This document shows, in pieces, positions 1-64,000 of a stretch of 64,000 bases of DNA. The notes under the pieces were generated by a model. It ran no database searches. It saw only the letters and a program-made list of their open reading frames with translations, and was not told the origin of the DNA. The stretch is from contig UBWZ01000013.1 of NCBI GenBank assembly GCA_900469345.1, positions 62,001-126,000 of the forward strand. Direction: 5' to 3'. The position numbers were made by a program, and so were the translations under genes. Origin of the DNA: Hyphomicrobiales bacterium (lineage in GTDB: Bacteria; Pseudomonadota; Alphaproteobacteria; Rhizobiales; Rhizobiaceae). Numbering within the stretch: the stretch's first letter is position 1; each line of letters opens with the position of its first letter.

Positions 1-2
1 GT

Positions 3-467
3 CTGGCGGACCGCGTGGTGATGCTGGACAATGGCCGCATCGAGGCGATCGGCACGCCGGCCGACGTCTTTTCCCGCGCCCTCGATCGTCGTGATGCCGG
101 CGCGGTACTGAGCGGAGAAGTGATCGCGGTCGACCCCGCTCACCGGCTTGTCACCGTGGGCCTTTCCGGCGGCAAAATCCTTGTGCCCAATGCGGATGTC
201 GAGCCCGGCCGGAAAGTCCGGCTGCATCTGCCGGAGCGGGACGTGCTGGTCGCCACGCGTCGTCCCGAAGGCCTCAGCGCACTCAATATCCTGGAAGGCA
301 GCGTTGCGGGAATAGAACCCGATGGCGAGGGAATGGTGCGCATCCGCATCCTCTGCGGCGCGGACTGCATTCTTGCCCGCATCACCGCGCTCTCCGTGGA
401 AAGGCTGGATCTGAAGCTGTCCTTGCCGGTCTTTGCGATCGTCAAGACCGTTGCCCTGCAGCGCTAG
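3..467 (+). CDS. modC: Molybdate ABC transporter ATP-binding protein ModC, C-terminal part
   Basis: The gene enters from the left edge, so only about 154 C-terminal residues are present; the ABC core (Walker A, signature, Walker B) lies outside. The first residues (LADRVVMLDNGRI) are the typical end of an ABC ATPase domain after the switch histidine. The rest looks like a Mop/TOBE domain: the ALNILEGSVAGI stretch and the closing pattern of LARIT, ERLDL and IVKTVAL match the ModC molybdate-binding domain. It would energise molybdate uptake at the inner membrane with ModA and ModB. A different CUT/MOI-type ATPase is possible but the TOBE pattern favours ModC. Confidence 0.8.
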   Translation: MADRVVMLDNGRIEAIGTPADVFSRALDRRDAGAVLSGEVIAVDPAHRLVTVGLSGGKILVPNADVEPGRKVRLHLPERDVLVATRRPEGLSALNILEGSVAGIEPDGEGMVRIRILCGADCILARITALSVERLDLKLSLPVFAIVKTVALQR

Positions 468-569
468 GCATGGCGTCAGACACAGGCTTTCCTGCATTGA
501 CCCCGGCTCCGGGACAGGGGATGTATAGCGGCGTTGCGACGCTGCCGAACATCTCTCCAAGTGAAATCC

Positions 570-1592
570 ATGCCGCCTGAAGACAGAAAGAAAAGCCGCG
601 TCACGCTCCTCGATGTCGCGCGCCGCGCCGGCGTCTCCCGGGCTACGGCGTCGCTGGTCATCCGCAAGAGCCCACTGGTCGGCGCCGACACCCGCTTGCG
701 GGTCGAAGAGGCCATGCGCGAGCTCGGCTATGTCTACAACATGGGCGCGGCGCGGCTACGGGCTGAACGCAGCCATACGGTAGGCGTTATCGTTCCCAAC
801 CTCACCAACCCCTTCTTCGCAGAGCTACTGTCCGGCATAGAGGCGGTCGTCGATGCGGCCGGCATGGTGGTGCTGCTCGCCAACAGCGGCGATCATCCCG
901 AGCGCCAGGATATGCTGATGCGGCGGATGCGCGAGCATGGGGTGGATGGCGTCATCCTCTGCCCGGCCGCCGACACGAAACCCGAACTGCTGGAGCGCGC
1001 CCTCGACTGGCAGCTTCCTGTAGTCCAGGTGCTGCGGCATATCTCCGCCGAAATCGACTATGCCGGTGCCGATTACGCAGGCGGGATGCAGCAGGCGGTG
1101 GACTATCTGGCCTTGCTCGGCCACCGTCGCATCGCCTTTGCCGTGCACGGTCCGGTCCACTCGGCCTATCGCGAACGGACGGACGGTTTTCGAGCCGCCA
1201 TGCAAGAGCGGCAACTCGATCCCGGGATAATCGTCCGCGTCCCCGACGCGACCGCGTCCATTCCGTCGGCAGCTCCGCTGCTCTTTGACGCGGGGCCTCG
1301 GCCGACCGCTGTCATCTGCTTCAACGATGTGGTTGCGCTTGGCCTTTCCGCCGGCTTGCACGATATGGGACTGAGGATCGGGGAAGACTTTTCCCTCGTC
1401 GGTTTCGACGACGTCACGGATGCGGAAACCATGCGGCCGCGTCTGAGCTCTGTGGCGACCGCGCCGGTGACGATCGGGGAAAATTCCGCGCGTCTGCTTC
1501 TCGATCGGTTGGCCGAACCTGCGGGCCCTGCGCGGCGCATGGTGACGGAGACGCATCTGCATATCCGTCAGTCCTGCGTTTCCGTTGCCTGA
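570..1592 (+). CDS. LacI-family transcriptional regulator
   Basis: 340 residues from ATG 570; the frame is open from 534 and GTG 561 is an alternative start. Residues about 10-60 carry a LacI helix-turn-helix (VTLLDVARRAGVSRATAS) and hinge helix (GYVYNMGAARLR). The rest is a periplasmic-binding-protein-like effector domain (NPFFAELLSGIE, then a CFNDVVALGL stretch and LVGFDDV near the end), as in sugar-responsive repressors. It stands alone between modC and a convergent LysR gene, and the two 3' ends overlap by 25 bases. Its target is not obvious; LacI-type operators have a central CG, as do the two GATCGATC palindromes near 22155 and 32112, but no link to this protein is shown. Confidence 0.88.
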   Translation: MPPEDRKKSRVTLLDVARRAGVSRATASLVIRKSPLVGADTRLRVEEAMRELGYVYNMGAARLRAERSHTVGVIVPNLTNPFFAELLSGIEAVVDAAGMVVLLANSGDHPERQDMLMRRMREHGVDGVILCPAADTKPELLERALDWQLPVVQVLRHISAEIDYAGADYAGGMQQAVDYLALLGHRRIAFAVHGPVHSAYRERTDGFRAAMQERQLDPGIIVRVPDATASIPSAAPLLFDAGPRPTAVICFNDVVALGLSAGLHDMGLRIGEDFSLVGFDDVTDAETMRPRLSSVATAPVTIGENSARLLLDRLAEPAGPARRMVTETHLHIRQSCVSVA

Positions 1593-2902
1593 AGCCCGCC
1601 CAAGCGCCGGCTGCGGGACGGCCGCCTCACATCGCCTGGCCCCGCTTCCACCAGGCCGGCTGCCGACAAGATGGAATGCACCAGGCTTGCCGTTGCCGCG
1701 GAATTGCCGGATTTGCGCCAGGCAAGCGAGAGCTGCATGTCGTAGGCTCGCGGCAGCAGGGAGGCGCCGAGAGAGGGCTCCAGTCCGGCCGTCGCCCATT
1801 CCGGCAGGACGGCGAGGTGGCCATGCTCGAGGACGAGATTGGCGATGACCGGTATCGAGTCGATCTCGACGAAAGCGAGTTGCGCCCGCTCGTCTGCGGT
1901 GAGCACATCCTCGATGAACAGCGAAAACTTCTGGCGCAGGCCGCTCTTGAGGCTCGGCAGCGCGATCGGTGCCCCGAGCAGGCTTTCCGGTAAGCGCGCC
2001 TGCGATCCGGCGACCAGGTCGCGCGCGCCGACCAGACACAGGCCGGACCGGGACAGGACCCGGTGTTCCGTATCAGCGGGCAGGTCCAGGGTATCGAGGA
2101 GCACGATATCGTAGAGCCTGCTGCTCAGTCCGGAGAGCAGCTCCTCGGCATTGCTGCTGGAAATGTAGAGAGGGCTGTGCGGCTGAAGCTTCGGCCATTC
2201 CGCCGCGAGCTGTGCCAGCATGCGTGCGACCAGGCTTTCCCGCCCAAGCGGCGCGACGGAGCCGAGATTGGTGCGCTTGGCGGAGCGGCGAAAACGTTCG
2301 TCGGCAGGCTCTGACATGCGAAGCCAGAGCTTCTCGATCTCCTGGCCGGTTTTGAGGAATGCCTCGCCGCTTTCGGTCGGGACGGCGCCGGCCGCCATCC
2401 GCTGCAAGAGCGCCGTTCCCATATCGGCTTCCAGGGTCTTCAGCTGGCGCGTCAGCTGCGGCTGCCCCATGCCGATTTCCAGCGCCGCGCTGCGGATGCT
2501 GCCGGTTCGGGCAACGACGATGAACCGCGACAGAGCCAGAAGCGAGACCGACAGCCGTGCCGCCTCGCGCTCGCCGGCCGGGGGCAATCCTCCCGGTTGC
2601 CGCAGTCCGGCGAGATCGAGGACGAGATCGGACAACCGTCCCAGCTCCCGCCCGATCCGCCGCCCTTCAAGCGTCGGAAGCAGACGGTTCCCGGTGGTCG
2701 TCACGAGCGGCGTGGCAAGATGTGCCTGCAGCTTTGCCAATGCCGTCGAGACGCTGGCAACCGGGCGGTCCAGCCGCCGCGCCGTCTCGCGTATGCTTCC
2801 AATGGACAGGGCATGATGGGCAATCACCAGGCTGGCGAGGTTCATGAAGACGGTACCTTGTCGCCGGATCAGGCGTTCCGACCGGCGGGATAGTTCGTTC
2901 AT
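1568..2902 (-). CDS. LysR-family regulator with two tandem N-terminal HTH domains
   Basis: 444 residues from ATG 2902 (in-frame upstream codon at 2929; ATG 2845 gives the usual LysR N-terminus). LysR proteins are usually about 300 residues. Here the extra length is a second winged-helix unit. The first HTH lies around residues 20-80 (SIRETARRLDRPVASVSTAL, then LVTTTGNRLLPTLEG). The second lies around 125-185 (GSIRSAALEIGMGQPQLTRQ, then LLQRMAAGAVPTESGEAFL). A LysR substrate-binding domain follows. It is divergent from the thiohydantoin-type operon starting at 2985, with a 13-bp palindrome at its own start, so it probably controls that operon and itself. The inducer is unknown. Confidence 0.85.
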   Translation of the reverse strand: MNELSRRSERLIRRQGTVFMNLASLVIAHHALSIGSIRETARRLDRPVASVSTALAKLQAHLATPLVTTTGNRLLPTLEGRRIGRELGRLSDLVLDLAGLRQPGGLPPAGEREAARLSVSLLALSRFIVVARTGSIRSAALEIGMGQPQLTRQLKTLEADMGTALLQRMAAGAVPTESGEAFLKTGQEIEKLWLRMSEPADERFRRSAKRTNLGSVAPLGRESLVARMLAQLAAEWPKLQPHSPLYISSSNAEELLSGLSSRLYDIVLLDTLDLPADTEHRVLSRSGLCLVGARDLVAGSQARLPESLLGAPIALPSLKSGLRQKFSLFIEDVLTADERAQLAFVEIDSIPVIANLVLEHGHLAVLPEWATAGLEPSLGASLLPRAYDMQLSLAWRKSGNSAATASLVHSILSAAGLVEAGPGDVRRPSRSRRLGGLQATETQD

Positions 2903-2915
2903 GATATGAGATATC
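2903..2915. promoter_or_regulatory. Candidate LysR operator (GATATGAGATATC)
   Basis: A perfect 5-3-5 inverted repeat directly upstream of the LysR ATG at 2902, in the 82-base divergent gap before the catabolic operon. The A/T-rich arms with an odd centre fit the T-N11-A style of LysR sites. Autoregulation is inferred from position only. Confidence 0.4.
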
Positions 2916-2984
2916 CCAGCTCTTCGCAAACCGGCCTATCGTGGCCCTGACCCGCAAGCAGCCACAAAAGAAGAGGGAACAGGC

Positions 2985-4382
2985 GTGTCGGATTTCGATC
3001 TTGTACTCAAGGGCACTTTGGTGCTCCCCGATCGTCTTGTGCCGCAGGGTTTTGTCGCCGTGCGCGACGGCCTGGTGGCCGCGCTTGGTCAAGGCCAGAT
3101 GCCGGAGGCCAGGGAGCGCCATGAGCTCGGTGACGCATTGGTTTTCCCGGGCGTCATCGATGCGCAGGTGCACTCGCTGTCGCAGAAAAGTCAGGAGGAT
3201 TTTATCTGGTCGACCCGGACGGCTGCTGCCGGCGGCGTTACCACGATCGTCGACATGCCCTATGACGAGGGAAACCTGGTCTGCTCCGCCGACGCCGTGC
3301 GCGGCAAGGCAAGGCACGGCGAGACCCAGGCGCGCGTCGACTTCGCGCTCTATGGCACGATCGATCCGCAGGAGGGCGCAACACGCATTGGCGAGCAGGT
3401 CGAGGCCGGCGTTGCCGCGTTCAAGTTTTCCACCTTCGGGACCGACCCGAAACGCTTCCCACGCATCACCGCGCCGCTAATGGCGGAATGCTTTTCCGCG
3501 ATCGCTCCGACAGGACTGGCCGCCGGCGTCCATAACGAAAACGACGAATATGTCCGCGCCGCCATGGCGGCGGTCCAGGCCTCCGGCGTTACCGACTATC
3601 GCGCGCACGAACTGTCCAGGCCGCCGCTGACGGAACTGCTGGCAATGACCGAGATCTACGAAATCGGAGCGGCCACCGGTTGCCCGGCGCATGTGGTGCA
3701 CTGCTCGCTCGGTCGCGGTTATGAAATCGCTGCCGGTTACCGGGCACAAGGGCATCGCGCGACCGTCGAATGCCTGATCCACTACCTGACGCTCGACAGC
3801 GAGACGGATGCCAAGCGGCTGGGCGGCCGCTCCAAATGCAACCCGCCGATCCGGTCGCGTGACGAGGTGGAGAAGCTCTGGCGGCATCTGGCCGCAGGCA
3901 ATGTGACGCTTCTGTCGACCGACCATGTCAGCTGGTCGCTCGATCGCAAGACCAATCCGGACATGCTCGCCAACGCCTCCGGCCTGCCGGGTCTGGAAGC
4001 GATCCTGCCGCTCTTCGTCAAGGGTGCGCTGGAGCGCGGTGTGCCGCTCAGCTGGGGCGCAAGGCTGATGGCGCTCAACCCGGCAAGGCATTTCCGCATC
4101 GACCATCTGAAGGGTGCGCTTGAAGTGGGCAAGCATGCCGATATCGCGGTCCTGACGCCGGAAGATCATGTCTTCGACGCGTCGAAGACCGGCAACAATG
4201 TGGTCGGCTGGTCCCCCTATGACGGCATGACGCTGCCTTACAAGGTCGCCGCTACCTATCTACGCGGCACTCTTGCCTACGATGGCAACACCGTTCTGGC
4301 GGAGCCGGGCACGGGACGTTTCGTGCGCCCTCCCGCCAGTCTCCCCTTCGCAGCGCTGCCGTTGCATGGAGCATTGGCATGA
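2985..4382 (+). CDS. Cyclic amidohydrolase (hydantoinase/allantoinase/dihydroorotase family)
   Basis: 465 residues from GTG 2985, preceded by AAGAGGGA at 2971-2978. It is a TIM-barrel metal-dependent hydrolase of cyclic ureides. The carboxylysine candidate is in AAFKFSTFG (about residue 146); other metal or catalytic residues are in HNEND, in HVVHCSLGRG and in LLSTDHVSW. The usual first-strand HxH is changed: GVIDAQVHS has Gln61 in place of the first His. The C-terminus returns to the small beta domain (GKHADIAVL). The next gene overlaps by ATGA and encodes an N-carbamoyl amidohydrolase, so ring opening to an N-carbamoyl acid is the likely step. The exact substrate is inferred; hydantoin-5-propionate is the favoured guess. 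Confidence 0.82.
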   Translation: MSDFDLVLKGTLVLPDRLVPQGFVAVRDGLVAALGQGQMPEARERHELGDALVFPGVIDAQVHSLSQKSQEDFIWSTRTAAAGGVTTIVDMPYDEGNLVCSADAVRGKARHGETQARVDFALYGTIDPQEGATRIGEQVEAGVAAFKFSTFGTDPKRFPRITAPLMAECFSAIAPTGLAAGVHNENDEYVRAAMAAVQASGVTDYRAHELSRPPLTELLAMTEIYEIGAATGCPAHVVHCSLGRGYEIAAGYRAQGHRATVECLIHYLTLDSETDAKRLGGRSKCNPPIRSRDEVEKLWRHLAAGNVTLLSTDHVSWSLDRKTNPDMLANASGLPGLEAILPLFVKGALERGVPLSWGARLMALNPARHFRIDHLKGALEVGKHADIAVLTPEDHVFDASKTGNNVVGWSPYDGMTLPYKVAATYLRGTLAYDGNTVLAEPGTGRFVRPPASLPFAALPLHGALA

Positions 4383-5617
4383 CCCGTAATCTTCTCGTTC
4401 GGGCAGACCGGATCGCCGCTGATATCGATGCACTTGCCGCCATCACCGAGCCCGAACGTCCCTGGACGCGCCGCGCCTTCACGCCGATGTTTTTGAAGGG
4501 CCGCGCCTATGTCGAAAAGATCTTCCGCGAGGCCGGGCTCGAAACCGAGATCGATGCCGCTGGCAACATGAGCGGGCGCCGCAGGGGAACGGTGGAGGGC
4601 AAGGGCACGATCATGCTCGGCTCGCACACGGATACGGTGCCGAACGGCGGCCGCTTCGACGGCATCGCCGGCGTCATCGCGGCGCTGGAAGTCGCCCGCG
4701 CGCTGCACGATGCGGGTGTGTTACTGGAGCACGACCTGGAGATCGTCGATTTCCTCGCCGAGGAAGTGTCGATCTTCGGTGTCTCCTGCATCGGCAGCCG
4801 CGGCATGACCGGCGTTCGCCCGCCGGAATGGCTGGAACGCAGCACGGACGGCGGGACGCTGGCGGATGGCATCCGTCAGGTCGGCGGCGATCCGGACACC
4901 GTTTTCAAGCGCACCGATATCAAGGCTTTCCTCGAACTCCATATCGAGCAGGGCACGGTGCTGGAGCGGGACAACATCGATATCGGCGTGGTTGGCGCCA
5001 TCACCGGCATTTCCCGTTTCGAAATTCTCGTCGAGGGCAGAGCCGACCACGCGGGTACAACGCCGATGAATGCGCGCTACGATGCGCTGGGGGCGGCATC
5101 TCTTCTCGTGCTCGGCATCGAGCGGATCGCCCGGGAGCTTGCGTCGGGCAAGAGCTATTTCGCCGGCACGGTCGGGGAGTTCTCGATGGAGCCGAACGCC
5201 GCCAACGTCATCCCCTCGCATGTGCGCATGCTGATTGATGCCCGCGCCGTCGATGATGCCGTGATGGACGAATTCGTCGCCTCGATCACCGCGCTTTGCG
5301 AACAGACCGCTAGCGAGCGCGGCGTGACGATTACCGACCCACGGCGGGTATCGCACGCGGCGCCGACGCCGATGTCGCAGATGGTGACCGGCCTCCTGAC
5401 CGAGAGCGCGGCCCGGATCGGCGCCACCAGCCGGCCGATGGTCTCGGGCGCCGGCCATGATGCGGCTTTCCTCGCCAAGGTCGCGCCGGCCGCGATGATC
5501 TTCATCGCCAGCAAGGATGGCCGCAGCCATACGGCGGAGGAATGGTCGGAAAACGACGATATCGCGCTCGGCGCTGCCGTTCTCTACGAGACGGTGCTGC
5601 AAGTCGACAAGCAATAG
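4379..5617 (+). CDS. M20-family N-carbamoyl-L-amino-acid hydrolase / allantoate amidohydrolase-like
   Basis: 412 residues, start overlapping the upstream stop by 4 bases. Binuclear-metal peptidase M20 motifs are complete: GSHTDTVPNGGRFDGIAGV, the EE pair in FLAEEVSIFGVS, ELHIEQGTVLE, ADHAGTTPM in the dimerisation-lid domain, and the last His in SKDGRSHTAEEW. The family removes a carbamoyl group as CO2 and ammonia. Next to the cyclic amidohydrolase it forms the standard hydantoinase/carbamoylase pair; in this cluster N-carbamoyl-glutamate is a plausible substrate, giving glutamate. Allantoate is an alternative, but no other purine-catabolism genes are nearby. Confidence 0.87.
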   Translation: MTRNLLVRADRIAADIDALAAITEPERPWTRRAFTPMFLKGRAYVEKIFREAGLETEIDAAGNMSGRRRGTVEGKGTIMLGSHTDTVPNGGRFDGIAGVIAALEVARALHDAGVLLEHDLEIVDFLAEEVSIFGVSCIGSRGMTGVRPPEWLERSTDGGTLADGIRQVGGDPDTVFKRTDIKAFLELHIEQGTVLERDNIDIGVVGAITGISRFEILVEGRADHAGTTPMNARYDALGAASLLVLGIERIARELASGKSYFAGTVGEFSMEPNAANVIPSHVRMLIDARAVDDAVMDEFVASITALCEQTASERGVTITDPRRVSHAAPTPMSQMVTGLLTESAARIGATSRPMVSGAGHDAAFLAKVAPAAMIFIASKDGRSHTAEEWSENDDIALGAAVLYETVLQVDKQ

Positions 5618-5628
5618 GGGCCAAACAC

Positions 5629-6717
5629 ATGGGGCGCATTCTGACGGAGAAGGATGTCGAGCCGGCGGTGCGCGGCGGCTCGGTCTATGCGGCGGGCGGC
5701 GGCGGCTGGTCGGATCACGGCCGGATGCTGGGACATGCTGCCGTCAGCATCGGCCGGCCTGAACTGATCACCATCGATGAACTGGACGATGACGACTGGG
5801 TGGCGACGGCCGCCGCCATCGGCGCCCCGGCCTCGACGACCGCGTGGGAAATGCAGGGCGTCGATTACGTCAAGGCGGTGCAGCTTCTCGAGGATACCCT
5901 CGGCGAACAGCTGTCTGCCCTGATGATCGGCCAGAACGGCAAATCGTCGACGCTGAACGGCTGGCTGCCGTCCGCCATCCTCGGCACCAAGGTGCTGGAT
6001 GCCGTCGGCGACGTGCGTGCCCACCCGACCGGCGACATGGGCTCGATCGGCATGGCCAATTCGCCGCAGCAAATGATCCAGACCGCGGTCGGCGGCAATC
6101 GCGCCGAAAACCGCTACATCGAACTCGTCGTGCGCGGCGCTACCGCCAAGATCTCGCCGATCCTCCGCACGGCGTCGGACATGTCCGGCGGTTTCATCGC
6201 CTCCTGCCGCAATCCTCTGCGCGCGTCGTATGTCCGCGACAATGCGGCGCTGGGCGGTATCAGCCTTGCGCTCAAGCTGGGCGAGGCGATCATCCAAGCC
6301 AGTGCGCGTGGCGGTCACGCGGTGATCGATGCGATCGTCAGGACCACCGGCGGTGCGATCATTGGCGAGGCGGAGGTCACGGACAAATCGGTGGTCTATA
6401 CCAGGGAAGCCTTCGACGTGGGTACCATCACGCTGGGAACTGGCGATAGCGCGATCACCCTGCATGTGATGAACGAGTACATGGCGGTGGATGACGCCGG
6501 CGGCAACCGCCTCGCCACCTTCCCGGATATCATCTCGACGTTGTCGCCGGACGGCGAGCCGATGAGTGTCGGCCAGCTCGAGGTCGGCATGCGGGTGTTC
6601 GTGCTGCATGTTCCAAAGACGCTCATCCCGCTGTCGTCCAGCGTCAAGGACCCATCGGTCTATCCGATCTGCGAGAAGGCTCTGGGGATCAGCATTGCAG
6701 ACTATGCGCTGGGGTGA
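5629..6717 (+). CDS. DUF917 / S-methyl-thiohydantoin desulfurase family protein
   Basis: 362 residues from ATG 5629, 11 bases after the carbamoylase stop. The N-terminal half has the glycine-rich start VRGGSVYAAGGGGWSDHG, the DELDDDDWV acidic stretch and a long small-residue region (IGMANSPQQMIQ). These are the features I associate with the DUF917 family, which accompanies hydantoinase genes and is now named after S-methyl-thiohydantoin desulfurase. The C-terminal part (about 260-362) resembles the family's second, beta-rich domain. In the proposed route it would remove sulfur from a 2-thioxo-imidazolone to give the hydantoin for the amidohydrolase. The family call is fairly secure; the reaction is inferred from context. 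Confidence 0.72.
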   Translation: MGRILTEKDVEPAVRGGSVYAAGGGGWSDHGRMLGHAAVSIGRPELITIDELDDDDWVATAAAIGAPASTTAWEMQGVDYVKAVQLLEDTLGEQLSALMIGQNGKSSTLNGWLPSAILGTKVLDAVGDVRAHPTGDMGSIGMANSPQQMIQTAVGGNRAENRYIELVVRGATAKISPILRTASDMSGGFIASCRNPLRASYVRDNAALGGISLALKLGEAIIQASARGGHAVIDAIVRTTGGAIIGEAEVTDKSVVYTREAFDVGTITLGTGDSAITLHVMNEYMAVDDAGGNRLATFPDIISTLSPDGEPMSVGQLEVGMRVFVLHVPKTLIPLSSSVKDPSVYPICEKALGISIADYALG

Positions 6718-6732
6718 GTGAGGTTGCGGCAT

Positions 6733-6762
6733 GTCGATCTCCCGCTTGAGAGGGAGATCGAC
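6733..6762. repeat. Perfect 11-bp hairpin inside the operon
   Basis: Arms at 6733-6743 (GTCGATCTCCC) and 6752-6762 (GGGAGATCGAC) with an 8-base loop, in the 123-base gap between the DUF917 gene and the urocanase homologue. No T-run follows, so it is not a clear terminator. It could stabilise or process the mRNA, or be a copy of a dispersed rhizobial palindromic element. Confidence 0.6.
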
Positions 6763-6840
6763 GATGCTCAAATAAGAGGGCCCCCTTCTAACCTCGACAC
6801 CACATCGGGTGAGGCAATCCTCACGAGACAGGAGACCACG

Positions 6841-8526
6841 ATGCCGAAACCCAATCCGCGCCATCCAAACTTCCCGATCCCTGGCGGGCCCGAGCTGCGC
6901 GCCAAAGGCTGGCGGCAGGAGGCTCTGCTGCGACTTCTCGAAAACGTGCTTTCGGTCGGCGAGGATCCTGATAATCTGATCGTCTATGCCGCGCTCGGCA
7001 AGGCGGCCCGCAACTGGGCGGCGCATGAGGCGATCGTGCGCACCTTGAAAAGCATGGACGAGGATCAGACGCTGGTGATCCAGTCCGGCAAGCCGGTGGG
7101 GTTGCTCAAGACCCATGATCGCGCGCCGCTGGTGATCATGGCCAATTGCAACATCGTCGGGCAATGGGCCAAGGCCGAGTATTTCTACGCACTGCAGGAC
7201 AAGGGCCTGATCTGCTGGGGCGGGCTGACCGCCGGTGCCTGGCAGTATATCGGCAGCCAGGGCGTCATCCAGGGCACCTACGAGATCTTCATGCGGATCG
7301 CAGAAAAGCGGTTCGGCGGATCGCTCGCCGGCCGCTTTATCCTCACCGCCGGGCTTGGCGGCATGGGCGGGGCGCAGCCGCTCGCCGGTCGCATGGCGGG
7401 TGCGGCGATCTTTGTCGTCGATATCGATCCGGAGCGGGTCGCCAAGCGCAAGGCGATCGGTTTCCTCGACGAGGTCGCGCCGGATCTGGATACGGCGCTC
7501 GCGATGATAAATGCGGCAGTCAAGGACAAGCGCGCCGTCTCGATCGGTCTCGTTGGCAATGCCGCCGACATCTACCCTGACATCGTCAAGCGCGGCATCG
7601 TGCCCGATATCGTCTCCGACCAGACATCCGCGCATGACCTCGTCTATGGCTATGTGCCGAAGGGGATGAGCCTTGAGCAGGTGAGGCGGCTGCGCATCGA
7701 AGGCCAGGGCCAGCTGATGGCGGCGAGCCGCGCCTCGATCGCCGATCATGTTCGCGCCATGCTGACGCTTCAGGAAAAGGGCGCGGAAGTGTTCGACAAC
7801 GGCAACCTCATCCGCACCCAGGCGCGAGAGGGCGGCGTCCAGAACGCGTTCGACATTCCGATCTTCACCGAAGCCTATCTGCGGCCGCTGTTTGCCCGCG
7901 CCATCGGTCCGTTCCGTTGGATGGCGCTGTCGGGAGAGGAGAGCGATATCGCCCGCATCGACGATCTCGTGCTCGAGCTCTTCCCGGACAATTTTATCGT
8001 CACCAACTGGATCCGGCTGGCGCGCGAAAACGTACCCTTCGAAGGCCTACCGGCGCGGATCGCCTGGCTTGGGCACGGCGAGCGAACCAGGCTGGCGCTC
8101 GCAGTCAACGCGCTGGTGGCAAAGGGCGAGCTTGCCGGGCCGATCGCGTTTTCGCGCGACCATCTCGATGCCGGCGCCATGGCGCATCCCAACATCATGA
8201 CCGAAAACATGAAGGACGGGTCCGACGCGATCGCAGACTGGCCGCTGATTAACGCGATGACCATGTGCGCCTCAATGGCCGACCTCGTCGTCATCCATTC
8301 GGGCGGCGGCGGATATGCGGGCTACATGACCAGCGCCGGCGTGACCGTGGTGGCTGACGGGACAGAGATGGCTGCGGAGCGCATTGCACACGCGATCACC
8401 AACGATACCTCGCTCGGCATCATCCGCTATGCCGACGCCGGTTACGACGAGGCGATCGAGGCTGCCGACGAACATGGCGTCGGCCATATCCGGCTGGGCG
8501 CGGCGCAGGACCATCGCGGAAGCTAG
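6841..8526 (+). CDS. Urocanase-family hydratase, divergent (candidate thiourocanate hydratase)
   Basis: 561 residues from ATG 6841, with AGGAG at 6830-6834. The frame is open from 6718 but that stretch holds the hairpin. It aligns along its whole length with urocanate hydratase (usual length about 555): TAGAWQYIGSQGVIQGTYE, the NAD-binding GLGGMGGAQP at 171-180, SRDHLDAG, MKDGSDAIADWPL and HSGGGGYAGY. Three changes from the canonical protein stand out. The ARICW motif with the active-site Cys reads ARIAW (Ala408), GYGER reads GHGER, and the HHGGG loop reads HSGGG. No hutH, hutI or hutG is present. With the DUF917 and hydantoinase genes this suggests an imidazole-thione analogue of urocanate as substrate. 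Family certain, substrate inferred. Confidence 0.85.
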   Translation: MPKPNPRHPNFPIPGGPELRAKGWRQEALLRLLENVLSVGEDPDNLIVYAALGKAARNWAAHEAIVRTLKSMDEDQTLVIQSGKPVGLLKTHDRAPLVIMANCNIVGQWAKAEYFYALQDKGLICWGGLTAGAWQYIGSQGVIQGTYEIFMRIAEKRFGGSLAGRFILTAGLGGMGGAQPLAGRMAGAAIFVVDIDPERVAKRKAIGFLDEVAPDLDTALAMINAAVKDKRAVSIGLVGNAADIYPDIVKRGIVPDIVSDQTSAHDLVYGYVPKGMSLEQVRRLRIEGQGQLMAASRASIADHVRAMLTLQEKGAEVFDNGNLIRTQAREGGVQNAFDIPIFTEAYLRPLFARAIGPFRWMALSGEESDIARIDDLVLELFPDNFIVTNWIRLARENVPFEGLPARIAWLGHGERTRLALAVNALVAKGELAGPIAFSRDHLDAGAMAHPNIMTENMKDGSDAIADWPLINAMTMCASMADLVVIHSGGGGYAGYMTSAGVTVVADGTEMAAERIAHAITNDTSLGIIRYADAGYDEAIEAADEHGVGHIRLGAAQDHRGS

Positions 8527-8547
8527 GTCGAACCCCGGAGCGAATAG

Positions 8548-9834
8548 ATGCCGAAACCCACCTTCCGGGAGCCTATCTGGCGGAGGAGCGAGCGCTGGGC
8601 GGGCGCCGCCGGACCTCTTCGAGTGCGGGCTGCGCTGGATCTGCTGGTGATCGGCGGTGGCTTCCTCGGGCTTTCGACTGCCCTTCACGCGGCCCGGCAG
8701 GGCCTTTCGGTTGCTGTCGCGGAGGCCGGATCGATCGGCGAGGGCGCTTCCGGGTTGAATGGCGGACAGGTCATTCCAGGCTTCAAATACGATCCTGACC
8801 GGCTTGTGGAATTGTTCGGCGATGCGCGTGGGAATGCGATGGCGGCGTTCGGCGCAACGACGGCGGATGCGGTCTTTGATCTGATCGCCTCGGAACGTCT
8901 GGATGTGCCGCATCTCCGCTCGGGCTGGATCCAGGCGGCGCATACAAATGCTTCCTTGGCAGCCATCGGAAAGCGTCACCGTGCCTGGAAAAGCTTTGGC
9001 GCCGATGTCGCGATCCTTTCGGCTAACGAGGTCGCCCGGCTGACCGGAGCTCGTGGCTATCTCGGCGGCTGGATGGATCGCCGGGCCGGCGTGGTCGACC
9101 CTTTGAGCCTTGTCACGGAGCTGGCGCGCGTCGGGCAGGCGCAAGGCGTCCAGATCGGCGAAGGGGTCCGTATCGTGTCGCTCCGCCGAAACGGCACGCT
9201 TTGGTCGGCGGAAACGGATACGGGCGCGACCATAGAGGCGCGGCATGTCCTGATCGCCACCAATGCCTACACGGACGGGCTGATGCCCGGTCTGGCGCAG
9301 ACACTGGTGCCGCTGCATTCTTTCCAGATCGCAACCGCACCACTGCCGCCAGAGATCGATGCGACGATCCTGCCCGAGGGGCAGGCGGTGTCGGATTCGC
9401 GCCGCATCCTGGTCTACTATCGGAAGACCGCGGACGGCCGGCTGGTTCTCGGTGGGCGCGGCCGGATGGCGGTGCCGCAGGATTCGTCAGACTGGCGGCA
9501 TCTCGAACGGGCGCTGCTGCGGCTCTATCCGCAGCTCGCCGGCATCGCGATCGACAGGCGCTGGTTCGGTCGCGTCGCTATGACGGCGGATCACCTGCCG
9601 CATATCCACGAGCCGGAGCCCGGCCTGCTGACGCTGGTCGGCTGCCAGGGGCGCGGTGTCGCGCTGATGATCGCCATGGGGCGCCGGTTCGCCGATTATC
9701 TGGCCAGCGGAGACCGCGAGGCGCTTCCTTTGCCGGTCACGCCCGTCTCGCCGATTCCGCTGCACCGGTTTCGACGGGTTGGTATCGCGGCGGCCATCGG
9801 CTGGTACCGCGCACTGGATGCCTTTGAGCGGTAA
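8548..9834 (+). CDS. FAD-dependent amine/amino-acid oxidoreductase (DAO family)
   Basis: 428 residues from ATG 8548, 21 bases after the urocanase homologue. After about 30 residues comes the dinucleotide-binding fold LLVIGGGFLGLSTALHAARQ with the acidic end of strand 2 (AVAEAG), then GEGASGLNGGQV, typical of PuuB/OrdL-type DAO proteins. The C-terminal GCQGRGVALM closes the FAD site. These enzymes oxidise amines or imino/amino acids to imines or aldehydes. It may handle a side product of the upstream pathway or deliver an amino-acid-like precursor. No terminator separates it from the cluster. Confidence 0.85.
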   Translation: MPKPTFREPIWRRSERWAGAAGPLRVRAALDLLVIGGGFLGLSTALHAARQGLSVAVAEAGSIGEGASGLNGGQVIPGFKYDPDRLVELFGDARGNAMAAFGATTADAVFDLIASERLDVPHLRSGWIQAAHTNASLAAIGKRHRAWKSFGADVAILSANEVARLTGARGYLGGWMDRRAGVVDPLSLVTELARVGQAQGVQIGEGVRIVSLRRNGTLWSAETDTGATIEARHVLIATNAYTDGLMPGLAQTLVPLHSFQIATAPLPPEIDATILPEGQAVSDSRRILVYYRKTADGRLVLGGRGRMAVPQDSSDWRHLERALLRLYPQLAGIAIDRRWFGRVAMTADHLPHIHEPEPGLLTLVGCQGRGVALMIAMGRRFADYLASGDREALPLPVTPVSPIPLHRFRRVGIAAAIGWYRALDAFER

Positions 9835-9860
9835 CCGGAAAGCAGGGACGGGCAGCCGTG

Positions 9861-10334
9861 TCAGTGGCCGCTTTCCTTGACCGCCTCCATGGCGACCGAG
9901 GTCGAGGTGCTGGCGACATTGGGCAGGGCCGAGATCTTTTCGCCGAGCACTTCCCGGTATTTTCGGATGTCGGAGGTGCGGATCTTGATGAGATAGTCGA
10001 AGCGGCCCGCAATCATGTGGCACTCCTCGACCTCCTTGATCTTGCGGACTGCCGTGTTGAAGGCCGTCAGCGCCTTTTCCTTGGTGTCGGACAGCTTCAC
10101 TTCGGCAAACGCGACATGGTCGAGCCCGAGCTTCTTGGTGCTGAGGATGGCGGTGAAGCCCTCGATATAGCCGTCGCTGATCAGCCGCTGCAGACGAAGC
10201 GCGCAGGGTGTCTTGGAAAGACCGACCCTGGCCGAAATCTCGGTCACCGAGATGCGGGCGTTTTCGACCAGCAGATCGAGGATCTTGCGATCGATATGGT
10301 CGATTTCGCCATTGTCCGGAAAAGAATCTGCCAT
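9861..10334 (-). CDS. putR: Lrp/AsnC-family regulator PutR
   Basis: 157 residues. The N-terminal HTH is at about 14-60 (IDRKILDLLVENARISVTEI, VGLSKTPCALRLQRL), followed by a RAM/AsnC ligand-binding domain (VEECHMIAGRFDYLIKIRTS). It is divergent from putA, the arrangement in which PutR of rhizobia and Agrobacterium activates putA in response to proline. Its 3' end faces the FAD oxidase gene with a 26-base gap. Confidence 0.9.
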   Translation of the reverse strand: MADSFPDNGEIDHIDRKILDLLVENARISVTEISARVGLSKTPCALRLQRLISDGYIEGFTAILSTKKLGLDHVAFAEVKLSDTKEKALTAFNTAVRKIKEVEECHMIAGRFDYLIKIRTSDIRKYREVLGEKISALPNVASTSTSVAMEAVKESGH

Positions 10335-10431
10335 ATGTCTGGCCTGCCCCTCTAAAATTAGGGAAATATCTGGATCCCTTCTAGTTTTTAGCGAGAACGG
10401 CTAGGGACGCAAGCGTATTATAGGTGATCTG
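10335..10431. promoter_or_regulatory. putR-putA divergent promoter region
   Basis: The 97-base gap is AT-richer than its surroundings. CTAAAATTAG at 10352-10361 is a near-palindrome of the kind Lrp proteins bind, and a second A/T cluster (TAGTTTTTAG) lies at 10382-10391. A TATTAT -10-like element at 10416-10421 would start transcription very near ATG 10432, which keeps ATG 10450 possible as the true putA start. Confidence 0.45.
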
Positions 10432-13400
10432 ATGCTTTCGGTGGATCCCATGGACACTCTTTCCAAGCCCGGCCCTTCGTCCGTCTTTGCAGCCTTCGCA
10501 CCGCCGATCCGCGAGCCGTCGCCCTTGCGCCGGGCGATCACCGCCGCCTATCGCCGCGCCGAGCCGGAATGCCTGGCGCCCCTTCTCGGCGCTGCAACGC
10601 TGCCGGACGATCTTGCGGCCGCCGCACGCGAGACCGCGCGCAAGCTCATCTTGGCTCTGCGCGGCAAGCATAAGGGCTCGGGCGTCGAGGGCCTGGTGCA
10701 GGAGTATTCGCTGTCGAGCCAGGAAGGCGTGGCGCTGATGTGTCTTGCCGAGGCGCTGTTGCGCATTCCCGATACCGCGACCCGAGACGCGCTGATCCGC
10801 GACAAGATCGCCGACGGCAACTGGAAATCGCACATCGGGGAGGGCCGGTCGCTGTTCGTCAACGCCGCCACCTGGGGCCTGGTGGTCACCGGCAAGCTCA
10901 CCTCCACGGTCAACGACCGCAGCCTTTCGGCAGCGCTCACCCGCCTCATCGCCCGCTGCGGCGAACCGGTGATCCGCCGCGGCGTCGACATGGCGATGCG
11001 GATGATGGGCGAGCAGTTCGTCACCGGCGAGACCATCGAGGAGGCGTTGCGCCGTTCGCGCGAGATGGAGGCACGCGGCTTCCGCTATTCCTACGACATG
11101 CTGGGAGAGGCTGCGACCACGGCCGCCGATGCGACCCGCTATTTCTGCGACTACGAGAACGCTATCCATGCGATCGGCAAGGCATCGGCCGGGCGCGGCA
11201 TCTATGAAGGGCCGGGCATCTCCATCAAGCTGTCGGCGCTGCATCCGCGCTATAGCCGCTCGCAGGCGGAGCGCGTGATGGCCGAACTCCTGCCGCGCGT
11301 CAAGGCGCTGGCGGTCATTGCGCGGTCCTACAATATCGGTCTCAACATCGACGCGGAAGAAGCCGACCGGCTGGAGCTTTCGCTCGATCTGCTCGAAGAT
11401 CTGTGCCTCGATTCGGATCTGTCGGGCTGGGACGGCATCGGCTTCGTGGTGCAGGCCTATGGCAAGCGCTGCCCCTTCGTGCTCGATTTCATCATCGATC
11501 TCGCCCGCCGCTCGAACCGCCGGATCATGGTGCGTCTCGTCAAGGGCGCCTATTGGGACGCCGAGATCAAGCGCGCCCAGCTGGACGGTCAGACGGGTTT
11601 CCCGGTCTTCACCCGCAAGGTGCACACGGACGTCTCCTATATCGCCTGCGCCCGCAAGCTGCTCGGCGCGACAGATGTCGTCTTCCCGCAGTTTGCCACC
11701 CACAATGCCCAGACGCTGGCCGCGATCTACCATCTGGCCGGCCCGGATTTTAAGGTCGGAAACTACGAGTTCCAGTGCCTGCACGGCATGGGAGAACCGC
11801 TCTATGATGAGGTCGTCGGCCGCGGCAAGCTGGACCGCCCCTGCCGCATCTATGCGCCGGTCGGCACGCACGAGACGCTGCTCGCCTATCTGGTGCGACG
11901 ACTGCTGGAAAACGGCGCCAATTCCTCCTTCGTCCACCGCATCGCCGATCCGAATGTGTCGGTCGACGAGTTGATCGCCGATCCCGTCACGGTCGTGAAA
12001 TCCATGGCGGTGCCGGGCGCCGGCCACGAGCAGATCGCTCTTCCGGCGGACCTCTACGGCAAGGGGCGCCGCAATTCGCTGGGCCTCGATCTCTCGGACG
12101 AAAGCGTGCTGGCCGAGATTTCGCAGGCGCTGCGGGTGGAAGCGGGTATGCCGCGCATCGCACGGCCGCTGCTGGCCGATGGTGCGGGTCACGGCGAAAC
12201 ACGGCCGGTGCTGAACCCGGCCGACCACGGCGACACCGTGGGCGAGGTGACCGAGACGTCTTCGGAAGACGTCGCGAAGGCGGCCAAGCTTGCCCTTGCC
12301 GGGCAGGACGACTGGGCAGCCATGCCTTCGACGGAACGTGCGGCCTGCCTGGAACGTACCGCCGACCTGATGGAAGAGCGCATGTCGATGCTGCTCGGGC
12401 TTGCCATGCGCGAAGCCGGCAAGTCTCTTCCCAATGCGATCGCCGAAGTACGCGAGGCCGTGGATTTTCTGCGCTACTATGCTGAACAGGCGCGCCGCAC
12501 GCTTGGGACGGCGCATAAGCCGCTCGGCCCGATCGTCTGCATCAGCCCGTGGAACTTCCCGCTGGCGATTTTCACCGGACAGGTGGCGGCAGCACTTGTG
12601 GCCGGAAACCCGGTACTGGCAAAACCCGCCGAGGAAACCCCTCTGATCGCGGCACAGGCTGTCGCCATGCTGCACGAGGCCGGCGTGCCTTCGGGAGCGC
12701 TGCAGTTCGTGCCCGGTGACGGTCGGGTTGGCGCTGCCCTGGTGGCGGCTCCGGAAACAGCGGGCGTGATGTTCACCGGCTCGACGGACGTCGCGCGGCT
12801 GATCCAGAAGCAACTGTCTAAGCGTCTCTCCACCTCGGGCCGGCCGATCCCGCTGATTGCCGAAACCGGCGGCCAGAACGCCATGATCGTCGATTCCTCG
12901 GCGCTTGCCGAGCAGGTGGTGGGCGACGTCATCGCCTCCGCCTTCGACAGTGCCGGCCAGCGCTGCTCGGCGCTGCGTGTACTCTGCCTGCAGGACGAGG
13001 TTGCCGACCGCACGCTTGCGATGCTGAAGGGCGCGCTGGCCGAACTGCGGATCGGCCGCACCGACGAGCTCTCGGTCGACACGGGTCCCGTCATCACCGC
13101 CGAAGCGCAAGGCAATATCAACAGCCATATCGAAAAGATGCGCGCACGCGGCCGGAAGGTCGAACAGGGCGTGCTTCCTGCCGATGCCGCGAGGGGCACG
13201 TTCGTTGCCCCGACCATCATCGAGCTGTCATCGCTGAAGGACTTGGAGCGGGAAGTCTTTGGCCCGGTGCTGCATGTCATTCGCTACAAGCGCGAGGATC
13301 TGGACCGGCTGATCGACGACATCAACGCGACTGGCTATGGCCTCACTTTCGGCCTGCACACCCGGCTCGATGAGACCGTGGCGCGGGTGACGGACCGGGT

Positions 13401-14136
13401 AAAGGCTGGCAATATCTACGTCAACCGCAACATCATCGGTGCCGTGGTCGGCGTACAGCCCTTCGGCGGCCGCGGGCTTTCGGGCACGGGCCCGAAGGCG
13501 GGCGGGCCGCTTTATATCGGCCGTCTTGTCCAGGTGCCGCCGGTGCCGCCGCAGCACAGTTCCGTCCATCTCGATCCGGCTGCCGTCGATTTCTCCACCT
13601 GGCTGCGCGATCAGGGCAAGGCCGGGGCTGCCGAGCGCGTGCGCGAAGCCGGCAGCAATTCCGCGCTCGGTCTGCATCTCGAGCTGCAGGGACCGGTCGG
13701 CGAAAGGAACCTCTACGCGCTGCATCCGCGCGGGCGGATCCTGGTCGTGCCCCAGACTGAAGAAGGCCTCATTGCCCAACTCGGAGCAGTGCTTGCCACC
13801 GGCAACTCGGCCGTCGTCGGGGCTGCACCTGAACTGCGTGGCGTCTTCGCAAGCCTGCCGGCGAGTGTCGCTGCGCGCCTAAACTGGAACGAGGACTGGG
13901 CGGACGAAGCACCCTACGCCGGCGCGTTGCTGGAAGGAGAGGGCGAGGCCCTGCCTCCGCTCCTGAAGCGGATCGCCGACCTGCCGGGGCCGCTCGTGCT
14001 CACTCAGGCGGCGTCGAGCCAGGCGCTACGCGACAATCCGGATGCCTACTGCCTGGCCTGGTTGCTGGAGGAAGTGTCCACCTCGATCAACACGGCGGCG
14101 GCAGGCGGCAACGCCAGCCTGATGGCGATCGGCTGA
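10432..14136 (+). CDS. putA: Bifunctional proline dehydrogenase / P5C dehydrogenase PutA
   Basis: 1234 residues (ATG 10450 is an alternative). It oxidises proline to P5C with FAD and P5C to glutamate with NAD. The proline dehydrogenase barrel covers about 150-480 (RLVKGAYWDAEIKRAQ, then GTHETLLAYLVRRLLENGA). The aldehyde dehydrogenase domain covers about 580-1050: ISPWNFPLAIFTGQ, the general base in ETGGQNAMIV and the catalytic Cys in GQRCSALRV. A degenerate C-terminal extension follows. No ribbon-helix-helix DNA-binding domain is present at the N-terminus, as expected where PutR does the regulation. Glutamate is also the proposed end product of the upstream cluster. Confidence 0.96.
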   Translation: MLSVDPMDTLSKPGPSSVFAAFAPPIREPSPLRRAITAAYRRAEPECLAPLLGAATLPDDLAAAARETARKLILALRGKHKGSGVEGLVQEYSLSSQEGVALMCLAEALLRIPDTATRDALIRDKIADGNWKSHIGEGRSLFVNAATWGLVVTGKLTSTVNDRSLSAALTRLIARCGEPVIRRGVDMAMRMMGEQFVTGETIEEALRRSREMEARGFRYSYDMLGEAATTAADATRYFCDYENAIHAIGKASAGRGIYEGPGISIKLSALHPRYSRSQAERVMAELLPRVKALAVIARSYNIGLNIDAEEADRLELSLDLLEDLCLDSDLSGWDGIGFVVQAYGKRCPFVLDFIIDLARRSNRRIMVRLVKGAYWDAEIKRAQLDGQTGFPVFTRKVHTDVSYIACARKLLGATDVVFPQFATHNAQTLAAIYHLAGPDFKVGNYEFQCLHGMGEPLYDEVVGRGKLDRPCRIYAPVGTHETLLAYLVRRLLENGANSSFVHRIADPNVSVDELIADPVTVVKSMAVPGAGHEQIALPADLYGKGRRNSLGLDLSDESVLAEISQALRVEAGMPRIARPLLADGAGHGETRPVLNPADHGDTVGEVTETSSEDVAKAAKLALAGQDDWAAMPSTERAACLERTADLMEERMSMLLGLAMREAGKSLPNAIAEVREAVDFLRYYAEQARRTLGTAHKPLGPIVCISPWNFPLAIFTGQVAAALVAGNPVLAKPAEETPLIAAQAVAMLHEAGVPSGALQFVPGDGRVGAALVAAPETAGVMFTGSTDVARLIQKQLSKRLSTSGRPIPLIAETGGQNAMIVDSSALAEQVVGDVIASAFDSAGQRCSALRVLCLQDEVADRTLAMLKGALAELRIGRTDELSVDTGPVITAEAQGNINSHIEKMRARGRKVEQGVLPADAARGTFVAPTIIELSSLKDLEREVFGPVLHVIRYKREDLDRLIDDINATGYGLTFGLHTRLDETVARVTDRVKAGNIYVNRNIIGAVVGVQPFGGRGLSGTGPKAGGPLYIGRLVQVPPVPPQHSSVHLDPAAVDFSTWLRDQGKAGAAERVREAGSNSALGLHLELQGPVGERNLYALHPRGRILVVPQTEEGLIAQLGAVLATGNSAVVGAAPELRGVFASLPASVAARLNWNEDWADEAPYAGALLEGEGEALPPLLKRIADLPGPLVLTQAASSQALRDNPDAYCLAWLLEEVSTSINTAAAGGNASLMAIG

Positions 14137-14142
14137 ATTTAA

Positions 14143-14175
14143 GGGCCCGGCCGCCGCGCAGCCGGGCCCTTTCTC
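14143..14175 (+). terminator. Rho-independent terminator after putA
   Basis: A 9-bp perfect stem, GGGCCCGGC at 14143-14151 and GCCGGGCCC at 14161-14169, with a 9-base loop, followed by TTTCTC. It lies 6 bases after the putA stop. Confidence 0.85.
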
Positions 14176-14207
14176 GAACGGCTTGCAGATCGTCCGTACC
14201 TGCGCTA

Positions 14208-14234
14208 ATGATCCTTCAATATTTCAAGGATCAT
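14208..14234. promoter_or_regulatory. ArsR operator upstream of the arsenic operon
   Basis: A 9-bp perfect inverted repeat, ATGATCCTT at 14208-14216 and AAGGATCAT at 14226-14234, around an A/T-rich centre (CAATATTTC), 6 bases before the arsR ATG. ArsR/SmtB repressors bind such repeats over their own promoter. The position strongly suggests arsenite-relieved autorepression and argues against the in-frame ATG at 14208 as the start. Confidence 0.75.
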
Positions 14235-14240
14235 CAAAAC

Positions 14241-14597
14241 ATGGATGAACGCCAGGCATTGTCGTCATTTGCCGCGCTGTCGCAGCCGACGCGTCTGCAC
14301 ATCGTGCGCATGCTCGTGGTCGCGGGCCCCGGCGGCCTGGCAGCCGGCGCGATCGCGGACAGGGCCGAAGTCTCCCCCTCGAATGTGTCGTTCCACCTCA
14401 AGGAGCTGGAACGGGCCGGGCTGATCAGCCAGCAACGCGAATCCCGCTCCATCATCTACACCGCCAGCTACGAGGCGCTCGGCGAGCTGGTGCGTTTCCT
14501 GATGGAGGACTGTTGCGCCGGCCATCCAGAGATCTGCGCGCCGGCTGCCGAGGTCGCTGCCTGCTGCGCTCCCACCTCGAAGGAGTGCATTCAATGA
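14241..14597 (+). CDS. arsR: Arsenic-responsive repressor ArsR
   Basis: 118 residues from ATG 14241, chosen because the upstream ATG 14208 lies in the operator. Winged HTH at about 8-75 (FAALSQPTRLHIVRMLVV, AEVSPSNVSFHLKELERAGL). The C-terminus is cysteine-rich: Cys91, Cys92 and Cys99, with further Cys at 108, 109 and 116. This resembles ArsR proteins that bind As(III) through a C-terminal CC...C site rather than the classical CVC site in the DNA-recognition helix, which is absent here. First gene of a five-gene operon whose members overlap or nearly touch. Confidence 0.93.
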   Translation: MDERQALSSFAALSQPTRLHIVRMLVVAGPGGLAAGAIADRAEVSPSNVSFHLKELERAGLISQQRESRSIIYTASYEALGELVRFLMEDCCAGHPEICAPAAEVAACCAPTSKECIQ

Positions 14598-15073
14598 CCC
14601 TGCGCGTCGATGCACATGGGAGCCTGCAGCAGCAACCGTTGGACAGCGCCGATGCTGGCCTGCGCGCGGCGCTGCAGCAGGCGAACCTGCCGGCCGATGA
14701 TCTTGATGAAGATGGCCGAAGCTTCTTCCGGTTTACCCATGAGGGTGAGACGGTCGGCTACGGCGGACTGGAACCCTATGGTGACCACGCCTTGCTGCGC
14801 TCGGTCGTGGTCCAGCCTGCGCAGCGTGGGAAGGGCTATGGCGAGGCGATCACGCAGCGCCTGCTCGATCAGGCGGCCAGGGACGGCGCCCGCACCGTCT
14901 ATCTGCTCACCGAGTCCGCCACCTCCTTCTTCGAGCACCTCGGCTTTGCCAAGGTCGACCGCGCCACGGCGCCGGTTGCGATCCTCAACACCCGCCAGGC
15001 CGCCAGCCTGTGCCCGGCTTCGGCGGCACTGCTCGCAAGGTCCACAACAGGCGGAACACATGTCCACCTTTGA
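14594..15073 (+). CDS. GNAT N-acetyltransferase, ArsN2-like
   Basis: 159 residues, starting in an ATGA overlap with arsR and ending inside the start of the acr3 gene. The acetyl-CoA loop is visible as VVQPAQRGKGYGEAITQRLL at about 72-91, followed by ESATSFFEHLGFAKVDR, typical of GNAT proteins. Small GNAT proteins in this operon position are called ArsN; some acetylate organoarsenicals or the herbicide-like arsinothricin. Role in arsenic resistance follows from context; the exact substrate cannot be read from the sequence. Confidence 0.85.
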   Translation: MTLRVDAHGSLQQQPLDSADAGLRAALQQANLPADDLDEDGRSFFRFTHEGETVGYGGLEPYGDHALLRSVVVQPAQRGKGYGEAITQRLLDQAARDGARTVYLLTESATSFFEHLGFAKVDRATAPVAILNTRQAASLCPASAALLARSTTGGTHVHL

Positions 15074-16100
15074 ACGCTACCTGACGGTCTGGGTCTTTCT
15101 TTGCATCGTTGTCGGCGTGGCGCTCGGGCATGTCACGCCCGGCGTCTTCCAGGCGATCGGCTCGGCCGAAGTGGCCAAGGTCAACCTGCCGGTCGCAGTG
15201 CTGATCTGGTTGATGATCATCCCCATGCTGCTCAAGGTGGATCTCTCGTCACTGCGCCATGTGGGGCGGCATTGGCGCGGCATCGGCGTCACGCTCTTCA
15301 TCAACTGGGCGGTCAAGCCCTTTTCCATGGCGCTCCTCGGCTGGCTGTTCGTGGGCTACCTGTTCCGGTCCTGGCTCCCGGCCGACCAGATCGACAGCTA
15401 CATCGCCGGCCTGATCATCCTCGCCGCAGCACCCTGCACCGCCATGGTCTTCGTCTGGTCGAACCTGACCAAGGGTGAGCCACATTTCACGCTCTCCCAG
15501 GTCGCGCTGAACGACACGATCATGGTGGTCGCCTTCGCACCCATCGTCGGCCTGCTGCTTGGATTGTCGGCCATCACCGTGCCCTGGGCGACCCTCGTGC
15601 TGTCGGTGGTGCTTTATATCGTCCTGCCGGTCGTTGTGGCGCAGATCCTGCGCCGCCTCGTGGACGTCGAGCGCCTCGGTGCCCGGTTGCAGCCCGTCTC
15701 GCTGGTGGCGCTGCTGGCGACCCTGGTGCTGCTGTTCGGCTTCCAGGGCGAGCAGATCATTGCCCAGCCCATGGTCATTGCGCTTCTGGCTGTGCCGATC
15801 CTGATCCAGGTCTACTTCAACTCAGGGCTTGCCTATCTGCTCAACCGGGCGACCGGTGAGGAGCATTGTGTTGCCGGTCCTTCCGCGCTGATCGGCGCCT
15901 CCAACTTCTTCGAACTGGCGGTGGCCGCCGCCATCAGCCTGTTCGGCTTCCATTCCGGGGCAGCACTCGCCACCGTCGTCGGCGTCCTTATCGAGGTGCC
16001 GGTGATGCTGTCCGTGGTCTGGATCGTTAACCGCAGCAAGGGCTGGTACGAGCGCGGCGCCGCCGTGCAGTCCAGCTCCGCCACCATCAACAGGGCCTGA
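15060..16100 (+). CDS. acr3: Arsenite efflux transporter of the ACR3 family
   Basis: 346 residues from ATG 15060 (GGCGGAAC upstream), overlapping arsN by 14 bases. About ten hydrophobic segments. The ACR3 signature around the essential cysteine is clear: AAAPCTAMVFVWSNL at about 120-134, with IWLMIIPMLLKVDL near the N-terminus and GPSALIGASNFFELAVA near the end. It exports As(OH)3 (and sometimes Sb) across the inner membrane using the proton gradient. It is the ACR3 family and not the unrelated E. coli ArsB family, though annotation pipelines often name it ArsB. Confidence 0.94.
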   Translation: MSTFERYLTVWVFLCIVVGVALGHVTPGVFQAIGSAEVAKVNLPVAVLIWLMIIPMLLKVDLSSLRHVGRHWRGIGVTLFINWAVKPFSMALLGWLFVGYLFRSWLPADQIDSYIAGLIILAAAPCTAMVFVWSNLTKGEPHFTLSQVALNDTIMVVAFAPIVGLLLGLSAITVPWATLVLSVVLYIVLPVVVAQILRRLVDVERLGARLQPVSLVALLATLVLLFGFQGEQIIAQPMVIALLAVPILIQVYFNSGLAYLLNRATGEEHCVAGPSALIGASNFFELAVAAAISLFGFHSGAALATVVGVLIEVPVMLSVVWIVNRSKGWYERGAAVQSSSATINRA

Positions 16101-16102
16101 AT

Positions 16103-16525
16103 ATGGACGTGACCATCTACCACAATCCCGCCTGCGGCACCTCCCGCAATGCCCTGGAAATCATCCGCAACGCCGGCATCGAGCCTGTCGTCATCGAATA
16201 TCTCAAGACCCCTCCGAGCCGCGCGGAACTGGTCAAGCTGATCGCCGACGCGGGCCTGACCGTCCGCCAGGCGATCCGCGAGAAGGGTACGCCCTTCGCC
16301 GAACTCGGCCTCGACAATCCCGATCTAAGCGATGACCAGTTGCTCGACGCGATGCTGAAGGATCCGATCCTGATCAACCGCCCCTTCGTCGTGACACCCA
16401 TGGGCACGCGTCTGGCGCGCCCGTCGGAGCTTGTGCTGGATATCCTGCCGGAAACGCACCGCGGCGCCTTCGCCAAGGAGGACGGAGAGCAGGTGCTCGA
16501 CGCCGAGGGAAAACTGGTTGTCTGA
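16103..16525 (+). CDS. arsC: Glutaredoxin-type arsenate reductase ArsC
   Basis: 140 residues, 2 bases after the acr3 stop. Thioredoxin-fold ArsC of the E. coli plasmid type: catalytic Cys11 in YHNPACGTSRN, and the conserved arginines in VRQAIREKG, INRPFVV and GTRLARP. It reduces arsenate to arsenite with glutathione/glutaredoxin, producing the substrate for the two exporters on either side. Length is normal. Confidence 0.95.
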   Translation: MDVTIYHNPACGTSRNALEIIRNAGIEPVVIEYLKTPPSRAELVKLIADAGLTVRQAIREKGTPFAELGLDNPDLSDDQLLDAMLKDPILINRPFVVTPMGTRLARPSELVLDILPETHRGAFAKEDGEQVLDAEGKLVV

Positions 16526-17819
16526 GCTGCCGTCCTCGCTGGCGGCTGGCAGCCGAGAACGCGTGCCGGCTACAGTCATCCTCGTTCTTGGGCTGACCCA
16601 GATCCTCGGCTACGGCACGCTCTATTACAGCTTTAGTATCCTTGCACCCGGAATGGCGGCGTCTCTGGCCTGGCCGATGGAGTGGGTGTTCGCCGCATTC
16701 TCGGTGGCGCTGTTGGTGGGCGGGCTGACGGCGCCATGGCTCGGACGGTTGATCGACCGCATCGGCGCAGCTCGGGTAATGGTCCTTGGATCCGCCCTTG
16801 CGGCACTGGCGCTGCTTGCCTGCGCCATGGCACCCGGTCGGCCAGCCTTCGTGGTCGCCCTCGTTGTCACCGAGGTTGCGGCTAACTTCGTGCAATACGG
16901 GGCAGCCTTTGCTCTGCTGGTGCAGATCCGGCCGCAGGTCGCCCAGCGCAGCATCACCTACCTGACCCTGATCGCCGGCTTCGCCTCGACGATCTTCTGG
17001 CCGGTCACCAGCTTCCTCGCCGCGCAGCTCTCCTGGCAGCAGGTCTATATCGTCTTCGCGCTGCTGAACCTTCTCGTCTGCCTGCCCTTGCACGGTTGGC
17101 TCGCCTTCAGCACGCGTCCCGGCCGGCGGGCAGATGCTCCCGCGCCGCCTCCGCTTCCTGGGCAGCTTCCTCCGGATTTGCGCCCGCTCGCCTTCGTCCT
17201 GATGCTCGCCGGTTTCTGCCTGCAGTCGCTGATCAGCGCCGCCGTGCTGGTGCACATGGTGCCGCTCTTGTCCGGGCTGGGGCTCGGCGCAAGTGCTGCC
17301 CTGGTCGGCACGCTGTTCGGTCCCTCCCAGGTGATGAGCCGTCTCGTCAACATGCTGTTCGGGCGCGGTCTGTCACCGATCCGTCTCGCCGTCCTGTCGG
17401 CGGTTCTTATTCCGGCCGGCGTGGCCGTTCTGGTGGCGACGGCGCCCTCGACGCTTGGGGCCATGGGCTTTGCCGTCATCTTCGGCATGGGCAATGGCCT
17501 GTTCAGTATCGTTGCCGGAACGCTGCCGCTCACCCTTTTCGGCAGCGAAGGCTATGGCAGCCGGCAGGGAAAGCTGATGTCGGCGCGTCTCGTCCTGGCA
17601 GCGGTCGCACCTTTCGTACTGGCGCTGGCGATGCAACGCATCGGCATCACCGCCTCGCTCTCCCTGGTGGTTGCGCTGGGCGCGCTCGGCTGCTGCGCCT
17701 TCCTTGCCATCGGCGCGCTGGCCCGCCGGCAGGCGGCTGCAAGTGCCGGCGAGACCTTGGAGCGCACCTTGCCAGGCCGTCAGGTCGAGACCTATCCTTC
17801 GGCCAGATCGAAGACGTGA
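16518..17819 (+). CDS. MFS efflux transporter, ArsK-like
   Basis: 433 residues if TTG 16518 is used: it has GAGGGA at 16505-16510 and overlaps the end of arsC by 8 bases. GTG 16563 is the alternative and starts directly before the first membrane segment. About twelve hydrophobic segments, with the MFS loop 2-3 motif GRLIDRIGAARVMVLG at about 80-95. MFS proteins at the end of rhizobial ars operons include ArsK, described in Agrobacterium as an exporter of trivalent arsenicals and antimonite; ArsJ is an alternative but no GAPDH partner gene is present. It overlaps the convergent gene downstream by 28 bases. Confidence 0.8.
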   Translation: MSELPSSLAAGSRERVPATVILVLGLTQILGYGTLYYSFSILAPGMAASLAWPMEWVFAAFSVALLVGGLTAPWLGRLIDRIGAARVMVLGSALAALALLACAMAPGRPAFVVALVVTEVAANFVQYGAAFALLVQIRPQVAQRSITYLTLIAGFASTIFWPVTSFLAAQLSWQQVYIVFALLNLLVCLPLHGWLAFSTRPGRRADAPAPPPLPGQLPPDLRPLAFVLMLAGFCLQSLISAAVLVHMVPLLSGLGLGASAALVGTLFGPSQVMSRLVNMLFGRGLSPIRLAVLSAVLIPAGVAVLVATAPSTLGAMGFAVIFGMGNGLFSIVAGTLPLTLFGSEGYGSRQGKLMSARLVLAAVAPFVLALAMQRIGITASLSLVVALGALGCCAFLAIGALARRQAAASAGETLERTLPGRQVETYPSARSKT

Positions 17820-18115
17820 TGGTGGATGTGGCCGTCGAACATCGCCAGCAGCTCTTTCGTCGCTTCCCGGCTTTCGTAGCGGATCGGCGAATCGAGTGCC
17901 TCTGCCAGCGCTTCGCGGCTGTCGTACATGGTCGAGAGTGCCATTGGGTAGGACGGTGCACCCTCGTCCCGCTCGAGATTGTAGAGCACCCGCACCTCGC
18001 GAATGCCGGGAAAGGCAAGCCACATCGGCATCAGGGTTTCGGCCACATACGCCCGGAAGGCCTCTTCCTTGCCCGCGTGGATGCTGCCCTCGAAGAAGGC
18101 CTGTCGGATGATCAT
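17792..18115 (-). CDS. Small dimeric alpha/beta-barrel protein (EthD/ABM-like)
   Basis: 107 residues. The predicted beta-alpha-beta-beta-alpha-beta pattern (IIRQAFFEGSI, then PGIREVRVLYNL, MYDSREALAEAL, HIHHHVFDLAEG) resembles EthD or antibiotic-biosynthesis-monooxygenase domains, which dimerise into small barrels. The C-terminal HIHHH could bind a metal or heme, but this is a guess. It is the last gene of the ABC transporter / hydroxyacid dehydrogenase operon, 13 bases after the dehydrogenase, so it may act on the same imported compound. No specific function recognised. Confidence 0.7.
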   Translation of the reverse strand: MIIRQAFFEGSIHAGKEEAFRAYVAETLMPMWLAFPGIREVRVLYNLERDEGAPSYPMALSTMYDSREALAEALDSPIRYESREATKELLAMFDGHIHHHVFDLAEG

Positions 18116-18128
18116 GCAGGGCCTCGCT

Positions 18129-19064
18129 TCAGTTGACGGTGGTCGGCGGCTTCTTGCCGGCGAAGTGGGCTGCCAGGTTGGAGAGCACCAGCTCGCCCAT
18201 GGCCATGCGCGTTTCGAGCGTCGCGCTGCCCTGGTGCGGCATCAGCACCGTGTTGGGCGCATTAAAGAACTCCTGACGGATATTCGGCTCGCCGACGAAG
18301 ACATCGAGGCCGGCGCCACCGATCGTGCCGTCGTTGAGCGCTGCGAGCAGTGCATCCTCGTCGACCACGGTTCCCCGGGCGATGTTGATGAGGATGCCTT
18401 TTGGGCCAAGCGCCTTCAGGATATCGGCATCAACGATGTTCTTCGTCTGCGCGTTTGCCGCGACGATGACGCAGAGAACGTCGCTGTCTTCCGCGAGAGC
18501 CACCGGCGTGGGGCAGGAGATCCAGTTCGTGTCCTTGACAGCTGAGCGGTTCCAATAGCGCACGGACATGCCGAACGCCTCGGCACGCCGGCCAAAGGCC
18601 TTGCCGATCTGGCCGAGACCGAGAATGCCGAGCTTCTTGCCCTTGGGACTGGTGCCGAGCGGAAACGGCTTATTGCCCCAAAGGCCGTCGCGCACATAGG
18701 CATCGCCCTTGGCGATGTGGCGCAGCACCGACAACATCAGGCTGATGCCGAGATCGGCGACATCGTCCGTCAGCACGCCGGCGGTGATCGCGACGTCGAC
18801 ATTGCGGCTGCGGGCATGGGCAAGGTCGATCCGGTCGGTACCGACGCCGTTGACAGAAACGACGCCGAGGTTCGGCAGCTTGTCGATCCATTCGTTGGCG
18901 ATGCCCGTACCGCCGCCGGTGACGACTCCGCGGATGTTCGGCAACGCTGCCTCGATCGCCGCAGCCTCGGAGGGTTCATACAGTCGGTGGACCGTGTAGT
19001 CGGCCTCCAGCCTCTCGTCGAAGGGCTTCATGATCGGTTCGATCAGCAGGATCTCTGGCTTCAT
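18129..19064 (-). CDS. NAD(P)-dependent D-2-hydroxyacid dehydrogenase
   Basis: 311 residues from ATG 19064 (an in-frame TTG at 19070 is possible). Rossmann motif GILGLGQIGKAFGRRAEAFG at about 143-162. The catalytic triad is complete: Arg in INIARGTVVDE, Glu in FVGEPNI, His in LMPHQGSAT. The sequence is closest in feel to hydroxypyruvate/glyoxylate reductases (GhrB type), which interconvert 2-oxo and D-2-hydroxy acids. It follows an ABC transporter in one operon, so a hydroxy- or keto-acid derived from the imported substrate is likely. Confidence 0.9.
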   Translation of the reverse strand: MKPEILLIEPIMKPFDERLEADYTVHRLYEPSEAAAIEAALPNIRGVVTGGGTGIANEWIDKLPNLGVVSVNGVGTDRIDLAHARSRNVDVAITAGVLTDDVADLGISLMLSVLRHIAKGDAYVRDGLWGNKPFPLGTSPKGKKLGILGLGQIGKAFGRRAEAFGMSVRYWNRSAVKDTNWISCPTPVALAEDSDVLCVIVAANAQTKNIVDADILKALGPKGILINIARGTVVDEDALLAALNDGTIGGAGLDVFVGEPNIRQEFFNAPNTVLMPHQGSATLETRMAMGELVLSNLAAHFAGKKPPTTVN

Positions 19065-19092
19065 CTTCAAAATTCCATCGTAAAAGGGCCGA

Positions 19093-19869
19093 TCAGGAAA
19101 TCTGGCCGAGGAAGGTTTTCAGGCGCTCATTCTGCGGGTTGCCGAAGAATTCGCCCGGTGTGCCCATTTCGAGGATCTCGCCGCGGTCCATGAAGATGAC
19201 GCGGTCGGCAACCTGCCGCGCAAATCCCATCTCGTGGGTGACGCAGAGCATGGTCATGCCTTCGGAGGCAAGATCGATCATCGTGTCGAGGACTTCCTTG
19301 ACCATCTCCGGGTCAAGCGCGGACGTCGGCTCGTCGAACAGCATGATCTTCGGGTTCATGCAGAGCGCCCGGGCAATCGCCACGCGCTGCTGCTGTCCAC
19401 CGGATAGCTGAGCCGGGTATTTGTCCGCCTGCTCCGGAATGCGCACCCGCTCCAGATACTTACGGGCCGTCTTCTCCGCCTCGGCCTGCGAAATGCCGCG
19501 GACTTTCGTGGGAGCCAGCGTGCAGTTCTCCAGCACGGTCATATGCGGGAAGAGATTAAACTGCTGGAAGACCATGCCGGTTTCCTGCCGGACCAGATCG
19601 ACATTCTTCTTGTTTGCGGTCAGATCGTGGCCATCGACCACGATCCTCCCGTCACGGATGGTCTCGAGCTGGTTGATGCAGCGGATCAGCGTCGACTTGC
19701 CGGAGCCGGATGGTCCGCAAATCACGATCCGCTCGCCGCGGCGAACGGACAGCTCGATATTCTTGAGGGCCTGGAAAGCGCCATACCACTTGTTGACGCC
19801 CTCCATCCTGACCGCGAGATCAGGGGATGCGCGCATGTCTGCTGCGGTGCCCGCCGTTGTTTCAGTCAT
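19093..19869 (-). CDS. Polar amino-acid-type ABC transporter, ATP-binding protein
   Basis: 258 residues with a good ribosome-binding site (AAAGGAGAG) before ATG 19869. Walker [11 protein letters not shown]-loop [16 protein letters not shown], signature [15 protein letters not shown], Walker [15 protein letters not shown] and switch His in [15 protein letters not shown]. It belongs to the GlnQ/HisP group that powers uptake of amino acids and related compounds. Cognate permeases and binding protein are upstream in the same operon. Confidence 0.95.
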
Positions 19870-19887
19870 CCGCGCTCTCCTTTGCGA

Positions 19888-20703
19888 TTACTTCTTGCCG
19901 TCGGCGACGAAGGCGGGCAGGGGCGTTCCCAGCCATTTCTCGTGTATCTTGTTAAGCTCGCCGTCTGCCTTGACCTTGTCGATGAAGGCGTTGACGGCCG
20001 TCAGTAGCTCGGTCGAACCCTTGCGGACCACGATGCCCTGAACCTGCTGGCTAAGCTGCAGCTTCTGGTCGAAGCGGCCGGGTGCCGCCTTCTCAATCTG
20101 GGCAGCAACGACGTTCGACACGCCAATCAGCTCGACCTGGCCCGAAAGCAGTGCCTGGACGGCGCTTGCGTCATCATCGAAGCGCTGGATCTTGGCATCC
20201 TTGGGCGCGACCTTGGTGACGGCCGTATCCTGGGTCGAGGCGCGGGCGACGCCGACGGTCTTACCCGCGAGATCCTCGGGCTTGGCCACCTTCGTGCCGG
20301 TGGCGCCGAACACGCCAATGGAAATGCCGGCGTAGGGCTGCGAGAAATCGACGCTCTTGGCGCGTTCCTCGGTGATGCCGAGCGACGCCACCAGAAGATC
20401 GACCTGATTGCTCTGGAGGTAGGGGATGCGGTTCGGGCCCGTGACCGGCACGATCTGGACCTTGACGCCCCATTCCTTGCCGAGCAGCTTTGCTACGTCT
20501 GCATCGTAGCCGTCCGGTTCGTTGGAAGTGTTCATGATCCCGAACGGCGGGAAGTCGACGAGCATGCCGACCTTGACCGTGCCGGCCGACTTGATGCTTT
20601 CGACCGTCTGCGCCGCTGCGATCGAGGCGGTTGCGCCGATCATCAGGCCTGCGCCGACCGCTGCAAGCAGCACGCGTCGGGAAATCTGGGAGCGAATTGT
20701 CAT
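19888..20703 (-). CDS. ABC transporter substrate-binding protein, family 3
   Basis: 271 residues from ATG 20703. Signal peptide with a twin-arginine-like RR (ISRRVLLAAVGAGLMIG), cleaved near AQTVES. The mature part is a periplasmic binding protein of the amino acid type (SAGTVKVGMLVDFPPFGIMN; VDLLVASLGITEERAKSVDF; YAGISIGVFG). It captures the substrate in the periplasm for the two permeases encoded upstream. The ligand cannot be named from sequence. Confidence 0.93.
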   Translation of the reverse strand: MTIRSQISRRVLLAAVGAGLMIGATASIAAAQTVESIKSAGTVKVGMLVDFPPFGIMNTSNEPDGYDADVAKLLGKEWGVKVQIVPVTGPNRIPYLQSNQVDLLVASLGITEERAKSVDFSQPYAGISIGVFGATGTKVAKPEDLAGKTVGVARASTQDTAVTKVAPKDAKIQRFDDDASAVQALLSGQVELIGVSNVVAAQIEKAAPGRFDQKLQLSQQVQGIVVRKGSTELLTAVNAFIDKVKADGELNKIHEKWLGTPLPAFVADGKK

Positions 20704-20756
20704 GGTCCTACCCTTTGCTGTTTGCCGGAATCCTCCGTCCGGCAGTGGAGTGCCCG

Positions 20757-21419
20757 TCACCGTGCGGTTGACCGGGAAAAACGAAATTCCATGCGCCGGG
20801 CCAACACCGAAAGCGGCCAGCAGAGAATGAAGTAGATGACCGCCACCGTGCCGAACACCATGAACGGGCTGAAGGTCGCATTGTTGATGATCTGCCCCTG
20901 ACGGGTGAGTTCGGTAAAGCCGATGATGGCCGCAAGCGATGTGCCCTTGATCAACTGCACGAGAAAGCCGACCGTCGGGGCGACCGCGATCCGCAATGCC
21001 TGCGGCAGCACGACGTAGCGCATCCGGTTGACATAGCGCAGGCCGAGCGCCGTTGCCGCCTCGCGCTGGCCGGACGGCACAGCCTCGATGCAGCCGCGCC
21101 AGATTTCGCCGAGGAAGGCGCTTGCATGCAGCGTCAGCGCGGCGGCGGCGGCAATCCACGGATTGATTGCAAGACCGAGAATGTTCATTCCGAAGAATAC
21201 CAGGAAGAGCTGCATCAACAGTGGCGTCCCCTGGAACAGGCGGATGAATGCCGTCGCGATGCCGCGCAGCCAGCGGTTGTCGGAAATGCGCGCGAGTGCC
21301 ACGATCAGGCCGCCGAGCCCGCCGCCGGCAAAGGCGATCGCCGACAGCGCGATCGTCCACTTGGCAGCCATCAGGATGATCCAGAACTCGGGTAGTCCGA
21401 AAGGGCGAATAAGCGGCAC
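20757..21419 (-). CDS. Polar amino-acid-type ABC transporter permease
   Basis: 220 residues from GTG 21419 with AGGAGACGG upstream. Four to five membrane segments and the EAA loop (GQREAATALGLRYVNRMRYV) that contacts the ATPase. FIRLFQGTPLLMQLFLVFFG is the usual second helix of HisM/GlnP proteins. Pairs with the permease just upstream to form the channel. Confidence 0.94.
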   Translation of the reverse strand: MPLIRPFGLPEFWIILMAAKWTIALSAIAFAGGGLGGLIVALARISDNRWLRGIATAFIRLFQGTPLLMQLFLVFFGMNILGLAINPWIAAAAALTLHASAFLGEIWRGCIEAVPSGQREAATALGLRYVNRMRYVVLPQALRIAVAPTVGFLVQLIKGTSLAAIIGFTELTRQGQIINNATFSPFMVFGTVAVIYFILCWPLSVLARRMEFRFSRSTAR

Positions 21420-21429
21420 GATCCGTCTC

Positions 21430-22098
21430 CTATCGGCTGAGCGGGTATTGGAACGCAGCCTTTTCGATCACCGCGAAGATGGCGGAAAAGCCGATAGACA
21501 TGGCGAAGTACATCAGGGTGATGACGATATAGACTTCGAAACTGGCGAAAGTCTGCGACTGGAGGTTGTTGCCTGCCGCTGCAAGGTCGTCGGCCGAGAT
21601 GGCAGATACGACGCTCGACGTCAGCATCAGATAGATGAACTGACTGGTCAGCGCCGGATAGACGGTGCGCAAAGCCGGTTTCATGACGATGTAGCGGAAT
21701 ATCTGCAGCCTGGAGAGGCCGAGCGCGGTTCCTGCCTCCATCTGGCCCCGCTGGATGGACTCGATACCGGCGCGGATGATTTCCGTGCCATAGGCGCCGA
21801 AATTGACAACGAGCGCGACAAGTGCCGCGCCGTTGGGCGTCAGCCGGAGACCGAGCGACGGAAGTCCGAAGAAGATGAAGAAGATCTGCACCAGGAAGGG
21901 CGTGTTGCGGATGACCTCGACATAGACGTCGACCGTCCAGCGGAGCGGCGCGATGCCTGATGTCTTGGCGGCGGCACAGGCGACCGAAACGATCAGGCCG
22001 ACAACCATGGCGGCAACCGACAGCTGGATTGTCAGCCAAGCCCCCAGCAAAAGCTGGTCCATGCCCGCCAGGACGGGGGCGAAATTGAACGTGTACAA
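21430..22098 (-). CDS. Polar amino-acid-type ABC transporter permease
   Basis: 222 residues from a TTG start at 22098, supported by GAGGATCC just upstream. Typical HisQ/GlnP permease: IRNTPFLVQIFFIFFGL and the EAA loop RGQMEAGTALGLSRLQIFRY. First gene of the six-gene operon (permease, permease, binding protein, ATPase, dehydrogenase, small barrel protein). The promoter candidate lies at 22157-22185. Confidence 0.93.
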   Translation of the reverse strand: MYTFNFAPVLAGMDQLLLGAWLTIQLSVAAMVVGLIVSVACAAAKTSGIAPLRWTVDVYVEVIRNTPFLVQIFFIFFGLPSLGLRLTPNGAALVALVVNFGAYGTEIIRAGIESIQRGQMEAGTALGLSRLQIFRYIVMKPALRTVYPALTSQFIYLMLTSSVVSAISADDLAAAGNNLQSQTFASFEVYIVITLMYFAMSIGFSAIFAVIEKAAFQYPLSR

Positions 22099-22150
22099 GC
22101 GGGATCCTCCCCAGGCGCCTGGCCGCGGTCTCCTCCCCGGCCAGATACTT

Positions 22151-22185
22151 GGATCGATCTAAATGGGTTTTGGCCGAGGTGTCAA
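22151..22185 (-). promoter_or_regulatory. Promoter with GATCGATC palindrome for the ABC operon
   Basis: On the minus strand a perfect -35 TTGACA (22185-22180) is followed after 17 bases by TTAGAT (22162-22157). An 8-bp palindrome GATCGATC (22152-22159) overlaps the -10 element, where a repressor would block transcription. A related longer palindrome occurs at 32105-32118. Confidence 0.55.
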
Positions 22186-22243
22186 TGACCTGTTCTTGAC
22201 AAAGCGCAGATGCGGAAGGGTCAGCTCCTGGCGCTGGTGACCG

Positions 22244-24262
22244 TCAGGCCCGGAAGCCCGGGGTGCGTCGCGCGAGCTGGGGACCTGCAGTTACACCTGC
22301 CGCGATGGTCTTGCTCTGAAAGCTCTCGCGCGGGACCGGACGGCCGACGTGATAGCCCTGGACGGCGTCGATCTTCAGGTCGCGCAGCAACTGCAACTGG
22401 TCCTCGGTCTCGACACCCTCGACGAGGATTTTTGGACCCCGGTGGCGAATGAGGCTGATAATGTCCTTCAGCATCGTCCGGCCGCGCAGCGTGTTGCTGT
22501 CGTGCAGGAACGACCGGTCGATCTTGACCGTGTCGAACTCGATCAGCCGCAGCCAGGACAGGCCTGCGAAGCCCGTTCCGAAGTCGTCGAGCCAGATCCG
22601 GATGCCCAGCGTCTTCAGATCGCTGATGCAGCGCAGAACGTCCGAGTGCATTTCCATCTCGAGGCCTTCGGTGATCTCGAAGGCGAGCCGGTTTCCGGAT
22701 ATGCCGGTCTCATAGAGGACAGCCGCAACGCTCGCGGCAAAGCCGGGTGTCTTGAGCTGGATCGGCGAAACGTTAACGCTGGCGCACTCCACGTGATTGT
22801 CGACCAGCAGATCGGTGCACACCGTCCGCAACGCCCAGCGTCCGAGGTCCAGGATCGTGCCGGTCCGTTCGGCGATCGGGATGAAGAGGCTTGGCGGAAT
22901 GGCGATATCGTCAAGCGTGGTCAGACGCATCAGGGCCTCGACCGAGGCAATCTGGCGGCTGGGCGTCAGATCGAGGATGGGCTGGTAGACCAGCGACACC
23001 AGATCCTGCTTGATGGCGATCTTCAATAGCGCGGCGATATTCTCGCTCTCGTCGCTGCTTTCGGGGTCGGCCGGATCGAAGACCCGCACGCAGTTCCGGC
23101 CGATCGCCTTGGCGCTGTAAAGGGCGCGGTCGGCCTCGTGGATGATCTTTTCGAGCTTGGCGCCGATGTGCTCGCGGGTGAAAGCGCCACCGACGCTGAC
23201 AGTGACGATGGCCGTCCCGTCGCGACGCTCCTCATGCAGGATGCCGAGCTTTTCGACCGTCTGCCGGATGGTTTCGGCGAGCGCGATGACGCCTTGGCGA
23301 TCGCTAACAGGCGACAGGATGATGAATTCCTCGCCGCCGTAGCGGCCGATCGATCCCTGGAACGGCTCGATTGCGTCCCGGATAGCCGAAGCCACTTCGG
23401 TGAGACAGCGGTCTCCCTCCTGATGGCCATATGCGTCATTGTATTTCTTGAAGAAATCGACATCTGCCAGAATCGCGGCAAAACCCGTGCCGTCGTTCCT
23501 CCAGCCGTTCCAGTAGTTCTTTAGCCGTTCATCGACGGCGCGACGGTTCTCGAGCCCGGTCAGATAGTCCGTACTGGACATGCGCAGCAGCGCTTCGCCG
23601 CGCAGGGTCGCTTCCTTTTGCTGGGTCCGGGCTTCTTGCGCGTTGAGGAAGACGTTGAAGCGTTCGCGATTGAGCTTCCAGTTCACGTAGCTCGTGAACA
23701 CGAAGCAGGAGATGTAGAAGGTCCCGAAGGCCAGCACATACATGTCTCCCGGCCAGAACGCGGTCAGCGACAGGAGGAAGGTCATGAGGACGGCACTTGA
23801 TGCCATCACCGACAGGCGGAAGCGGAAGCTGAAGAACAGGTTGGCGCCCATCATGAAGATGGTGCCGAAGACCATGAAATAGGAAAGGCTCTGGGCGTGG
23901 GAGGTGTGAACGGCCGGAATGAGCCAGACGGCAAAGCCGAGTACAAGCGCGGCAGCGCTCGTCGCATCCAGCCATTTGATGCCGACGTTCATATAGATCT
24001 GGGTCTCGAGCACGATGAGGGCGAGCGTGCCGAGCATGACGCGGGCGGCGATGGCCGAGCCGGCGACATCCGGAATGAGGAGGAGGTCGTTGGTGGAAAA
24101 CAGGATATAGACGATCACTGCGATCCACAGCCCCTGCCGTGTCGCCCGCTTTCGTCCTGCCTCGTCGTTCACCTCGTAGAGGCGACGAAGCTGATGTGCC
24201 GACGGCCTCTGCAGCTTTTCCTGCAGATCGGTCTCAACCGTCTCGGCAAACGTGTGCCTCAT
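22244..24262 (-). CDS. Membrane GGDEF-EAL protein (cyclic di-GMP synthesis and breakdown)
   Basis: 672 residues. Residues about 40-205 form five or six membrane segments. GGDEF domain about 220-385 with STDYLTGLENRR and an intact catalytic RYGGEEFIIL. The allosteric RxxD inhibition site expected a few residues before it is not there (PFQGSIG instead). EAL domain about 405-655 with VEALMRLT, the Asn in VNVSPIQLK, the Glu in AFEITEGLE, DDFGTGFAGLSWL, VKIDRSFL and EGVETEDQ, all needed for phosphodiesterase activity. Both halves look competent, so the protein could switch between making and degrading c-di-GMP. Divergent from the methyltransferase gene, with a CtrA-type box between. Confidence 0.93.
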   Translation of the reverse strand: MRHTFAETVETDLQEKLQRPSAHQLRRLYEVNDEAGRKRATRQGLWIAVIVYILFSTNDLLLIPDVAGSAIAARVMLGTLALIVLETQIYMNVGIKWLDATSAAALVLGFAVWLIPAVHTSHAQSLSYFMVFGTIFMMGANLFFSFRFRLSVMASSAVLMTFLLSLTAFWPGDMYVLAFGTFYISCFVFTSYVNWKLNRERFNVFLNAQEARTQQKEATLRGEALLRMSSTDYLTGLENRRAVDERLKNYWNGWRNDGTGFAAILADVDFFKKYNDAYGHQEGDRCLTEVASAIRDAIEPFQGSIGRYGGEEFIILSPVSDRQGVIALAETIRQTVEKLGILHEERRDGTAIVTVSVGGAFTREHIGAKLEKIIHEADRALYSAKAIGRNCVRVFDPADPESSDESENIAALLKIAIKQDLVSLVYQPILDLTPSRQIASVEALMRLTTLDDIAIPPSLFIPIAERTGTILDLGRWALRTVCTDLLVDNHVECASVNVSPIQLKTPGFAASVAAVLYETGISGNRLAFEITEGLEMEMHSDVLRCISDLKTLGIRIWLDDFGTGFAGLSWLRLIEFDTVKIDRSFLHDSNTLRGRTMLKDIISLIRHRGPKILVEGVETEDQLQLLRDLKIDAVQGYHVGRPVPRESFQSKTIAAGVTAGPQLARRTPGFRA

Positions 24263-24453
24263 GCACTGTCCTATCGACTCATGGTTCTGGGGCTGGAGTC
24301 TTCCGCCAGCCCTTGGAAGCGAACTGGCGGCGGCTTTGTTCCTTCAGAAGGACGAGCCACGCGCCATCACCACCTAAATATAGGGGGCGCCATTAAATCT
24401 GGTTAAATTTACCAAGATTTTCGAAAGCCGGGCCGCGCAATGGAATGTGATGG

Positions 24454-24468
24454 TTAAACAAGCGTTAA
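24454..24468. promoter_or_regulatory. CtrA-type box (TTAA-N7-TTAA)
   Basis: TTAA at 24454-24457, a 7-base spacer and TTAA at 24465-24468, within the AT-rich 291-base gap between two divergent genes. This spacing is the full-length CtrA consensus of alphaproteobacteria. A second pair at 24393-24406 has a 6-base spacer and is weaker. The rest of the gap holds no gene that I can see. Confidence 0.5.
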
Positions 24469-24553
24469 TGTCTATGATCAATGAAGCGGGAATAGCGGTA
24501 ACCCAAGACGCTGCGTCCCCGTGATTGTTTCATCATATGACGGGGAAATTCAT

Positions 24554-25597
24554 ATGAGCCAAATGAAGATAGAGTTGGACGGCCATAGTCTGATCACGCC
24601 GGCCGCAATAGCAGGAGAACTGGAAGCCCATCGTGGCGAACGGTTCGAAGAGCATCTCGCCGTCGGGCGCGGCGAGCTTTCGCTCTTGCTGGAGCTTGCC
24701 CGCCAGCAGTTCCAGAGAGGCGACGATCCGACCAGGACGATCGATTATGTTACCCGTACCCTTCACGACATGCGCGGCCGGATGCCGGCCCGGGTCTGGC
24801 AGGAACTGGTGCCCTTCGTTCAAAACCACGCCGTCGCAGAATACTTTCTCCAAGACCCGCTGACCCGCTGGTCCTGGGACAAGCCTCGCGGCTATTCGGG
24901 CGATGCGCGCCTTCTGGACTTCATCTATCGTCACGAGAGCGTGGCCGAGGATGTCGCCCGTGCTACCGAACTTGGCCGGGCCCTGTTCGAATACACAAGC
25001 ACCGCACCGTCCTCGCTGGCCAACTGGGATCGACGCGACATCCTGGCAGCCCAGGTCGACGAAGTGGCTGCGGCCACCGGTCCGGGCACCGAAGTGCTGA
25101 GCGTTGCCGCAGGCCATCTGCGCGAGGCCGAATATTCCAAGGCCTACCAGGAGAAGCAGCTGAAGCGGTGGGTCGCGCTCGACCAGGATCCGGTCAGCAT
25201 CGGCACGATCACCCGGGATTACCAGGGCACCGCTGTCGAAGCGATCGACGGCTCCGTCCGGGCGATCCTGACTGGACGCCAGCATCCCGGCCAGTTCGAC
25301 CTCGTCTATGCCTCCGGTCTCTACGACTACCTCATCGACAAGGTGGCCATCAAGCTGACCCAGCGCTGCCTGGACATGTTGAAGCCGAACGGCACCTTCC
25401 TGTTCGCCAACTATTCCTATCCGATCCTGGTGGACGGCTATATCGAGACCTTCATGAACTGGCAGCTGCTGCTGCGGTCCGAGGCCGACATGTGGAAGAT
25501 CGTGCATGCCTGCGATCCAGCCGGCGAATACGAGTCCAAGGTCTTCTTCGGCAAGAACCGCAACATCGTCTACGGCGTGATGAAGAAGCGCTCCTAG
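24554..25597 (+). CDS. SAM-dependent methyltransferase, PhcB-like
   Basis: 347 residues from ATG 24554 (GGGGA at 24541-24545). The N-terminal 130 residues are helical; WDKPRGYSGDARLLDFIY at about 107-124 is like the conserved RGYxGD stretch of PhcB, the Ralstonia 3-hydroxy-palmitate methyl-ester signal synthase. A class I methyltransferase core follows: motif I VLSVAAGHLREAEYS at about 180, the ribose-binding acid in VALDQDPVS, and FDLVYASGLYDYL. A signal-lipid methyltransferase is one possibility; other small-acid methyltransferases share the fold. No PhcSR-type sensor genes are next to it. Confidence 0.75.
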   Translation: MSQMKIELDGHSLITPAAIAGELEAHRGERFEEHLAVGRGELSLLLELARQQFQRGDDPTRTIDYVTRTLHDMRGRMPARVWQELVPFVQNHAVAEYFLQDPLTRWSWDKPRGYSGDARLLDFIYRHESVAEDVARATELGRALFEYTSTAPSSLANWDRRDILAAQVDEVAAATGPGTEVLSVAAGHLREAEYSKAYQEKQLKRWVALDQDPVSIGTITRDYQGTAVEAIDGSVRAILTGRQHPGQFDLVYASGLYDYLIDKVAIKLTQRCLDMLKPNGTFLFANYSYPILVDGYIETFMNWQLLLRSEADMWKIVHACDPAGEYESKVFFGKNRNIVYGVMKKRS

Positions 25598-25607
25598 CTA
25601 GTTGATC

Positions 25608-25636
25608 GGCCGTCGGCGAAAGGTACGCCGACGGCC
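25608..25636 (+). terminator. Hairpin terminator after the methyltransferase gene
   Basis: An 11-bp perfect stem, GGCCGTCGGCG at 25608-25618 and CGCCGACGGCC at 25626-25636, loop AAAGGTA, beginning 10 bases after the stop. The T-tract is poor (ATCGTCATTTCG). Confidence 0.7.
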
Positions 25637-25746
25637 ATCGTCATTTCGTTTGAAAAAGCCGACAAAATTGACGCAAACGATCCTTGATCGGCAGCACATG
25701 CGTCTGCGACCTGATAAAACCTTTAGGTGAATCGGGAGGAGACGAC

Positions 25747-26949
25747 ATGAAAATTACGGCGATCGAAACCGTGCGGATCGACGAGCGACCCAATCTGCTT
25801 TGGGTGCTGGTGCATACCGACGAGGGTCTGACCGGGCTTGGCGAAACCTTTTTCGGGGCGAGGACGGTCGAAAGCTATCTGCATGAATATGTCGCGCCCC
25901 GGGTGATCGGCCGCGATCCCCTGGAGATCGATCTTCTCGCCCAGGATCTGGTCGGCTATGTCGGCTTTCGCTCGTCCGGTGCGGAAGTCCGCGGTAATTC
26001 CGCCTTCGACATTGCGCTCTGGGACATTTTCGGCAAGGCCACTGGCCAACCGATCGCGCAGCTGCTGGGCGGCTTCAGCCGTCGCGAAATCCGCACCTAC
26101 AATACGTGCGCCGGCACCGAATACATCAAGAAAGCGACGGGCCAGTCGACGGTCAACTACGGCCTTTCCGGCGGCAAAGCCTATGACGACCTTAACGGGT
26201 TCCTGCACCGGGCCGACGAACTTGCCCAGTCGCTGCTGGAAGACGGCATCACCGCCATGAAGATCTGGCCCTTCGACGCGGCGGCGGAAAAGACGCGCGG
26301 CCAGTACATCTCGATGCCCGATCTCAAGTCTGCCCTCGAGCCATTCGAGAAGATCCGCCATGCGGTGGGCGACAAGATGGACATCATGGTCGAGTTCCAC
26401 TCGATGTGGCAGTTGCTGCCGGCCATGCAGATCGCCAAGGCGCTGACGCCCTACCAGACATTCTGGCACGAAGACCCGATCAAGATGGATAGCCTGTCGA
26501 GCCTGAAGCGCTACGCCGAGGTATCGCCGGCGCCGATTTCCGCGTCCGAGACGCTGGCCAGTCGCTGGGGCTTCCGCGACTACCTGGAAACCGGCGTGGC
26601 GGGCGTCGTCATGCTTGACATCTCGTGGTGCGGCGGGCTCTCTGAGGCGCGCAAGATCGCGTCCATGGCGGAGGCCTGGCACCTGCCGGTTGCGCCTCAC
26701 GACTGCACCGGGCCTGTCGTGCTCTGCGCCTCGACCCACCTGTCGCTCAATGCGCCGAATGCGCTCGTTCAGGAAAGCGTTCGGGCGTTCTACAACACCT
26801 GGTACCGCGACCTGGTGACGGCGCTTCCGGACGTGAAGAACGGCATGATCACCGTTCCCCCAGGTCCAGGCCTCGGGATGGAGCTCAATCCCGAGCTCGA
26901 CCGGGCCTTTACTGTCAGCCGCAGCGTCTCCGACGCCTCCAGCCTCTGA
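25747..26949 (+). CDS. Enolase-superfamily acid-sugar dehydratase (mandelate racemase/MLE family)
   Basis: 400 residues from ATG 25747 with a strong GGGAGGAG ribosome-binding site. N-terminal capping domain, then the barrel. Three metal ligands are visible: Glu in MVEFHSMW, Glu in WHEDPIKMD and Glu in ISASETLAS. The candidate bases are Lys in AMKIWPFD and His in VAPHDCTGP. The family abstracts a proton next to a carboxylate; members with the late His and this length are mostly aldonate or uronate dehydratases. Together with the sugar-acid genes 2-10 kb downstream, an acid-sugar dehydratase is likely, but the substrate is open. Confidence 0.82.
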   Translation: MKITAIETVRIDERPNLLWVLVHTDEGLTGLGETFFGARTVESYLHEYVAPRVIGRDPLEIDLLAQDLVGYVGFRSSGAEVRGNSAFDIALWDIFGKATGQPIAQLLGGFSRREIRTYNTCAGTEYIKKATGQSTVNYGLSGGKAYDDLNGFLHRADELAQSLLEDGITAMKIWPFDAAAEKTRGQYISMPDLKSALEPFEKIRHAVGDKMDIMVEFHSMWQLLPAMQIAKALTPYQTFWHEDPIKMDSLSSLKRYAEVSPAPISASETLASRWGFRDYLETGVAGVVMLDISWCGGLSEARKIASMAEAWHLPVAPHDCTGPVVLCASTHLSLNAPNALVQESVRAFYNTWYRDLVTALPDVKNGMITVPPGPGLGMELNPELDRAFTVSRSVSDASSL

Positions 26950-26959
26950 GACAATTGCC

Positions 26960-27877
26960 ATGTCCGTTTCGATTTCCGACACCTCCCGGCGGAGCCTCAT
27001 GACGGCCGGGCCGCTGCTGATGCTGCTGGGCATGGTGATGTTCGCGCTTAACGACGCCATGGGCAAATGGCTGGTGTCGAGCTATGGCCTCGGCCAGGTC
27101 GTGCTTCTGCGAAGCCTCGCGGCGCTGGTCATCCTCGTGCCGATGGTCTGGCATTCGGGACTGCAGAACCTGAGGACGGTCGAGCGACCGTGGATGCAGC
27201 TCGCCCGGGTCGTCTTCTCGACCGCCGAGGTGTTCTGCTTCTACTACGCCGTCGCCTATCTGCCGCTCGCCGACGTCATGACCTACTGGCTGGCGGCACC
27301 GATCTATGTTGCCGCGTCATCGCCGTTCCTGCTTGGCGAAAAGGTCGGTTGGCGGCGCTGGACCGCGATCGCGGTCGGGTTCGTGGGTGTCATCATCACG
27401 CTCGAGCCTTCAAGCGCCATGTTCACCATGCCGGCGATCATCTCCATCGTCGGGAGTGCTGCCTTTGCCTTCATGCTCACCTCCGGCCGCTTCCTGCGCG
27501 GCACGCCGGACAGCACCCTCGTGTTCTTCCAGGTGGGCGGTGCCGCGATCGCCGGTCTGGCCTTTGCCCCGACCGACTGGGCGCCGATCGCCTCCAGCGC
27601 CGATCTGCTTTTGCTCGGGCTCCTCGGCATTGTGGCGATGGCAGCGCACATGCTGGTCAACCGGGCTTTGAAAGTCTCCGACGCGGCGACCGTGGCGCCG
27701 CTGCAATACACGCTTCTCCTCTGGGCGGTGGTGTTTGGCTGGCTCTTCTTCGGGGACGTGCCGCGGCTGACCATGATGGTGGGAGCCGGACTGATCGTTG
27801 CGTCGGGCCTGTTCATCTTTATCCGGGAGCAGACGCTGAAGAAGCGCGATCGCGTGCTGCCGGCCGTCCCTGAATAA
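26960..27877 (+). CDS. DMT-superfamily (EamA) transporter
   Basis: 305 residues from ATG 26960, 10 bases after the dehydratase. About ten hydrophobic segments in two EamA repeats; the first repeat ends near AIAVGFVGVIITLEPS and the second near GAGLIVASGLFIFIREQ. EamA proteins mostly export metabolites. Co-transcription with the dehydratase is likely, so it may move a related organic acid or act as an overflow exporter. A strong terminator follows. Confidence 0.87.
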   Translation: MSVSISDTSRRSLMTAGPLLMLLGMVMFALNDAMGKWLVSSYGLGQVVLLRSLAALVILVPMVWHSGLQNLRTVERPWMQLARVVFSTAEVFCFYYAVAYLPLADVMTYWLAAPIYVAASSPFLLGEKVGWRRWTAIAVGFVGVIITLEPSSAMFTMPAIISIVGSAAFAFMLTSGRFLRGTPDSTLVFFQVGGAAIAGLAFAPTDWAPIASSADLLLLGLLGIVAMAAHMLVNRALKVSDAATVAPLQYTLLLWAVVFGWLFFGDVPRLTMMVGAGLIVASGLFIFIREQTLKKRDRVLPAVPE

Positions 27878-27880
27878 AAA

Positions 27881-27910
27881 AAGAGCCCGCGGCTTAGGCC
27901 GCGGGCTCTT
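27881..27910. terminator. Bidirectional rho-independent terminator
   Basis: A 13-bp perfect stem, 27881-27893 and 27898-27910, with a TTAG loop, preceded by an A-tract and followed by TCATG. It lies between the ends of the DMT gene (+) and the TRAP binding protein gene (-) and can stop both. Confidence 0.9.
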
Positions 27911-27932
27911 TCATGTCTTGCAGGCGGAATGA

Positions 27933-28940
27933 TTACTTGGCGCGGATCGTCTTCAGTTCCGTCAGGATGCCGTCGACTACGTCCGGGCCGATCTCGGCCT
28001 TGTGCTTTTCATAGACGACTATCGACTTTTCGCGGATGCGCTGCTGTTCTTCGGGCGCAAGCGTGTTCACCTTCAATCCGGCTTCCTTGATCTTTTCGAG
28101 CGACTTCTTGTTGAGGTCGCCGATGACCTGGCGCTCGACATCGCGGCCGATAACCGCGCAGTCGCGAAGTGCCGCCTGTTCTTCCGGCGCGTAGGTGTTG
28201 AAGATCGCCTTGGAGAACAGGAAGAGGAACGGTGTGTAGGCGTGGTTGGTCTCGGTCACGTATTTCTGCACTTCGAAGAACTTCGAGGTGTCGATCGTGA
28301 CGTAAGGATTTTCCTGGGCGTCGATCGCCTTGGTTTCGAGTGCCGAGAAGACTTCGCCAAAGGCCATCGGCGTCGCGTTGGCGCCAAGGTTCTGGAAGGT
28401 GTCGAGGAAGATGTTGTTCTGCATGACGCGAACCTTCATCCCCGAGAAGTCTTCCCACTTGGTGACCGGGCGAACCGAGTTCGACAGGTTGCGGAAGCCG
28501 TTCTCCCAGTAGGCCAGATTGATGAGGCCAGCGGCGTCGAGCTTCTGGTTCATCATGTCGCCGAACTTGCCGTCCAGCACCTTGTAGGCTTCCTGCGCGT
28601 CGGCGAACAGGAAGGGCAGGTCGAACACGCCGAGCGCCGGCACAATGCCGACCAGCGGCGAGGACGACGTGACGACGGCTTCCTGCACGCCCGAGCGCAG
28701 GGCCTGGGTTGCCTGGAGATCGCCGCCGAGCGCGCCGCCCCAGAAGGCGGTCAGCTTCATCTTGCCGCCGGTCTTTTCATCGAGGCAAGCCTGCATCGCC
28801 TTGATGCCGTTGCCGACCGGATGGTCCGCATTGATGCCGTTGGAGACGCGGATGTTGCGCGACTTGAAGTCTGCGAAGGCCGGTGCGGCCGCCGAGCATG
28901 CGAAGGCAAGGGCAGTGGTGGTCAGAAGCAGTTTTCTCAT
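27933..28940 (-). CDS. dctP: TRAP transporter solute-binding protein DctP
   Basis: 335 residues with a signal peptide ending near APAFADF. DctP family: NADHPVGNGIKAMQACLDEKTGGKM at the start, the conserved Arg in GMKVRVMQNN that pairs with the ligand carboxylate, and FQNLGANATPMAFGEVFSAL. It captures an organic or sugar acid in the periplasm for the Q and M subunits encoded upstream. Last gene of the minus-strand operon; the neighbouring enzymes suggest a C4-C6 sugar acid. Confidence 0.93.
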   Translation of the reverse strand: MRKLLLTTTALAFACSAAAPAFADFKSRNIRVSNGINADHPVGNGIKAMQACLDEKTGGKMKLTAFWGGALGGDLQATQALRSGVQEAVVTSSSPLVGIVPALGVFDLPFLFADAQEAYKVLDGKFGDMMNQKLDAAGLINLAYWENGFRNLSNSVRPVTKWEDFSGMKVRVMQNNIFLDTFQNLGANATPMAFGEVFSALETKAIDAQENPYVTIDTSKFFEVQKYVTETNHAYTPFLFLFSKAIFNTYAPEEQAALRDCAVIGRDVERQVIGDLNKKSLEKIKEAGLKVNTLAPEEQQRIREKSIVVYEKHKAEIGPDVVDGILTELKTIRAK

Positions 28941-28971
28941 ATTATCCTCCCATGGATGAGCTTGAGACAGG

Positions 28972-30249
28972 TTATTGGAGCCAGCGTGCCGGTACGAGCA
29001 CGAGGTCCGGAAACAGGACGAGCAGGAACAGCACGAGCGTCTCGGCGATCAGGAACGGCCACACCCCGGCCGTCACCTTTCCGAGCGGGATGCGTGCCAC
29101 GCCGCTGACCACGTTGAGCACCACGCCGACCGGCGGGGTGATCAGGCCGATCGAGTTGTTCATGATGAAAAGCACGCCGAAATAGACCGGATCGATGCCC
29201 GCCTGCTTGATGATCGGCATCAGGACCGGCGTCAGGATCAGGATGGTCGGCGTCAGGTCGAGCGCCGTGCCGACGATCAGCACGAGGATCATGATCGCGA
29301 ACATCAACAGCATCGGCCGGTCGATCAGCGGCTCGATGTAGCCGACGATTTCGGCCGGGATGTTCGCGGCCGTGATGAGCCACGAGGACACGAGCGCTGC
29401 GGCAACCAGGAACATGATGACCGATGTGGTCTTTGCGGCTCGCAGAATGACCTGCGGCAGTTCGCTCGGCTTCAGTTCCCGGTAGATCACCATGCCGACG
29501 AACAGGGCATAGGCGGCGGCAACGACGGCAGCCTCCGTCGGCGTCATGATGCCGGCCTTGATGCCGCCAAGGATGATCACCGGCATGCCGAGTGCCCAGG
29601 CGGCGCGTCCGGTCACGTGCAGACGCTCGCTCATCGGCGCCTTGGGCAGCGGCTGCACCTTGTCGCGTCGCACTGTGATCAGCCAGGCGATGATGAGCGA
29701 CACGCCCATCAGGATGCCCGGAAAGATGCCGGCCAGGAACAGCTTGGTGATCGACACATTGGCTGCAACGCCGAAGACGATGAAGGCCATCGAAGGCGGA
29801 ATGATCGGGGCGATGATGCCGCCCGCGGCGATCAGGCCGCCCGACCGGGGCACGTTGTAGCCGGCCTTCGCCATCATCGGGATGAGGATGGCGGCAAGCG
29901 CTGCCGTATCGGCGGCGGCCGAGCCGGAGATGCTGGCCATGATGACGGCGGCCATGATTGCAACGATGCCAAGCCCGCCGCGGATGTGGCCGACGCAGGC
30001 GATCGCAAAATCGATGATCCGGCGCGACAGGCCGCCGGAGTTCATCAGCTCGCCGGCAAGGATGAAGAAGGGAATGGCAAGCAGCGTAAAGGTGTCGACG
30101 CCCGCGATCATGTTCTGGGCGATGATCTGGGTGTTGAACATGTCCATGTACCACATGAGCACGACGCCGCAGAACATCAGCGAGAATGCGACCGGGACAC
30201 CGATCGCCATGGCACCGAGAAGCGAAACGATAAAGACGATCAGTGTCAT
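28972..30249 (-). CDS. dctM: TRAP transporter large membrane subunit DctM
   Basis: 425 residues with about twelve membrane segments. Typical DctM features are LAIPFFILAGELMNSGGLSRRI, SGSAAADTAAL and the conserved LITPPVGVVLNVVSGVA near the end. It forms the sodium-coupled transport channel. The start overlaps the DctQ stop by one base (TGATG), which indicates translational coupling. Confidence 0.95.
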   Translation of the reverse strand: MTLIVFIVSLLGAMAIGVPVAFSLMFCGVVLMWYMDMFNTQIIAQNMIAGVDTFTLLAIPFFILAGELMNSGGLSRRIIDFAIACVGHIRGGLGIVAIMAAVIMASISGSAAADTAALAAILIPMMAKAGYNVPRSGGLIAAGGIIAPIIPPSMAFIVFGVAANVSITKLFLAGIFPGILMGVSLIIAWLITVRRDKVQPLPKAPMSERLHVTGRAAWALGMPVIILGGIKAGIMTPTEAAVVAAAYALFVGMVIYRELKPSELPQVILRAAKTTSVIMFLVAAALVSSWLITAANIPAEIVGYIEPLIDRPMLLMFAIMILVLIVGTALDLTPTILILTPVLMPIIKQAGIDPVYFGVLFIMNNSIGLITPPVGVVLNVVSGVARIPLGKVTAGVWPFLIAETLVLFLLVLFPDLVLVPARWLQ

Positions 30250-30782
30250 CAGGTGCGCTCCGCCAGCTGCTCGACCGTCATGTTTTCACCGGCGAAGATC
30301 TGGATTTCCTCTTCAGTGACGCGGCCGGTCAGCAGCCGGAACAGGCGCTCCAGCGCAATCAGCGACAGCCCGGCGCCACTGAACAGGCCGATGCCGTAGA
30401 CCCAGATCATCGAGATGCCGGTGACCGGCGCCGTCATGCTGGCATTGACGTCGTACTGCTGCCACGTGCCCCAGAAGAAGATCATCGAGCAGGCCAGGAT
30501 GACAATGTTCGACAGGATCATGCACACGAGACGACCCGTGCGGCCGAACAGTGCCACGACACTCTCGACGCCCAGATGGCCATGCTCTCGAAAGGCGACG
30601 ACCGCGCCGATGAACGACAGCCAGACGAAGAAGTAGCGGGATAATTCCTCAGACACGCTGAGGCCCGAATTGAAGGCGTAGCGCATCACGACATTGGTAA
30701 AGACCATGATCGCCATCACCGACAGCATGAAGATCAGCAGCCATTCCAGGATTTTGAAAAAGACATCGATTGTTTTTTGCAT
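30249..30782 (-). CDS. dctQ: TRAP transporter small membrane subunit DctQ
   Basis: 177 residues from ATG 30782. Four membrane segments with the usual DctQ motifs: FTNVVMRYAFNSGLSVSEEL and FVWLSFIGAVVAFREHGHLGVE. The partner of DctM in tripartite uptake. It follows the FAH-family gene by 20 bases. Confidence 0.93.
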   Translation of the reverse strand: MQKTIDVFFKILEWLLIFMLSVMAIMVFTNVVMRYAFNSGLSVSEELSRYFFVWLSFIGAVVAFREHGHLGVESVVALFGRTGRLVCMILSNIVILACSMIFFWGTWQQYDVNASMTAPVTGISMIWVYGIGLFSGAGLSLIALERLFRLLTGRVTEEEIQIFAGENMTVEQLAERT

Positions 30783-30802
30783 GCTCCCCCTCCCAAATCT
30801 CT

Positions 30803-31969
30803 TTACAGATGCCCGCGCCGGGCGAGATTCTTCATCAAGGCCCCCAGGCCAAAGCTCCAGGCAGGGCAGTTGCCGCTGTGATCCACGCGGTTGATCAGGC
30901 GGCCAAGTCTGGGGCTGGAAATCTCGACCACATCTCCGATCTCGTGCGTGAACCCGAGACCTGCGCCGCGCCGGTCCTTGGTTGGCGCGAACATCGTTCC
31001 GAGAAAGAGAACGGCTCCGTCCGGATATTGATGGTTGTCGTTGAGGAGTTGGCTGACCAGGTCCTCTGGCGTCCGGCTGATGGCCTTCATCGGGCTGACG
31101 CCCGTCATTTCGAAACCTTCGCCACCCTTGACCGACAGCGAGATTTCGCAGGACTTCACGTCGTCGAGGCCGAACTTGCCGTCGAAGAGGCGAATGAAGG
31201 GGCCGATCGCGCAGGAGGCATTGTTGTCCTTCGCTTTGCTCAGCAGCAGTGCGGAGCGGCCTTCGAAATCGCGCAGGTTGACGTCGTTGCCGAGCGTGGC
31301 GCCGACGATCTGGCCCCTGGACGTCACGGCGAGCACGACTTCGGGCTCCGGATTGTTCCACTGCGACTTCGGATGGATGCCGACCTTTGCACCGCAGCCG
31401 ACCGCCGACATGGGCTGCGCCTTGGTGAAGATTTCCGCATCGGGGCCGATGCCGACTTCCAGATACTGCGACCAGAGGCCCATGTCCTGGAGCAGGGATT
31501 TTACCTCGGCTGCCTTGTCCGAACCGGCGACGAGACCGCGCAGGCTGTCGCCGAGGACCGGCGCAAGCTTTGCGCGGATGTCCTGCGCGCGCAGTGGGTC
31601 GCCCTTCGCCTGTTCTTCGATCACGCGTTCCAGCATGCTGTCGGCAAAGGTCACACCTGCTGCCTTGATCGCCTGCAGGTCTGCGGGTGCCAGAAGTTCG
31701 CCGGCACTTCCATCCAGGAAGGATTGCAGCGCGCCCAGCGACGCAAAGCCCGAGCGGTCTTTGAGCGAGGCTGACAGGCCGTCAAGCTCGAGAAGCTCCG
31801 ACAGGGTCGGTGCCAGCGTGGAAAGATCCAGAAGCGTTTTGGCGACCGGGTCCACCAGAACAGGGCAGGGACCGTCGGCGGTGTTGGACCAGACGCGCCC
31901 GACCAGCAGCGCATCCGCCATGTCCGCAGGCAGAATCAATTCAGGTGTCAGTGCATGCTCGGCAGCCAC
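30803..31969 (-). CDS. Fumarylacetoacetate-hydrolase-family protein (candidate 2-keto-3-deoxy-acid dehydratase)
   Basis: 388 residues from GTG 31969, with a strong AGGGAGGA site just upstream. The C-terminal FAH domain shows the metal ligands in NNPEPEVVLAV and in GNDVNLRDFEGRS, and ends with GLGFTHEIGDVVEISSP. The long N-terminal extension (about 150 residues) and overall length match the group that includes Caulobacter XylX (2-keto-3-deoxy-xylonate dehydratase) more than true FAH. The product would be a 2-oxo acid semialdehyde. It heads the TRAP operon behind a GntR-type operator, so it probably degrades what the transporter brings in. Confidence 0.8.
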   Translation of the reverse strand: MAAEHALTPELILPADMADALLVGRVWSNTADGPCPVLVDPVAKTLLDLSTLAPTLSELLELDGLSASLKDRSGFASLGALQSFLDGSAGELLAPADLQAIKAAGVTFADSMLERVIEEQAKGDPLRAQDIRAKLAPVLGDSLRGLVAGSDKAAEVKSLLQDMGLWSQYLEVGIGPDAEIFTKAQPMSAVGCGAKVGIHPKSQWNNPEPEVVLAVTSRGQIVGATLGNDVNLRDFEGRSALLLSKAKDNNASCAIGPFIRLFDGKFGLDDVKSCEISLSVKGGEGFEMTGVSPMKAISRTPEDLVSQLLNDNHQYPDGAVLFLGTMFAPTKDRRGAGLGFTHEIGDVVEISSPRLGRLINRVDHSGNCPAWSFGLGALMKNLARRGHL

Positions 31970-32018
31970 CGCGCGCTCCTCCCTCGTGCGGAGCCGAGGC
32001 CCCGTATTTCAGATGTCA

Positions 32019-32033
32019 GGATGTCTGACAACC
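32019..32033. promoter_or_regulatory. GntR/FCD operator, copy 1
   Basis: GGATGTCTGACAACC, a 7-1-7 inverted repeat with one mismatched pair, 50 bases before the FAH-family start. Its core fits TNGTNNNACNA, the general pattern for FCD-type GntR regulators. It matches the copy at 34446-34460 in all but a few positions. Confidence 0.7.
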
Positions 32034-32104
32034 ACTCCCGATTTTTCTTGTAGAGAGAGTTTTCTGTTCTGTCCAGCGGCGGCCGCGGGCCTGTGGGACA
32101 AACT

Positions 32105-32118
32105 CTGGATCGATCCAG
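32105..32118. promoter_or_regulatory. Perfect 14-bp palindrome CTGGATCGATCCAG
   Basis: Located in the 176-base gap between the GntR gene and the FAH-family gene, about 75 bases upstream of the GntR/FCD site. The central CG and A/T arms are like LacI-family operators. It shares TGGATCGATC with the element over the promoter at 22151-22162, so the same regulator may touch both operons. Confidence 0.5.
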
Positions 32119-32145
32119 ACGCTATCCGGAATTGACGTCTGGAAG

Positions 32146-32898
32146 CTAGAAAATCTCGAGTTCGAGATCGATGCGCTGCGCTGCGCCGATCAGATGGCTG
32201 CGCATCGCGTTGCGCGCCTTGACCGGGTCTCCGGAGGCGATGGCGTCGCGAATGGCGACATGCTCGGCGATGGTAATCTCGACGATCTGCTCCAGTACGG
32301 CGGTCTCGCGGGCCGCATGGATGGCGAGATGGATGCGCTCGGCAACGAAGCCAAGAAACATCAGGTAGTATTCGTTCTGCGTCGCTGCAGCCACCTGACG
32401 GTGGAAGGCAAGGTCGGCAACGATGCCCTGATCCGTCCACTTGTCCGCGCCGGACATCCGGCCGAGCGTTTCGTCAAGCTTCGTCAGGTCCTCGACCGTA
32501 TGATGCAGCGCGGCCAGCCCTGCCGCCTCGATTTCGAGCGGCAATCGCAGCTGGAACAGGCTACGGAAACTGGCCCGGTCGGTTAGATTATCCTGCTCGA
32601 TGCGAATGGAATGGCGCCGCTCGACGTCGGTCGCAAACGCCCCGACCCCCTGCCGGGTTTCCACCAGCCCCTCGTTTCGCAACTGCGCGATGGCTTCGCG
32701 AACGACGGACCGGCTGACGCCGAAGGTTTTCGACAGCAAGTGCTCGGTCGGCAGTTTTTCGCCCGGAGCGATGCGGCCCTCGCTGATCTCCTTGCCGATC
32801 TGCCCCGCGATACGCGCTGGCAGATGCTCGCCTCGCCTGATCTGAATGAAATCCGCCACGGTCACGTTCGCCTTGTTCGCATGCCCAGGATTGGTCAT
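32146..32898 (-). CDS. GntR-family (FCD) transcriptional regulator
   Basis: 250 residues. Winged HTH at about 25-90 (IGKEISEGRIAPGEKLPTEH, FGVSRSVVREAIAQLRNEGL). The FCD ligand domain follows with its metal-binding residues: Asp and His in ADLAFHRQVA, and later His in EHVAIRDAI and RSHLIGAAQ. Such proteins respond to carboxylates and sugar acids. It lies in the operon it probably controls, 8 bases after the oxidase gene, and two matching palindromes flank the locus. Confidence 0.92.
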   Translation of the reverse strand: MTNPGHANKANVTVADFIQIRRGEHLPARIAGQIGKEISEGRIAPGEKLPTEHLLSKTFGVSRSVVREAIAQLRNEGLVETRQGVGAFATDVERRHSIRIEQDNLTDRASFRSLFQLRLPLEIEAAGLAALHHTVEDLTKLDETLGRMSGADKWTDQGIVADLAFHRQVAAATQNEYYLMFLGFVAERIHLAIHAARETAVLEQIVEITIAEHVAIRDAIASGDPVKARNAMRSHLIGAAQRIDLELEIF

Positions 32899-32905
32899 AG
32901 CTCTT

Positions 32906-34348
32906 CTACGAGATTGTGGAAAAACTCAACTGGCATCCCGGGTTCAACAGCAATTCCGGATCGACGGCGCGCTTGATAGCGACAAGCAGATGGCGGTGCG
33001 TTTCAGGGAGCCGGCTCTCGAAGTCCGGGCGCTTCAGGCGCCCGATGCCATGTTCTGCGCTGATGCTACCGTCGAACCGGTCAACCACCTCGTTCAGCAC
33101 CGTCTTTGCGGCATAGATCGCTTCGAGGCGCGCATCTCCCTGCATATGGCTGGGCGGCAGCACGTTCAAATGCACATTGCCATCCCCGACGTGGCCATAG
33201 GAGATGCTGATGCAGTCAGGCAGGGCCGCGGCAAGAGCCGCCTCCGCCTCCGCCACGAAGGCCGCGAGACCGGAGAGCGGAACCGACACGTCGGAGCGCA
33301 TGTGCGAGCCGCGTTTCGCCTGCCCCTCGTTCATGCCCTCGCGGATCAGCCACAGATTGCGTGCCTGCGCCTGCGAGGCAGCAATCGTGCCGTCGAGGAC
33401 AAGCCCGTCGGTCATCGCGGCCTCGAGAAACCGCTGCATGAGATCGTCGATGTCGACCAGGCCGCTGCCGGAAATTTCCATCAGCACATAAGCGGGGTAG
33501 TCCCCCGCAATGGGGATGGGCAGGTCGGGCATCGCCTCACGCGCCAGGGTAAAGGCCAGCGGCGGGATGAACTCGAAGGCCGACATCAGGTCGCAGCAGT
33601 CTCGCCGTGCTCGCCGGAAAAGCGTGATGGCATCTTCGAGCGACGCAAGCCCCAAAAGGGCGGTGGCGACGTTCTCGGGATAGGGGGCGAGCTTCAGCGA
33701 AACGGCGGTGACGATGCCGAGCGTGCCTTCGGCACCGATGAAGAGTTGCTTCAGGTCGATGCCGCGATTGTCCTTGCGCAAGGTCGACAGTCCCTCGAAG
33801 ATCGTGCCGTCGGGCAGGACGACTTCGAGACCGAGGACCAGTTCACGCGTCATGCCGTAGCGCAGCACGTTGATGCCGCCGGCATTCGTGGAGACATTGC
33901 CGCCGATCCGGCAGCTTCCCTGCGCGCCGAGCGCCAGCGGAAAGAACATGCCGCGATCCGCAATCGCATCCTTGAGGTCGGACAGGATGCAGCCCGCTTC
34001 GGCTACGGCGGAAAAGTCGTCCGGATCGATGCGGCGGATCTTGTTCATCCTCTCGAGGCTGATGATCACCTGTCGCTCTGGGTGGTCAGGAAGCCCGCCG
34101 AGAACAAGTCCGGTGTTGCCGCCTTGTGGGACGAGCTGAACGCCGAGGGTCCGGCACAACCGGATGGCGGCAGCAACGTCCTCCGTCGAACGCGGCCGAA
34201 GCACTGCCAGGGCGCCACTGGTGACATCTCCATGCCAGTCCCGGCAATAGGTGAGCATGTCGGCACTGTCGGTCAAAACCATGTCCGCACCGAGCCCGTT
34301 TTGCAGGGCAAGACGGATCTCGGCCGTGGCGCTGAAACTGTCTGTCAT
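32906..34348 (-). CDS. FAD-linked oxidase, GlcD/D-lactate dehydrogenase type
   Basis: 480 residues from ATG 34348 (GGGGAAAA upstream); the frame is open to 34441 but the extra stretch has no domain. The FAD-binding PCMH domain covers about 40-220 with PQGGNTGLVLGGLPD and GNVSTNAGGINVLRYG. The C-terminal domain has the metal site SYGHVGDGNVHLN and SAEHGIGRLK. Enzymes of this group oxidise D-2-hydroxy acids such as D-lactate, glycolate, D-2-hydroxyglutarate or sugar acids and pass electrons to a flavoprotein or quinone. Here it probably acts in sugar-acid catabolism with the DenD-like gene it diverges from. Confidence 0.9.
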   Translation of the reverse strand: MTDSFSATAEIRLALQNGLGADMVLTDSADMLTYCRDWHGDVTSGALAVLRPRSTEDVAAAIRLCRTLGVQLVPQGGNTGLVLGGLPDHPERQVIISLERMNKIRRIDPDDFSAVAEAGCILSDLKDAIADRGMFFPLALGAQGSCRIGGNVSTNAGGINVLRYGMTRELVLGLEVVLPDGTIFEGLSTLRKDNRGIDLKQLFIGAEGTLGIVTAVSLKLAPYPENVATALLGLASLEDAITLFRRARRDCCDLMSAFEFIPPLAFTLAREAMPDLPIPIAGDYPAYVLMEISGSGLVDIDDLMQRFLEAAMTDGLVLDGTIAASQAQARNLWLIREGMNEGQAKRGSHMRSDVSVPLSGLAAFVAEAEAALAAALPDCISISYGHVGDGNVHLNVLPPSHMQGDARLEAIYAAKTVLNEVVDRFDGSISAEHGIGRLKRPDFESRLPETHRHLLVAIKRAVDPELLLNPGCQLSFSTIS

Positions 34349-34445
34349 GGATTTTCCCCAGTGCGGCAACTGTCGTTCGATCTGCTGGCCCTTTCGGGCA
34401 CAGTCTGCTGCCGACAAATTCCTTGTTTTCAACGCATTCATATAA

Positions 34446-34460
34446 GGTTATCAGACAACC
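34446..34460. promoter_or_regulatory. GntR/FCD operator, copy 2
   Basis: GGTTATCAGACAACC, a 7-1-7 inverted repeat with one mismatched pair, in the gap between the oxidase gene and the DenD-like gene. TATAAG at 34441-34446, directly before it, looks like a -10 element for the plus-strand operon, so binding here would block the promoter. Both copies approximate GGTTGTCTGACAACC. Confidence 0.7.
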
Positions 34461-34516
34461 CTACAAGGCGAAAAATGGCCGATACGGCCGGCAGCCCCGG
34501 CATGGGAGGAAAACAA

Positions 34517-35500
34517 ATGCATGTTCTGATTATCGGCGCGGCAGGCATGGTCGGTCGCAAGCTGACGGCAAGGCTGGTCGCAGACGGGGGCCTTGGAGAG
34601 AGGCCGGTCGACACGATGACGCTGGTCGATGTGGTCAAGCCGGAGCATCCAGCCGGGTTTGGGGGCAAGGTGGTGACGTCCGACGTCGACGTCTCGAGCC
34701 CGGGTGAGGCGGAAAAACTGATCGCCACCCGACCCGACGTCATCTTCCATCTGGCCGCAATCGTCTCCGGCGAGGCCGAGCTCGACTTCGACAAGGGTTA
34801 CCGCATCAATCTGGACGGGACACGCCATCTGTTCGATGCGATCCGGATCGCGCACGGACAGGACGGCTACAAGCCGCGCGTGGTTTTCACGTCGTCGATC
34901 GCCGTCGTCGGCGCACCGCTGCCCTATCCGATCCCGGACGATTTCCACCTGACGCCGTTGACCAGCTACGGCACCCAGAAGGCGATCTGCGAGCTGCTGC
35001 TTTCCGACTACAGTCGGCGCGGTTTTCTCGACGGCATCGCCATACGGCTTCCGACCGTGTGCATCCGCCCGGGCAAGCCTAACAAGGCGGCGTCCGGTTT
35101 CTTCTCCAACATCCTGCGCGAGCCGCTGATCGGCGAGGAGGCCGTGCTTCCGGTTCCGGAGGACGTGCGTCACTGGCATGCCTCGCCGCGCTCGGCGGTC
35201 GGGTTTCTCGTTCATGGGGCTACGCTCGATCTCGAAAAGGTCGGTGCCCGACGTGCCTTGTCGATGCCGGGCGTCAGTGCAACAGTGGGAGAGCAGATCG
35301 AGGCGCTCCGTCGCGTGGCCGGCGACAAGGCGGTCCGGCTCATCCGCCGCGAGCCGAACGAGATGATCATGAACATGGTGGCCGGTTGGGCGCCGGGCTT
35401 CGAGGCAACGCGTGCCACGGGCCTCGGCTTCACGGCAGAAAAGAATTTCGACGAGATCATCCGCGTGCATATCGAGGACGAGCTGGGAGGCAAGCTGTGA
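34517..35500 (+). CDS. denD: NAD-dependent epimerase/dehydratase-family dehydrogenase, DenD-like
   Basis: 327 residues from ATG 34517 with GGGAGGAAA upstream. Extended SDR: IIGAAGMVGRKL nucleotide motif, Ser in FTSSIAVVG and the YxxxK pair in TSYGTQKAICELL. The overall pattern (HLAAIVSGEAELDFDKGYRI, AIRLPTVCIRPGKPNKAASG) matches D-erythronate dehydrogenase DenD, which oxidises a four-carbon aldonate at C2. The partner kinase and isomerase of that pathway (DenK/OtnK, OtnI) are not in the window, so a related aldonate is also possible. Confidence 0.78.
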   Translation: MHVLIIGAAGMVGRKLTARLVADGGLGERPVDTMTLVDVVKPEHPAGFGGKVVTSDVDVSSPGEAEKLIATRPDVIFHLAAIVSGEAELDFDKGYRINLDGTRHLFDAIRIAHGQDGYKPRVVFTSSIAVVGAPLPYPIPDDFHLTPLTSYGTQKAICELLLSDYSRRGFLDGIAIRLPTVCIRPGKPNKAASGFFSNILREPLIGEEAVLPVPEDVRHWHASPRSAVGFLVHGATLDLEKVGARRALSMPGVSATVGEQIEALRRVAGDKAVRLIRREPNEMIMNMVAGWAPGFEATRATGLGFTAEKNFDEIIRVHIEDELGGKL

Positions 35501-36387
35501 TGGATCGTCGGATTGCCTGGCTCGGCACAGGGCTGATGGGTGCGCCGATGGCGCGACGGCTGCTTCAGGCGGGCTTTCGGGTGACCGTCTGGAACCGCGA
35601 TAAAAAGAAGGCAGAGGCGTTGAGGCCCGATGGCGCCGCGGTCGCCGCCGACCCGATGGAGGCAGTCAGCGAAGCGGACGTCGTTTTCACCATGCTGACA
35701 AACGGCGAAGCGGTCGGCCATGTCCTGTTCGACAGCGGCTGTGCGGATCGCCTGAAGCCGAACGCCATCGTGGTCGACACGAGTTCCATTTCTCCCGATA
35801 TCGCCAAGCAGCATTCCGCTCGCCTGATCAAATACGGGATCCGTTCTCTCGACGCACCCGTTTCGGGCGGGGTGGTCGGGGCAGAGGCCGGCACACTCGC
35901 CATCATGGCGGGCGGCGACGGGGCTTTGGTGAAAGACCTTGCGGATGTATTCGCGGCGCTCGGTCGCGTCACCCATGTGGGGCCCAGCGGCGCGGGCCAG
36001 GTGTGCAAGCTTGCCAACCAGCAGATCGTTGCCATCACCATCGGTGCGATCGCCGAAGCCATGGTGCTGGTGGAAAAAGGCGGCGCTTCCCGCGAAGCCT
36101 TCCGAACTGCGATCCGGGGAGGGTTCGCTGAAAGCCGCATCCTCGAACTGCACGGCGGGCGCATGATCCGGCGCGACTTCGAACCGGGTGGTGCGTCCAG
36201 CAACCAGCTCAAAGATCTGAACGCCGTTGCGGCTCTTGCCGACGCGCTGTCGCTGCGACTGCCGTTGACGGAAATGGTGCGCGAGGCGTTCGACAGCTTT
36301 GTCGCAGAGGGCGGCGGCGGACAGGACCACAGCGCTTTGCTTCTGCATCTTGAGAAGCTTAATACGGAAGCCCGGCACGCACGCTGA
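35500..36387 (+). CDS. Beta-hydroxyacid dehydrogenase (3-hydroxyisobutyrate dehydrogenase family)
   Basis: 295 residues, ATG overlapping the last base of the previous stop. NAD(P)-binding WLGTGLMGAPMARRLLQAGF at the N-terminus, the substrate loop LDAPVSGGVVGAEAG at about 118-132 and the catalytic Lys in GAGQVCKLANQQ at about 168. The family covers tartronate-semialdehyde reductase (GarR), L-threonate dehydrogenase (LtnD) and 3-hydroxyisobutyrate dehydrogenase. Pairing with the DenD-like gene makes a sugar-acid or semialdehyde substrate most likely. Confidence 0.88.
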   Translation: MDRRIAWLGTGLMGAPMARRLLQAGFRVTVWNRDKKKAEALRPDGAAVAADPMEAVSEADVVFTMLTNGEAVGHVLFDSGCADRLKPNAIVVDTSSISPDIAKQHSARLIKYGIRSLDAPVSGGVVGAEAGTLAIMAGGDGALVKDLADVFAALGRVTHVGPSGAGQVCKLANQQIVAITIGAIAEAMVLVEKGGASREAFRTAIRGGFAESRILELHGGRMIRRDFEPGGASSNQLKDLNAVAALADALSLRLPLTEMVREAFDSFVAEGGGGQDHSALLLHLEKLNTEARHAR

Positions 36388-36484
36388 AGGCCGCGAGGTT
36401 CTCTTTTCTCCCCGGTTGGAACCGGTTGGCGCTGCGGGCATTGCAGCAGCGCCGATCGGCAAAGGGAGCAGCACTTCAGGACCC

Positions 36485-37441
36485 ATGACACGCAGCCGAA
36501 ATCCTCTCAACCGCCCTTGCCTGCTCAGCGTCCTTTGCGCCGTTCTGATCGCCATCGGTGGTCTACCCGTCACCGCGCCGGTCGCGGTCGCGGCGGAGGA
36601 GCCTAAGTCCGATGGCGAATGCCTTTTCCAGGCCGCGGCGGAGGACGGCCGACCGCCGATCTGCATCCGGGAGAAGACGTTTCACCGGGATCTCTGCCAG
36701 GTCATGGAGCAGGCGGCGACCGCGGGCGACGTCCCGCCCGATTTCTTCGCCCGGCTCATCTGGCGCGAAAGCCTTTTCCGGCCGAGTGCCGTCAGCCCCA
36801 AGGGCGCAGAGGGCATCGCGCAGTTCATGCCGGGAACCGCAAGGCAGCGTGGGCTCGCCAACAGCTTCGACGCGGTAGCGGCGCTGTTTGCTTCCTCCCG
36901 CTATCTGAAGGAGCTTCGTGACCGCTTCGGCAACTGGGGGCTGGCGGCCGCAGCCTATAACGCAGGCGAAGGAGGGCTGGCGGGATACCTGGCAGGCGGT
37001 GGCCTGCCGCTGGAAACACGGGATTATGTCTTTGCGATCACCGGTCAACCGGTCGAGACCTGGAAAACCAAGCCGCCGGAAACGGCCGCACCGCCACTGG
37101 AAGCCGGCAAACCGTTCAGCGATGGCTGTGTCGAGCTGGCGATGACACGCCGGCTGGACGAGCCGGTGCTGATCGGGACTGCGGACTGGGCGCCCTGGGG
37201 CGTGCAGCTTGCCGCGCACCGGAGGCCGACGGTTGCAAGTCGCCTGTTCCTGTCGGTGGTCAGTCGCTTGCCGTCGCCGCTCAGCGATGAGCGTGCCATC
37301 CTGGTGCGACAAAAGGGCGGCAATTTCGGTTACAGGCCGCGTTATGCTGCCCGGATCGGCCGCGCCACCCGCGCGGAAGCAGCGAGCCTGTGCCGCCAGA
37401 TCCAGGCGACGGGCGCCGCCTGTACCGTATTCCGGAATTAG
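36485..37441 (+). CDS. Lytic murein transglycosylase (SLT family)
   Basis: 318 residues from ATG 36485; signal peptide ending near VAVAAEEPK. The SLT domain covers about 70-190: catalytic Glu in IWRESLFRPSAVS, GAEGIAQFMPGTARQRGL and AAAAYNAGEGGLAGYL. It cleaves peptidoglycan glycan strands in the periplasm. The C-terminal 130 residues end with a stretch (RATRAEAASLCRQIQATGAA) that looks like a SPOR-type repeat and could bind denuded peptidoglycan; that part is uncertain. Confidence 0.9.
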   Translation: MTRSRNPLNRPCLLSVLCAVLIAIGGLPVTAPVAVAAEEPKSDGECLFQAAAEDGRPPICIREKTFHRDLCQVMEQAATAGDVPPDFFARLIWRESLFRPSAVSPKGAEGIAQFMPGTARQRGLANSFDAVAALFASSRYLKELRDRFGNWGLAAAAYNAGEGGLAGYLAGGGLPLETRDYVFAITGQPVETWKTKPPETAAPPLEAGKPFSDGCVELAMTRRLDEPVLIGTADWAPWGVQLAAHRRPTVASRLFLSVVSRLPSPLSDERAILVRQKGGNFGYRPRYAARIGRATRAEAASLCRQIQATGAACTVFRN

Positions 37442-37481
37442 CCTGGCTGCAGGTGGCGCTCAGTTCGGATGCTCGGCTGGT

Positions 37482-39338
37482 CTAGTCCCTGGGTCGCTCA
37501 GCCTGCATCACCGATACGATCTTGTTCATCAGCGGAAATTCGGCAAGCGTCTCCAGCGGCAGCTGAAGCTTTGACCGCCAGTTGGGATATTCGGTGGAAG
37601 TCCCCGGGATATTGGAGGATCTTTCCTCGCCGCTGAGATCCGCGAGACGGACGGCGGCCAGCATGCTGGCGGATCGGGCGAGCAACCGGTGAAGCTCGAC
37701 AATGAGCGTTTCCGAGATTGCCTCGTCTGCCGGATCTGCGTCCGATGCGGGCTTCCCGGCGGCCTTCAGCAGGCTGTGCTTGCGCTTGACGCGATCGTCG
37801 CGAAGCAGGTCCGCCTTATCGGCATCATAAAGCCCTTGCGCTTCCCCGAAAGCGATATCGCTGTTGGCCCACCAGCCGCGCAGCGGCGGAAGATCGTGGG
37901 TCGAGAGGCAGGCCAGCGCCTTTGCCGTCAGCGCTGCCGGGTCGAAACCCTCCGGTTCCGCTTCGAAGTAAAGGACCCGGTATCCGAGGATGTCTGCCTG
38001 ATCCATGGCCGGGCGAAAGCCATCCGGAACATTGCCGAGATCCTCGCCGATCATCACCGTCTGCGTTTCGCGGGAAAGATCCGCGACGACCTGCACCATG
38101 TCTTCGAACCGGTAGCGCAGATAGCCGCCCTCTGTCGCCGGGACCCCTGCAGGCATCACGAACAGTTGCCATATACCCATGGCGTGATCGAGGCGCAACG
38201 CACCGGCGTAACGCATGGTGCGCTCGAGAAGGTCGCGGTAGGGCTTCATCTTCTGGGTTCGAAGCGCTTCCGGCGAAAGCGGCACAAGGCCCCAGTCCTG
38301 GCCGGTATCGCTGAAGATGTCTGCCGGAGCGCCAACCCGCAGATCCGCGAGCACCAGATCGGGTGTTGCCCAGGTGGAAGAGCCGTCCGGCACTTCGCCA
38401 ACCGCGAAATCGAAATAGAGGCCAAGCCGCAGGCCAACCTGCTTCGCGTGGTCGCGGACGTCCCCGAGCTGCACATTCATGAGCCACTGCAGCCAGACCA
38501 GGAAATCGATCTCATTAGCGTGGCTCTGGCGGAAGGCCTCGACGGCCGCTCCCTGGCGCTGTCGATAGGCTTCCGGCCAGCTATGCCAGCCGCTTCCGTG
38601 GCCGTTTGCGACCATCTCGAACGACAGCGCCTCGAAAAGGCAGTGGCCGAAGAGTGGATCTCCGCCCTCGTTGCGAAAGGCGTCGAACGCATCCTTTCTG
38701 TAGCGGGCCGGCTGGTCGTCGCTTTCGCTGAAACGCTGCCAGAGCACGCGCAGAGCCGCCATCTTCACCTCCGTCACTGCGGTATAATCGACGAAGGACC
38801 GTTCGCGCAGATCGCCGAGTTGCTCCGCATTGCAGAGGTCGTCATCGAAGCCCGGAATATCGTCGAGGGCCAGAAAGATCGGGTTCAGGAAGGACCTGTT
38901 GGACGGCGAGTACGGGCTGCAGCGTTCAGGCTCAGCAGGGAACAGCGCATGCAAGGGACTGAGGCCGACGAAATCGGCGCCGGCAGCCGCGGCGATGCTG
39001 CACAGGGAGCGGACGTCAGCGAGATCGCCGATACCCCAGTTTCGGGACGAGTTCAGTTCATAGACCTGGGCGGCAATGCCCCAAACCGGGGTGTCGTCGA
39101 GGAAGTGCGGAATATAGCAACTGGCGCCAGCAGGAACGCTCAGCCGTGGCGGCGACAGGTTCAAAGCTTTGTCCGGCGTCGTGCCGGTTCCCTCCAATGC
39201 CTTGACGATCGCCTGACGGGTATTGGCGGAAACCTCGCGGGTCTCGCCATTCATGTCCTGATAATTTGCCGGAACTCCGAGGCCTTCGGCCAGTCGATCA
39301 AAGGCTCGGTCGGTGGACGTGGATCTGGACGGCGGCAT
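37482..39338 (-). CDS. malQ: 4-alpha-glucanotransferase (amylomaltase) MalQ
   Basis: 618 residues. GH77 barrel with all three acids: nucleophile Asp in RLDHAMGIWQLF, acid/base Glu in MIGEDLGNVP and Asp in STHDLPPLRGWW. The N-terminal ELNSSRNWGIGDLADV is the usual family start. It transfers maltosyl units between glucans, in maltodextrin and glycogen metabolism. Unusually no glg genes are adjacent; the neighbours are two stress-type small genes. It ends 41 bases from the convergent transglycosylase gene. Confidence 0.94.
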   Translation of the reverse strand: MPPSRSTSTDRAFDRLAEGLGVPANYQDMNGETREVSANTRQAIVKALEGTGTTPDKALNLSPPRLSVPAGASCYIPHFLDDTPVWGIAAQVYELNSSRNWGIGDLADVRSLCSIAAAAGADFVGLSPLHALFPAEPERCSPYSPSNRSFLNPIFLALDDIPGFDDDLCNAEQLGDLRERSFVDYTAVTEVKMAALRVLWQRFSESDDQPARYRKDAFDAFRNEGGDPLFGHCLFEALSFEMVANGHGSGWHSWPEAYRQRQGAAVEAFRQSHANEIDFLVWLQWLMNVQLGDVRDHAKQVGLRLGLYFDFAVGEVPDGSSTWATPDLVLADLRVGAPADIFSDTGQDWGLVPLSPEALRTQKMKPYRDLLERTMRYAGALRLDHAMGIWQLFVMPAGVPATEGGYLRYRFEDMVQVVADLSRETQTVMIGEDLGNVPDGFRPAMDQADILGYRVLYFEAEPEGFDPAALTAKALACLSTHDLPPLRGWWANSDIAFGEAQGLYDADKADLLRDDRVKRKHSLLKAAGKPASDADPADEAISETLIVELHRLLARSASMLAAVRLADLSGEERSSNIPGTSTEYPNWRSKLQLPLETLAEFPLMNKIVSVMQAERPRD

Positions 39339-39388
39339 AATGTCTCTTCAATCTGGGAAGGTTGTTTGGGCGGCATCGGCACCTTGTG

Positions 39389-39568
39389 TCACTTTCTGGG
39401 AGCAGCGGCGGGCGGTGGTGGTCCGGTCACGGCAGGGGGAGAGCTGGCTGGTGGCGACGACACCGTCGACGCGGTGCCTGCAGGCTGGCTTGGGCCGCGC
39501 ATCAGGAACCCAGCGACAAGCACGATGATGGCCAGGACCAGGATGGCAATGATACCGTTTTTCGACAT
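39389..39568 (-). CDS. Small single-pass membrane protein with proline-rich tail
   Basis: 59 residues from ATG 39568. One membrane helix at about 4-22 (NGIIAILVLAIIVLVAG) followed by a Pro/Ala/Ser-rich tail. No homologue recognised. An EcfG-type promoter (GGAAC-N16-GGTT) at 39614-39638 points at it, so it is probably induced in general stress. The gene lies 50 bases upstream of malQ on the same strand and malQ may be read from the same promoter. Confidence 0.7.
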   Translation of the reverse strand: MSKNGIIAILVLAIIVLVAGFLMRGPSQPAGTASTVSSPPASSPPAVTGPPPPAAAPRK

Positions 39569-39613
39569 GTTGGCTTGCCTCTGGCGGTCGCATCTCGGTG
39601 GTGATGGAGGGGT

Positions 39614-39638
39614 AACCGCCGCCGGGATGCTAAGTTCC
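39614..39638 (-). promoter_or_regulatory. EcfG-type general stress promoter
   Basis: On the minus strand, GGAAC (39638-39634) is separated by 16 bases from GGTT (39617-39614), matching the GGAAC-N16/17-CGTT pattern of EcfG-sigma promoters except for the first base of the second box. It is about 45 bases before the start of the small membrane protein. Confidence 0.6.
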
Positions 39639-39822
39639 AGCTGGCGCCGACATCCCGGCGGAAGCTGGCGATTTACGACCACGGGCGTTTCTCTCGGACA
39701 TGGAAGGCAACCTTGGCGGCTGCCGCGGGTTGGTAGGAGAGAGCCGGTGCTTGACTTCCGGCAGACCGCCGGCGGCGTGCGCCGGCCTAACGCGGCCTCA
39801 TCGGCCGCCAAGGGAGATCCCC

Positions 39823-40140
39823 ATGAAAGCGACTATCTTCACGGCTACGATCGCCTCGGCAATGCTTATCGCCGGCGTGGCGGTCGCCCAGCAAAGCGGG
39901 ACTACAGGTGACGGAGGAGCAGGCGCGGTAGGCGGGGCGACCGGTGCCACCAGCGGACCCGGCAGCGTCAACGATGCATCGGGCGCGACCGGCGGCACGG
40001 GCGGACCGACGGATCCGAATGCGACAGGCAGTACCGACCAGGGCACCAGCGCACCGTCGAACAATTGCGATCCTGCCAAGGCAGGCCAGGCCGGCAACCC
40101 GACTAACCAGAACATGGCGACCGGCGGCTGCATGAAGTAG
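39823..40140 (+). CDS. Small secreted Gly/Thr-rich protein
   Basis: 105 residues from ATG 39823 (AAGGGAGA upstream). Signal peptide ending in VAVAQQS. The mature part is low-complexity Gly/Thr/Ala/Ser with TGATSG- and GATGGTG-like repeats, and ends with NNCDPAKAGQAG and GGCMK, giving two Cys that could form a disulfide. No function recognised. Similar small exported proteins in rhizobia are often stress-induced; here that rests on the neighbouring gene having an EcfG-type promoter. Confidence 0.72.
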   Translation: MKATIFTATIASAMLIAGVAVAQQSGTTGDGGAGAVGGATGATSGPGSVNDASGATGGTGGPTDPNATGSTDQGTSAPSNNCDPAKAGQAGNPTNQNMATGGCMK

Positions 40141-40159
40141 CGAGCGAGGGTCGCGAACG

Positions 40160-40184
40160 GGTCAGCGGAGCGCCCACGCTGACC
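40160..40184. terminator. Hairpin between convergent genes
   Basis: Arms GGTCAGCG (40160-40167) and CGCTGACC (40177-40184) with a 9-base loop in the 63-base gap between the small secreted protein and the cyclase gene. No T-tract, so only a possible terminator. Confidence 0.45.
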
Positions 40185-40203
40185 TGGGATGTCCCCTGCC
40201 TGC

Positions 40204-42165
40204 TCAGGGCGTTTTACCGATCGACGTCTGGCTGTAGTACTCTTCAAGTTCCGGCAGGTCGCGGCAAAGTTCCTCGAACAAGGCTTGCTGCGTGAGAACG
40301 TCGCCAGAGTACCTGGCATCGAGAAAAACCGCATGCCGTTCGAGGACGCCAGAACTACGTCTGCCGACCGTCGTGAACACGGGAGACACAGCCGCTCTCC
40401 CCTTGACGGTGATGCGGTCGAGCTCGAGGACCGCATGGCGATCGGAAACGGCGCGGGCAGTCTCTTCTCCGAGAAGCAGCGACACGCCGTAGATCTTTGA
40501 AGCCCCCTCGAGCCGGGCGGCGAGATTGACCGCATCGCCGAGAGCTGAGTAGTCGAACCGGCTCGTCGAGCCCATATTGCCGACGACGCAATCTCCGGTG
40601 TTGATGCCGATGCCGATACGCAGCGGAAAATACCGGCGATCGGCAGCTGCCGCTTCTGCCCTCAGATCTTCGTTTAGGCCGTCCATCGTCTTCAGCATGT
40701 CGAGGGCGGCAGACACGGCGTGAACGGCATGGTCAGGATCGTCCAACGGTGCGTTCCAGAAGGCCATGAGGCAATCGCCGATGTATTTATCGATGGTGCC
40801 GCGATGCAGCAGTACGATGTCCGACAGCGGCGTCAGCAGCCGGTTAATCAGCGCCGTCAAATGCTCGGGATCGTCCTTCAGCTGTTCGGAAATGGTGGTG
40901 AAACCCCTGACGTCGCAGAACAGGATCGTGAGCACCCGCTTTTCGCCGCCGAGCCTCAGTTTTTCCGGGTCGCGCGCCAACTGTTCCACCAGGGCGGGAG
41001 CAAGGTACTGGGAGAACGCCCGCGTGATCTGTCGTCGGCTTCTTCTCTCCTGGGCGTAATCGACTGTCGCCTGTCCTGTCGCGACGCCGGCCAGGGCGAG
41101 CGAGCCCGCAAGCGGTGACAGGAACAGACGAGCCAGGCTGAGGCAAAGATAGCTGCCGAGTGCGAGAAGGATCAACGCGGCGGCGACCGCGCCAAGGGTC
41201 TTCCAGCCCGTATTCTTCCAAACGAGAACGGCGGCAAGCAGAACGGCGAGCAAAACGACGGCAAGTCTTTGGGCCCAGCCGGCGTCACGCACGAAACTCT
41301 GCTGTCTCAGATTGTCGAGGATCGTCGCCTGGACCTCGGCTCCGGCGACCAGCCGGCCGTTGCGGACGGTGAAGGAGGTCGGGAACGCGTCGGCGCCGCC
41401 ATGGTCGACGGTGGGCGCGTTCTGCAGGCTGAGGCCGACGATGACGATCCTGTCCTTGAAGATGCCGGGCGGCAGGAAATGCTCCGGATCCAGGGCCTGG
41501 TAATAAGAGACGGTCGGATAGCGTCGCGGGCCGCCGGCAACCTGGATAAGGCTTGCTTCCTCCGGTAGCGCGGGAGCCTGGCCTGCGACGGAAGCAAGTG
41601 TCGCTGCAAAACGGTCGGCTGTGTCCGGGACCCTGCGTAGCACGCCGTCGCGGTGGAGGCTGACCGCCGCGATGCCGGCCGCAGCGCCGGTTTTGAGGAA
41701 GGCGGGAAGCGGCATGACGCGCAAGAGTTGATCCGCCTGGTTTGACGTGACGAGCGTTTCGTCGGCCGCAAGAACGATATCGGGGCCGAGAGCCGCGGCC
41801 AGGGCGGCATCCTCCGGCGCCGATGAAGGCTCCGAGAAGATGATGTCGAGGCCGATCGCCCTTGCGCCGGCGGCTCTCAGCTGGGAGATCAGTCTGGCAT
41901 GCAGGCTGCGCGGCCAGGGCCATTGGAGGTTGACGTCCGCCAGCGAGGGCTCGTCGATCGCAACGATGATCGGAGCGTCGTTTCCGGGCTTCGCCCGGTC
42001 GATGGTCGACAGGTAATCGAAGGCGCGGTAGTCGAGGAGCGACCAGGACGGTGTGCGGGAGATCAGTGCGACGACGAGGAACACGCAGGCCGCTAGCGCT
42101 GTGACCTGGGCCGTTCTGCCCTTCGGCAAAATCGCGGGGCGTGTTGTGTGCGGGACAGGTTTCAT
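40204..42165 (-). CDS. CHASE2-domain class III adenylate/guanylate cyclase
   Basis: 653 residues from ATG 42165, overlapping the upstream stop (TGATG). One N-terminal membrane helix (about 20-38), a periplasmic CHASE2 domain (about 45-320, including DYRAFDYLSTIDRAK and WPWPRSLHARLISQLRAAGA), then two or three helices to about 400. The cytoplasmic cyclase domain covers about 430-610: metal Asp in ILFCDVRGFTTISE, TIDKYIGDCLMAFWNAP with the second metal Asp and the purine-site Lys, and YSALGDAVNLAARLEG with the transition-state Asn and Arg. Catalytically complete. It should make cAMP or another cyclic nucleotide in response to a periplasmic signal, probably relayed by its FecR-TPR-barrel neighbour. 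Confidence 0.92.
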   Translation of the reverse strand: MKPVPHTTRPAILPKGRTAQVTALAACVFLVVALISRTPSWSLLDYRAFDYLSTIDRAKPGNDAPIIVAIDEPSLADVNLQWPWPRSLHARLISQLRAAGARAIGLDIIFSEPSSAPEDAALAAALGPDIVLAADETLVTSNQADQLLRVMPLPAFLKTGAAAGIAAVSLHRDGVLRRVPDTADRFAATLASVAGQAPALPEEASLIQVAGGPRRYPTVSYYQALDPEHFLPPGIFKDRIVIVGLSLQNAPTVDHGGADAFPTSFTVRNGRLVAGAEVQATILDNLRQQSFVRDAGWAQRLAVVLLAVLLAAVLVWKNTGWKTLGAVAAALILLALGSYLCLSLARLFLSPLAGSLALAGVATGQATVDYAQERRSRRQITRAFSQYLAPALVEQLARDPEKLRLGGEKRVLTILFCDVRGFTTISEQLKDDPEHLTALINRLLTPLSDIVLLHRGTIDKYIGDCLMAFWNAPLDDPDHAVHAVSAALDMLKTMDGLNEDLRAEAAAADRRYFPLRIGIGINTGDCVVGNMGSTSRFDYSALGDAVNLAARLEGASKIYGVSLLLGEETARAVSDRHAVLELDRITVKGRAAVSPVFTTVGRRSSGVLERHAVFLDARYSGDVLTQQALFEELCRDLPELEEYYSQTSIGKTP

Positions 42166-45100
42166 CAGAAGCGGACTTTGAGCGTTGCCTTGAAGGACCG
42201 CCCCCACCCCGGAACTCCACTGTTCAGTTCGATGTCTTCGTCGAGCAGATTGAAGGCCGCGAGATCGAACTCGATACGCTTGTCCAGCGGCTCCCAGGTC
42301 AGGTGGCTGTCGAGTGTCCAGTAGTCGTCGAGGCTCGCGCCCGTTTCGCTCACCCGTTCGCCGATGAAGTTGGCGGCGACGCTGGCCTTGACCCGTTCTT
42401 CGCTCACCCATGTCAGGGCGACCTGTCCGCCCCAGCGCGGGATGAAGGGCAGGGGACCATCGAACGTCGCAGAGGCGGGGTCGCCATCGCGCGACCGGGT
42501 GTAGACTAGCGTCGAAGAAAGACCGAACCCATGGCCGAGCACCGCGTTCGCGGTCAGGCTGGCGCGGTCGATGCTGCCTTCCGACGTCGAGAAGGGCGTG
42601 GACACCAGAGGCACCGAGATGCGCGGATCTTCGAGATCCTGATGCTGGTATTCGAGCGCCGTGAAGAAGTCAGCCGACCATTCTGCATCCCAGCGCGCCG
42701 CATAGGTATCGACATAGCCTTGCGTATCGACCGAGACTTCGTTCGGCTGCAACCCGACGATGCCGATCGGCGAGAGTGTCGGCGTCGACAGGTCGATGCT
42801 GCTGCGCATGAAGCCGGCCCGCAGCCAATGCCCGTCGATAGGCTCCCAGGCAAGACCGACCCGGGGTTCAAGCCGCGTCGATTGGGAACTGTCGCCATCG
42901 AGGACTGTCCCGAAGACTGCATATTCCGCCTTCAGGTCGTCGCGGATATCCTGCAAGACATCGACATAGATACGGCCGACCGTGCTGCGGTCGGACTGGG
43001 ACGCCGAGATTGACGGCGTGCCGATGAACGGCGGCGGTACGAGGTTGGTGTAGGCCTGCGACTGAGCATCGTCGATCCGGCCGGCTTCGATGCCGTAGCG
43101 GAAAGTGAATGCTCCCACGCCGACCATGTGATTGACAGCTGCGATGTAGGATTTCTGATCGAACACCTCGTCGGTTCGCCCGATGGGAACGGTTGTGATG
43201 CCGTCGTCGAATTCGCCGTAAAACGAACTCTCGCTGCGGATGCCGCTATAGAGGAGGGCGGCGTTGACGACGTTCTGGTAGCCGATCGTATGGCTCCAGC
43301 CGAGACCCGCACTGGTCCCAGTTGATGAAATGTTCCGCTCGGAATTGTAAGGGACAAAGGGTAGGGGCACAGGACTGCCAAGCGGGCCGGTCGGGTCCTG
43401 AAGGGTGGTGTAGCTCGAATCGAAGTCATTGGCCGCGTGGCTGAAGTAGAGGACGAAGCGGTCATTGGGTGTCGGGCTCATGGTGAGATAGCCGTTGCCG
43501 CCCAAAATCCTGTTTTGCGTGTCGAGGTCGCTCAGGGCGTCGATGTCGCGGCTGTCCGGCACCGTCTGCCATTCGAGGTTGGTATAGAAGCTGATCGGAA
43601 AAGGCTGGTTGACGTAGCCCTGAAGTTCACCGGTCGAGATATAGCCAATCTCGCCGCCGGCCGTCGTCATGCCGCCGCCGAGCGATCCCTCCAGAAACGG
43701 TCGGCGCACGATGTTTGCGGACCGCCACCGACTGGATATGACGTGCGGCTCCAGAAGCAGGCCCTGCAGCAGCGAGGAGAAAGCCTTTCCATTGGCGCCG
43801 TTCGTGATGACGTCGTCGCCGTATAGATAGCTGTTGGCAAAGAGATCGGCGCTGCCCCGGATGCTTTGGTCGATATAGGCGGTGCCGGAAAAGGGCGCGA
43901 AAGCCGCATCGCCGTAGTATTCGCCCCAGGCATCGAGGCCTTGCAGACGGAAGGCGTCGTTGAGCGTGGAGCCCGCTTCGTGGTTCGCGCCGATGGAAGT
44001 AAAGTCGCCGCCGCGGGCTTTCGATCTGCGCAGATATTCCTGCGCGTTGCGGATGGCGCCTTCGGAATCGTACTGGTCGATATCGATGGCCGTGCGCAAT
44101 GCGGCGATGACCGGGTCGTTGTCGTCGAGCCTGTCGGCATTGTCCATAGCCTGTTCGGCGGCGATCCGGTCGCCTTTCTCGGAAAGGCCGACAGCCAGCA
44201 TCAACTGCCCCGCAGATATGGCGGGATTTGCGACTGATCCGGCGAGCAGGTCGTCGATCGCCTTGTCGGTTTCTCCCGTTTGCAGATAGTAGCGGCCGCG
44301 GGCGATCAGGCCGAAATCGAAAGACGGGTCGACCGCAAAGGTGGCGTCGATCTCCTGTTTCGCGGCGTCGATCTGCCCTGTATCGAGGTAGAAGATCGCC
44401 AAGTTGGCGTGTGCCACGGGGCTTTTGGGGTCGAGTTCGATCGCCCTCCTGAAGGCTGCTTCCGCCTCGCGGTTCGCGTCGCGCTCGGACTGCAGGCTGC
44501 CGATGGCGTTCCAGGTGCTGCTGCTGCCAGGGGTGACGGCGAGAACCGCATTGAGGTCATCCAGAGCCCGCTTGTTGTCGCCAAGGAAACCGGCGCGGAA
44601 GTGGGAGCGTGCCTCAAGAGCCGTAGGCTCCGCCGGATCGAGCGCGAGCGATCGGTTGATCGCAGCTTCTGCCTGCTGCCGGTCGTTGAGAAGCAGCGCG
44701 AGCCAGCCGCGATAGGCGGGAAGCGTCGGGTCCTTGGGGTAGCGCTGCTCGGCGGACTGCAGTTCGGTGATCGCGGCCTTGAGGTCTTTCAGAAAGCCGA
44801 TCGCATAGGCGCGCAGAAACGCCGCGTCGGGGCCGCCGGCCTGTGGCGGTAGCGCTTCTGTCCGGTTCGGGTCGGCAAGGCCCCGCGCGTAATAGCCGCC
44901 ATAGATCGCGATCCCCTGCCGGTCGCCGGTCAGGCCCTTCTGCGCTCTCGCAAACAGTGAAGCCGCCTCCGCGTAGCGTCCATCGCTCGCCGCAAGGATC
45001 GCATCGATCAGTGTCACCCGTGCCTGCTGCGCGGCTGAAAGGCGGAGCTTGCGCAGCTTTTCGAGCGTCTGCACTGCCGCCTGCCGACCCTCGAGCGAAA

Positions 45101-45866
45101 GCTGCGCTTCGGCAAGCGCCACCCAGTCCTCGGTCGTCCGGCGTTCGGGTGCCGTCGCCATGATGCGGTCGGCGCTTTTTCGCAACGCCGCGATCGGCTG
45201 GGCAGACGGCGGCATGCGCTCGAAGGCTTCGCGTGGCGGCAGAAAGAACAGCATCTGCTCACGATCGTCGGAATCGACGACGACGATCTTGCGCGGCGCC
45301 TGGCCGATGGAGGCGACCGCGCCTTCTCCCTTGGCCACCGCGACGCTTCCCTGCGGATTGGTGAGTTCGACCAGTCCGTCCAGGACATTGAGAAATGTCC
45401 TGCTGCCGTTGACGGTCATCGTCCAGTCCGTGCCACGGATCGCGGCGGTGGCGGCAGCCGTCTCGACCTTGACGCCGGATCCCCCGCGTTCGGCACGCGC
45501 CCAGATCGCCCCGGTCTGGAGCTGCAGAACCGTATCGGCGCTGGTGCCCGCCGTCAGCTGCTTGACCACCAGAGTGGAATTGCGGCCGAGCCGGACTTGC
45601 GTGCGGTCTGAAAACAGGATGGCCAACTGGCCGGTCTCGTTGGTGCGCAGAATGTCGCCGGCGATCAGGTCCTGCTTCACATCGACGAAACGCCAGTCTG
45701 AGACATCGATGAAATGAACTTCTTCGCCGCTTTTGCGAGCGATGACCGCACCGGCAGCCGGCTGGCCGCGGGGCACGGGCTCGCTTTTTGCCGGTGCGCT
45801 CAGGCACACAGCAAGAATAGGCAACGCAAGTGCCGCGTTACGACGATATCCGAGTATCCCCACCAT
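42165..45866 (-). CDS. FecR-TPR-outer-membrane beta-barrel fusion protein
   Basis: 1233 residues from ATG 45866 (ATG 45890 and TTG 45902 are in frame). Signal peptide RRNAALALPILAVCLSAPAK. FecR-like domain at about 40-190 (DVKQDLIAGDILRTNETGQ; VRLGRNSTLVVKQL; AATAAIRGTDWTMTVNG). TPR array at about 225-640, for example in AEAAFRRAIELDPKSPVAHA. The last 550 residues look like an outer-membrane beta-barrel of TonB-receptor type with many aromatic-ended strands and a final Phe (SFKATLKVRF); I see no plug domain. The FecR part would sit in the periplasm and could signal to the CHASE2 domain of the overlapping cyclase gene. The three-part architecture is unusual. Confidence 0.8.
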   Translation of the reverse strand: MVGILGYRRNAALALPILAVCLSAPAKSEPVPRGQPAAGAVIARKSGEEVHFIDVSDWRFVDVKQDLIAGDILRTNETGQLAILFSDRTQVRLGRNSTLVVKQLTAGTSADTVLQLQTGAIWARAERGGSGVKVETAAATAAIRGTDWTMTVNGSRTFLNVLDGLVELTNPQGSVAVAKGEGAVASIGQAPRKIVVVDSDDREQMLFFLPPREAFERMPPSAQPIAALRKSADRIMATAPERRTTEDWVALAEAQLSLEGRQAAVQTLEKLRKLRLSAAQQARVTLIDAILAASDGRYAEAASLFARAQKGLTGDRQGIAIYGGYYARGLADPNRTEALPPQAGGPDAAFLRAYAIGFLKDLKAAITELQSAEQRYPKDPTLPAYRGWLALLLNDRQQAEAAINRSLALDPAEPTALEARSHFRAGFLGDNKRALDDLNAVLAVTPGSSSTWNAIGSLQSERDANREAEAAFRRAIELDPKSPVAHANLAIFYLDTGQIDAAKQEIDATFAVDPSFDFGLIARGRYYLQTGETDKAIDDLLAGSVANPAISAGQLMLAVGLSEKGDRIAAEQAMDNADRLDDNDPVIAALRTAIDIDQYDSEGAIRNAQEYLRRSKARGGDFTSIGANHEAGSTLNDAFRLQGLDAWGEYYGDAAFAPFSGTAYIDQSIRGSADLFANSYLYGDDVITNGANGKAFSSLLQGLLLEPHVISSRWRSANIVRRPFLEGSLGGGMTTAGGEIGYISTGELQGYVNQPFPISFYTNLEWQTVPDSRDIDALSDLDTQNRILGGNGYLTMSPTPNDRFVLYFSHAANDFDSSYTTLQDPTGPLGSPVPLPFVPYNSERNISSTGTSAGLGWSHTIGYQNVVNAALLYSGIRSESSFYGEFDDGITTVPIGRTDEVFDQKSYIAAVNHMVGVGAFTFRYGIEAGRIDDAQSQAYTNLVPPPFIGTPSISASQSDRSTVGRIYVDVLQDIRDDLKAEYAVFGTVLDGDSSQSTRLEPRVGLAWEPIDGHWLRAGFMRSSIDLSTPTLSPIGIVGLQPNEVSVDTQGYVDTYAARWDAEWSADFFTALEYQHQDLEDPRISVPLVSTPFSTSEGSIDRASLTANAVLGHGFGLSSTLVYTRSRDGDPASATFDGPLPFIPRWGGQVALTWVSEERVKASVAANFIGERVSETGASLDDYWTLDSHLTWEPLDKRIEFDLAAFNLLDEDIELNSGVPGWGRSFKATLKVRF

Positions 45867-45980
45867 GACGTCACAACTGTTCAAAAACATATAAAGTGTC
45901 AAGTTGTGCGCGTGCCGGCCGTTGCTTTATTGACGAAGTGCAGCGACACAGTGACAGTCAGACATCAGGAGTAAAGGCAG

Positions 45981-46523
45981 ATGAGCGATTTCGATAGCGC
46001 GCCGACGGAAATGCTCGAGATGACAATGGCAAGCGGAGAGATCACGGAAGAGTATTTCAATCATCTCCGGAAGATCAACGACGTGTTTTACGATCAGATC
46101 AAGATCTCCGATCAGAAGGCGGCCTATATCTTTACATTCATGTTGGCTTTTCTGATCTCGTCGAGCGAGGGAAGAGGCGTATTCAACTGGACGCGTTACA
46201 CGCAGGGACCCTGGCTTCCTGTCGCCATCTCCGCCATCCTGGCGGTTGTCTCGATCCTGTCGATCCTCGCAGCCATCCTGGTTGTCCTGCCGCGCCGGGT
46301 GAACAAATCGACCTCGCTGTTTTGGGGCACCTGGCCGCAGCACCGCGATGTGTTCGAACAGGCAGCGCAGCGCAGCGATGTGGGCTACCTGTTTCGCGAG
46401 TATCTGGAAAACGCGGACGTCCTGTCGCTGATCGCGCGCCAAAAATACAAGTTCGTATCCTATGCGTTCCGCGGCCTCGTCTTCACCGTGTTCGCCTACG
46501 TGGCACTGCTGGCAGCAAGTTGA
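45981..46523 (+). CDS. Small membrane protein resembling the Pycsar effector PycTM (DUF5706)
   Basis: 180 residues from ATG 45981 with AGGAGTAAAGG just upstream. Layout: N-terminal helix (EEYFNHLRKINDVFYDQI), the ISDQKAAYIFTFMLAFLIS segment with the DxKA motif typical of DUF5706/PycTM, a second helix (about 77-100), a cytoplasmic LFWGTW stretch, a helical part ending in IARQKYKFVSYAFRG, and a last membrane helix. PycTM proteins are cyclic-pyrimidine-activated membrane effectors in phage defence. The divergent neighbour operon, 114 bases away, encodes a nucleotide cyclase. Homology is judged by eye; activity and ligand are inference. Confidence 0.62.
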   Translation: MSDFDSAPTEMLEMTMASGEITEEYFNHLRKINDVFYDQIKISDQKAAYIFTFMLAFLISSSEGRGVFNWTRYTQGPWLPVAISAILAVVSILSILAAILVVLPRRVNKSTSLFWGTWPQHRDVFEQAAQRSDVGYLFREYLENADVLSLIARQKYKFVSYAFRGLVFTVFAYVALLAAS

Positions 46524-46645
46524 ACGCAGCCGGGCATGCACGGTTGATGCCATGGGCGCAATTTGCGACAAGAGGCCGGTCTAATCCGCATCCATGCGGT
46601 CGGCAGCGTCAATTGCAGTCGCTGCGATCAGCCACAGGAGCTTCC

Positions 46646-47749
46646 ATGGCCAACCCCCATCTTTTCACCCCCTTGCGTATCCGCAACCTCGATCTCAGCA
46701 ACCGGATCGTCATCGCCCCGATGTGCCAGTATTCGGCGCAGGACGGCTGCATGACCGATTGGCATCTCATCCATCTCGGCCAGCTGGCGTTGTCGGGCGC
46801 GGCGCTGCTCACCATCGAAGCCAGTGCCGTGACGCCAGACGGGCGCATCACCTATGCGGATGTCGGTCTCTACGACGATGCCACCGAACAGGCGATGGCA
46901 CGGACCCTGGACGGGATCAGGCGCTGGTCGGATATGCCGATCGCCATCCAGCTCGCCCATGCAGGCCGCAAGGCGTCGACGGACCGGCCCTGGAATGGCG
47001 GAAAGCAGATCGCGCCCGATGCGGAAAATGGCTGGCAGACCGTCGCTCCCTCGGCCGTCGCCTTCAATCCCGAATACGTAGCGCCGACGGCGCTCGACGA
47101 TCAGGGCCTCAAGCGCATCCGCGATGCGTTCGCGGCCTCGGCCGTGCGCGCCGGGCGGCTGGGCATAGACGCCGTGCAGATCCATGCGGCGCACGGATAT
47201 CTTCTCCACCAGTTCCTGTCGCCGCTCGCCAATCAGCGCACCGATTCCTATGGCGGCTCGCTTGAAAACCGCGCCCGTTTTCCGCTGGAGGTGTTCGACG
47301 CCGTCCGGCAGGCGTTTCCTTCAGACCGGGCGGTCACCGTGCGCGTCTCGGCGACGGACTGGGTGAAGGGCGGCCTCGATATCGAGGAGACGGTGGCCTT
47401 TGCTCAGATGCTCGAAGAGCGCGGCTGCGACGCGATCCATGTCTCGAGCGGCGGCCTTCACATCGACCAGAAGATCCCGTTGAGCCCGAGCTATCAGGTG
47501 CCGCTTGCCCGTGCCGTCAAGGCGGCGGTCAAGATGCCGGTCGTGGCCGTCGGGCTTATCACCGACCCGGTGCAGGCGGAGGCCATCGTTGCGACAGGCG
47601 ATGCCGACCTGATCGCGCTCGCCCGCACCGTCCTTTATGATCCGCGTTGGCCGTGGCATGCGGCAGCCGAGCTCGGCGCGCAGGTCAAGGCGGCGCCGCA
47701 ATACCTGCGCTGCCAGCCAAGCCGTTACAAGGACCTGTTCCAGAGCTGA
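46646..47749 (+). CDS. Old Yellow Enzyme family NADH:flavin oxidoreductase, YqjM/NamA type
   Basis: 367 residues from ATG 46646 with ACAGGAG upstream. FMN barrel with VIAPMCQYSAQDG (the Cys and Tyr that tune the flavin in YqjM-type enzymes), GRKASTDRPW, substrate-binding pair in IHAAHGYLLHQF, and SLENRARFPLEV. These enzymes reduce activated C=C bonds of enones and detoxify electrophiles. Alone on its strand, next to the ABC/aldo-keto reductase locus with which it converges; no operon partner is evident. Confidence 0.93.
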   Translation: MANPHLFTPLRIRNLDLSNRIVIAPMCQYSAQDGCMTDWHLIHLGQLALSGAALLTIEASAVTPDGRITYADVGLYDDATEQAMARTLDGIRRWSDMPIAIQLAHAGRKASTDRPWNGGKQIAPDAENGWQTVAPSAVAFNPEYVAPTALDDQGLKRIRDAFAASAVRAGRLGIDAVQIHAAHGYLLHQFLSPLANQRTDSYGGSLENRARFPLEVFDAVRQAFPSDRAVTVRVSATDWVKGGLDIEETVAFAQMLEERGCDAIHVSSGGLHIDQKIPLSPSYQVPLARAVKAAVKMPVVAVGLITDPVQAEAIVATGDADLIALARTVLYDPRWPWHAAAELGAQVKAAPQYLRCQPSRYKDLFQS

Positions 47750-47788
47750 CCCGGCTGGGAGAGGATTAAAGACGTTCGACCCGTCCGT

Positions 47789-49249
47789 TCAGTCGCAGAT
47801 CGCTTCCGCTTCGATCTCGACCTCGTAATCGCCGATCAGTCGACCAGCCTCGATCAGCGTATTGGCCGGCAAAACGTCGGCGAAAGCCCGCCCATGGGCA
47901 CGCGACACCGGCTCCCACTGGTCGGCATCCTTCAGGTAGATACGGGTGCGCACCACATCCGCCATGCTGCCGCCGAGTGCGGAAATCGATGCGGCGATCT
48001 TGTCGAGGATGTATGTCGCCTGCGCACCGGGGTTGCCGGGCGCAACCGTGCGGTCGCTCCCGTGGGTGGCGGTGGTCCCGGACACGAGGATGCGGTCGCC
48101 GACGCGGACGGCGCGACTGTAGCCGGCGATCGGCTCCCAGATCGAGCCCGAGGACACCCGCATCCGGCCCGGACGGCCCGGCACGGGTTCCGGCGTATAG
48201 ATCGACGGGATGCTGTCGAGATGATGGCTGAGGTCGCCAGAAGCGGTGAGGAACGGCGGCTTGCGGTATTCGTCGCCGCAATCGCCGGGGATCGCCGTCG
48301 TCGCGGCGAAGGCCGCATTGAGCAAACCATGGTCCTCGGCGTCGAGCGCGAAGGAGAACACGTTGAGATTGTCGTCCCGGTGTTCGCTTTCGCCGAGCCG
48401 CGCGCCGACGATGGTGGCGGCCACGGATTCGTGGCCGAGCACCCAGCGGCTCGCGACGTTGGAGATCGACACCCCGTGCTTCACGGCAATCTGCTGTGCG
48501 GCCGACAGGATGGCCTGGAAGGCATCCCAACCGCCAGCCGTGTCGATGAAGCGCTTGTACTTGGACCGGCTCCAGTCGGTAATCTCGGTCGGCTCGGGGC
48601 GGCCCAGCCATTTCTCCGACAGGAAGCCGCCCGATAGCGTTCCATAGGCAAGCAGCTTCACGTCGCTCTTGCGGCAGAGGTCGGAGAGCGCGCCGGCGGC
48701 GCGTCGGTCGACCAGCGAAAAGGACACCTGGTTGGTGGCGATCCGGATGCCGTCGGCCAGCGCCAGGGCAAGGTGCCCGGCGTCGAAATTGGTGAGGCCC
48801 AACGCGCCGATCAGGCCCTCGTCGGCCAGCGCCTGCATTTCATGCAGCGCGTCCAGCCAGGCCGGATGTTCGAAGCTCCACCAGTGGAACTGCAGGAGGT
48901 CGACTTTGTCGACGCCCAGCCGCTGCAGCCGCTCCTCGACGCCTCGGCGCACCACGTCGCGGGTCATCGGCCCGGGTTCAGGGCACCATTTGGTAAAGGC
49001 GACGGGCCGCGATCCGGCAGGGTAGCGCGACAGGAGGCGCCCGGTGATGATTTCGGCAGACCCGTAGTGATCCGCCATGTCGAAGGTATCGAAGCCTTGG
49101 CGGGCATAGGCCTGCAGCGCGTCGGCCCCCTTGTCCGGGTCGATTGTCGAGCCGTCCTTTTCCATGTCTGCCACCTGCCACAGGCCGCAGACGATACGGC
49201 TAATCGAGAGCTCCGGTGTCAGCGCGATACGCTCTGGATGCTGGGTCAT
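47789..49249 (-). CDS. Aldo/keto reductase fused to a RidA-like domain
   Basis: 486 residues. Residues about 1-335 are an aldo/keto reductase with the tetrad Asp and Tyr in FDMADHYGSAE, Lys in AFTKWC and His in LLQFHWWS. Residues about 365-486 are a RidA/YjgF domain with VGDRILVSGTTA, the ligand-binding Arg in VVRTRIYLKD and the closing EIEAEAI. RidA proteins hydrolyse reactive enamines and imines. The fusion suggests that reduction of a carbonyl and removal of an imine intermediate occur on one substrate. It is the last gene of the branched-chain-type ABC operon, 22 bases after livM. Confidence 0.9.
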   Translation of the reverse strand: MTQHPERIALTPELSISRIVCGLWQVADMEKDGSTIDPDKGADALQAYARQGFDTFDMADHYGSAEIITGRLLSRYPAGSRPVAFTKWCPEPGPMTRDVVRRGVEERLQRLGVDKVDLLQFHWWSFEHPAWLDALHEMQALADEGLIGALGLTNFDAGHLALALADGIRIATNQVSFSLVDRRAAGALSDLCRKSDVKLLAYGTLSGGFLSEKWLGRPEPTEITDWSRSKYKRFIDTAGGWDAFQAILSAAQQIAVKHGVSISNVASRWVLGHESVAATIVGARLGESEHRDDNLNVFSFALDAEDHGLLNAAFAATTAIPGDCGDEYRKPPFLTASGDLSHHLDSIPSIYTPEPVPGRPGRMRVSSGSIWEPIAGYSRAVRVGDRILVSGTTATHGSDRTVAPGNPGAQATYILDKIAASISALGGSMADVVRTRIYLKDADQWEPVSRAHGRAFADVLPANTLIEAGRLIGDYEVEIEAEAICD

Positions 49250-49271
49250 GGTCTTGATGTCCTGTGAAATC

Positions 49272-50231
49272 TCAAGGCTTGCGGCTTTTGCGTGTGGACA
49301 GCAGCGACCGGCTCTCGCCGATCAGGCCGCGCGGACGAAGCAGAAGAATCAGGCAAAGGCCGACGCCGATCATGACGATCTGCAGCGCCGCGGCCCGCGC
49401 CTGCTGTTCCGGGGGTACGAAGGCGGAGACGGCGGCAGCCGAGAGAGCCCATATGCCCCAGACGAGAATGGCGCCGATGATGGCGCCGCGATTGTTGCCG
49501 GAGCCGCCGACGATCAGCATGGCCCAGACCTGGAAGGTCAGGATTGGCAGATAGTTGTCCGGCGCGATGAAGCCGATGAAATGGCCCTGGGCAGCGCCCG
49601 CAAGCCCCATGATGGCGCCGCCGATGGTGAAGGCCTGCAGGCGGAAGCGGACCGGCCGCTTGCCCAGCGCCTGCGCCGCGACCTCGTCTTCGCGGATCGC
49701 CCGCAGCACGCGCCCCCACGGGCTTTTTGCGAGGTGCTGGAGCGCCAGATAGAGAACCAGCACCAGCCCCGCCATCAGCGCCAGGTTGGCGAGCCCGAAG
49801 GCCAGCGGATCCCCGGCAAGGCTGTTGAACGGCCGGGGGATGAAGCCGATCCCGAAGGCGCCGCCGGTCAGTGGCTGGATGTTGAGGACGCACAGCTGCA
49901 CCGAAACCGCGACGCCGAAGGTGGCGATGGCGAGATAATCGGCCCGCAACCGGATGGTCAGCGCCCCCACGAACCAGGCGGCCAGTCCGGCGGCAAGCGC
50001 GCCGCCGAGCCAGCCGACGGCGATCGGCAGGTCGAAGCCGCCCAGCCGGTCCGGTGCGTCAGGTGTGGTAAGAATGGCCGAGGCATAGGCGCCGATCGCG
50101 ACAAAGGCGGCAATGCCGACGTTGAAGAGGCCGGTCTGGCCCCACTGGATGTTGAGGCCGAGGCACATCACCGCGTAGGTCAGCGCCATGGTGAGAAAGA
50201 AGGCGGCGTAGGAGATCAGGTCGAGGCTCAT
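49272..50231 (-). CDS. Branched-chain amino-acid-type ABC permease LivM
   Basis: 319 residues from ATG 50231, overlapping livH by 4 bases. LivM features: LGLNIQWGQTGLFNVG, LRADYLAIATFGVAVSVQL, GRVLRAIREDEVAAQALGK and the closing LLLRPRGLIGE. One half of the channel of a HAAT-type importer. The cargo may be something other than amino acids given the AKR/RidA genes in the locus. Confidence 0.93.
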   Translation of the reverse strand: MSLDLISYAAFFLTMALTYAVMCLGLNIQWGQTGLFNVGIAAFVAIGAYASAILTTPDAPDRLGGFDLPIAVGWLGGALAAGLAAWFVGALTIRLRADYLAIATFGVAVSVQLCVLNIQPLTGGAFGIGFIPRPFNSLAGDPLAFGLANLALMAGLVLVLYLALQHLAKSPWGRVLRAIREDEVAAQALGKRPVRFRLQAFTIGGAIMGLAGAAQGHFIGFIAPDNYLPILTFQVWAMLIVGGSGNNRGAIIGAILVWGIWALSAAAVSAFVPPEQQARAAALQIVMIGVGLCLILLLRPRGLIGESRSLLSTRKSRKP

Positions 50232-51139
50232 GCCGCCCTCCCGAACAGGCCGCGCGGCCGCAACAACAATACCAGCACCAGGATGACGAAGGACACGGCA
50301 GACCGCCATTCGGCCCCCACCAGCTGCACGGCTCCGGCTTCCGACAGGCCGACGATCAGCCCGGCGATCATGGCGCCCGGAACGCTGCCGATACCACCAA
50401 GGATGGCGGCGGAAAACAGCGGAAGCAGCAGGTCGTGGCCGAGATAGGGGCGGATCTGCACAAGCAGCCCGGTCATGGTGCCGGCAATGCAGGCAAGTCC
50501 CGCACCGATAAACCACACGAAACGGATGACGCGGCGCACGTCGATGCCGGCAATGCCGGCGAGCGCCGGGTTCTCGCTGACGGCGCGCATGGAGCGACCG
50601 ATCTCGGTGCGGGTCAGCAGCAGGTGGATAACGACGACCACGACAACCGTTACCCCGAGCGACAGGAGCTGGTCGGGCGTAGCGCGCACGCCGCCGCCCA
50701 GCCGCACGGCAATCTGCAGCGCCTTCGTGTAATAGGCGGGTTTCGAGGTGAACAGGAATTCGAGCAGGCTGCGCAGCGCAAGCGACGCGCCGAAGCTTGC
50801 CATGACGAGGATGATGACGGCGCTGCCGCGCGACCTCAAGCGGGCAAACAGGACCGCATCGAGCGCCAGCGCCAGCAGGCCGGTGAGGAAGATGGCGATG
50901 ACGAGAGCAAACGGCAGCGACCAGCCGAAGGAAAACGGCGCGATCGGCCGGGTGAGGCCGGTCGCCAGGAAGCCGAGGCCGCCACTCACGGTGAGTGCCA
51001 GATAGGCACCCCAGGAGAGGAATTCCCCATGCGCGAAGTTTGCAAATCGCAGGATCGAATAGGTGAGGGTAACCCCGATCGCGCCGAGGCCGATCATCGC
51101 GCCTGCCACCAGCCCATCCATGATGAATTGCGGGTTCAT
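50228..51139 (-). CDS. Branched-chain amino-acid-type ABC permease LivH
   Basis: 303 residues from ATG 51139, overlapping livF by 4 bases. LivH features: GLVAGAMIGLGAIGVTLTYS at the start, RFANFAHGEFLSWGAYLAL, SMRAVSENPALAGIAGIDV and the closing LLLRPRGLFG. Forms the channel together with LivM. Confidence 0.94.
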   Translation of the reverse strand: MNPQFIMDGLVAGAMIGLGAIGVTLTYSILRFANFAHGEFLSWGAYLALTVSGGLGFLATGLTRPIAPFSFGWSLPFALVIAIFLTGLLALALDAVLFARLRSRGSAVIILVMASFGASLALRSLLEFLFTSKPAYYTKALQIAVRLGGGVRATPDQLLSLGVTVVVVVVIHLLLTRTEIGRSMRAVSENPALAGIAGIDVRRVIRFVWFIGAGLACIAGTMTGLLVQIRPYLGHDLLLPLFSAAILGGIGSVPGAMIAGLIVGLSEAGAVQLVGAEWRSAVSFVILVLVLLLRPRGLFGRAA

Positions 51140-51906
51140 GGACGCTTCGCCTCCATCGCCTGTCCAGTGCCGAGATAGAGCCTTGCAAGAATGGGATCGT
51201 CGAGCAGGTCCTGTGCCGCGCCTTCGTGGCCGATCCGGCCCTCGACAAGAATGATGGCGCGGCTGGCGATGGCAAGCGCCGCCTTCACATTCTGCTCCAC
51301 CAGCACCACGGTGACGCCGGTGCGGTTGATGTCGGTCAGCATGGCAAACACGTCCGCCACGATCTTCGGCGACAGGCCGGCCGACGGCTCGTCGAGGATC
51401 AGCACCGGCGGATCGACCATCAGCGCGCGGGCGATGGCCAGCATCTGCCGCTGCCCGCCCGAAAGGCTCCCCGCCAGGCGCGCCGGTTTCACGGCAAGAT
51501 CGGGAAACTGGGCGTACATGGCCGCGATCCGCTCGGCACGTCGGGTCTTCGGCAGGATAGCCGCCGCGATCTGCAGGTTCTCTTGGATCGACAGGGTCGC
51601 AAAGATGTTTTCCGTCTGTGGCACGAAGGCCAGACCTTCGCCGATCTTGCGATGGGCCGGCAGCGCCGTGATCTCGCGGCCGCCGATCGAGACGGTGCCC
51701 GCATGGATCGGAACGACGCCCGCAATCGCTTTCACTAGCGTCGACTTGCCGGCGCCGTTCGGCCCCAGCAGAACCAGAAGCTCGCCTGAAGCCACAGAGA
51801 GATCCACACCCCGCACGATCGACAGGTCGGGCTCGTAGCCGGCGACAAGCCCCCGGGTTTCAAGTGCCGGCGCACCGGCCGTGGCTATGTGTGAGGCTCC
51901 GTTCAT
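51136..51906 (-). CDS. Branched-chain amino-acid-type ABC ATPase LivF
   Basis: 256 residues, 4-base overlap with livG. Walker A LGPNGAGKSTLVKAIAG, Q-loop FVPQTENIFATLSIQEN, signature LSGGQRQMLAIARAL, Walker B VLILDEPSAGLSP. The short LivF form with no C-terminal extension. Confidence 0.95.
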   Translation of the reverse strand: MNGASHIATAGAPALETRGLVAGYEPDLSIVRGVDLSVASGELLVLLGPNGAGKSTLVKAIAGVVPIHAGTVSIGGREITALPAHRKIGEGLAFVPQTENIFATLSIQENLQIAAAILPKTRRAERIAAMYAQFPDLAVKPARLAGSLSGGQRQMLAIARALMVDPPVLILDEPSAGLSPKIVADVFAMLTDINRTGVTVVLVEQNVKAALAIASRAIILVEGRIGHEGAAQDLLDDPILARLYLGTGQAMEAKRP

Positions 51907-52706
51907 GCGGCTCCTCCGAGATAGGCTTCGATGACGGCCGGATTGGAAGCCACCTGCGCCGGCGTTCCTTCGGCCAGCGGCTGGCCCAGCGCCATTGCCA
52001 CCACGCGGGTGCAGAGACGGGAGACCATATCCATGTTGTGCTCGATCAGCAGGATCGCCCGGCCTTCGCGGTTTAGCTCGACGACCCGTTCCATGATCGT
52101 CTCCAGCAAAGCGGGATTGACCCCCGCCGCCGGTTCGTCGAGCAGGATGGCGCGCGGATCGGCCATCAGGATGCGGGCAAGTTCCAGCAGCTTGCGCTGG
52201 CCGCCCGAAAGGATGCGGGCCGGCTGATGCTCGAGCGGCGACAGCGTCACGAAGTCAAGGAGCGCCCGCGCCTTGTCGATCGCCAGTTTCTGCTCGGCGC
52301 GCACCCGTCCGGGGCGGAGGAAATTTGCGAGCAGGCCTTCGCCGTGCTGACCCTGCGCGCCGGTCAGTACGTTTTCCAGCACCGTCATTTCGGGAAACGG
52401 CCGCGGGATCTGGAAGGTGCGCCCGACGCCGCGGCCAATGCGCCGCTCCGGACTTTCCTGTGAAACCTCGCGGCCGCCGATCCAGATTTCGCCGGAGGTG
52501 GGCTTCAGGCTGCCGGCAATGAGGTTGAAGAGCGTCGTCTTTCCCGCCCCGTTCGGCCCGATCAGGCCAATCATTTCGCCAGTGCCCAAGCGCAACGACA
52601 TGCCGGCAACCGCGCTCACGCCCTGGAACTGCTTCACCAGATCGCGCGCGTCAATGACGGCGTCGGTGGGGTGCGCTGAAGCGGGATATGGGTCATGGTC
52701 AGACAT
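51903..52706 (-). CDS. Branched-chain amino-acid-type ABC ATPase LivG
   Basis: 267 residues from ATG 52706; the frame is open further upstream but that stretch holds the operator. Walker A IGPNGAGKTTLFNLIAG, signature LSGGQRKLLELARIL, Walker B AILLDEPAAGVNP, and the LivG-type C-terminal segment (EGTPAQVASNPAVIEAYLGG). First gene of the minus-strand operon livG-livF-livH-livM-AKR/RidA. Confidence 0.95.
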   Translation of the reverse strand: MSDHDPYPASAHPTDAVIDARDLVKQFQGVSAVAGMSLRLGTGEMIGLIGPNGAGKTTLFNLIAGSLKPTSGEIWIGGREVSQESPERRIGRGVGRTFQIPRPFPEMTVLENVLTGAQGQHGEGLLANFLRPGRVRAEQKLAIDKARALLDFVTLSPLEHQPARILSGGQRKLLELARILMADPRAILLDEPAAGVNPALLETIMERVVELNREGRAILLIEHNMDMVSRLCTRVVAMALGQPLAEGTPAQVASNPAVIEAYLGGAA

Positions 52707-52737
52707 TGCAGAAGAAGGTCTTGATTTGCGGATTGAT

Positions 52738-52749
52738 GTTTGATCAAAC
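52738..52749. promoter_or_regulatory. Perfect 12-bp palindrome GTTTGATCAAAC
   Basis: In the 97-base gap between livG and the divergent GntR gene. TTGATCAA-type repeats are common operators for FCD/GntR regulators, so the adjacent regulator probably binds here and controls both directions. Confidence 0.6.
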
Positions 52750-52803
52750 TTTACTGCCTGAGGAAAAGCAACCGGAAAAACGCCGGATGCGGAGGGAGGC
52801 GGA

Positions 52804-53562
52804 ATGGTGATCCATGCGCAGCGCAAGCGGGAGGCGAGCGGCCAGCTCCACGACGGCGAGGCTTTGACGCCCGTCGGTCGCGAAACGCTGCACGAACGCG
52901 TCTACATGCAGCTGCGCCGTTCGCTGATTACCGGCATGTTCGATGCGGGCGACGTGCTGCGGATCGTCGACCTGGCGGATCGGCTGCAGACCAGCACCAT
53001 GCCGGTGCGCGAAGCCTTGGGGCGGCTGGTCTCGGAACAGGCGCTGGAGGCGCTGCCCAACCGCTCGGTGCGGGTGCCGCTGATCACCCGCGCCCGGCTG
53101 GACGATCTCGCCCGCGCCCGGGTGCTGATCGAAGGACAGATGGTCGCCCTAGCGTTGCCGCATCTCACCGACGAGGATTTTGTGATCCTCAAGCAGATCA
53201 ACGTCGACTGCGACGACGCCTTCGAGCGGCATGGCAAGGATATCGGCCAGGTCACCTCCGAGCTCAACCAGCGTTTCCACTTTCATATCTACCGGGCCGC
53301 CGGTTCGGCCGTCCTCATTCCGATCGTCGAAAGCCTGTGGCTTCAGTCGGGCGCGATCATCCGGCGTGCGGCTCTCATCCACGATGCGCATGGCGGACTG
53401 GCGGCGACCGATCATCACTGGGCCCTGATCGACGCGCTCGAGCGGCGCGATCTCGATGCTGCCCTGCAGTCTCTCGCCAATGACATCGGCCGATCCTTCG
53501 ACCTGATCCGCGGTCGCTTCGATGACGAAGACCAGACTGCGGAAGGAGGCGCAGATGCCTGA
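52804..53562 (+). CDS. GntR-family (FCD) transcriptional regulator
   Basis: 252 residues from ATG 52804 with GGAGGGAGG upstream. Winged HTH at about 25-95 (LRRSLITGMFDAGDVLRIVD, LQTSTMPVREALGRLVSEQA). The FCD domain follows with LNQRFHFHIYRAAGS and DHHWALIDALERRDLDAAL. Divergent from the transporter operon with the palindrome between; probable local regulator. Confidence 0.93.
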   Translation: MVIHAQRKREASGQLHDGEALTPVGRETLHERVYMQLRRSLITGMFDAGDVLRIVDLADRLQTSTMPVREALGRLVSEQALEALPNRSVRVPLITRARLDDLARARVLIEGQMVALALPHLTDEDFVILKQINVDCDDAFERHGKDIGQVTSELNQRFHFHIYRAAGSAVLIPIVESLWLQSGAIIRRAALIHDAHGGLAATDHHWALIDALERRDLDAALQSLANDIGRSFDLIRGRFDDEDQTAEGGADA

Positions 53563-53902
53563 CCGGGACGACGGTTTCGATCTCTTCGATCTGCGCGTGG
53601 ATGTGATCATCCCCGATGGTGGCAAGGTCTACTGCGGGGCCAAGCCCGGTGACCATTTCGAGCTGCGCGGGGAAATGCTGCATCTTCCGGCAGGGCAGGG
53701 GATTTCCATCTACTCGCTCGCCTCGGTCCTGCCGCTGCTCGCCGCCAAGCAGCGCCCGACGCATCCGAACGACTGGATGACGACCGACGCCGACATTGCC
53801 TGCCCCGATCCGAACTGCTCGACCCGGCTGCGGATCACCCGCACGGGTCTTCGCCGGTTCAGCCATGCCGCCACCACGGCGGTTCCTTTGAAAGACGAAT
53901 AG
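53555..53902 (+). CDS. TIGR04076-like small protein
   Basis: 115 residues from ATG 53555, overlapping the end of the GntR gene by 8 bases. Pattern GAKPGDHFELRGEMLHLPAG, then YSLASVLPLLAAKQR, NDWMTTDADIACPDPNC and LRITRTG resembles the TIGR04076 family of small uncharacterised proteins. The CPDPNC pair could bind a metal. Translationally coupled to the regulator and followed 8 bases later by an aldo/keto reductase, so it belongs to the same pathway; its function is not known. Confidence 0.68.
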   Translation: MPDRDDGFDLFDLRVDVIIPDGGKVYCGAKPGDHFELRGEMLHLPAGQGISIYSLASVLPLLAAKQRPTHPNDWMTTDADIACPDPNCSTRLRITRTGLRRFSHAATTAVPLKDE

Positions 53903-53910
53903 GCCTACCC

Positions 53911-54957
53911 ATGCAACGCATCACCATCGCCCCCGGTTATGAAATCTCCCGCGTCATCCGCGGTGGCTGGCAGCTTGCCGGCGGGCACGGGGACATCGAT
54001 GCCGACCGCGCCGTCGACGACATGGTGGCCTTCGCCGATGCCGGGATCACCACCTTCGACTGCGCCGACATCTATACGGGCGTCGAGGAGCTGATCGGCC
54101 GCTTCCGGCTGCGCTACCGCGACTTGCGCGGCGAGGAGGCACTGTCGCGGATCCGGGTGCATACCAAGTTCGTGCCCGATCTTGCGGTCCTACCCACCAT
54201 CAGCAAGGCCTATGTGGAAAGGGTCATCGACACGTCCCGCCAGCGCCTCAACCTGGAATGCCTCGATCTCGTTCAATTCCACTGGTGGGCCTATGACGTT
54301 CCCGGCTGGCTGGAGACCGCCGGCTGGCTGAAAGAGCTCCACGACGAAGGCAAGATCGGCAAGATCAGCGGCACCAATTTCGATACGGACCATATCCAGG
54401 CGATTGTCGACGCTGGCGTGCCCTTCACCTCGCTGCAGCTGCAGTACTCGCTGCTGGATACCCGCCCGGAAAAGCGCATGGTGCAGTTGGCAGCCGACAA
54501 GGATTTCGCGCTGTTCTGCTACGGCACCGTGGCGGGCGGCTTCCTCGGCGACCGCTGGCTCGGCCAGCCCGAGCCGCAGCATCCGCTCGAGAACCGGTCG
54601 CTGACCAAGTACAAGCTGATTATCGACGACATCGGCGGCTGGGACTATTTCCAGGCTCTGTTGTCGACGTTGCGAACAATTGCCGATCGCCACGGCGTCG
54701 ACATCGCCACGGTCGCCAGCGCGGCGATGCTGGAACGTCCCGGCGTTGCGGCGGTGATCGTCGGCGCTCGCAACCGAAAACACCTTGCCGCCAATCTGGC
54801 CATCGCCGATCTTGCCTTCAGCGACACCGACCGCACCGAGCTCCACGCTATCCTGTCGCAGGCACGACCGCTCGAAGGGGATGTCTATACGCTGGAGCGG
54901 GACCGGGAGGGCCGCCACGGCAGCATCATGAAATACAATCTCAACAAAGGGGAATGA
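53911..54957 (+). CDS. Aldo/keto reductase, paralogue of the fused one
   Basis: 348 residues. Same subfamily as the N-terminal part of the AKR-RidA fusion at 47789-49249: both have YEISR/LSISR starts, FHWW, and a SKYK/TKYK stretch before GGW(D). Catalytic tetrad: Asp and Tyr in FDCADIYTGVEE, Lys in VHTKFVPD, His in VQFHWWAYD. It lacks the RidA domain. Two reductases of one subfamily bracketing one transporter suggest consecutive or stereospecific reductions of the imported compound. Confidence 0.9.
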   Translation: MQRITIAPGYEISRVIRGGWQLAGGHGDIDADRAVDDMVAFADAGITTFDCADIYTGVEELIGRFRLRYRDLRGEEALSRIRVHTKFVPDLAVLPTISKAYVERVIDTSRQRLNLECLDLVQFHWWAYDVPGWLETAGWLKELHDEGKIGKISGTNFDTDHIQAIVDAGVPFTSLQLQYSLLDTRPEKRMVQLAADKDFALFCYGTVAGGFLGDRWLGQPEPQHPLENRSLTKYKLIIDDIGGWDYFQALLSTLRTIADRHGVDIATVASAAMLERPGVAAVIVGARNRKHLAANLAIADLAFSDTDRTELHAILSQARPLEGDVYTLERDREGRHGSIMKYNLNKGE

Positions 54958-54977
54958 TAATGAAAAGGGGAACAAAG

Positions 54978-56237
54978 ATGAAAACAGGACTTCTGCTGTC
55001 GGGCCTGATCGCAGGCCTTGCCGCCTCGACGGCACCGAGCCCTGCTGCCGATTGCGACATTACCGTCGGCCTCGTCATGGAGCTGACCGGTCCGGCCGGC
55101 GAATATGGGCAGGCGGGCGCCAAATCGGTTCAGATGGCTTTCCGCGATTTCAACGATGCCGGTGGCGTCGGCGGCTGCAAGGTCGTTGCCGACACGCGCG
55201 ACAGCCAGAGCCAGGGCAACGTGGCGGTCGACCAGGCAACCCAGCTGGTCAACATCAAGAAGGTGCCGGTCATCATCGGCGGCATCATCTCGTCGGTCTC
55301 GATCCCGATCCTGACCTCGGTCACAGCACCCGCCGGCGTCGTGCAGGTCTCGCCCGCTTCCTCGTCGCCGACGCTGACGCAGCTCGGCCGTGACGGCAAG
55401 ACCAAAGGCGTGTTCTTCCGCACCATCACCTCCGACGCCCTGCAGGGAACGGCGGCCGCCAAATATGCGCTGGACCAGGGCCTGAAGAAGATCGCCGTCA
55501 TCCACGTCAACAACGACTTCGGCGTCAATCTCGTGCGCGAATTCACCGCCGCCTACAAGAAGCTCGGCGGCACGATCACGGCGACCGTGCCCTATAACGA
55601 GAAGCAGTCCAGCTACGCGTCTGAAGCCAGCGCCGCCATGGATGGCGACCCGGATGCGCTGTACCTGATCAGCACGCCCGTGGATGGCGCGACGATCGCC
55701 CGTGCCTGGGTATCGGGCGGCGGCAAGCAGTCCTTTCTTCTCAACGACGGCATGAATTCCAACGACTTCATCGAAAGCGTCGGCGCCCAGTATCTGGAAA
55801 ATGCCTACGGCACTTCCTCGGGCACCACCCCGACCGCCTCGACGGAATACTTCAACAGCAATTACGAAGCCTTCTCGGGCGGCATTTCGCCCACGGCGCC
55901 GGCTGCCGACCGTTCCTATGATGCCGGCGCCATCGTCGCGCTGGCGATCGCCAAGGCGGGCAAGTCCGACGCCGCTGCGATCAAGGCCGCCATGCCGCAG
56001 GTCGTGGCAGAGGGCGGAACCCCGGTCCATGCCGGCAAGGAAGAGTTTGCCAAGGCCCTGCAGCTGATCAAGGACGGCAAGCCGATCAAGTACGAGGGCG
56101 TCATCGGCCCGGTCAGCTTCGACCAGTATGGCGACATCACCGGACCGTTCCGGCTGTGGAAGATCACCGGCGGCAAGGTGACGACGGTCGGCGAGATGAG
56201 CACCGACGAGGTCGGCAATATCAAGTCCGGGCAGTAA
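54978..56237 (+). CDS. Branched-chain amino-acid-type ABC substrate-binding protein
   Basis: 419 residues from ATG 54978, which has AAAAGGGG at 54963-54970; ATG 54954 and 54960 are in frame but lack this spacing. Signal peptide ending near PSPAADCD. Type I periplasmic binding protein (LVMELTGPAGEYGQAGAKSV, VPVIIGGIISSVSIPILTSV, IAVIHVNNDFGVNLVREF). It serves the LivGFHM complex encoded on the other strand 2.3 kb away. Ligand unknown. Confidence 0.93.
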   Translation: MKTGLLLSGLIAGLAASTAPSPAADCDITVGLVMELTGPAGEYGQAGAKSVQMAFRDFNDAGGVGGCKVVADTRDSQSQGNVAVDQATQLVNIKKVPVIIGGIISSVSIPILTSVTAPAGVVQVSPASSSPTLTQLGRDGKTKGVFFRTITSDALQGTAAAKYALDQGLKKIAVIHVNNDFGVNLVREFTAAYKKLGGTITATVPYNEKQSSYASEASAAMDGDPDALYLISTPVDGATIARAWVSGGGKQSFLLNDGMNSNDFIESVGAQYLENAYGTSSGTTPTASTEYFNSNYEAFSGGISPTAPAADRSYDAGAIVALAIAKAGKSDAAAIKAAMPQVVAEGGTPVHAGKEEFAKALQLIKDGKPIKYEGVIGPVSFDQYGDITGPFRLWKITGGKVTTVGEMSTDEVGNIKSGQ

Positions 56238-56265
56238 AAGTCAGTTTAATCCCGAAGGAAACCAC

Positions 56266-56306
56266 GGGCGGACAGGGAGCGAGATATCCCTGTTCGCCCA
56301 TTTTTC
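56266..56306 (+). terminator. Rho-independent terminator
   Basis: Stem 56266-56278 / 56287-56299 of 13 pairs with one G-T, 8-base loop, followed by ATTTTTC. It closes the GntR-TIGR04076-AKR-binding protein operon. Confidence 0.88.
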
Positions 56307-56466
56307 GTAGCGCCTTCGGGCGACTTCGCGGTGCACGATGCGATTTACCGCGGCAAGGGTAAGTTATTCGCATTTGCACAATAATTTCGCATTTTCCTTT
56401 CACTCATGCCGCCCTAATTTCTGGCATTGCAAAGGGCAACAGACATGCCTTGAAAGGATCTACGAA

Positions 56467-57240
56467 ATGAACTGGTTGAAAAGCGTGGCAGTAGCAACAC
56501 TGCTTCAGGTCGTGGTCGCCGCGCCGTCCATGGCGGGCGAAGATCTGGCAGCGATCAAGAAGGCCGGTGTGTTCAAGGTTGGCACCGAGGGGACCTACTC
56601 GCCCTTCACCTTCCACGACCAGAGCGGCAAGCTGGTCGGCTTCGACGTCGAGATCGGCGAAGCCGTTGCGAGCAAGCTCGGCGTCAAGGCACAGTTCATC
56701 GAGGGCAAGTGGGACGGCCTGATCGCCGGCATCGACGCAAAGCGCTACGACGCGGTCATCAACCAGGTCGGCATTACCGAGGCCCGCAAGCAGAAATACG
56801 ATTTCTCCGAGCCTTACATCGCCTCGAAGGCTGTACTGATCGTTCGTGAAGACAACAGCGAGATAAAGGGTTTTGATGGTCTGAAGGGCAAGAAGGCGGC
56901 CCAATCGCTGACCAGCAATTATGGCAAGCTCGCCGAGCAGTCGGGCGCCGAACTGGTGGGCACCGACGGCTTCGACCAGTCGGTCCAGCTGGTGCTGACG
57001 CGCCGGGCTGACGCGACCATCAACGACAGCCTGTCCTTCCTCGACTTCAAGAAGCAGAAGCCGGATGCGCCGCTGAAGATCGCCGCGCAGAAGGACAACG
57101 CCGAATATTCCGGCATCATCATCCGCAAGGGCGAGCCGGAACTGCTTGAGGCGATCAACAAGGCGCTGGCCGACATCAAGGCCGACGGCACCTATCAGAA
57201 GATTTCCGCCAAGTATTTTGGCCAGGACGTCTCGAAGTAA
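56467..57240 (+). CDS. Amino-acid (cystine-like) ABC substrate-binding protein
   Basis: 257 residues from ATG 56467 (GAAAGG upstream). Signal peptide ending near PSMAGED. Family 3 binding protein (KAGVFKVGTEGTYSPFTFHD, GKWDGLIAGIDAKRYDAVIN, EARKQKYDFSEPYIAS). The YSPFTF and AKRYD stretches are similar to cystine-binding FliY/TcyJ proteins. The 229-base gap upstream has no other gene and should hold the promoter (AT-rich at 56350-56400). Confidence 0.9.
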   Translation: MNWLKSVAVATLLQVVVAAPSMAGEDLAAIKKAGVFKVGTEGTYSPFTFHDQSGKLVGFDVEIGEAVASKLGVKAQFIEGKWDGLIAGIDAKRYDAVINQVGITEARKQKYDFSEPYIASKAVLIVREDNSEIKGFDGLKGKKAAQSLTSNYGKLAEQSGAELVGTDGFDQSVQLVLTRRADATINDSLSFLDFKKQKPDAPLKIAAQKDNAEYSGIIIRKGEPELLEAINKALADIKADGTYQKISAKYFGQDVSK

Positions 57241-57300
57241 ATCGGTTTCGGCCCTAAACTTCTTCCCAGCCGGGACTTCGTCCGGGCATCATCATTGCAG

Positions 57301-57332
57301 ATCGTCCGGCGCCCGCGCCGGACGATGTTTTT
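57301..57332 (+). terminator. Hairpin with T-tract between binding protein and permease genes
   Basis: Perfect arms ATCGTCCGGCGC (57301-57312) and GCGCCGGACGAT (57315-57326), effectively a 10-bp stem with a GCCCGC loop, followed by GTTTTT. It looks like a partial terminator or stabiliser that gives more binding protein than membrane complex. Confidence 0.8.
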
Positions 57333-57345
57333 ATAGAGGTCCGTC

Positions 57346-58026
57346 GTGCCGCATTGGCTTCAATTGATGCTGGATTCGCTGCCTACATTGCTGTGGGGCG
57401 GCATCAAGTTCACCATCCCGCTCACGCTGCTGTCCTTCGCGCTGGGACTGTCGCTGGGCCTGCTGACGGCGGTCACGCGCCTGTTCGGCCCCTCTCCCTT
57501 GGTGATGATTGCCCGGTTCTATGTCTGGGTCATCCGCGGCACGCCGCTGCTCGTGCAGCTGTTCGTGATTTTCTACGGGCTTCCGAGCATCGGCATCCTG
57601 CTCGACGCCTTCCCGGCCGCGCTGATCGGCTTCACGCTCAATGTCGGCGCCTATACCTCTGAGATCATCCGCGCCGTAATTTCCTCGGTGCCGAAGGGCC
57701 AGTGGGAAGCGGCCTATTCGATCGGCATGAGCTGGCGCCAGGCCATGGTGCGCACGATCCTGCCGCAAGCATCCCGCGTGGCGGTGCCGCCCCTCTCGAA
57801 CACGTTCATATCGCTGGTCAAGGACACTTCGCTGGCGGCCGCCATCACCGTACCGGAACTTTTCCAGGCGGCGCAGCGCGTCGTCGCGACCACCTACGAG
57901 CCATTGATCCTCTATATCGAGGCAGCCTTGATCTATCTGGTGCTGAGCTCGGTCCTCTCGACGCTGCAGGTGAGGCTCGAACGGCGCTTCGCCCGCTATG
58001 GCGGCATGATGGAGACCAATCGATGA
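57346..58026 (+). CDS. Amino-acid ABC transporter permease
   Basis: 226 residues from GTG 57346 with AGAGGT upstream. Single-permease type: ARFYVWVIRGTPLLVQLFVI, EAA loop GQWEAAYSIGMSWRQAMVRT, and ISLVKDTSLAAAITVPELF as in cystine (YecS-like) permeases. Probably acts as a homodimer since no second permease gene is present. Confidence 0.94.
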   Translation: MPHWLQLMLDSLPTLLWGGIKFTIPLTLLSFALGLSLGLLTAVTRLFGPSPLVMIARFYVWVIRGTPLLVQLFVIFYGLPSIGILLDAFPAALIGFTLNVGAYTSEIIRAVISSVPKGQWEAAYSIGMSWRQAMVRTILPQASRVAVPPLSNTFISLVKDTSLAAAITVPELFQAAQRVVATTYEPLILYIEAALIYLVLSSVLSTLQVRLERRFARYGGMMETNR

Positions 58027-58778
58027 TCAAGCTTTCCCACATCGAAAAGCGCTTCGGGGATGCGGTGATCCTCAGGGACATCAGCCTCGACATTCCCGAA
58101 GGCAGTGTCACGGCGCTGATCGGCCCTTCCGGCGGCGGCAAGAGTACGCTTCTGCGCTGCATCAACCTTTTGGAAATCCCGACGGCGGGCACGCTGCAGA
58201 TCGGCGACGCGAGACTCGAGTTTGCGCCGGGCCGCAAGACCGGCTGGCCGGCGATCCAGAGCATCCGCCGCCAGACGGGCATGGTGTTCCAGAATTTCCA
58301 GCTGTTTCCCCACCGGACCGCAATCGAGAACGTTATGGAAGGCCTGACCACGGTGCTGCGTTGGCCGAAGGCAAAGGCCCGCGAGCGTGCCATGGAGCTT
58401 TTGAACAAAGTTGGCATGGCCCACAAGGCAGACGCTTGGCCCGCCACACTTTCCGGCGGCCAGCAGCAGCGCATCGCGATCGCCCGTGCGCTGGCGCCAT
58501 CGCCGCGGGTGCTTCTCTGCGACGAGCCGACCTCGGCGCTCGACCCGGAACTGTCGGGAGAGGTGGTGGATGTGCTCGGCAGGCTTGCGGCAGAGGGAAC
58601 GACCATGGTGATGGCGACCCACGACCTGCGGCTTGCGTCGCGCATCGCCGGCAACCTCGTTTTTCTCGAAGCCGGCGAAATCGTCGAGGCGGGCGTGGCA
58701 TCGCGCATTTTCGGAGCGCCGCAGCACCCGCGCACCAAACAGTTCATCTCCTCCATCAACGCCGCGCAGACGCTCTGA
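58023..58778 (+). CDS. Amino-acid ABC transporter ATP-binding protein
   Basis: 251 residues, ATGA overlap with the permease. Walker A IGPSGGGKSTLLRCIN, Q-loop VFQNFQLFPHRTAIEN, signature [15 protein letters not shown], Walker [15 protein letters not shown], switch MATHDLRLASRIAG. With the binding protein and permease it forms a complete three-gene importer of the cystine/glutamine group. Confidence 0.95.
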   Translation: MIKLSHIEKRFGDAVILRDISLDIPEGSVTALIGPSGGGKSTLLRCINLLEIPTAGTLQIGDARLEFAPGRKTGWPAIQSIRRQTGMVFQNFQLFPHRTAIENVMEGLTTVLRWPKAKARERAMELLNKVGMAHKADAWPATLSGGQQQRIAIARALAPSPRVLLCDEPTSALDPELSGEVVDVLGRLAAEGTTMVMATHDLRLASRIAGNLVFLEAGEIVEAGVASRIFGAPQHPRTKQFISSINAAQTL

Positions 58779-58804
58779 AGGCTCCGAACCGAATATCCTG
58801 ACGC

Positions 58805-58837
58805 AAAAATGCCCGCGCCGGACGCGCGGGCGTTTTT
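58805..58837. terminator. Bidirectional rho-independent terminator
   Basis: Stem 58805-58818 / 58824-58837 of 14 pairs with one mismatch, loop CGGAC, A-tract on the left and TTTTTC on the right. It separates the convergent transporter operon (+) and stress operon (-). Confidence 0.9.
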
Positions 58838-58848
58838 CTTTGGGCCTG

Positions 58849-59883
58849 TCAGCTCGTCCGTTGGCCGCCGGACGGCGTGCCTGCGCCATAGCCGCCGGTC
58901 GGCGCCGAACCTTCGGCCGGTCGCTGAAGGCTGCCTGCCTCTTGTGCGATCCGGTCGCGGGCGACGTCGTGCACGTCGGAGACGACGCCCACCGCCTTGT
59001 CATAGACGTCCGTCGCCAGCGTTTCGGCCTTGTCGATGGTCTTCGATGCTTCGCTGGAAAGCTTCTTCTTCACATCGTCCGCAGCCGCGCCCAGCGTCTC
59101 GTCTTCCTGATCGGTATGCGGCAGAGCGGCGCCGATCGCAGCGCCAACCGCAAAAGCCAGTGCTCCGCCGATCAGCGGCTGGTCCTTGAAGTGCTTGAGG
59201 ATGGTCTCATTGAGCTGGGATCCGAGGTCGAGCGATCCCTGGCCGGCACTCGACGCCTTGTCGCGCACCCAGCCTGCCGATCCGGAAACCTGCTGCGTGA
59301 CTTGGTCCCAGGTTTTCGACATCCAGCCGGACGCGTCGTCGAACAGCTTTCCGGCTTCGTCGCGAACATCGTGGATCTGCTGACCCGAAGCGTCGGCAAA
59401 GCCGCGAAAGCTGCGACCGCTCTCGTCCATGAAGTGACCGGCGCGACGACCGGTCTCATCGGTCAAGGCCTTGAACTTCTGCCCTGCCGTATCGGCAAAG
59501 TGGCTGTAGCGACCGCTTCCATCCGTCTGCACCGGACCTGTTCGACGGATCGGCCCCTGCACGGTAGCAAGCGGGTGATCCGAGCCGTCGTTGCGAGCGG
59601 GCTGCACATAAGAGCTGCTGCCGGTCTTCGGGCCGATCATCAGCCATGCGAGGCTGACGCCCATCAGCGCCATCGGAATAGGGTTGTTCTTTAGCGCGCT
59701 GCTGAGATTGGCGACGTATTCACCGCCACCGCTCGACTTGGCGTAGCTCATCACCTCGTCCACCATCTGGCCGGGCGACATGCGCTGCTGGATTGCGTCG
59801 ATCCGCTTTTCGATGCGGCGGCGATCTTCCTCAATCTCGCGTTCGATCTTCGCCGAGCTGTCGTTTTCGGAAATGTAGGCCAT
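58849..59883 (-). CDS. DUF3618-domain stress protein
   Basis: 344 residues from ATG 59883 (overlapping the previous stop; GTG 59886 also possible). The N-terminal 45 residues (KIEREIEEDRRRIEKRIDAI, MSPGQMVDEVMSYAKSS) are a DUF3618 domain. One membrane helix at about 69-84 (PIPMALMGVSLAWLMIG). The long middle part is charged and repetitive (ADTAGQKFKAL, DESGRSFRGFADASGQQ, RDEAGKLFDD), like apolipoprotein/LEA-type amphipathic repeats; a second hydrophobic stretch (GGALAFAVGAAIGAAL) lies near 240. Probably a membrane-bound stress protein; third gene of the operon. Confidence 0.82.
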   Translation of the reverse strand: MAYISENDSSAKIEREIEEDRRRIEKRIDAIQQRMSPGQMVDEVMSYAKSSGGGEYVANLSSALKNNPIPMALMGVSLAWLMIGPKTGSSSYVQPARNDGSDHPLATVQGPIRRTGPVQTDGSGRYSHFADTAGQKFKALTDETGRRAGHFMDESGRSFRGFADASGQQIHDVRDEAGKLFDDASGWMSKTWDQVTQQVSGSAGWVRDKASSAGQGSLDLGSQLNETILKHFKDQPLIGGALAFAVGAAIGAALPHTDQEDETLGAAADDVKKKLSSEASKTIDKAETLATDVYDKAVGVVSDVHDVARDRIAQEAGSLQRPAEGSAPTGGYGAGTPSGGQRTS

Positions 59884-60299
59884 CACGTTCTCTCCTTGAT
59901 GATCTGTGCGTCGCGACGAAGCGAAGCGGATGTCCGGTCGAGCGAAAGGTTCTGGCCACGCAGGGCGGCGAGGCCACGCGAGATCATGATCCAGGCGATG
60001 ATAGCAACGACGACGCCGACGACAACCGACGAGAGGGCGTTGGCGCTGGGCGGGGTCATGCCGCGAGCCACGAGGAAGGCGGTCAGGCCGCTGACCAGAG
60101 CCGCGAGGAGGACGCCGACCGCGGCGATGGCGAGAATGACGCCGGCGGCAAAGGCTTCGATCCCGACAAGCGCCTGCGACATCTTTTCAGACGCCTCGGT
60201 CTTGGCGAGATTGATCTCCTTGCGGAAAAGTCCCGAGATGTCGGAAACCAGTTCGGCGACCAACGAGGAGAGCGATTGATTTTCGGTGTTGTCAGCCAT
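59883..60299 (-). CDS. YqjE-like phage-holin-superfamily membrane protein
   Basis: 138 residues. A cytoplasmic amphipathic start (LVAELVSDISGLFRKEINLA) is followed by two membrane segments, about 48-72 and 84-108. This is the layout of the YqjE/phage holin 3_6 family found beside DUF3618 and YqjD-type genes. Overlaps the upstream gene by 8 bases. Role probably in envelope stress; it is not part of a phage here. Confidence 0.85.
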   Translation of the reverse strand: MADNTENQSLSSLVAELVSDISGLFRKEINLAKTEASEKMSQALVGIEAFAAGVILAIAAVGVLLAALVSGLTAFLVARGMTPPSANALSSVVVGVVVAIIAWIMISRGLAALRGQNLSLDRTSASLRRDAQIIKERT

Positions 60300-60933
60300 T
60301 GATCTTGTCCTCCGTCTTTACGGAACCTGCCGGCGCATAGGTCGAAAAGGGTTTTGCGGCAGTGCTGTTTTCTTGCGGGCGTGATGCCGACGGAGACTTG
60401 GCACTTCCGTGCCGCGCTGCCGATGCGGATAGGAAGCGGCTGGCTGCAAGGCCGGCAACGGCTGCGGCGCCGAGAAAGGCGAGCGGCTGCCTGCGGCCGA
60501 AATCCTCCGCCATGCCGGCGATCTGGCCGAGATCCCGGTCCTTGATATCCTCGGAAAACGTGCGAAGGGTGGTGCTGAGGTTTCGGGTCATGCGGCCGAT
60601 ATCGGCTTGGTCGCCCTGCTCAAGCTCGTGGCCGACCTTTTCCATGGCTGCAGCGATACCACTCACCTTGTCGGCGACCATGTTCTTCTGCTCAGACGCG
60701 GCGTCCTTCGCCTTGTCGGACACGTCCGCCAGGCCATCCTGCGCCTTCTGCTGCACCGAGCGGAGGTCGTCGGTAACCTTGTCCTTGATGTCCGCGGCGG
60801 TGGTAGGCTTCGAAGGCGCGGCGTCTTGCGTGGCCGGCTGGGCGTTTCCGAACGCTGCTGTCTGGTTTTTAAAGGAGGCGTAGCTCGAGGATGTCGCTCC
60901 CCCGCCGCCCTGGCCTGACTCTCTATCCGACAT
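60292..60933 (-). CDS. YqjD/nutrient-deprivation-induced-type protein
   Basis: 213 residues. A low-complexity start, then long charged helices at about 45-145 (IKDKVTDDLRSVQQKAQDGL, VSDKAKDAASEQKNMVADKV) that could form a coiled coil. A membrane helix follows at about 152-170 (LAFLGAAAVAGLAASRFLSA). This is the C-terminal-anchor layout of YqjD/ElaB proteins, which bind ribosomes in stationary phase in E. coli; that role is only an analogy here. First gene of a three-gene operon behind an EcfG-type promoter. Confidence 0.78.
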   Translation of the reverse strand: MSDRESGQGGGGATSSSYASFKNQTAAFGNAQPATQDAAPSKPTTAADIKDKVTDDLRSVQQKAQDGLADVSDKAKDAASEQKNMVADKVSGIAAAMEKVGHELEQGDQADIGRMTRNLSTTLRTFSEDIKDRDLGQIAGMAEDFGRRQPLAFLGAAAVAGLAASRFLSASAARHGSAKSPSASRPQENSTAAKPFSTYAPAGSVKTEDKING

Positions 60934-60991
60934 GGAACTCTCCCGGTTGTGAGGACAATCACACTGCCGTGAGGGCAGCGATCCTGAATCG

Positions 60992-61016
60992 AACCGGGGC
61001 TTTCGTCGATTGTTCC
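60992..61016 (-). promoter_or_regulatory. EcfG-type general stress promoter
   Basis: On the minus strand GGAAC (61016-61012) and GGTT (60995-60992) are 16 bases apart, close to the EcfG consensus GGAAC-N16/17-CGTT. It lies 59 bases upstream of the first gene of the stress operon. Confidence 0.7.
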
Positions 61017-61060
61017 TGAAGGGTGCTCGGATTTCAGTGCTTCGGGCTTTGGTCGGGCGC

Positions 61061-62584
61061 TTAAGCTCGGACGGGGACGGCGTCCTGTCGCCTCAGCTGG
61101 CCGCCGATCACGGCGCCGACCAACAGCAGGCATAGTCCGAGTGAAAGGGGCGCGAAGTAGGCCTCTTCCTGAAAGAAAGCGTTGGCCGTGATCACGGATG
61201 TCGAGACGAATGAGAACAGGAACAGGCTCGACCGGAGCCGCAGGAAGGTCGACCAGCACCGGCGTCCGAGCGCAAGGACCGCGCCGAAAACGGCAAACGC
61301 CGCGATACCCATCTGGTAGAGCAACACGCCAACCGTGCTTTCGACCGGCACCGTGGTCGCACCGCTTGCCTGCGCCGCCTGCCAGTCCACCGTCTGTCCC
61401 TGCGCGGAAACGACGCCCCCGCTGCCGAGACCGTGACCTGCGGGATTGAAGACGAATTCCCGCAGCCCGCTCATCAGGCCGAGGACATGATAATCCTGCG
61501 ACTTGATGCCGAGGATGGTCGTCGCGACGATGTAGAGCACCAAAAGGCCGACGAAAGGCAGCAACAGTTGCTGCGGCCGGATGATGCGGGTGCCGATTTG
61601 CATCAGCGTGAACATGAAGAAGAGCACCAGCGCGCCCTTGGCGCCGACGAAGAGCATGACGGGCAGCGCGATCAGCGGCAGCCAGACGACTCCCTGGGCC
61701 ATGCACCAGATGCCGAGAATGGAAAGGGCGTAGCCGTAGCTGATCGGATGGAAATTGGGCCCGCTCAAGCGAAAGATGCGGATTACGTCATTGCCGGCGC
61801 CTGTAATGTTGAACAGCGGGACCGTCATGTAGTCCTCGATGCCGCGCAGCACGAAGCCGGTTTCCTTCATCTGTTTCTGGAATGCCCCCGAGAGAAGCTC
61901 GTCATACATGCGCAGGTAGATATACCGGTCGCCGTTGAAGAGTGACAGGAAGGACGTTTTGAAGAACAGTTCGCAGTAGCCGTAGAGGACGATCGCCAGC
62001 ATGAAGACGACGACGGTGGGCAGGAGGTTCAGTCGGAACCTGTAGCCGCAGACAAGCGCGACGTAAAAGCAGGCAACGGGCGTGCACAGGTTGCGGAAAT
62101 AGATGATCGCGTCGCGCCCGTTGCCGACCGCGAGGCCGAAAGCGAGGTAGAGCCCGATCACAGCGAGCGTCAGCCAGAGGAGCCGCAGATACCGGTGGAC
62201 CTCCCGCGAGTAGAGATGCGGCTGCAGCATGGTCGACAGCGCAGAGCAGCCGAACGCCGTCATCAGGATGATGAAGTTGAGCGCGCGCATGGTGTCGAAG
62301 GTCGACGTGTCTTCGACGAAGCCGGTCATGAAGGCGATAAAGGCATTCTGGAACAGCAGCGAGAACAGGATCAGTGCCGGCAGCATTCGTCCTGCCAGCC
62401 ACGCGACCACGATCGTCGAGGTCATGGACAGCAGGAAGGCCGTGATCATGTTCTGCGGCATGAGCAAGACGCCGCTCAGGATGATGGCGGCACTGCCGAA
62501 AAAGTCTCCGAGAACACGCAGCGTCCCTAGCGCAAGATCCGGGCGGGGCGGCGAACCATAGCCGGCAGTGGTCGCGCCACTCAC
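61061..62584 (-). CDS. Polysaccharide polymerase, Wzy/ExoQ/O-antigen-ligase type
   Basis: 507 residues from GTG 62584, overlapping the upstream stop (GTGA). About eleven membrane segments with one long periplasmic loop near 210-270 (YIYLRMYDELLSGAFQKQMK) and the NPAGHGLGSGG stretch near 390, as in Wzy and ligase proteins. It would join repeat units of an exopolysaccharide or capsule in the periplasm. The next genes in the operon (flippase, GH5 glycosidase) support this. Confidence 0.82.
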   Translation of the reverse strand: MSGATTAGYGSPPRPDLALGTLRVLGDFFGSAAIILSGVLLMPQNMITAFLLSMTSTIVVAWLAGRMLPALILFSLLFQNAFIAFMTGFVEDTSTFDTMRALNFIILMTAFGCSALSTMLQPHLYSREVHRYLRLLWLTLAVIGLYLAFGLAVGNGRDAIIYFRNLCTPVACFYVALVCGYRFRLNLLPTVVVFMLAIVLYGYCELFFKTSFLSLFNGDRYIYLRMYDELLSGAFQKQMKETGFVLRGIEDYMTVPLFNITGAGNDVIRIFRLSGPNFHPISYGYALSILGIWCMAQGVVWLPLIALPVMLFVGAKGALVLFFMFTLMQIGTRIIRPQQLLLPFVGLLVLYIVATTILGIKSQDYHVLGLMSGLREFVFNPAGHGLGSGGVVSAQGQTVDWQAAQASGATTVPVESTVGVLLYQMGIAAFAVFGAVLALGRRCWSTFLRLRSSLFLFSFVSTSVITANAFFQEEAYFAPLSLGLCLLLVGAVIGGQLRRQDAVPVRA

Positions 62585-63864
62585 GATGCGGCCCCCTTCA
62601 GTCGAAAGGAGGGGGCGGCGCCCTTGTAGCTCCGGTACATGCTGACGAGGCCAGCCACATAGGCGATGCCGACGGAAACCACGGCTGCATTGGCATCGAA
62701 GCGCCCGATGGCAAGGGCGGCGAGAACGACCACGGCCATCACCGCCATCGAGACCGCATTGGCATGGGCGACCGCGCGGCTCTGCCGCATCACGGTCAGC
62801 GCCGCCTCGAACGGCGCCGAGAAGATGACGGGCACCAGGGCTAGCGCCCAGAGCCGGGCGGTGGTGGAGGCGGCCATCCCGTTATCGCCGTAGAGCAGCC
62901 AGAGCAGCGGCTCGGTGGTCAGCAGGATAACGATGAGAGGCAGCGTGCAGGTCAGCAGCAACGTTCCGTGCATGACGCGGACGCGCTGGCCGATCGCCTG
63001 TTCTCCCTGTTCTGCAATCAGGCGGGCCATGCGCGAGCGCTCGGTATCGACCACCGCATGCTGGACGAGCGTCAGCGGCCGGATCAGCGTCCGGGCAAAG
63101 GAGAAGACGGCAACGGCTGCGGGACCGGAGACGACCCCCAGCAGAACCTGCGCGCCGTTGGTTGCGATATGCAGGGCAACGCTCGCGGTCGCGAATTCCA
63201 TCATCGTCTTGCGCAACTCCAGTAACTGCCTGAAAGCGCGACGCGAATAGCGTGCCTTTGAACCTACCCAGAGGGTGAATGCCGCCGAAGACACGCCGTA
63301 TCCGAGGCTGATGATGGTCGCGCCGGTCACGGCATCCGCATGCGGCGTCAGGCGCATCAGAAGCAGGCCGCCGAGTGTGACGATCGCGATCAGGACGGCG
63401 TTGGCGAGCGCAAGCACCGGGCGCCCGAGCAGGTAGAAAGCCTGCCGCAGAAACAGGAACAGCGAACCGCAGAAGCTGACCGGCGCTGCCAGCATGGTGG
63501 CGAGACCCATGGCGGGATCATAGGGCCGAAGCAGCAGCCCGGCAGCAAACAGCAGGATCGCACAGATGCCCGTGACGATCAGGTTGAGGCCGATGAAGCT
63601 GCCGAACACCTCCAGGTCGGTTTCCGGCCGCGGGCAGGTGGCCGTCAGCGGCAGCACGACGATGGCGCGCTGCAAGGCCTCCACCAGCATCCAGAGCACA
63701 AGGGCGGAGGCGACGATGCCGACCTGTTCGAGGCCGATCTGACGCGACATCAGCGCGAGCGAGGCAAGACTGGTCGCCGCAACGATTGCCTGTTCCATGA
63801 CGCCGATCAGCCATTGCTGGCTTCGGATGCGCGCGACGAGGGCCGTGACCGAAAGCTTTTTCAC
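62581..63864 (-). CDS. Polysaccharide flippase, Wzx/MATE-like
   Basis: 427 residues from GTG 63864, overlapping the GH5 gene by GTGA. Twelve or so membrane segments; the N-terminal helix pair (IVAATSLASLALMSRQIGLEQVGIV as spaced pattern A...SR.IG..Q.G) and the SFARTLIRPLTLVQHAVV stretch are like Wzx/PST proteins. It would flip lipid-linked repeat units across the inner membrane for the downstream polymerase. Confidence 0.82.
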   Translation of the reverse strand: MKKLSVTALVARIRSQQWLIGVMEQAIVAATSLASLALMSRQIGLEQVGIVASALVLWMLVEALQRAIVVLPLTATCPRPETDLEVFGSFIGLNLIVTGICAILLFAAGLLLRPYDPAMGLATMLAAPVSFCGSLFLFLRQAFYLLGRPVLALANAVLIAIVTLGGLLLMRLTPHADAVTGATIISLGYGVSSAAFTLWVGSKARYSRRAFRQLLELRKTMMEFATASVALHIATNGAQVLLGVVSGPAAVAVFSFARTLIRPLTLVQHAVVDTERSRMARLIAEQGEQAIGQRVRVMHGTLLLTCTLPLIVILLTTEPLLWLLYGDNGMAASTTARLWALALVPVIFSAPFEAALTVMRQSRAVAHANAVSMAVMAVVVLAALAIGRFDANAAVVSVGIAYVAGLVSMYRSYKGAAPSFRLKGAAS

Positions 63865-64000
63865 GACGGCCTTCCCAGAAGCGCGTTGATCATCAGGGGG
63901 TCGATCGTTTGCGGCCTGTTCCTGTCCTGCATGAACCCGAAGCCCTCGTCGATTTCCCAGTGCGCCCAGCCGAAACCGCCGGCCTCCGCCGCGACACGTA
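63861..64000 (-). CDS. C-terminal end of a GH5-family glycoside hydrolase
   Basis: Only the last 46 residues are in the window; the gene continues past the right edge. GFGWAHWEIDEGFGFMQDR followed by QTIDPLMINALLG is like the C-terminal strand-8 region of GH5 endoglucanases (WxxWEl...GFG). In exopolysaccharide clusters such enzymes trim or release the polymer. Being a fragment, the call is provisional. Confidence 0.65.
   Translation of the reverse strand, partial: RVAAEAGGFGWAHWEIDEGFGFMQDRNRPQTIDPLMINALLGRPS

Follow-up and report, generated by a model that had tools for sequence, protein, structure and literature searches.

Introduction

Fungi and some bacteria produce ergothioneine, a thiol and dietary antioxidant, whose breakdown gives off trimethylamine and, via the pathway considered here, H2S. 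The later steps, comprising a hydratase, a desulfurase, and the enzymes named ErtD and ErtE in NCBIfam, have reportedly been described in Burkholderia sp. HME13. Paenibacillus is a genus of the Bacillota, and the structure 7NED is the thiourocanate hydratase of Paenibacillus sp. Soil724D2. The first step is represented among solved structures by 6s7j and 6s7q, which we take to be the ergothionase of Treponema denticola. The ergothionase of Burkholderia sp. HME13 is cited as a reference in a passage of PMC13405746, and an excerpt of PMC9732360 describes the ergothioneine ABC transporter EgtU of Streptococcus pneumoniae as an osmoprotectant (Opu) transporter. Among the literature matches listed, we recognized no treatment of rhizobial ergothioneine operons, of their regulation, or of thiourocanate hydratase; such work may exist in print.

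Here, we analyzed a window, meaning a whole stretch of 64,000 nucleotides (C18:62001-126000), from the genome of a member of the Hyphomicrobiales (G000, the source genome). Like the described pathway, this genome has four equivalog-level proteins and an ergothionase-like lyase, and its relatives L039 and G040 have complete clusters with a transporter. It differs in that its genes lie at two places (three with the transporter), in that its ertA and downstream genes differ in history, and in that a LysR regulator with a common operator is proposed for it.

Results

Four co-directional ORFs were confirmed at window positions 2985-8526, as anticipated by the preliminary description, which had placed an amidohydrolase, an M20 carbamoylase, a DUF917 protein, and a urocanase homolog in one operon. 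Families were assigned with Pfam, and equivalog calls were made with curated NCBIfam cut-offs. On the plus strand, ertD (2985..4382; GTG start) is predicted to encode hydantoin-5-propionate amidohydrolase, the enzyme of step 4 (NF058538, 769.1 bits; cut-off, 600). It is overlapped at its end by 4 bases by ertE (4379..5617, plus strand), the predicted step 5 gene for an N-carbamoyl-L-glutamate amidohydrolase of the M20 family (NF058540, 573.9 bits; cut-off, 520), for which the generic Zn-dependent hydrolase model NF009531 gives the higher score (607.6; cut-off, 486). The predicted thiohydantoin desulfurase of the DUF917/S-Me-THD family, which would release H2S in step 3, lies at 5629..6717 on the plus strand (NF058529, 596.9 bits; cut-off, 440); the start of its ORF (5542-6717) needs trimming, since residue 32 of the ORF, next to the ATG at 5629, is the first that the NCBIfam alignment covers. 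The predicted thiourocanate hydratase, a urocanase family protein assigned to step 2, occupies 6841..8526 on the plus strand (NF058530, 1039.5 bits; cut-off, 930) within an ORF at 6718-8526, the conserved start being the ATG at 6841, preceded by AGGAG. The gap between these two genes (6718..6840, plus strand) holds a strong hairpin (fold z-score of -4.07 for 6718-6843) and, at 6738-6757, a 20-base near-palindrome that is the sole match of its own pattern in the window.

All four proteins thus score above the equivalog cut-offs for steps 2 to 5 of the ergothioneine catabolic pathway. Since in addition the lyase, ErtD, ErtE, desulfurase, and hydratase genes have the same orientation at 63 of 80 related loci, the gene set at 2985-8526 is not a chance assembly. 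The nearest solved structure to the window hydratase is 7NED (64% identity; 806 bits across residues 56-581 of the ORF), although it comes from a distant bacterium; bacterial urocanases are 43-46% identical. The two hydratases read WGGLTAGAW (window) and WGGLTAAAW (7NED), whereas urocanase 1x87 reads YGQMTAGSW. A predicted hydratase structure, based on an alignment of 25 rows of close relatives, was dropped as a poor model (mean pLDDT, 50.8); the fold search run from it served only as a source of PDB titles and printed identities, not as fold evidence. These assignments bear out the earlier proposal that the operon encodes steps 2 to 5, and the grouping with characterized enzymes that it called for is seen in the hydratase, which is closest to 7NED. 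It is very probable that the four window genes specify the later part of the known bacterial route of ergothioneine breakdown.

The first lyase was correctly described as absent from the window: the source genome has four lyases of the HAL superfamily (PF00221), and none of the four matches falls within it. No lyase was found beside the operon when the genome's own four lyases were compared with the related loci and PF00221 was compared with the window. The suggested genome search for an ergothionase did, however, yield an ergothionase-like lyase elsewhere, a candidate ertA for step 1 at G000:C35:150108-151685, behind ubiE-ubiB (PF00221, 298.6 bits). Its best solved match is the Treponema ergothionase (6s7j/6s7q, 186.5 bits), followed by 7tqr (140). 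Like that enzyme, it lacks the MIO-forming Ala-Ser-Gly triad (GSIGC-ADIG, compared with GSVGASGD in HutH), and it has in common with ergothionase a Lys (FGPIIK/FGTIQK) that is lacking from HutH. The likeness is remote: of 23 other lyases compared, the one closest to 6s7j is of the C27 type and is 33% identical to it, and in the lyase tree 6s7j falls outside the ErtA clade, where long branches were flagged. None of the genome's lyases matched an ergothionase model in NCBIfam.

The distribution of the C35-type lyase follows that of the hydratase. It stands with ert genes at 64 of the 80 related loci, and among 60 genomes it occurs in all 16 with a hydratase above the cut-off, the source genome included (67-100% identity), compared with 1 of the 44 without (G004; Fisher p of 1.1e-13, with kinship ignored). 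A C35-type lyase was also found in every one of the 16 genomes whose fetched locus was without one. In Martelella (L039) and in G040, a single cluster contains LysR, the operator, ertA, an OpuAC-type transporter, ertD, ertE, desulfurase, and hydratase genes. The C35 lyase is hence likely the first-step gene of the source genome, and of the two explanations offered earlier for the absent lyase, its location elsewhere fits better and a pathway that does not need it fits less well.

Divergent from ertD lies a gene for a LysR-type regulator (1568..2845, minus strand) with HTH_1 in two stretches, giving two HTH domains, and a LysR_substrate domain; the ORF is open to 2929, and the alignment of several relatives from residue 28-29 points to a start near 2845. 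The gap between the two genes contains the putative operator CGTTCATGATATGAGATATCCCAG (2896..2919, plus strand), and a GGGATATCCC-like site is found upstream of both the window operon and the distant C35 lyase. The 12-mer TKRGATATYCCM, a pattern derived from these two promoter sites themselves, has three occurrences in the genome (4.9 Mb): one at each of these promoters and one within an HxlR gene. This third site (C30:131956) was rejected as a regulon member and taken as a chance match because it lies inside an ORF (L164 9276-9656, minus strand) for an HxlR-type regulator. A similar core at window position 56282, upstream of an SBP_bac_3 transporter gene, was left uncounted because its TGTTC is on the opposite side. 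Over 173,906 bases of the source genome, an independent matrix, for which only type I ertA promoters outside this genome were used, ranked the ertD site at 2896..2919 1st and the genome's own ertA site 6th.

In a count that excluded L017, which had no upstream DNA, the operator core was present upstream of type I ertA in 23/25 cases, of ubiB-site solitary ertA in 10/13, and of split-operon ertD in 9/11, compared with 386 of 20,000 random 270-base windows. The solitary count replaces a row of 12/17 that had also taken in an intact operon (L141), two loci lacking a neighboring ubiB (L142 and L143), and G004 (L151); that for ertD in group III was recounted from 10/12 after the L073 match, at a contig end with an upstream stretch wrongly given as 14,994 bases, was voided. 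Solitary ertA genes without the core were those of L129 (one mismatch), L136, and L137; it was absent upstream of ertD in L014 and L041 and upstream of ertE in all four loci that have no ertD. Upstream of type II ertA, it was seen in just 1/39. The site and the regulator do not always go together: in four genomes (L008 and L011-L013), ertA has the site upstream and no LysR homolog is found at E<=1e-35, and the type II genomes L016 and L026 have a LysR homolog and no site. The tandem-HTH regulator is the likely reader of the GGGATATCCC-like site, and ertA and the window operon apparently stand behind the same DNA switch.

Gene trees point to different histories for the two parts of the pathway. 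In the ErtA tree, the window clade joins the ubiB-site operons (support of 99); in the trees of the other four genes, it does not group with these operons but with a LysR-linked lineage. AU tests, which for two genes were run on trees already seen and are uncorrected, do not reject a grouping of the window clade with all type I for ErtE (p of 0.199) and the desulfurase (p of 0.22). On the gene trees and genome positions, the ert set of the window lineage is split and mosaic; Neorhizobium lilium and N. petrolearium are among the relatives that have the split layout.

Discussion

The novelty here lies not in the chemistry of ergothioneine breakdown, which is established, but in the proposed split regulon with its switch. 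We infer the following substrates and course of the reactions. ErtA, encoded apart on C35, would convert ergothioneine to thiourocanate and trimethylamine; the hydratase would convert thiourocanate to 3-(5-oxo-2-thioxoimidazolidin-4-yl)propionate, from which the desulfurase would form hydantoin-5-propionate and H2S; and ErtD would yield N-carbamoyl-L-glutamate, to be split by ErtE into L-glutamate, NH3, and CO2. Uptake would most likely proceed via an OpuAC-type ABC transporter at G000:C27:108-112 kb, whose candidate binding protein at C27:111 kb (PF04069, OpuAC) is of the Opu type, as is EgtU, to which it is likened by family; no operator site was found upstream of this candidate transporter.

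Two of the competing explanations concern the first enzyme. A second MIO-less lyase, at C27:195.6 kb, might be the true ergothionase, with the C35 lyase serving another role. It scores higher against the solved ergothionase (274.6 versus 186.5 bits, phmmer), and its ortholog (69-100%) occurs in 7 of the 60 genomes, all 7 of which have the hydratase. We regard this as very unlikely, however, since 9 of the 16 genomes with a hydratase gave no ortholog in a direct search (E<=1e-100), the lyase adjoining ert genes is predominantly of the C35 type, and the matches of the C27 protein at those loci are just 29-34% identical and fall at the same places as the C35 type. The C27 lyase also lacks a His kept by 6s7j and ErtA (RGRGMAVG versus NSHCLG and RAHHFG); its gene run includes an OpuAC-type ABC transporter, two luciferase-like monooxygenases, and an ornithine-cyclodeaminase-like protein. 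Alternatively, no step 1 enzyme may go with the operon, which would then use thiourocanate or another imidazole-thione from other organisms, in keeping with the lack of an adjoining lyase and with a report, in a passage of PMC13405746, that gut bacteria cross-feed on thiourocanic acid. The presence of a C35-type lyase in all 16 hydratase genomes among the 60, its recovery from all genomes whose fetched locus had none, and the same kind of promoter site on the source genome's lyase and operon make this decidedly improbable.

Service in the breakdown of S-methyl-ergothioneine or histidine is suggested by the identical protein families and by the hydratase's score above the general hutU model (TIGR01228, 697.1; cut-off, 375), yet the thiourocanate model scores higher, and both S-methyl models for that pathway are missed, by the hydratase (NF058531, 752.1; cut-off, 880) and by the desulfurase (NF058532, 274.1; cut-off, 450). 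The genome moreover has a separate HutU on contig C38 (TIGR01228, 953.6), adjoining a HutH (TIGR01225, 724.4; cut-off, 539.15), so that the window hydratase is neither beside hutH nor the genome's best hutU, and we give this explanation very little credence. Least credible is a supply of substrate by the FAD-dependent oxidoreductase of the DAO family (Pfam) at 8548-9834, 21 bases downstream of the operon, through oxidation of a thio-histidine derivative: position and family would suit it, but a homolog is found in the fetched flank of only 2 of the 80 related loci (L005 and L010), and the nearest curated model, L-pipecolate oxidase, is far below its cut-off (280.7 versus 600). The reading we prefer, with steps 2 to 5 in the operon, step 1 on C35, uptake on C27, a mosaic origin, and a LysR operator, is on this comparative evidence highly probable as a whole.

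The source set may accordingly be seen as a dispersed, mosaic form of one compact cluster. As to the order of events, ErtA would descend from a ubiB-linked operon and have kept its location, and the four downstream genes would have arrived with the LysR regulator from another ert lineage. A TGTTC-N7-GGGATATCCC-like operator upstream of ertD and of the distant ertA is the probable target of this LysR protein; as the operator is common to both, the split genes could still switch together. Somewhat more tentatively, we propose that the two-HTH regulator runs a dispersed ergothioneine regulon through this operator, forming, in the window lineage, a working mosaic in which an ergothionase gene remaining at the ancestral ubiB site is connected through that operator with hydratase, desulfurase, ErtD, and ErtE genes that came from another ert lineage.

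An operon without its first gene, as seen here, need not imply a missing step. According to a passage of PMC13405746, BLAST with the Burkholderia ergothionase gave similarities only to "histidine" or "aromatic amino acid" lyases; the C35-type lyase group may help to spot ergothionases hidden under such names. The candidate regulator and operator would make control of the ergothioneine pathway directly testable in soil bacteria.

Results

The preliminary description had read the operon at window positions 2985 to 8526 (plus strand) as an amidohydrolase, an M20 protein, a DUF917 protein and a urocanase homologue serving steps 2 to 5 of ergothioneine breakdown, a pathway with known chemistry and step order. 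Both readings are supported: four co-directional genes occupy the interval, with amidohydrolase, M20, S-Me-THD N and C, and three urocanase domains (Pfam) in operon order, and all four products passed NCBIfam equivalog models, which are the source of the names ErtD and ErtE. These are ErtD (2985-4382, likely start GTG 2985; 769.1 bits, cut-off 600), ErtE (likely start ATG 4379; 573.9, cut-off 520), thiohydantoin desulfurase (likely start ATG 5629; 596.9, cut-off 440) and thiourocanate hydratase (likely start ATG 6841; 1039.5, cut-off 930). The NCBIfam S-methyl counterpart models were missed (hydratase 752.1 versus 880; desulfurase 274.1 versus 450), as was a second ErtD model (362.5 versus 650); the hydratase also passed the broader hutU model (697.1, cut-off 375), and ErtE a generic Zn-dependent hydrolase model (607.6, cut-off 486). 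Steps 2 to 5 are thus assigned at the equivalog level, as predicted activities.

The asked-for comparison with a characterized thiourocanate hydratase placed the window hydratase nearest to 7NED (806 bits; PDB title, thiourocanate hydratase from Paenibacillus sp. Soil724D2), ahead of 1x87 (624). Identity was 64% to 7NED, 43 to 46% to bacterial urocanases and 46 to 47% to S-methylthiourocanate hydratase, titles and identities being read from a fold search with a poor model that gives no fold evidence. The urocanase stretch YGQMTAGSW of 1x87 is WGGLTAGAW in the window hydratase and WGGLTAAAW in 7NED. Contig C38 of the same genome encodes an ordinary urocanase (hutU 953.6 bits; thiourocanate model 680.3, under cut-off) adjoining HutH (TIGR01225 724.4, cut-off 539.15). 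Of 655 plasmid records matching the hydratase, 9 reached 60 to 95% identity and the other 646 stayed below 60%.

Several features stand in or beside the operon. In ErtD (2985-4382), IDAQVH or IDAQTH was present in 38 of 40 compared rows and not found in 2, Gln standing where the usual HxH metal motif has its first His. A strong hairpin at 6738-6757 (fold z -4.07) separates the desulfurase and hydratase genes; its pattern occurs once in the window and once more among the fetched loci (L044), and it resembles a rhizobial intergenic repeat element. Directly behind the operon lies an FAD-dependent DAO-type oxidoreductase (8548-9834), with homologues in the fetched flanks of only L005 and L010 among 80 loci, followed by a convergent Lrp-type regulator and a gene that is putA-like by eye.

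The preliminary description had left two options for the first enzyme: a gene elsewhere, or direct use of thiourocanate or another imidazole-thione. The window corresponds to C18:62001-126000 of the genome (4.9 Mb, 39 contigs). A search of this genome for ergothionase among PF00221 lyases gave four matches: HutH on C38, C18:15.5 kb, C27:195.6 kb and C35:150.3 kb. The C35 lyase (ErtA; 526 aa, no stop) has ergothionase 6s7j/6s7q as its best solved match (186.5 bits; next, 140), reads GSIGC-ADIG at the GSVGASGD position of HutH, and has a Lys in FGPIIK that aligns with FGTIQK of 6s7j; HutH reads LMIAEV there. In a lyase tree, 6s7j falls outside the ErtA group; the Ala-Ser-Gly triad of HutH is missing from the C27 lyase as well as from the C35 one, and the C27 lyase scores higher against 6s7j (274.6 bits). 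Step 1 is assigned to the C35 lyase, as a predicted activity, by nearest structure, linkage and co-occurrence.

The C27 lyase sits in a run of genes (195.5-203.6 kb; L096 9518-17642, minus strand) for an ornithine-cyclodeaminase-like protein, two luciferase-like monooxygenases, an ABC ATPase, two permeases and an OpuAC binding protein. Its orthologues (69 to 100%) occur in 7 of 60 genomes, all with the ert hydratase; as a guess, the run could possibly be a route for oxidized ergothioneine (e.g., the sulfonate) or another betaine. A further HAL-like lyase (C18:15497-16858; L002 1471-2961) has its MIO stretch altered to GSAGYLTH and lies directly behind ABC transporter genes nearest the HisP and ArtM/HisM models, all under cut-off.

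Linkage was followed in the best 80 of 257 relatives confirmed by a contig scan with the hydratase. A C35-type lyase lay in the fetched flank with ert genes in 64 loci, 25 of them preceded by ubiB (type I) and 39 lacking ubiB and starting with a divergent LysR gene and ertA (type II); all five genes were present in 63, L029 having the lyase and missing ErtD. The lyase was not found in the fetched flank of the other 16 loci, and was present in all 16 genomes (51 to 94% identity). L017 and L073, whose fetched pieces stop at a contig end, probably have whole operons, because the lyase adjoins ertD on another contig (L144, L141). In L005 to L015 and L041 (12/12) the lyase is flanked by ubiB and Mem442, a membrane-protein gene, as in the genome of the window; in L035 and L038 it is at another place, and the surrounding 1.5 kb or so contains neither of these genes. 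ErtD over cut-off was not found anywhere in the genomes of L008, L011, L012, L013 and L029, so hydantoin-5-propionate must be opened otherwise there. Upstream, L011 instead carries an ABC transporter of the amino-acid type and a regulator of the GntR type, and a similar permease stands at the corresponding place in L008, L012 and L013.

Across the 60-genome set, the hydratase passed its cut-off in 16 genomes (own included), all with a C35-type lyase (67 to 100% identity), and the lyase occurred in 1 of the remaining 44 (Fisher p 1.1e-13, kinship ignored). The two genes were on one contig less than 10 kb apart in five (G010, G013, G020, G032 and G040) and on different contigs in 11. A broader sample shows the hydratase to be rare: it passed its cut-off in 3 of 150 genomes from the phylum, the genome of the window being counted. 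The one lyase-bearing genome outside the 16, G004 (C57; L151), carries a solitary ertA with the operator core at the ubiB site and no hydratase over cut-off, as expected of a gene left behind in a lineage that lost the other ert genes.

In seven split genomes, with ertA apart from the other ert genes, the LysR-ertD gaps share a TYCAYGATATGRGATATCCC-like stretch upstream of ertD, and most solitary ertA genes have YGGGATATYCC at a distance of 49 to 72 bases ahead of their start. Counted as RGATATYC in the 250 bases preceding the gene, this putative operator core precedes ertA in 23 of 25 type I loci, 10 of 13 ubiB-site solitary cases (recount) and 1 of 39 type II loci, and ertD in 9 of 11 split operons (recount); it was found before ertE in none of four split operons lacking ertD. 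The background was 386 of 20,000 stretches of 270 bases drawn at random from the 80 loci. The TKRGATATYCCM pattern, derived from the ertD and ertA sites themselves, matched the genome at C18:64907 (ertD), C35:151726 (ertA) and C30:131956, within an HxlR-type gene; its reversed control had no match there. An independent matrix, built solely on 23 sites of type I (14 distinct) and run over 173,906 bases of the genome, ranked the ertD site 1st (18.7) and the ertA site 6th (8.0).

Discussion

The divergent LysR protein (window 1568-2929, minus strand) has two HTH_1 stretches in one chain, as do both type I homologues scanned (L170, L172), and it may bind the operator. Homologues at E<=1e-35 occur in 8 of 16 genomes searched. 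Six of the 16 are type I, and in these LysR and ertA site agree (four both, two neither); both are missing from L014 and L041. In L008 and L011 to L013 the ertA site is retained and a LysR homologue was not found at that threshold, and type II L016 and L026 have the homologue and lack the site. The four type I homologues (L169 to L172; 32 to 34% identity) all have TGTTC-N8-AGATATCCC, with the same spacing, in their locus; in L170 and L172, the two inspected, it is flanked by LysR and the gene of an OpuAC-type binding protein (Pfam for L170; the L172 protein is 89% identical).

Martelella radicis (L039) and G040 hold LysR, operator, ertA, a transporter, ertD, ertE, desulfurase and hydratase in one cluster, the transporter reading OpuAC binding protein, permease, ATPase, permease. 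The same gene order recurs at C27:108-112 kb of the genome studied here (66, 56, 61 and 70% identity, respectively), and in L015, a split relative, such a binding protein (65%) begins some 8 kb downstream from the hydratase; apart from L039, L015 is the only one of the 80 loci with such a protein in the flank. PMC9732360 places the ergothioneine transporter EgtU in the Opu superfamily. The transporter at C27:108-112 kb, upstream of which the operator core was not found, is likely the ergothioneine importer.

Trees were built for 46 genomes, 44 of them from the set of 80 loci and the other two being the window's own and G040, with 46 rows for ErtA and hydratase, 45 for ErtE and desulfurase and 40 for ErtD; they are quick, with SH-aLRT support only, two were seen before the groups were named, and topology-test p values are uncorrected. 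ErtA of the window clade's 13 split genomes groups with type I L029 and L034 (support 99), nested in type I (99); keeping all type I rows apart was rejected (p 0.013), as was joining the clade to L035, L038 and L039 (p 0.0002). The other four proteins join L035, L038 and L039 (support 99 for ErtD, 90 for ErtE, 88 for desulfurase, 99 for hydratase), and placement with L029/L034 was rejected for ErtD (p 1.4e-5; nine clade genomes, L034 only) and, with 13 clade genomes, for ErtE (0.002), desulfurase (0.027) and hydratase (0.018). Placement with all type I was rejected for ErtD (p 0.016) and hydratase (p 0.018), and not for ErtE (p 0.199) or desulfurase (p 0.22).

The apparent novelty lies in the split and mosaic gene set, in the LysR with tandem HTH stretches and in the putative operator, the pathway chemistry being already known; literature searches gave nothing on any of the three among the matches listed. 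The best reading of the trees is that ertA remained at the ubiB site, the other four ert genes having been exchanged for the LysR-linked set of another lineage.
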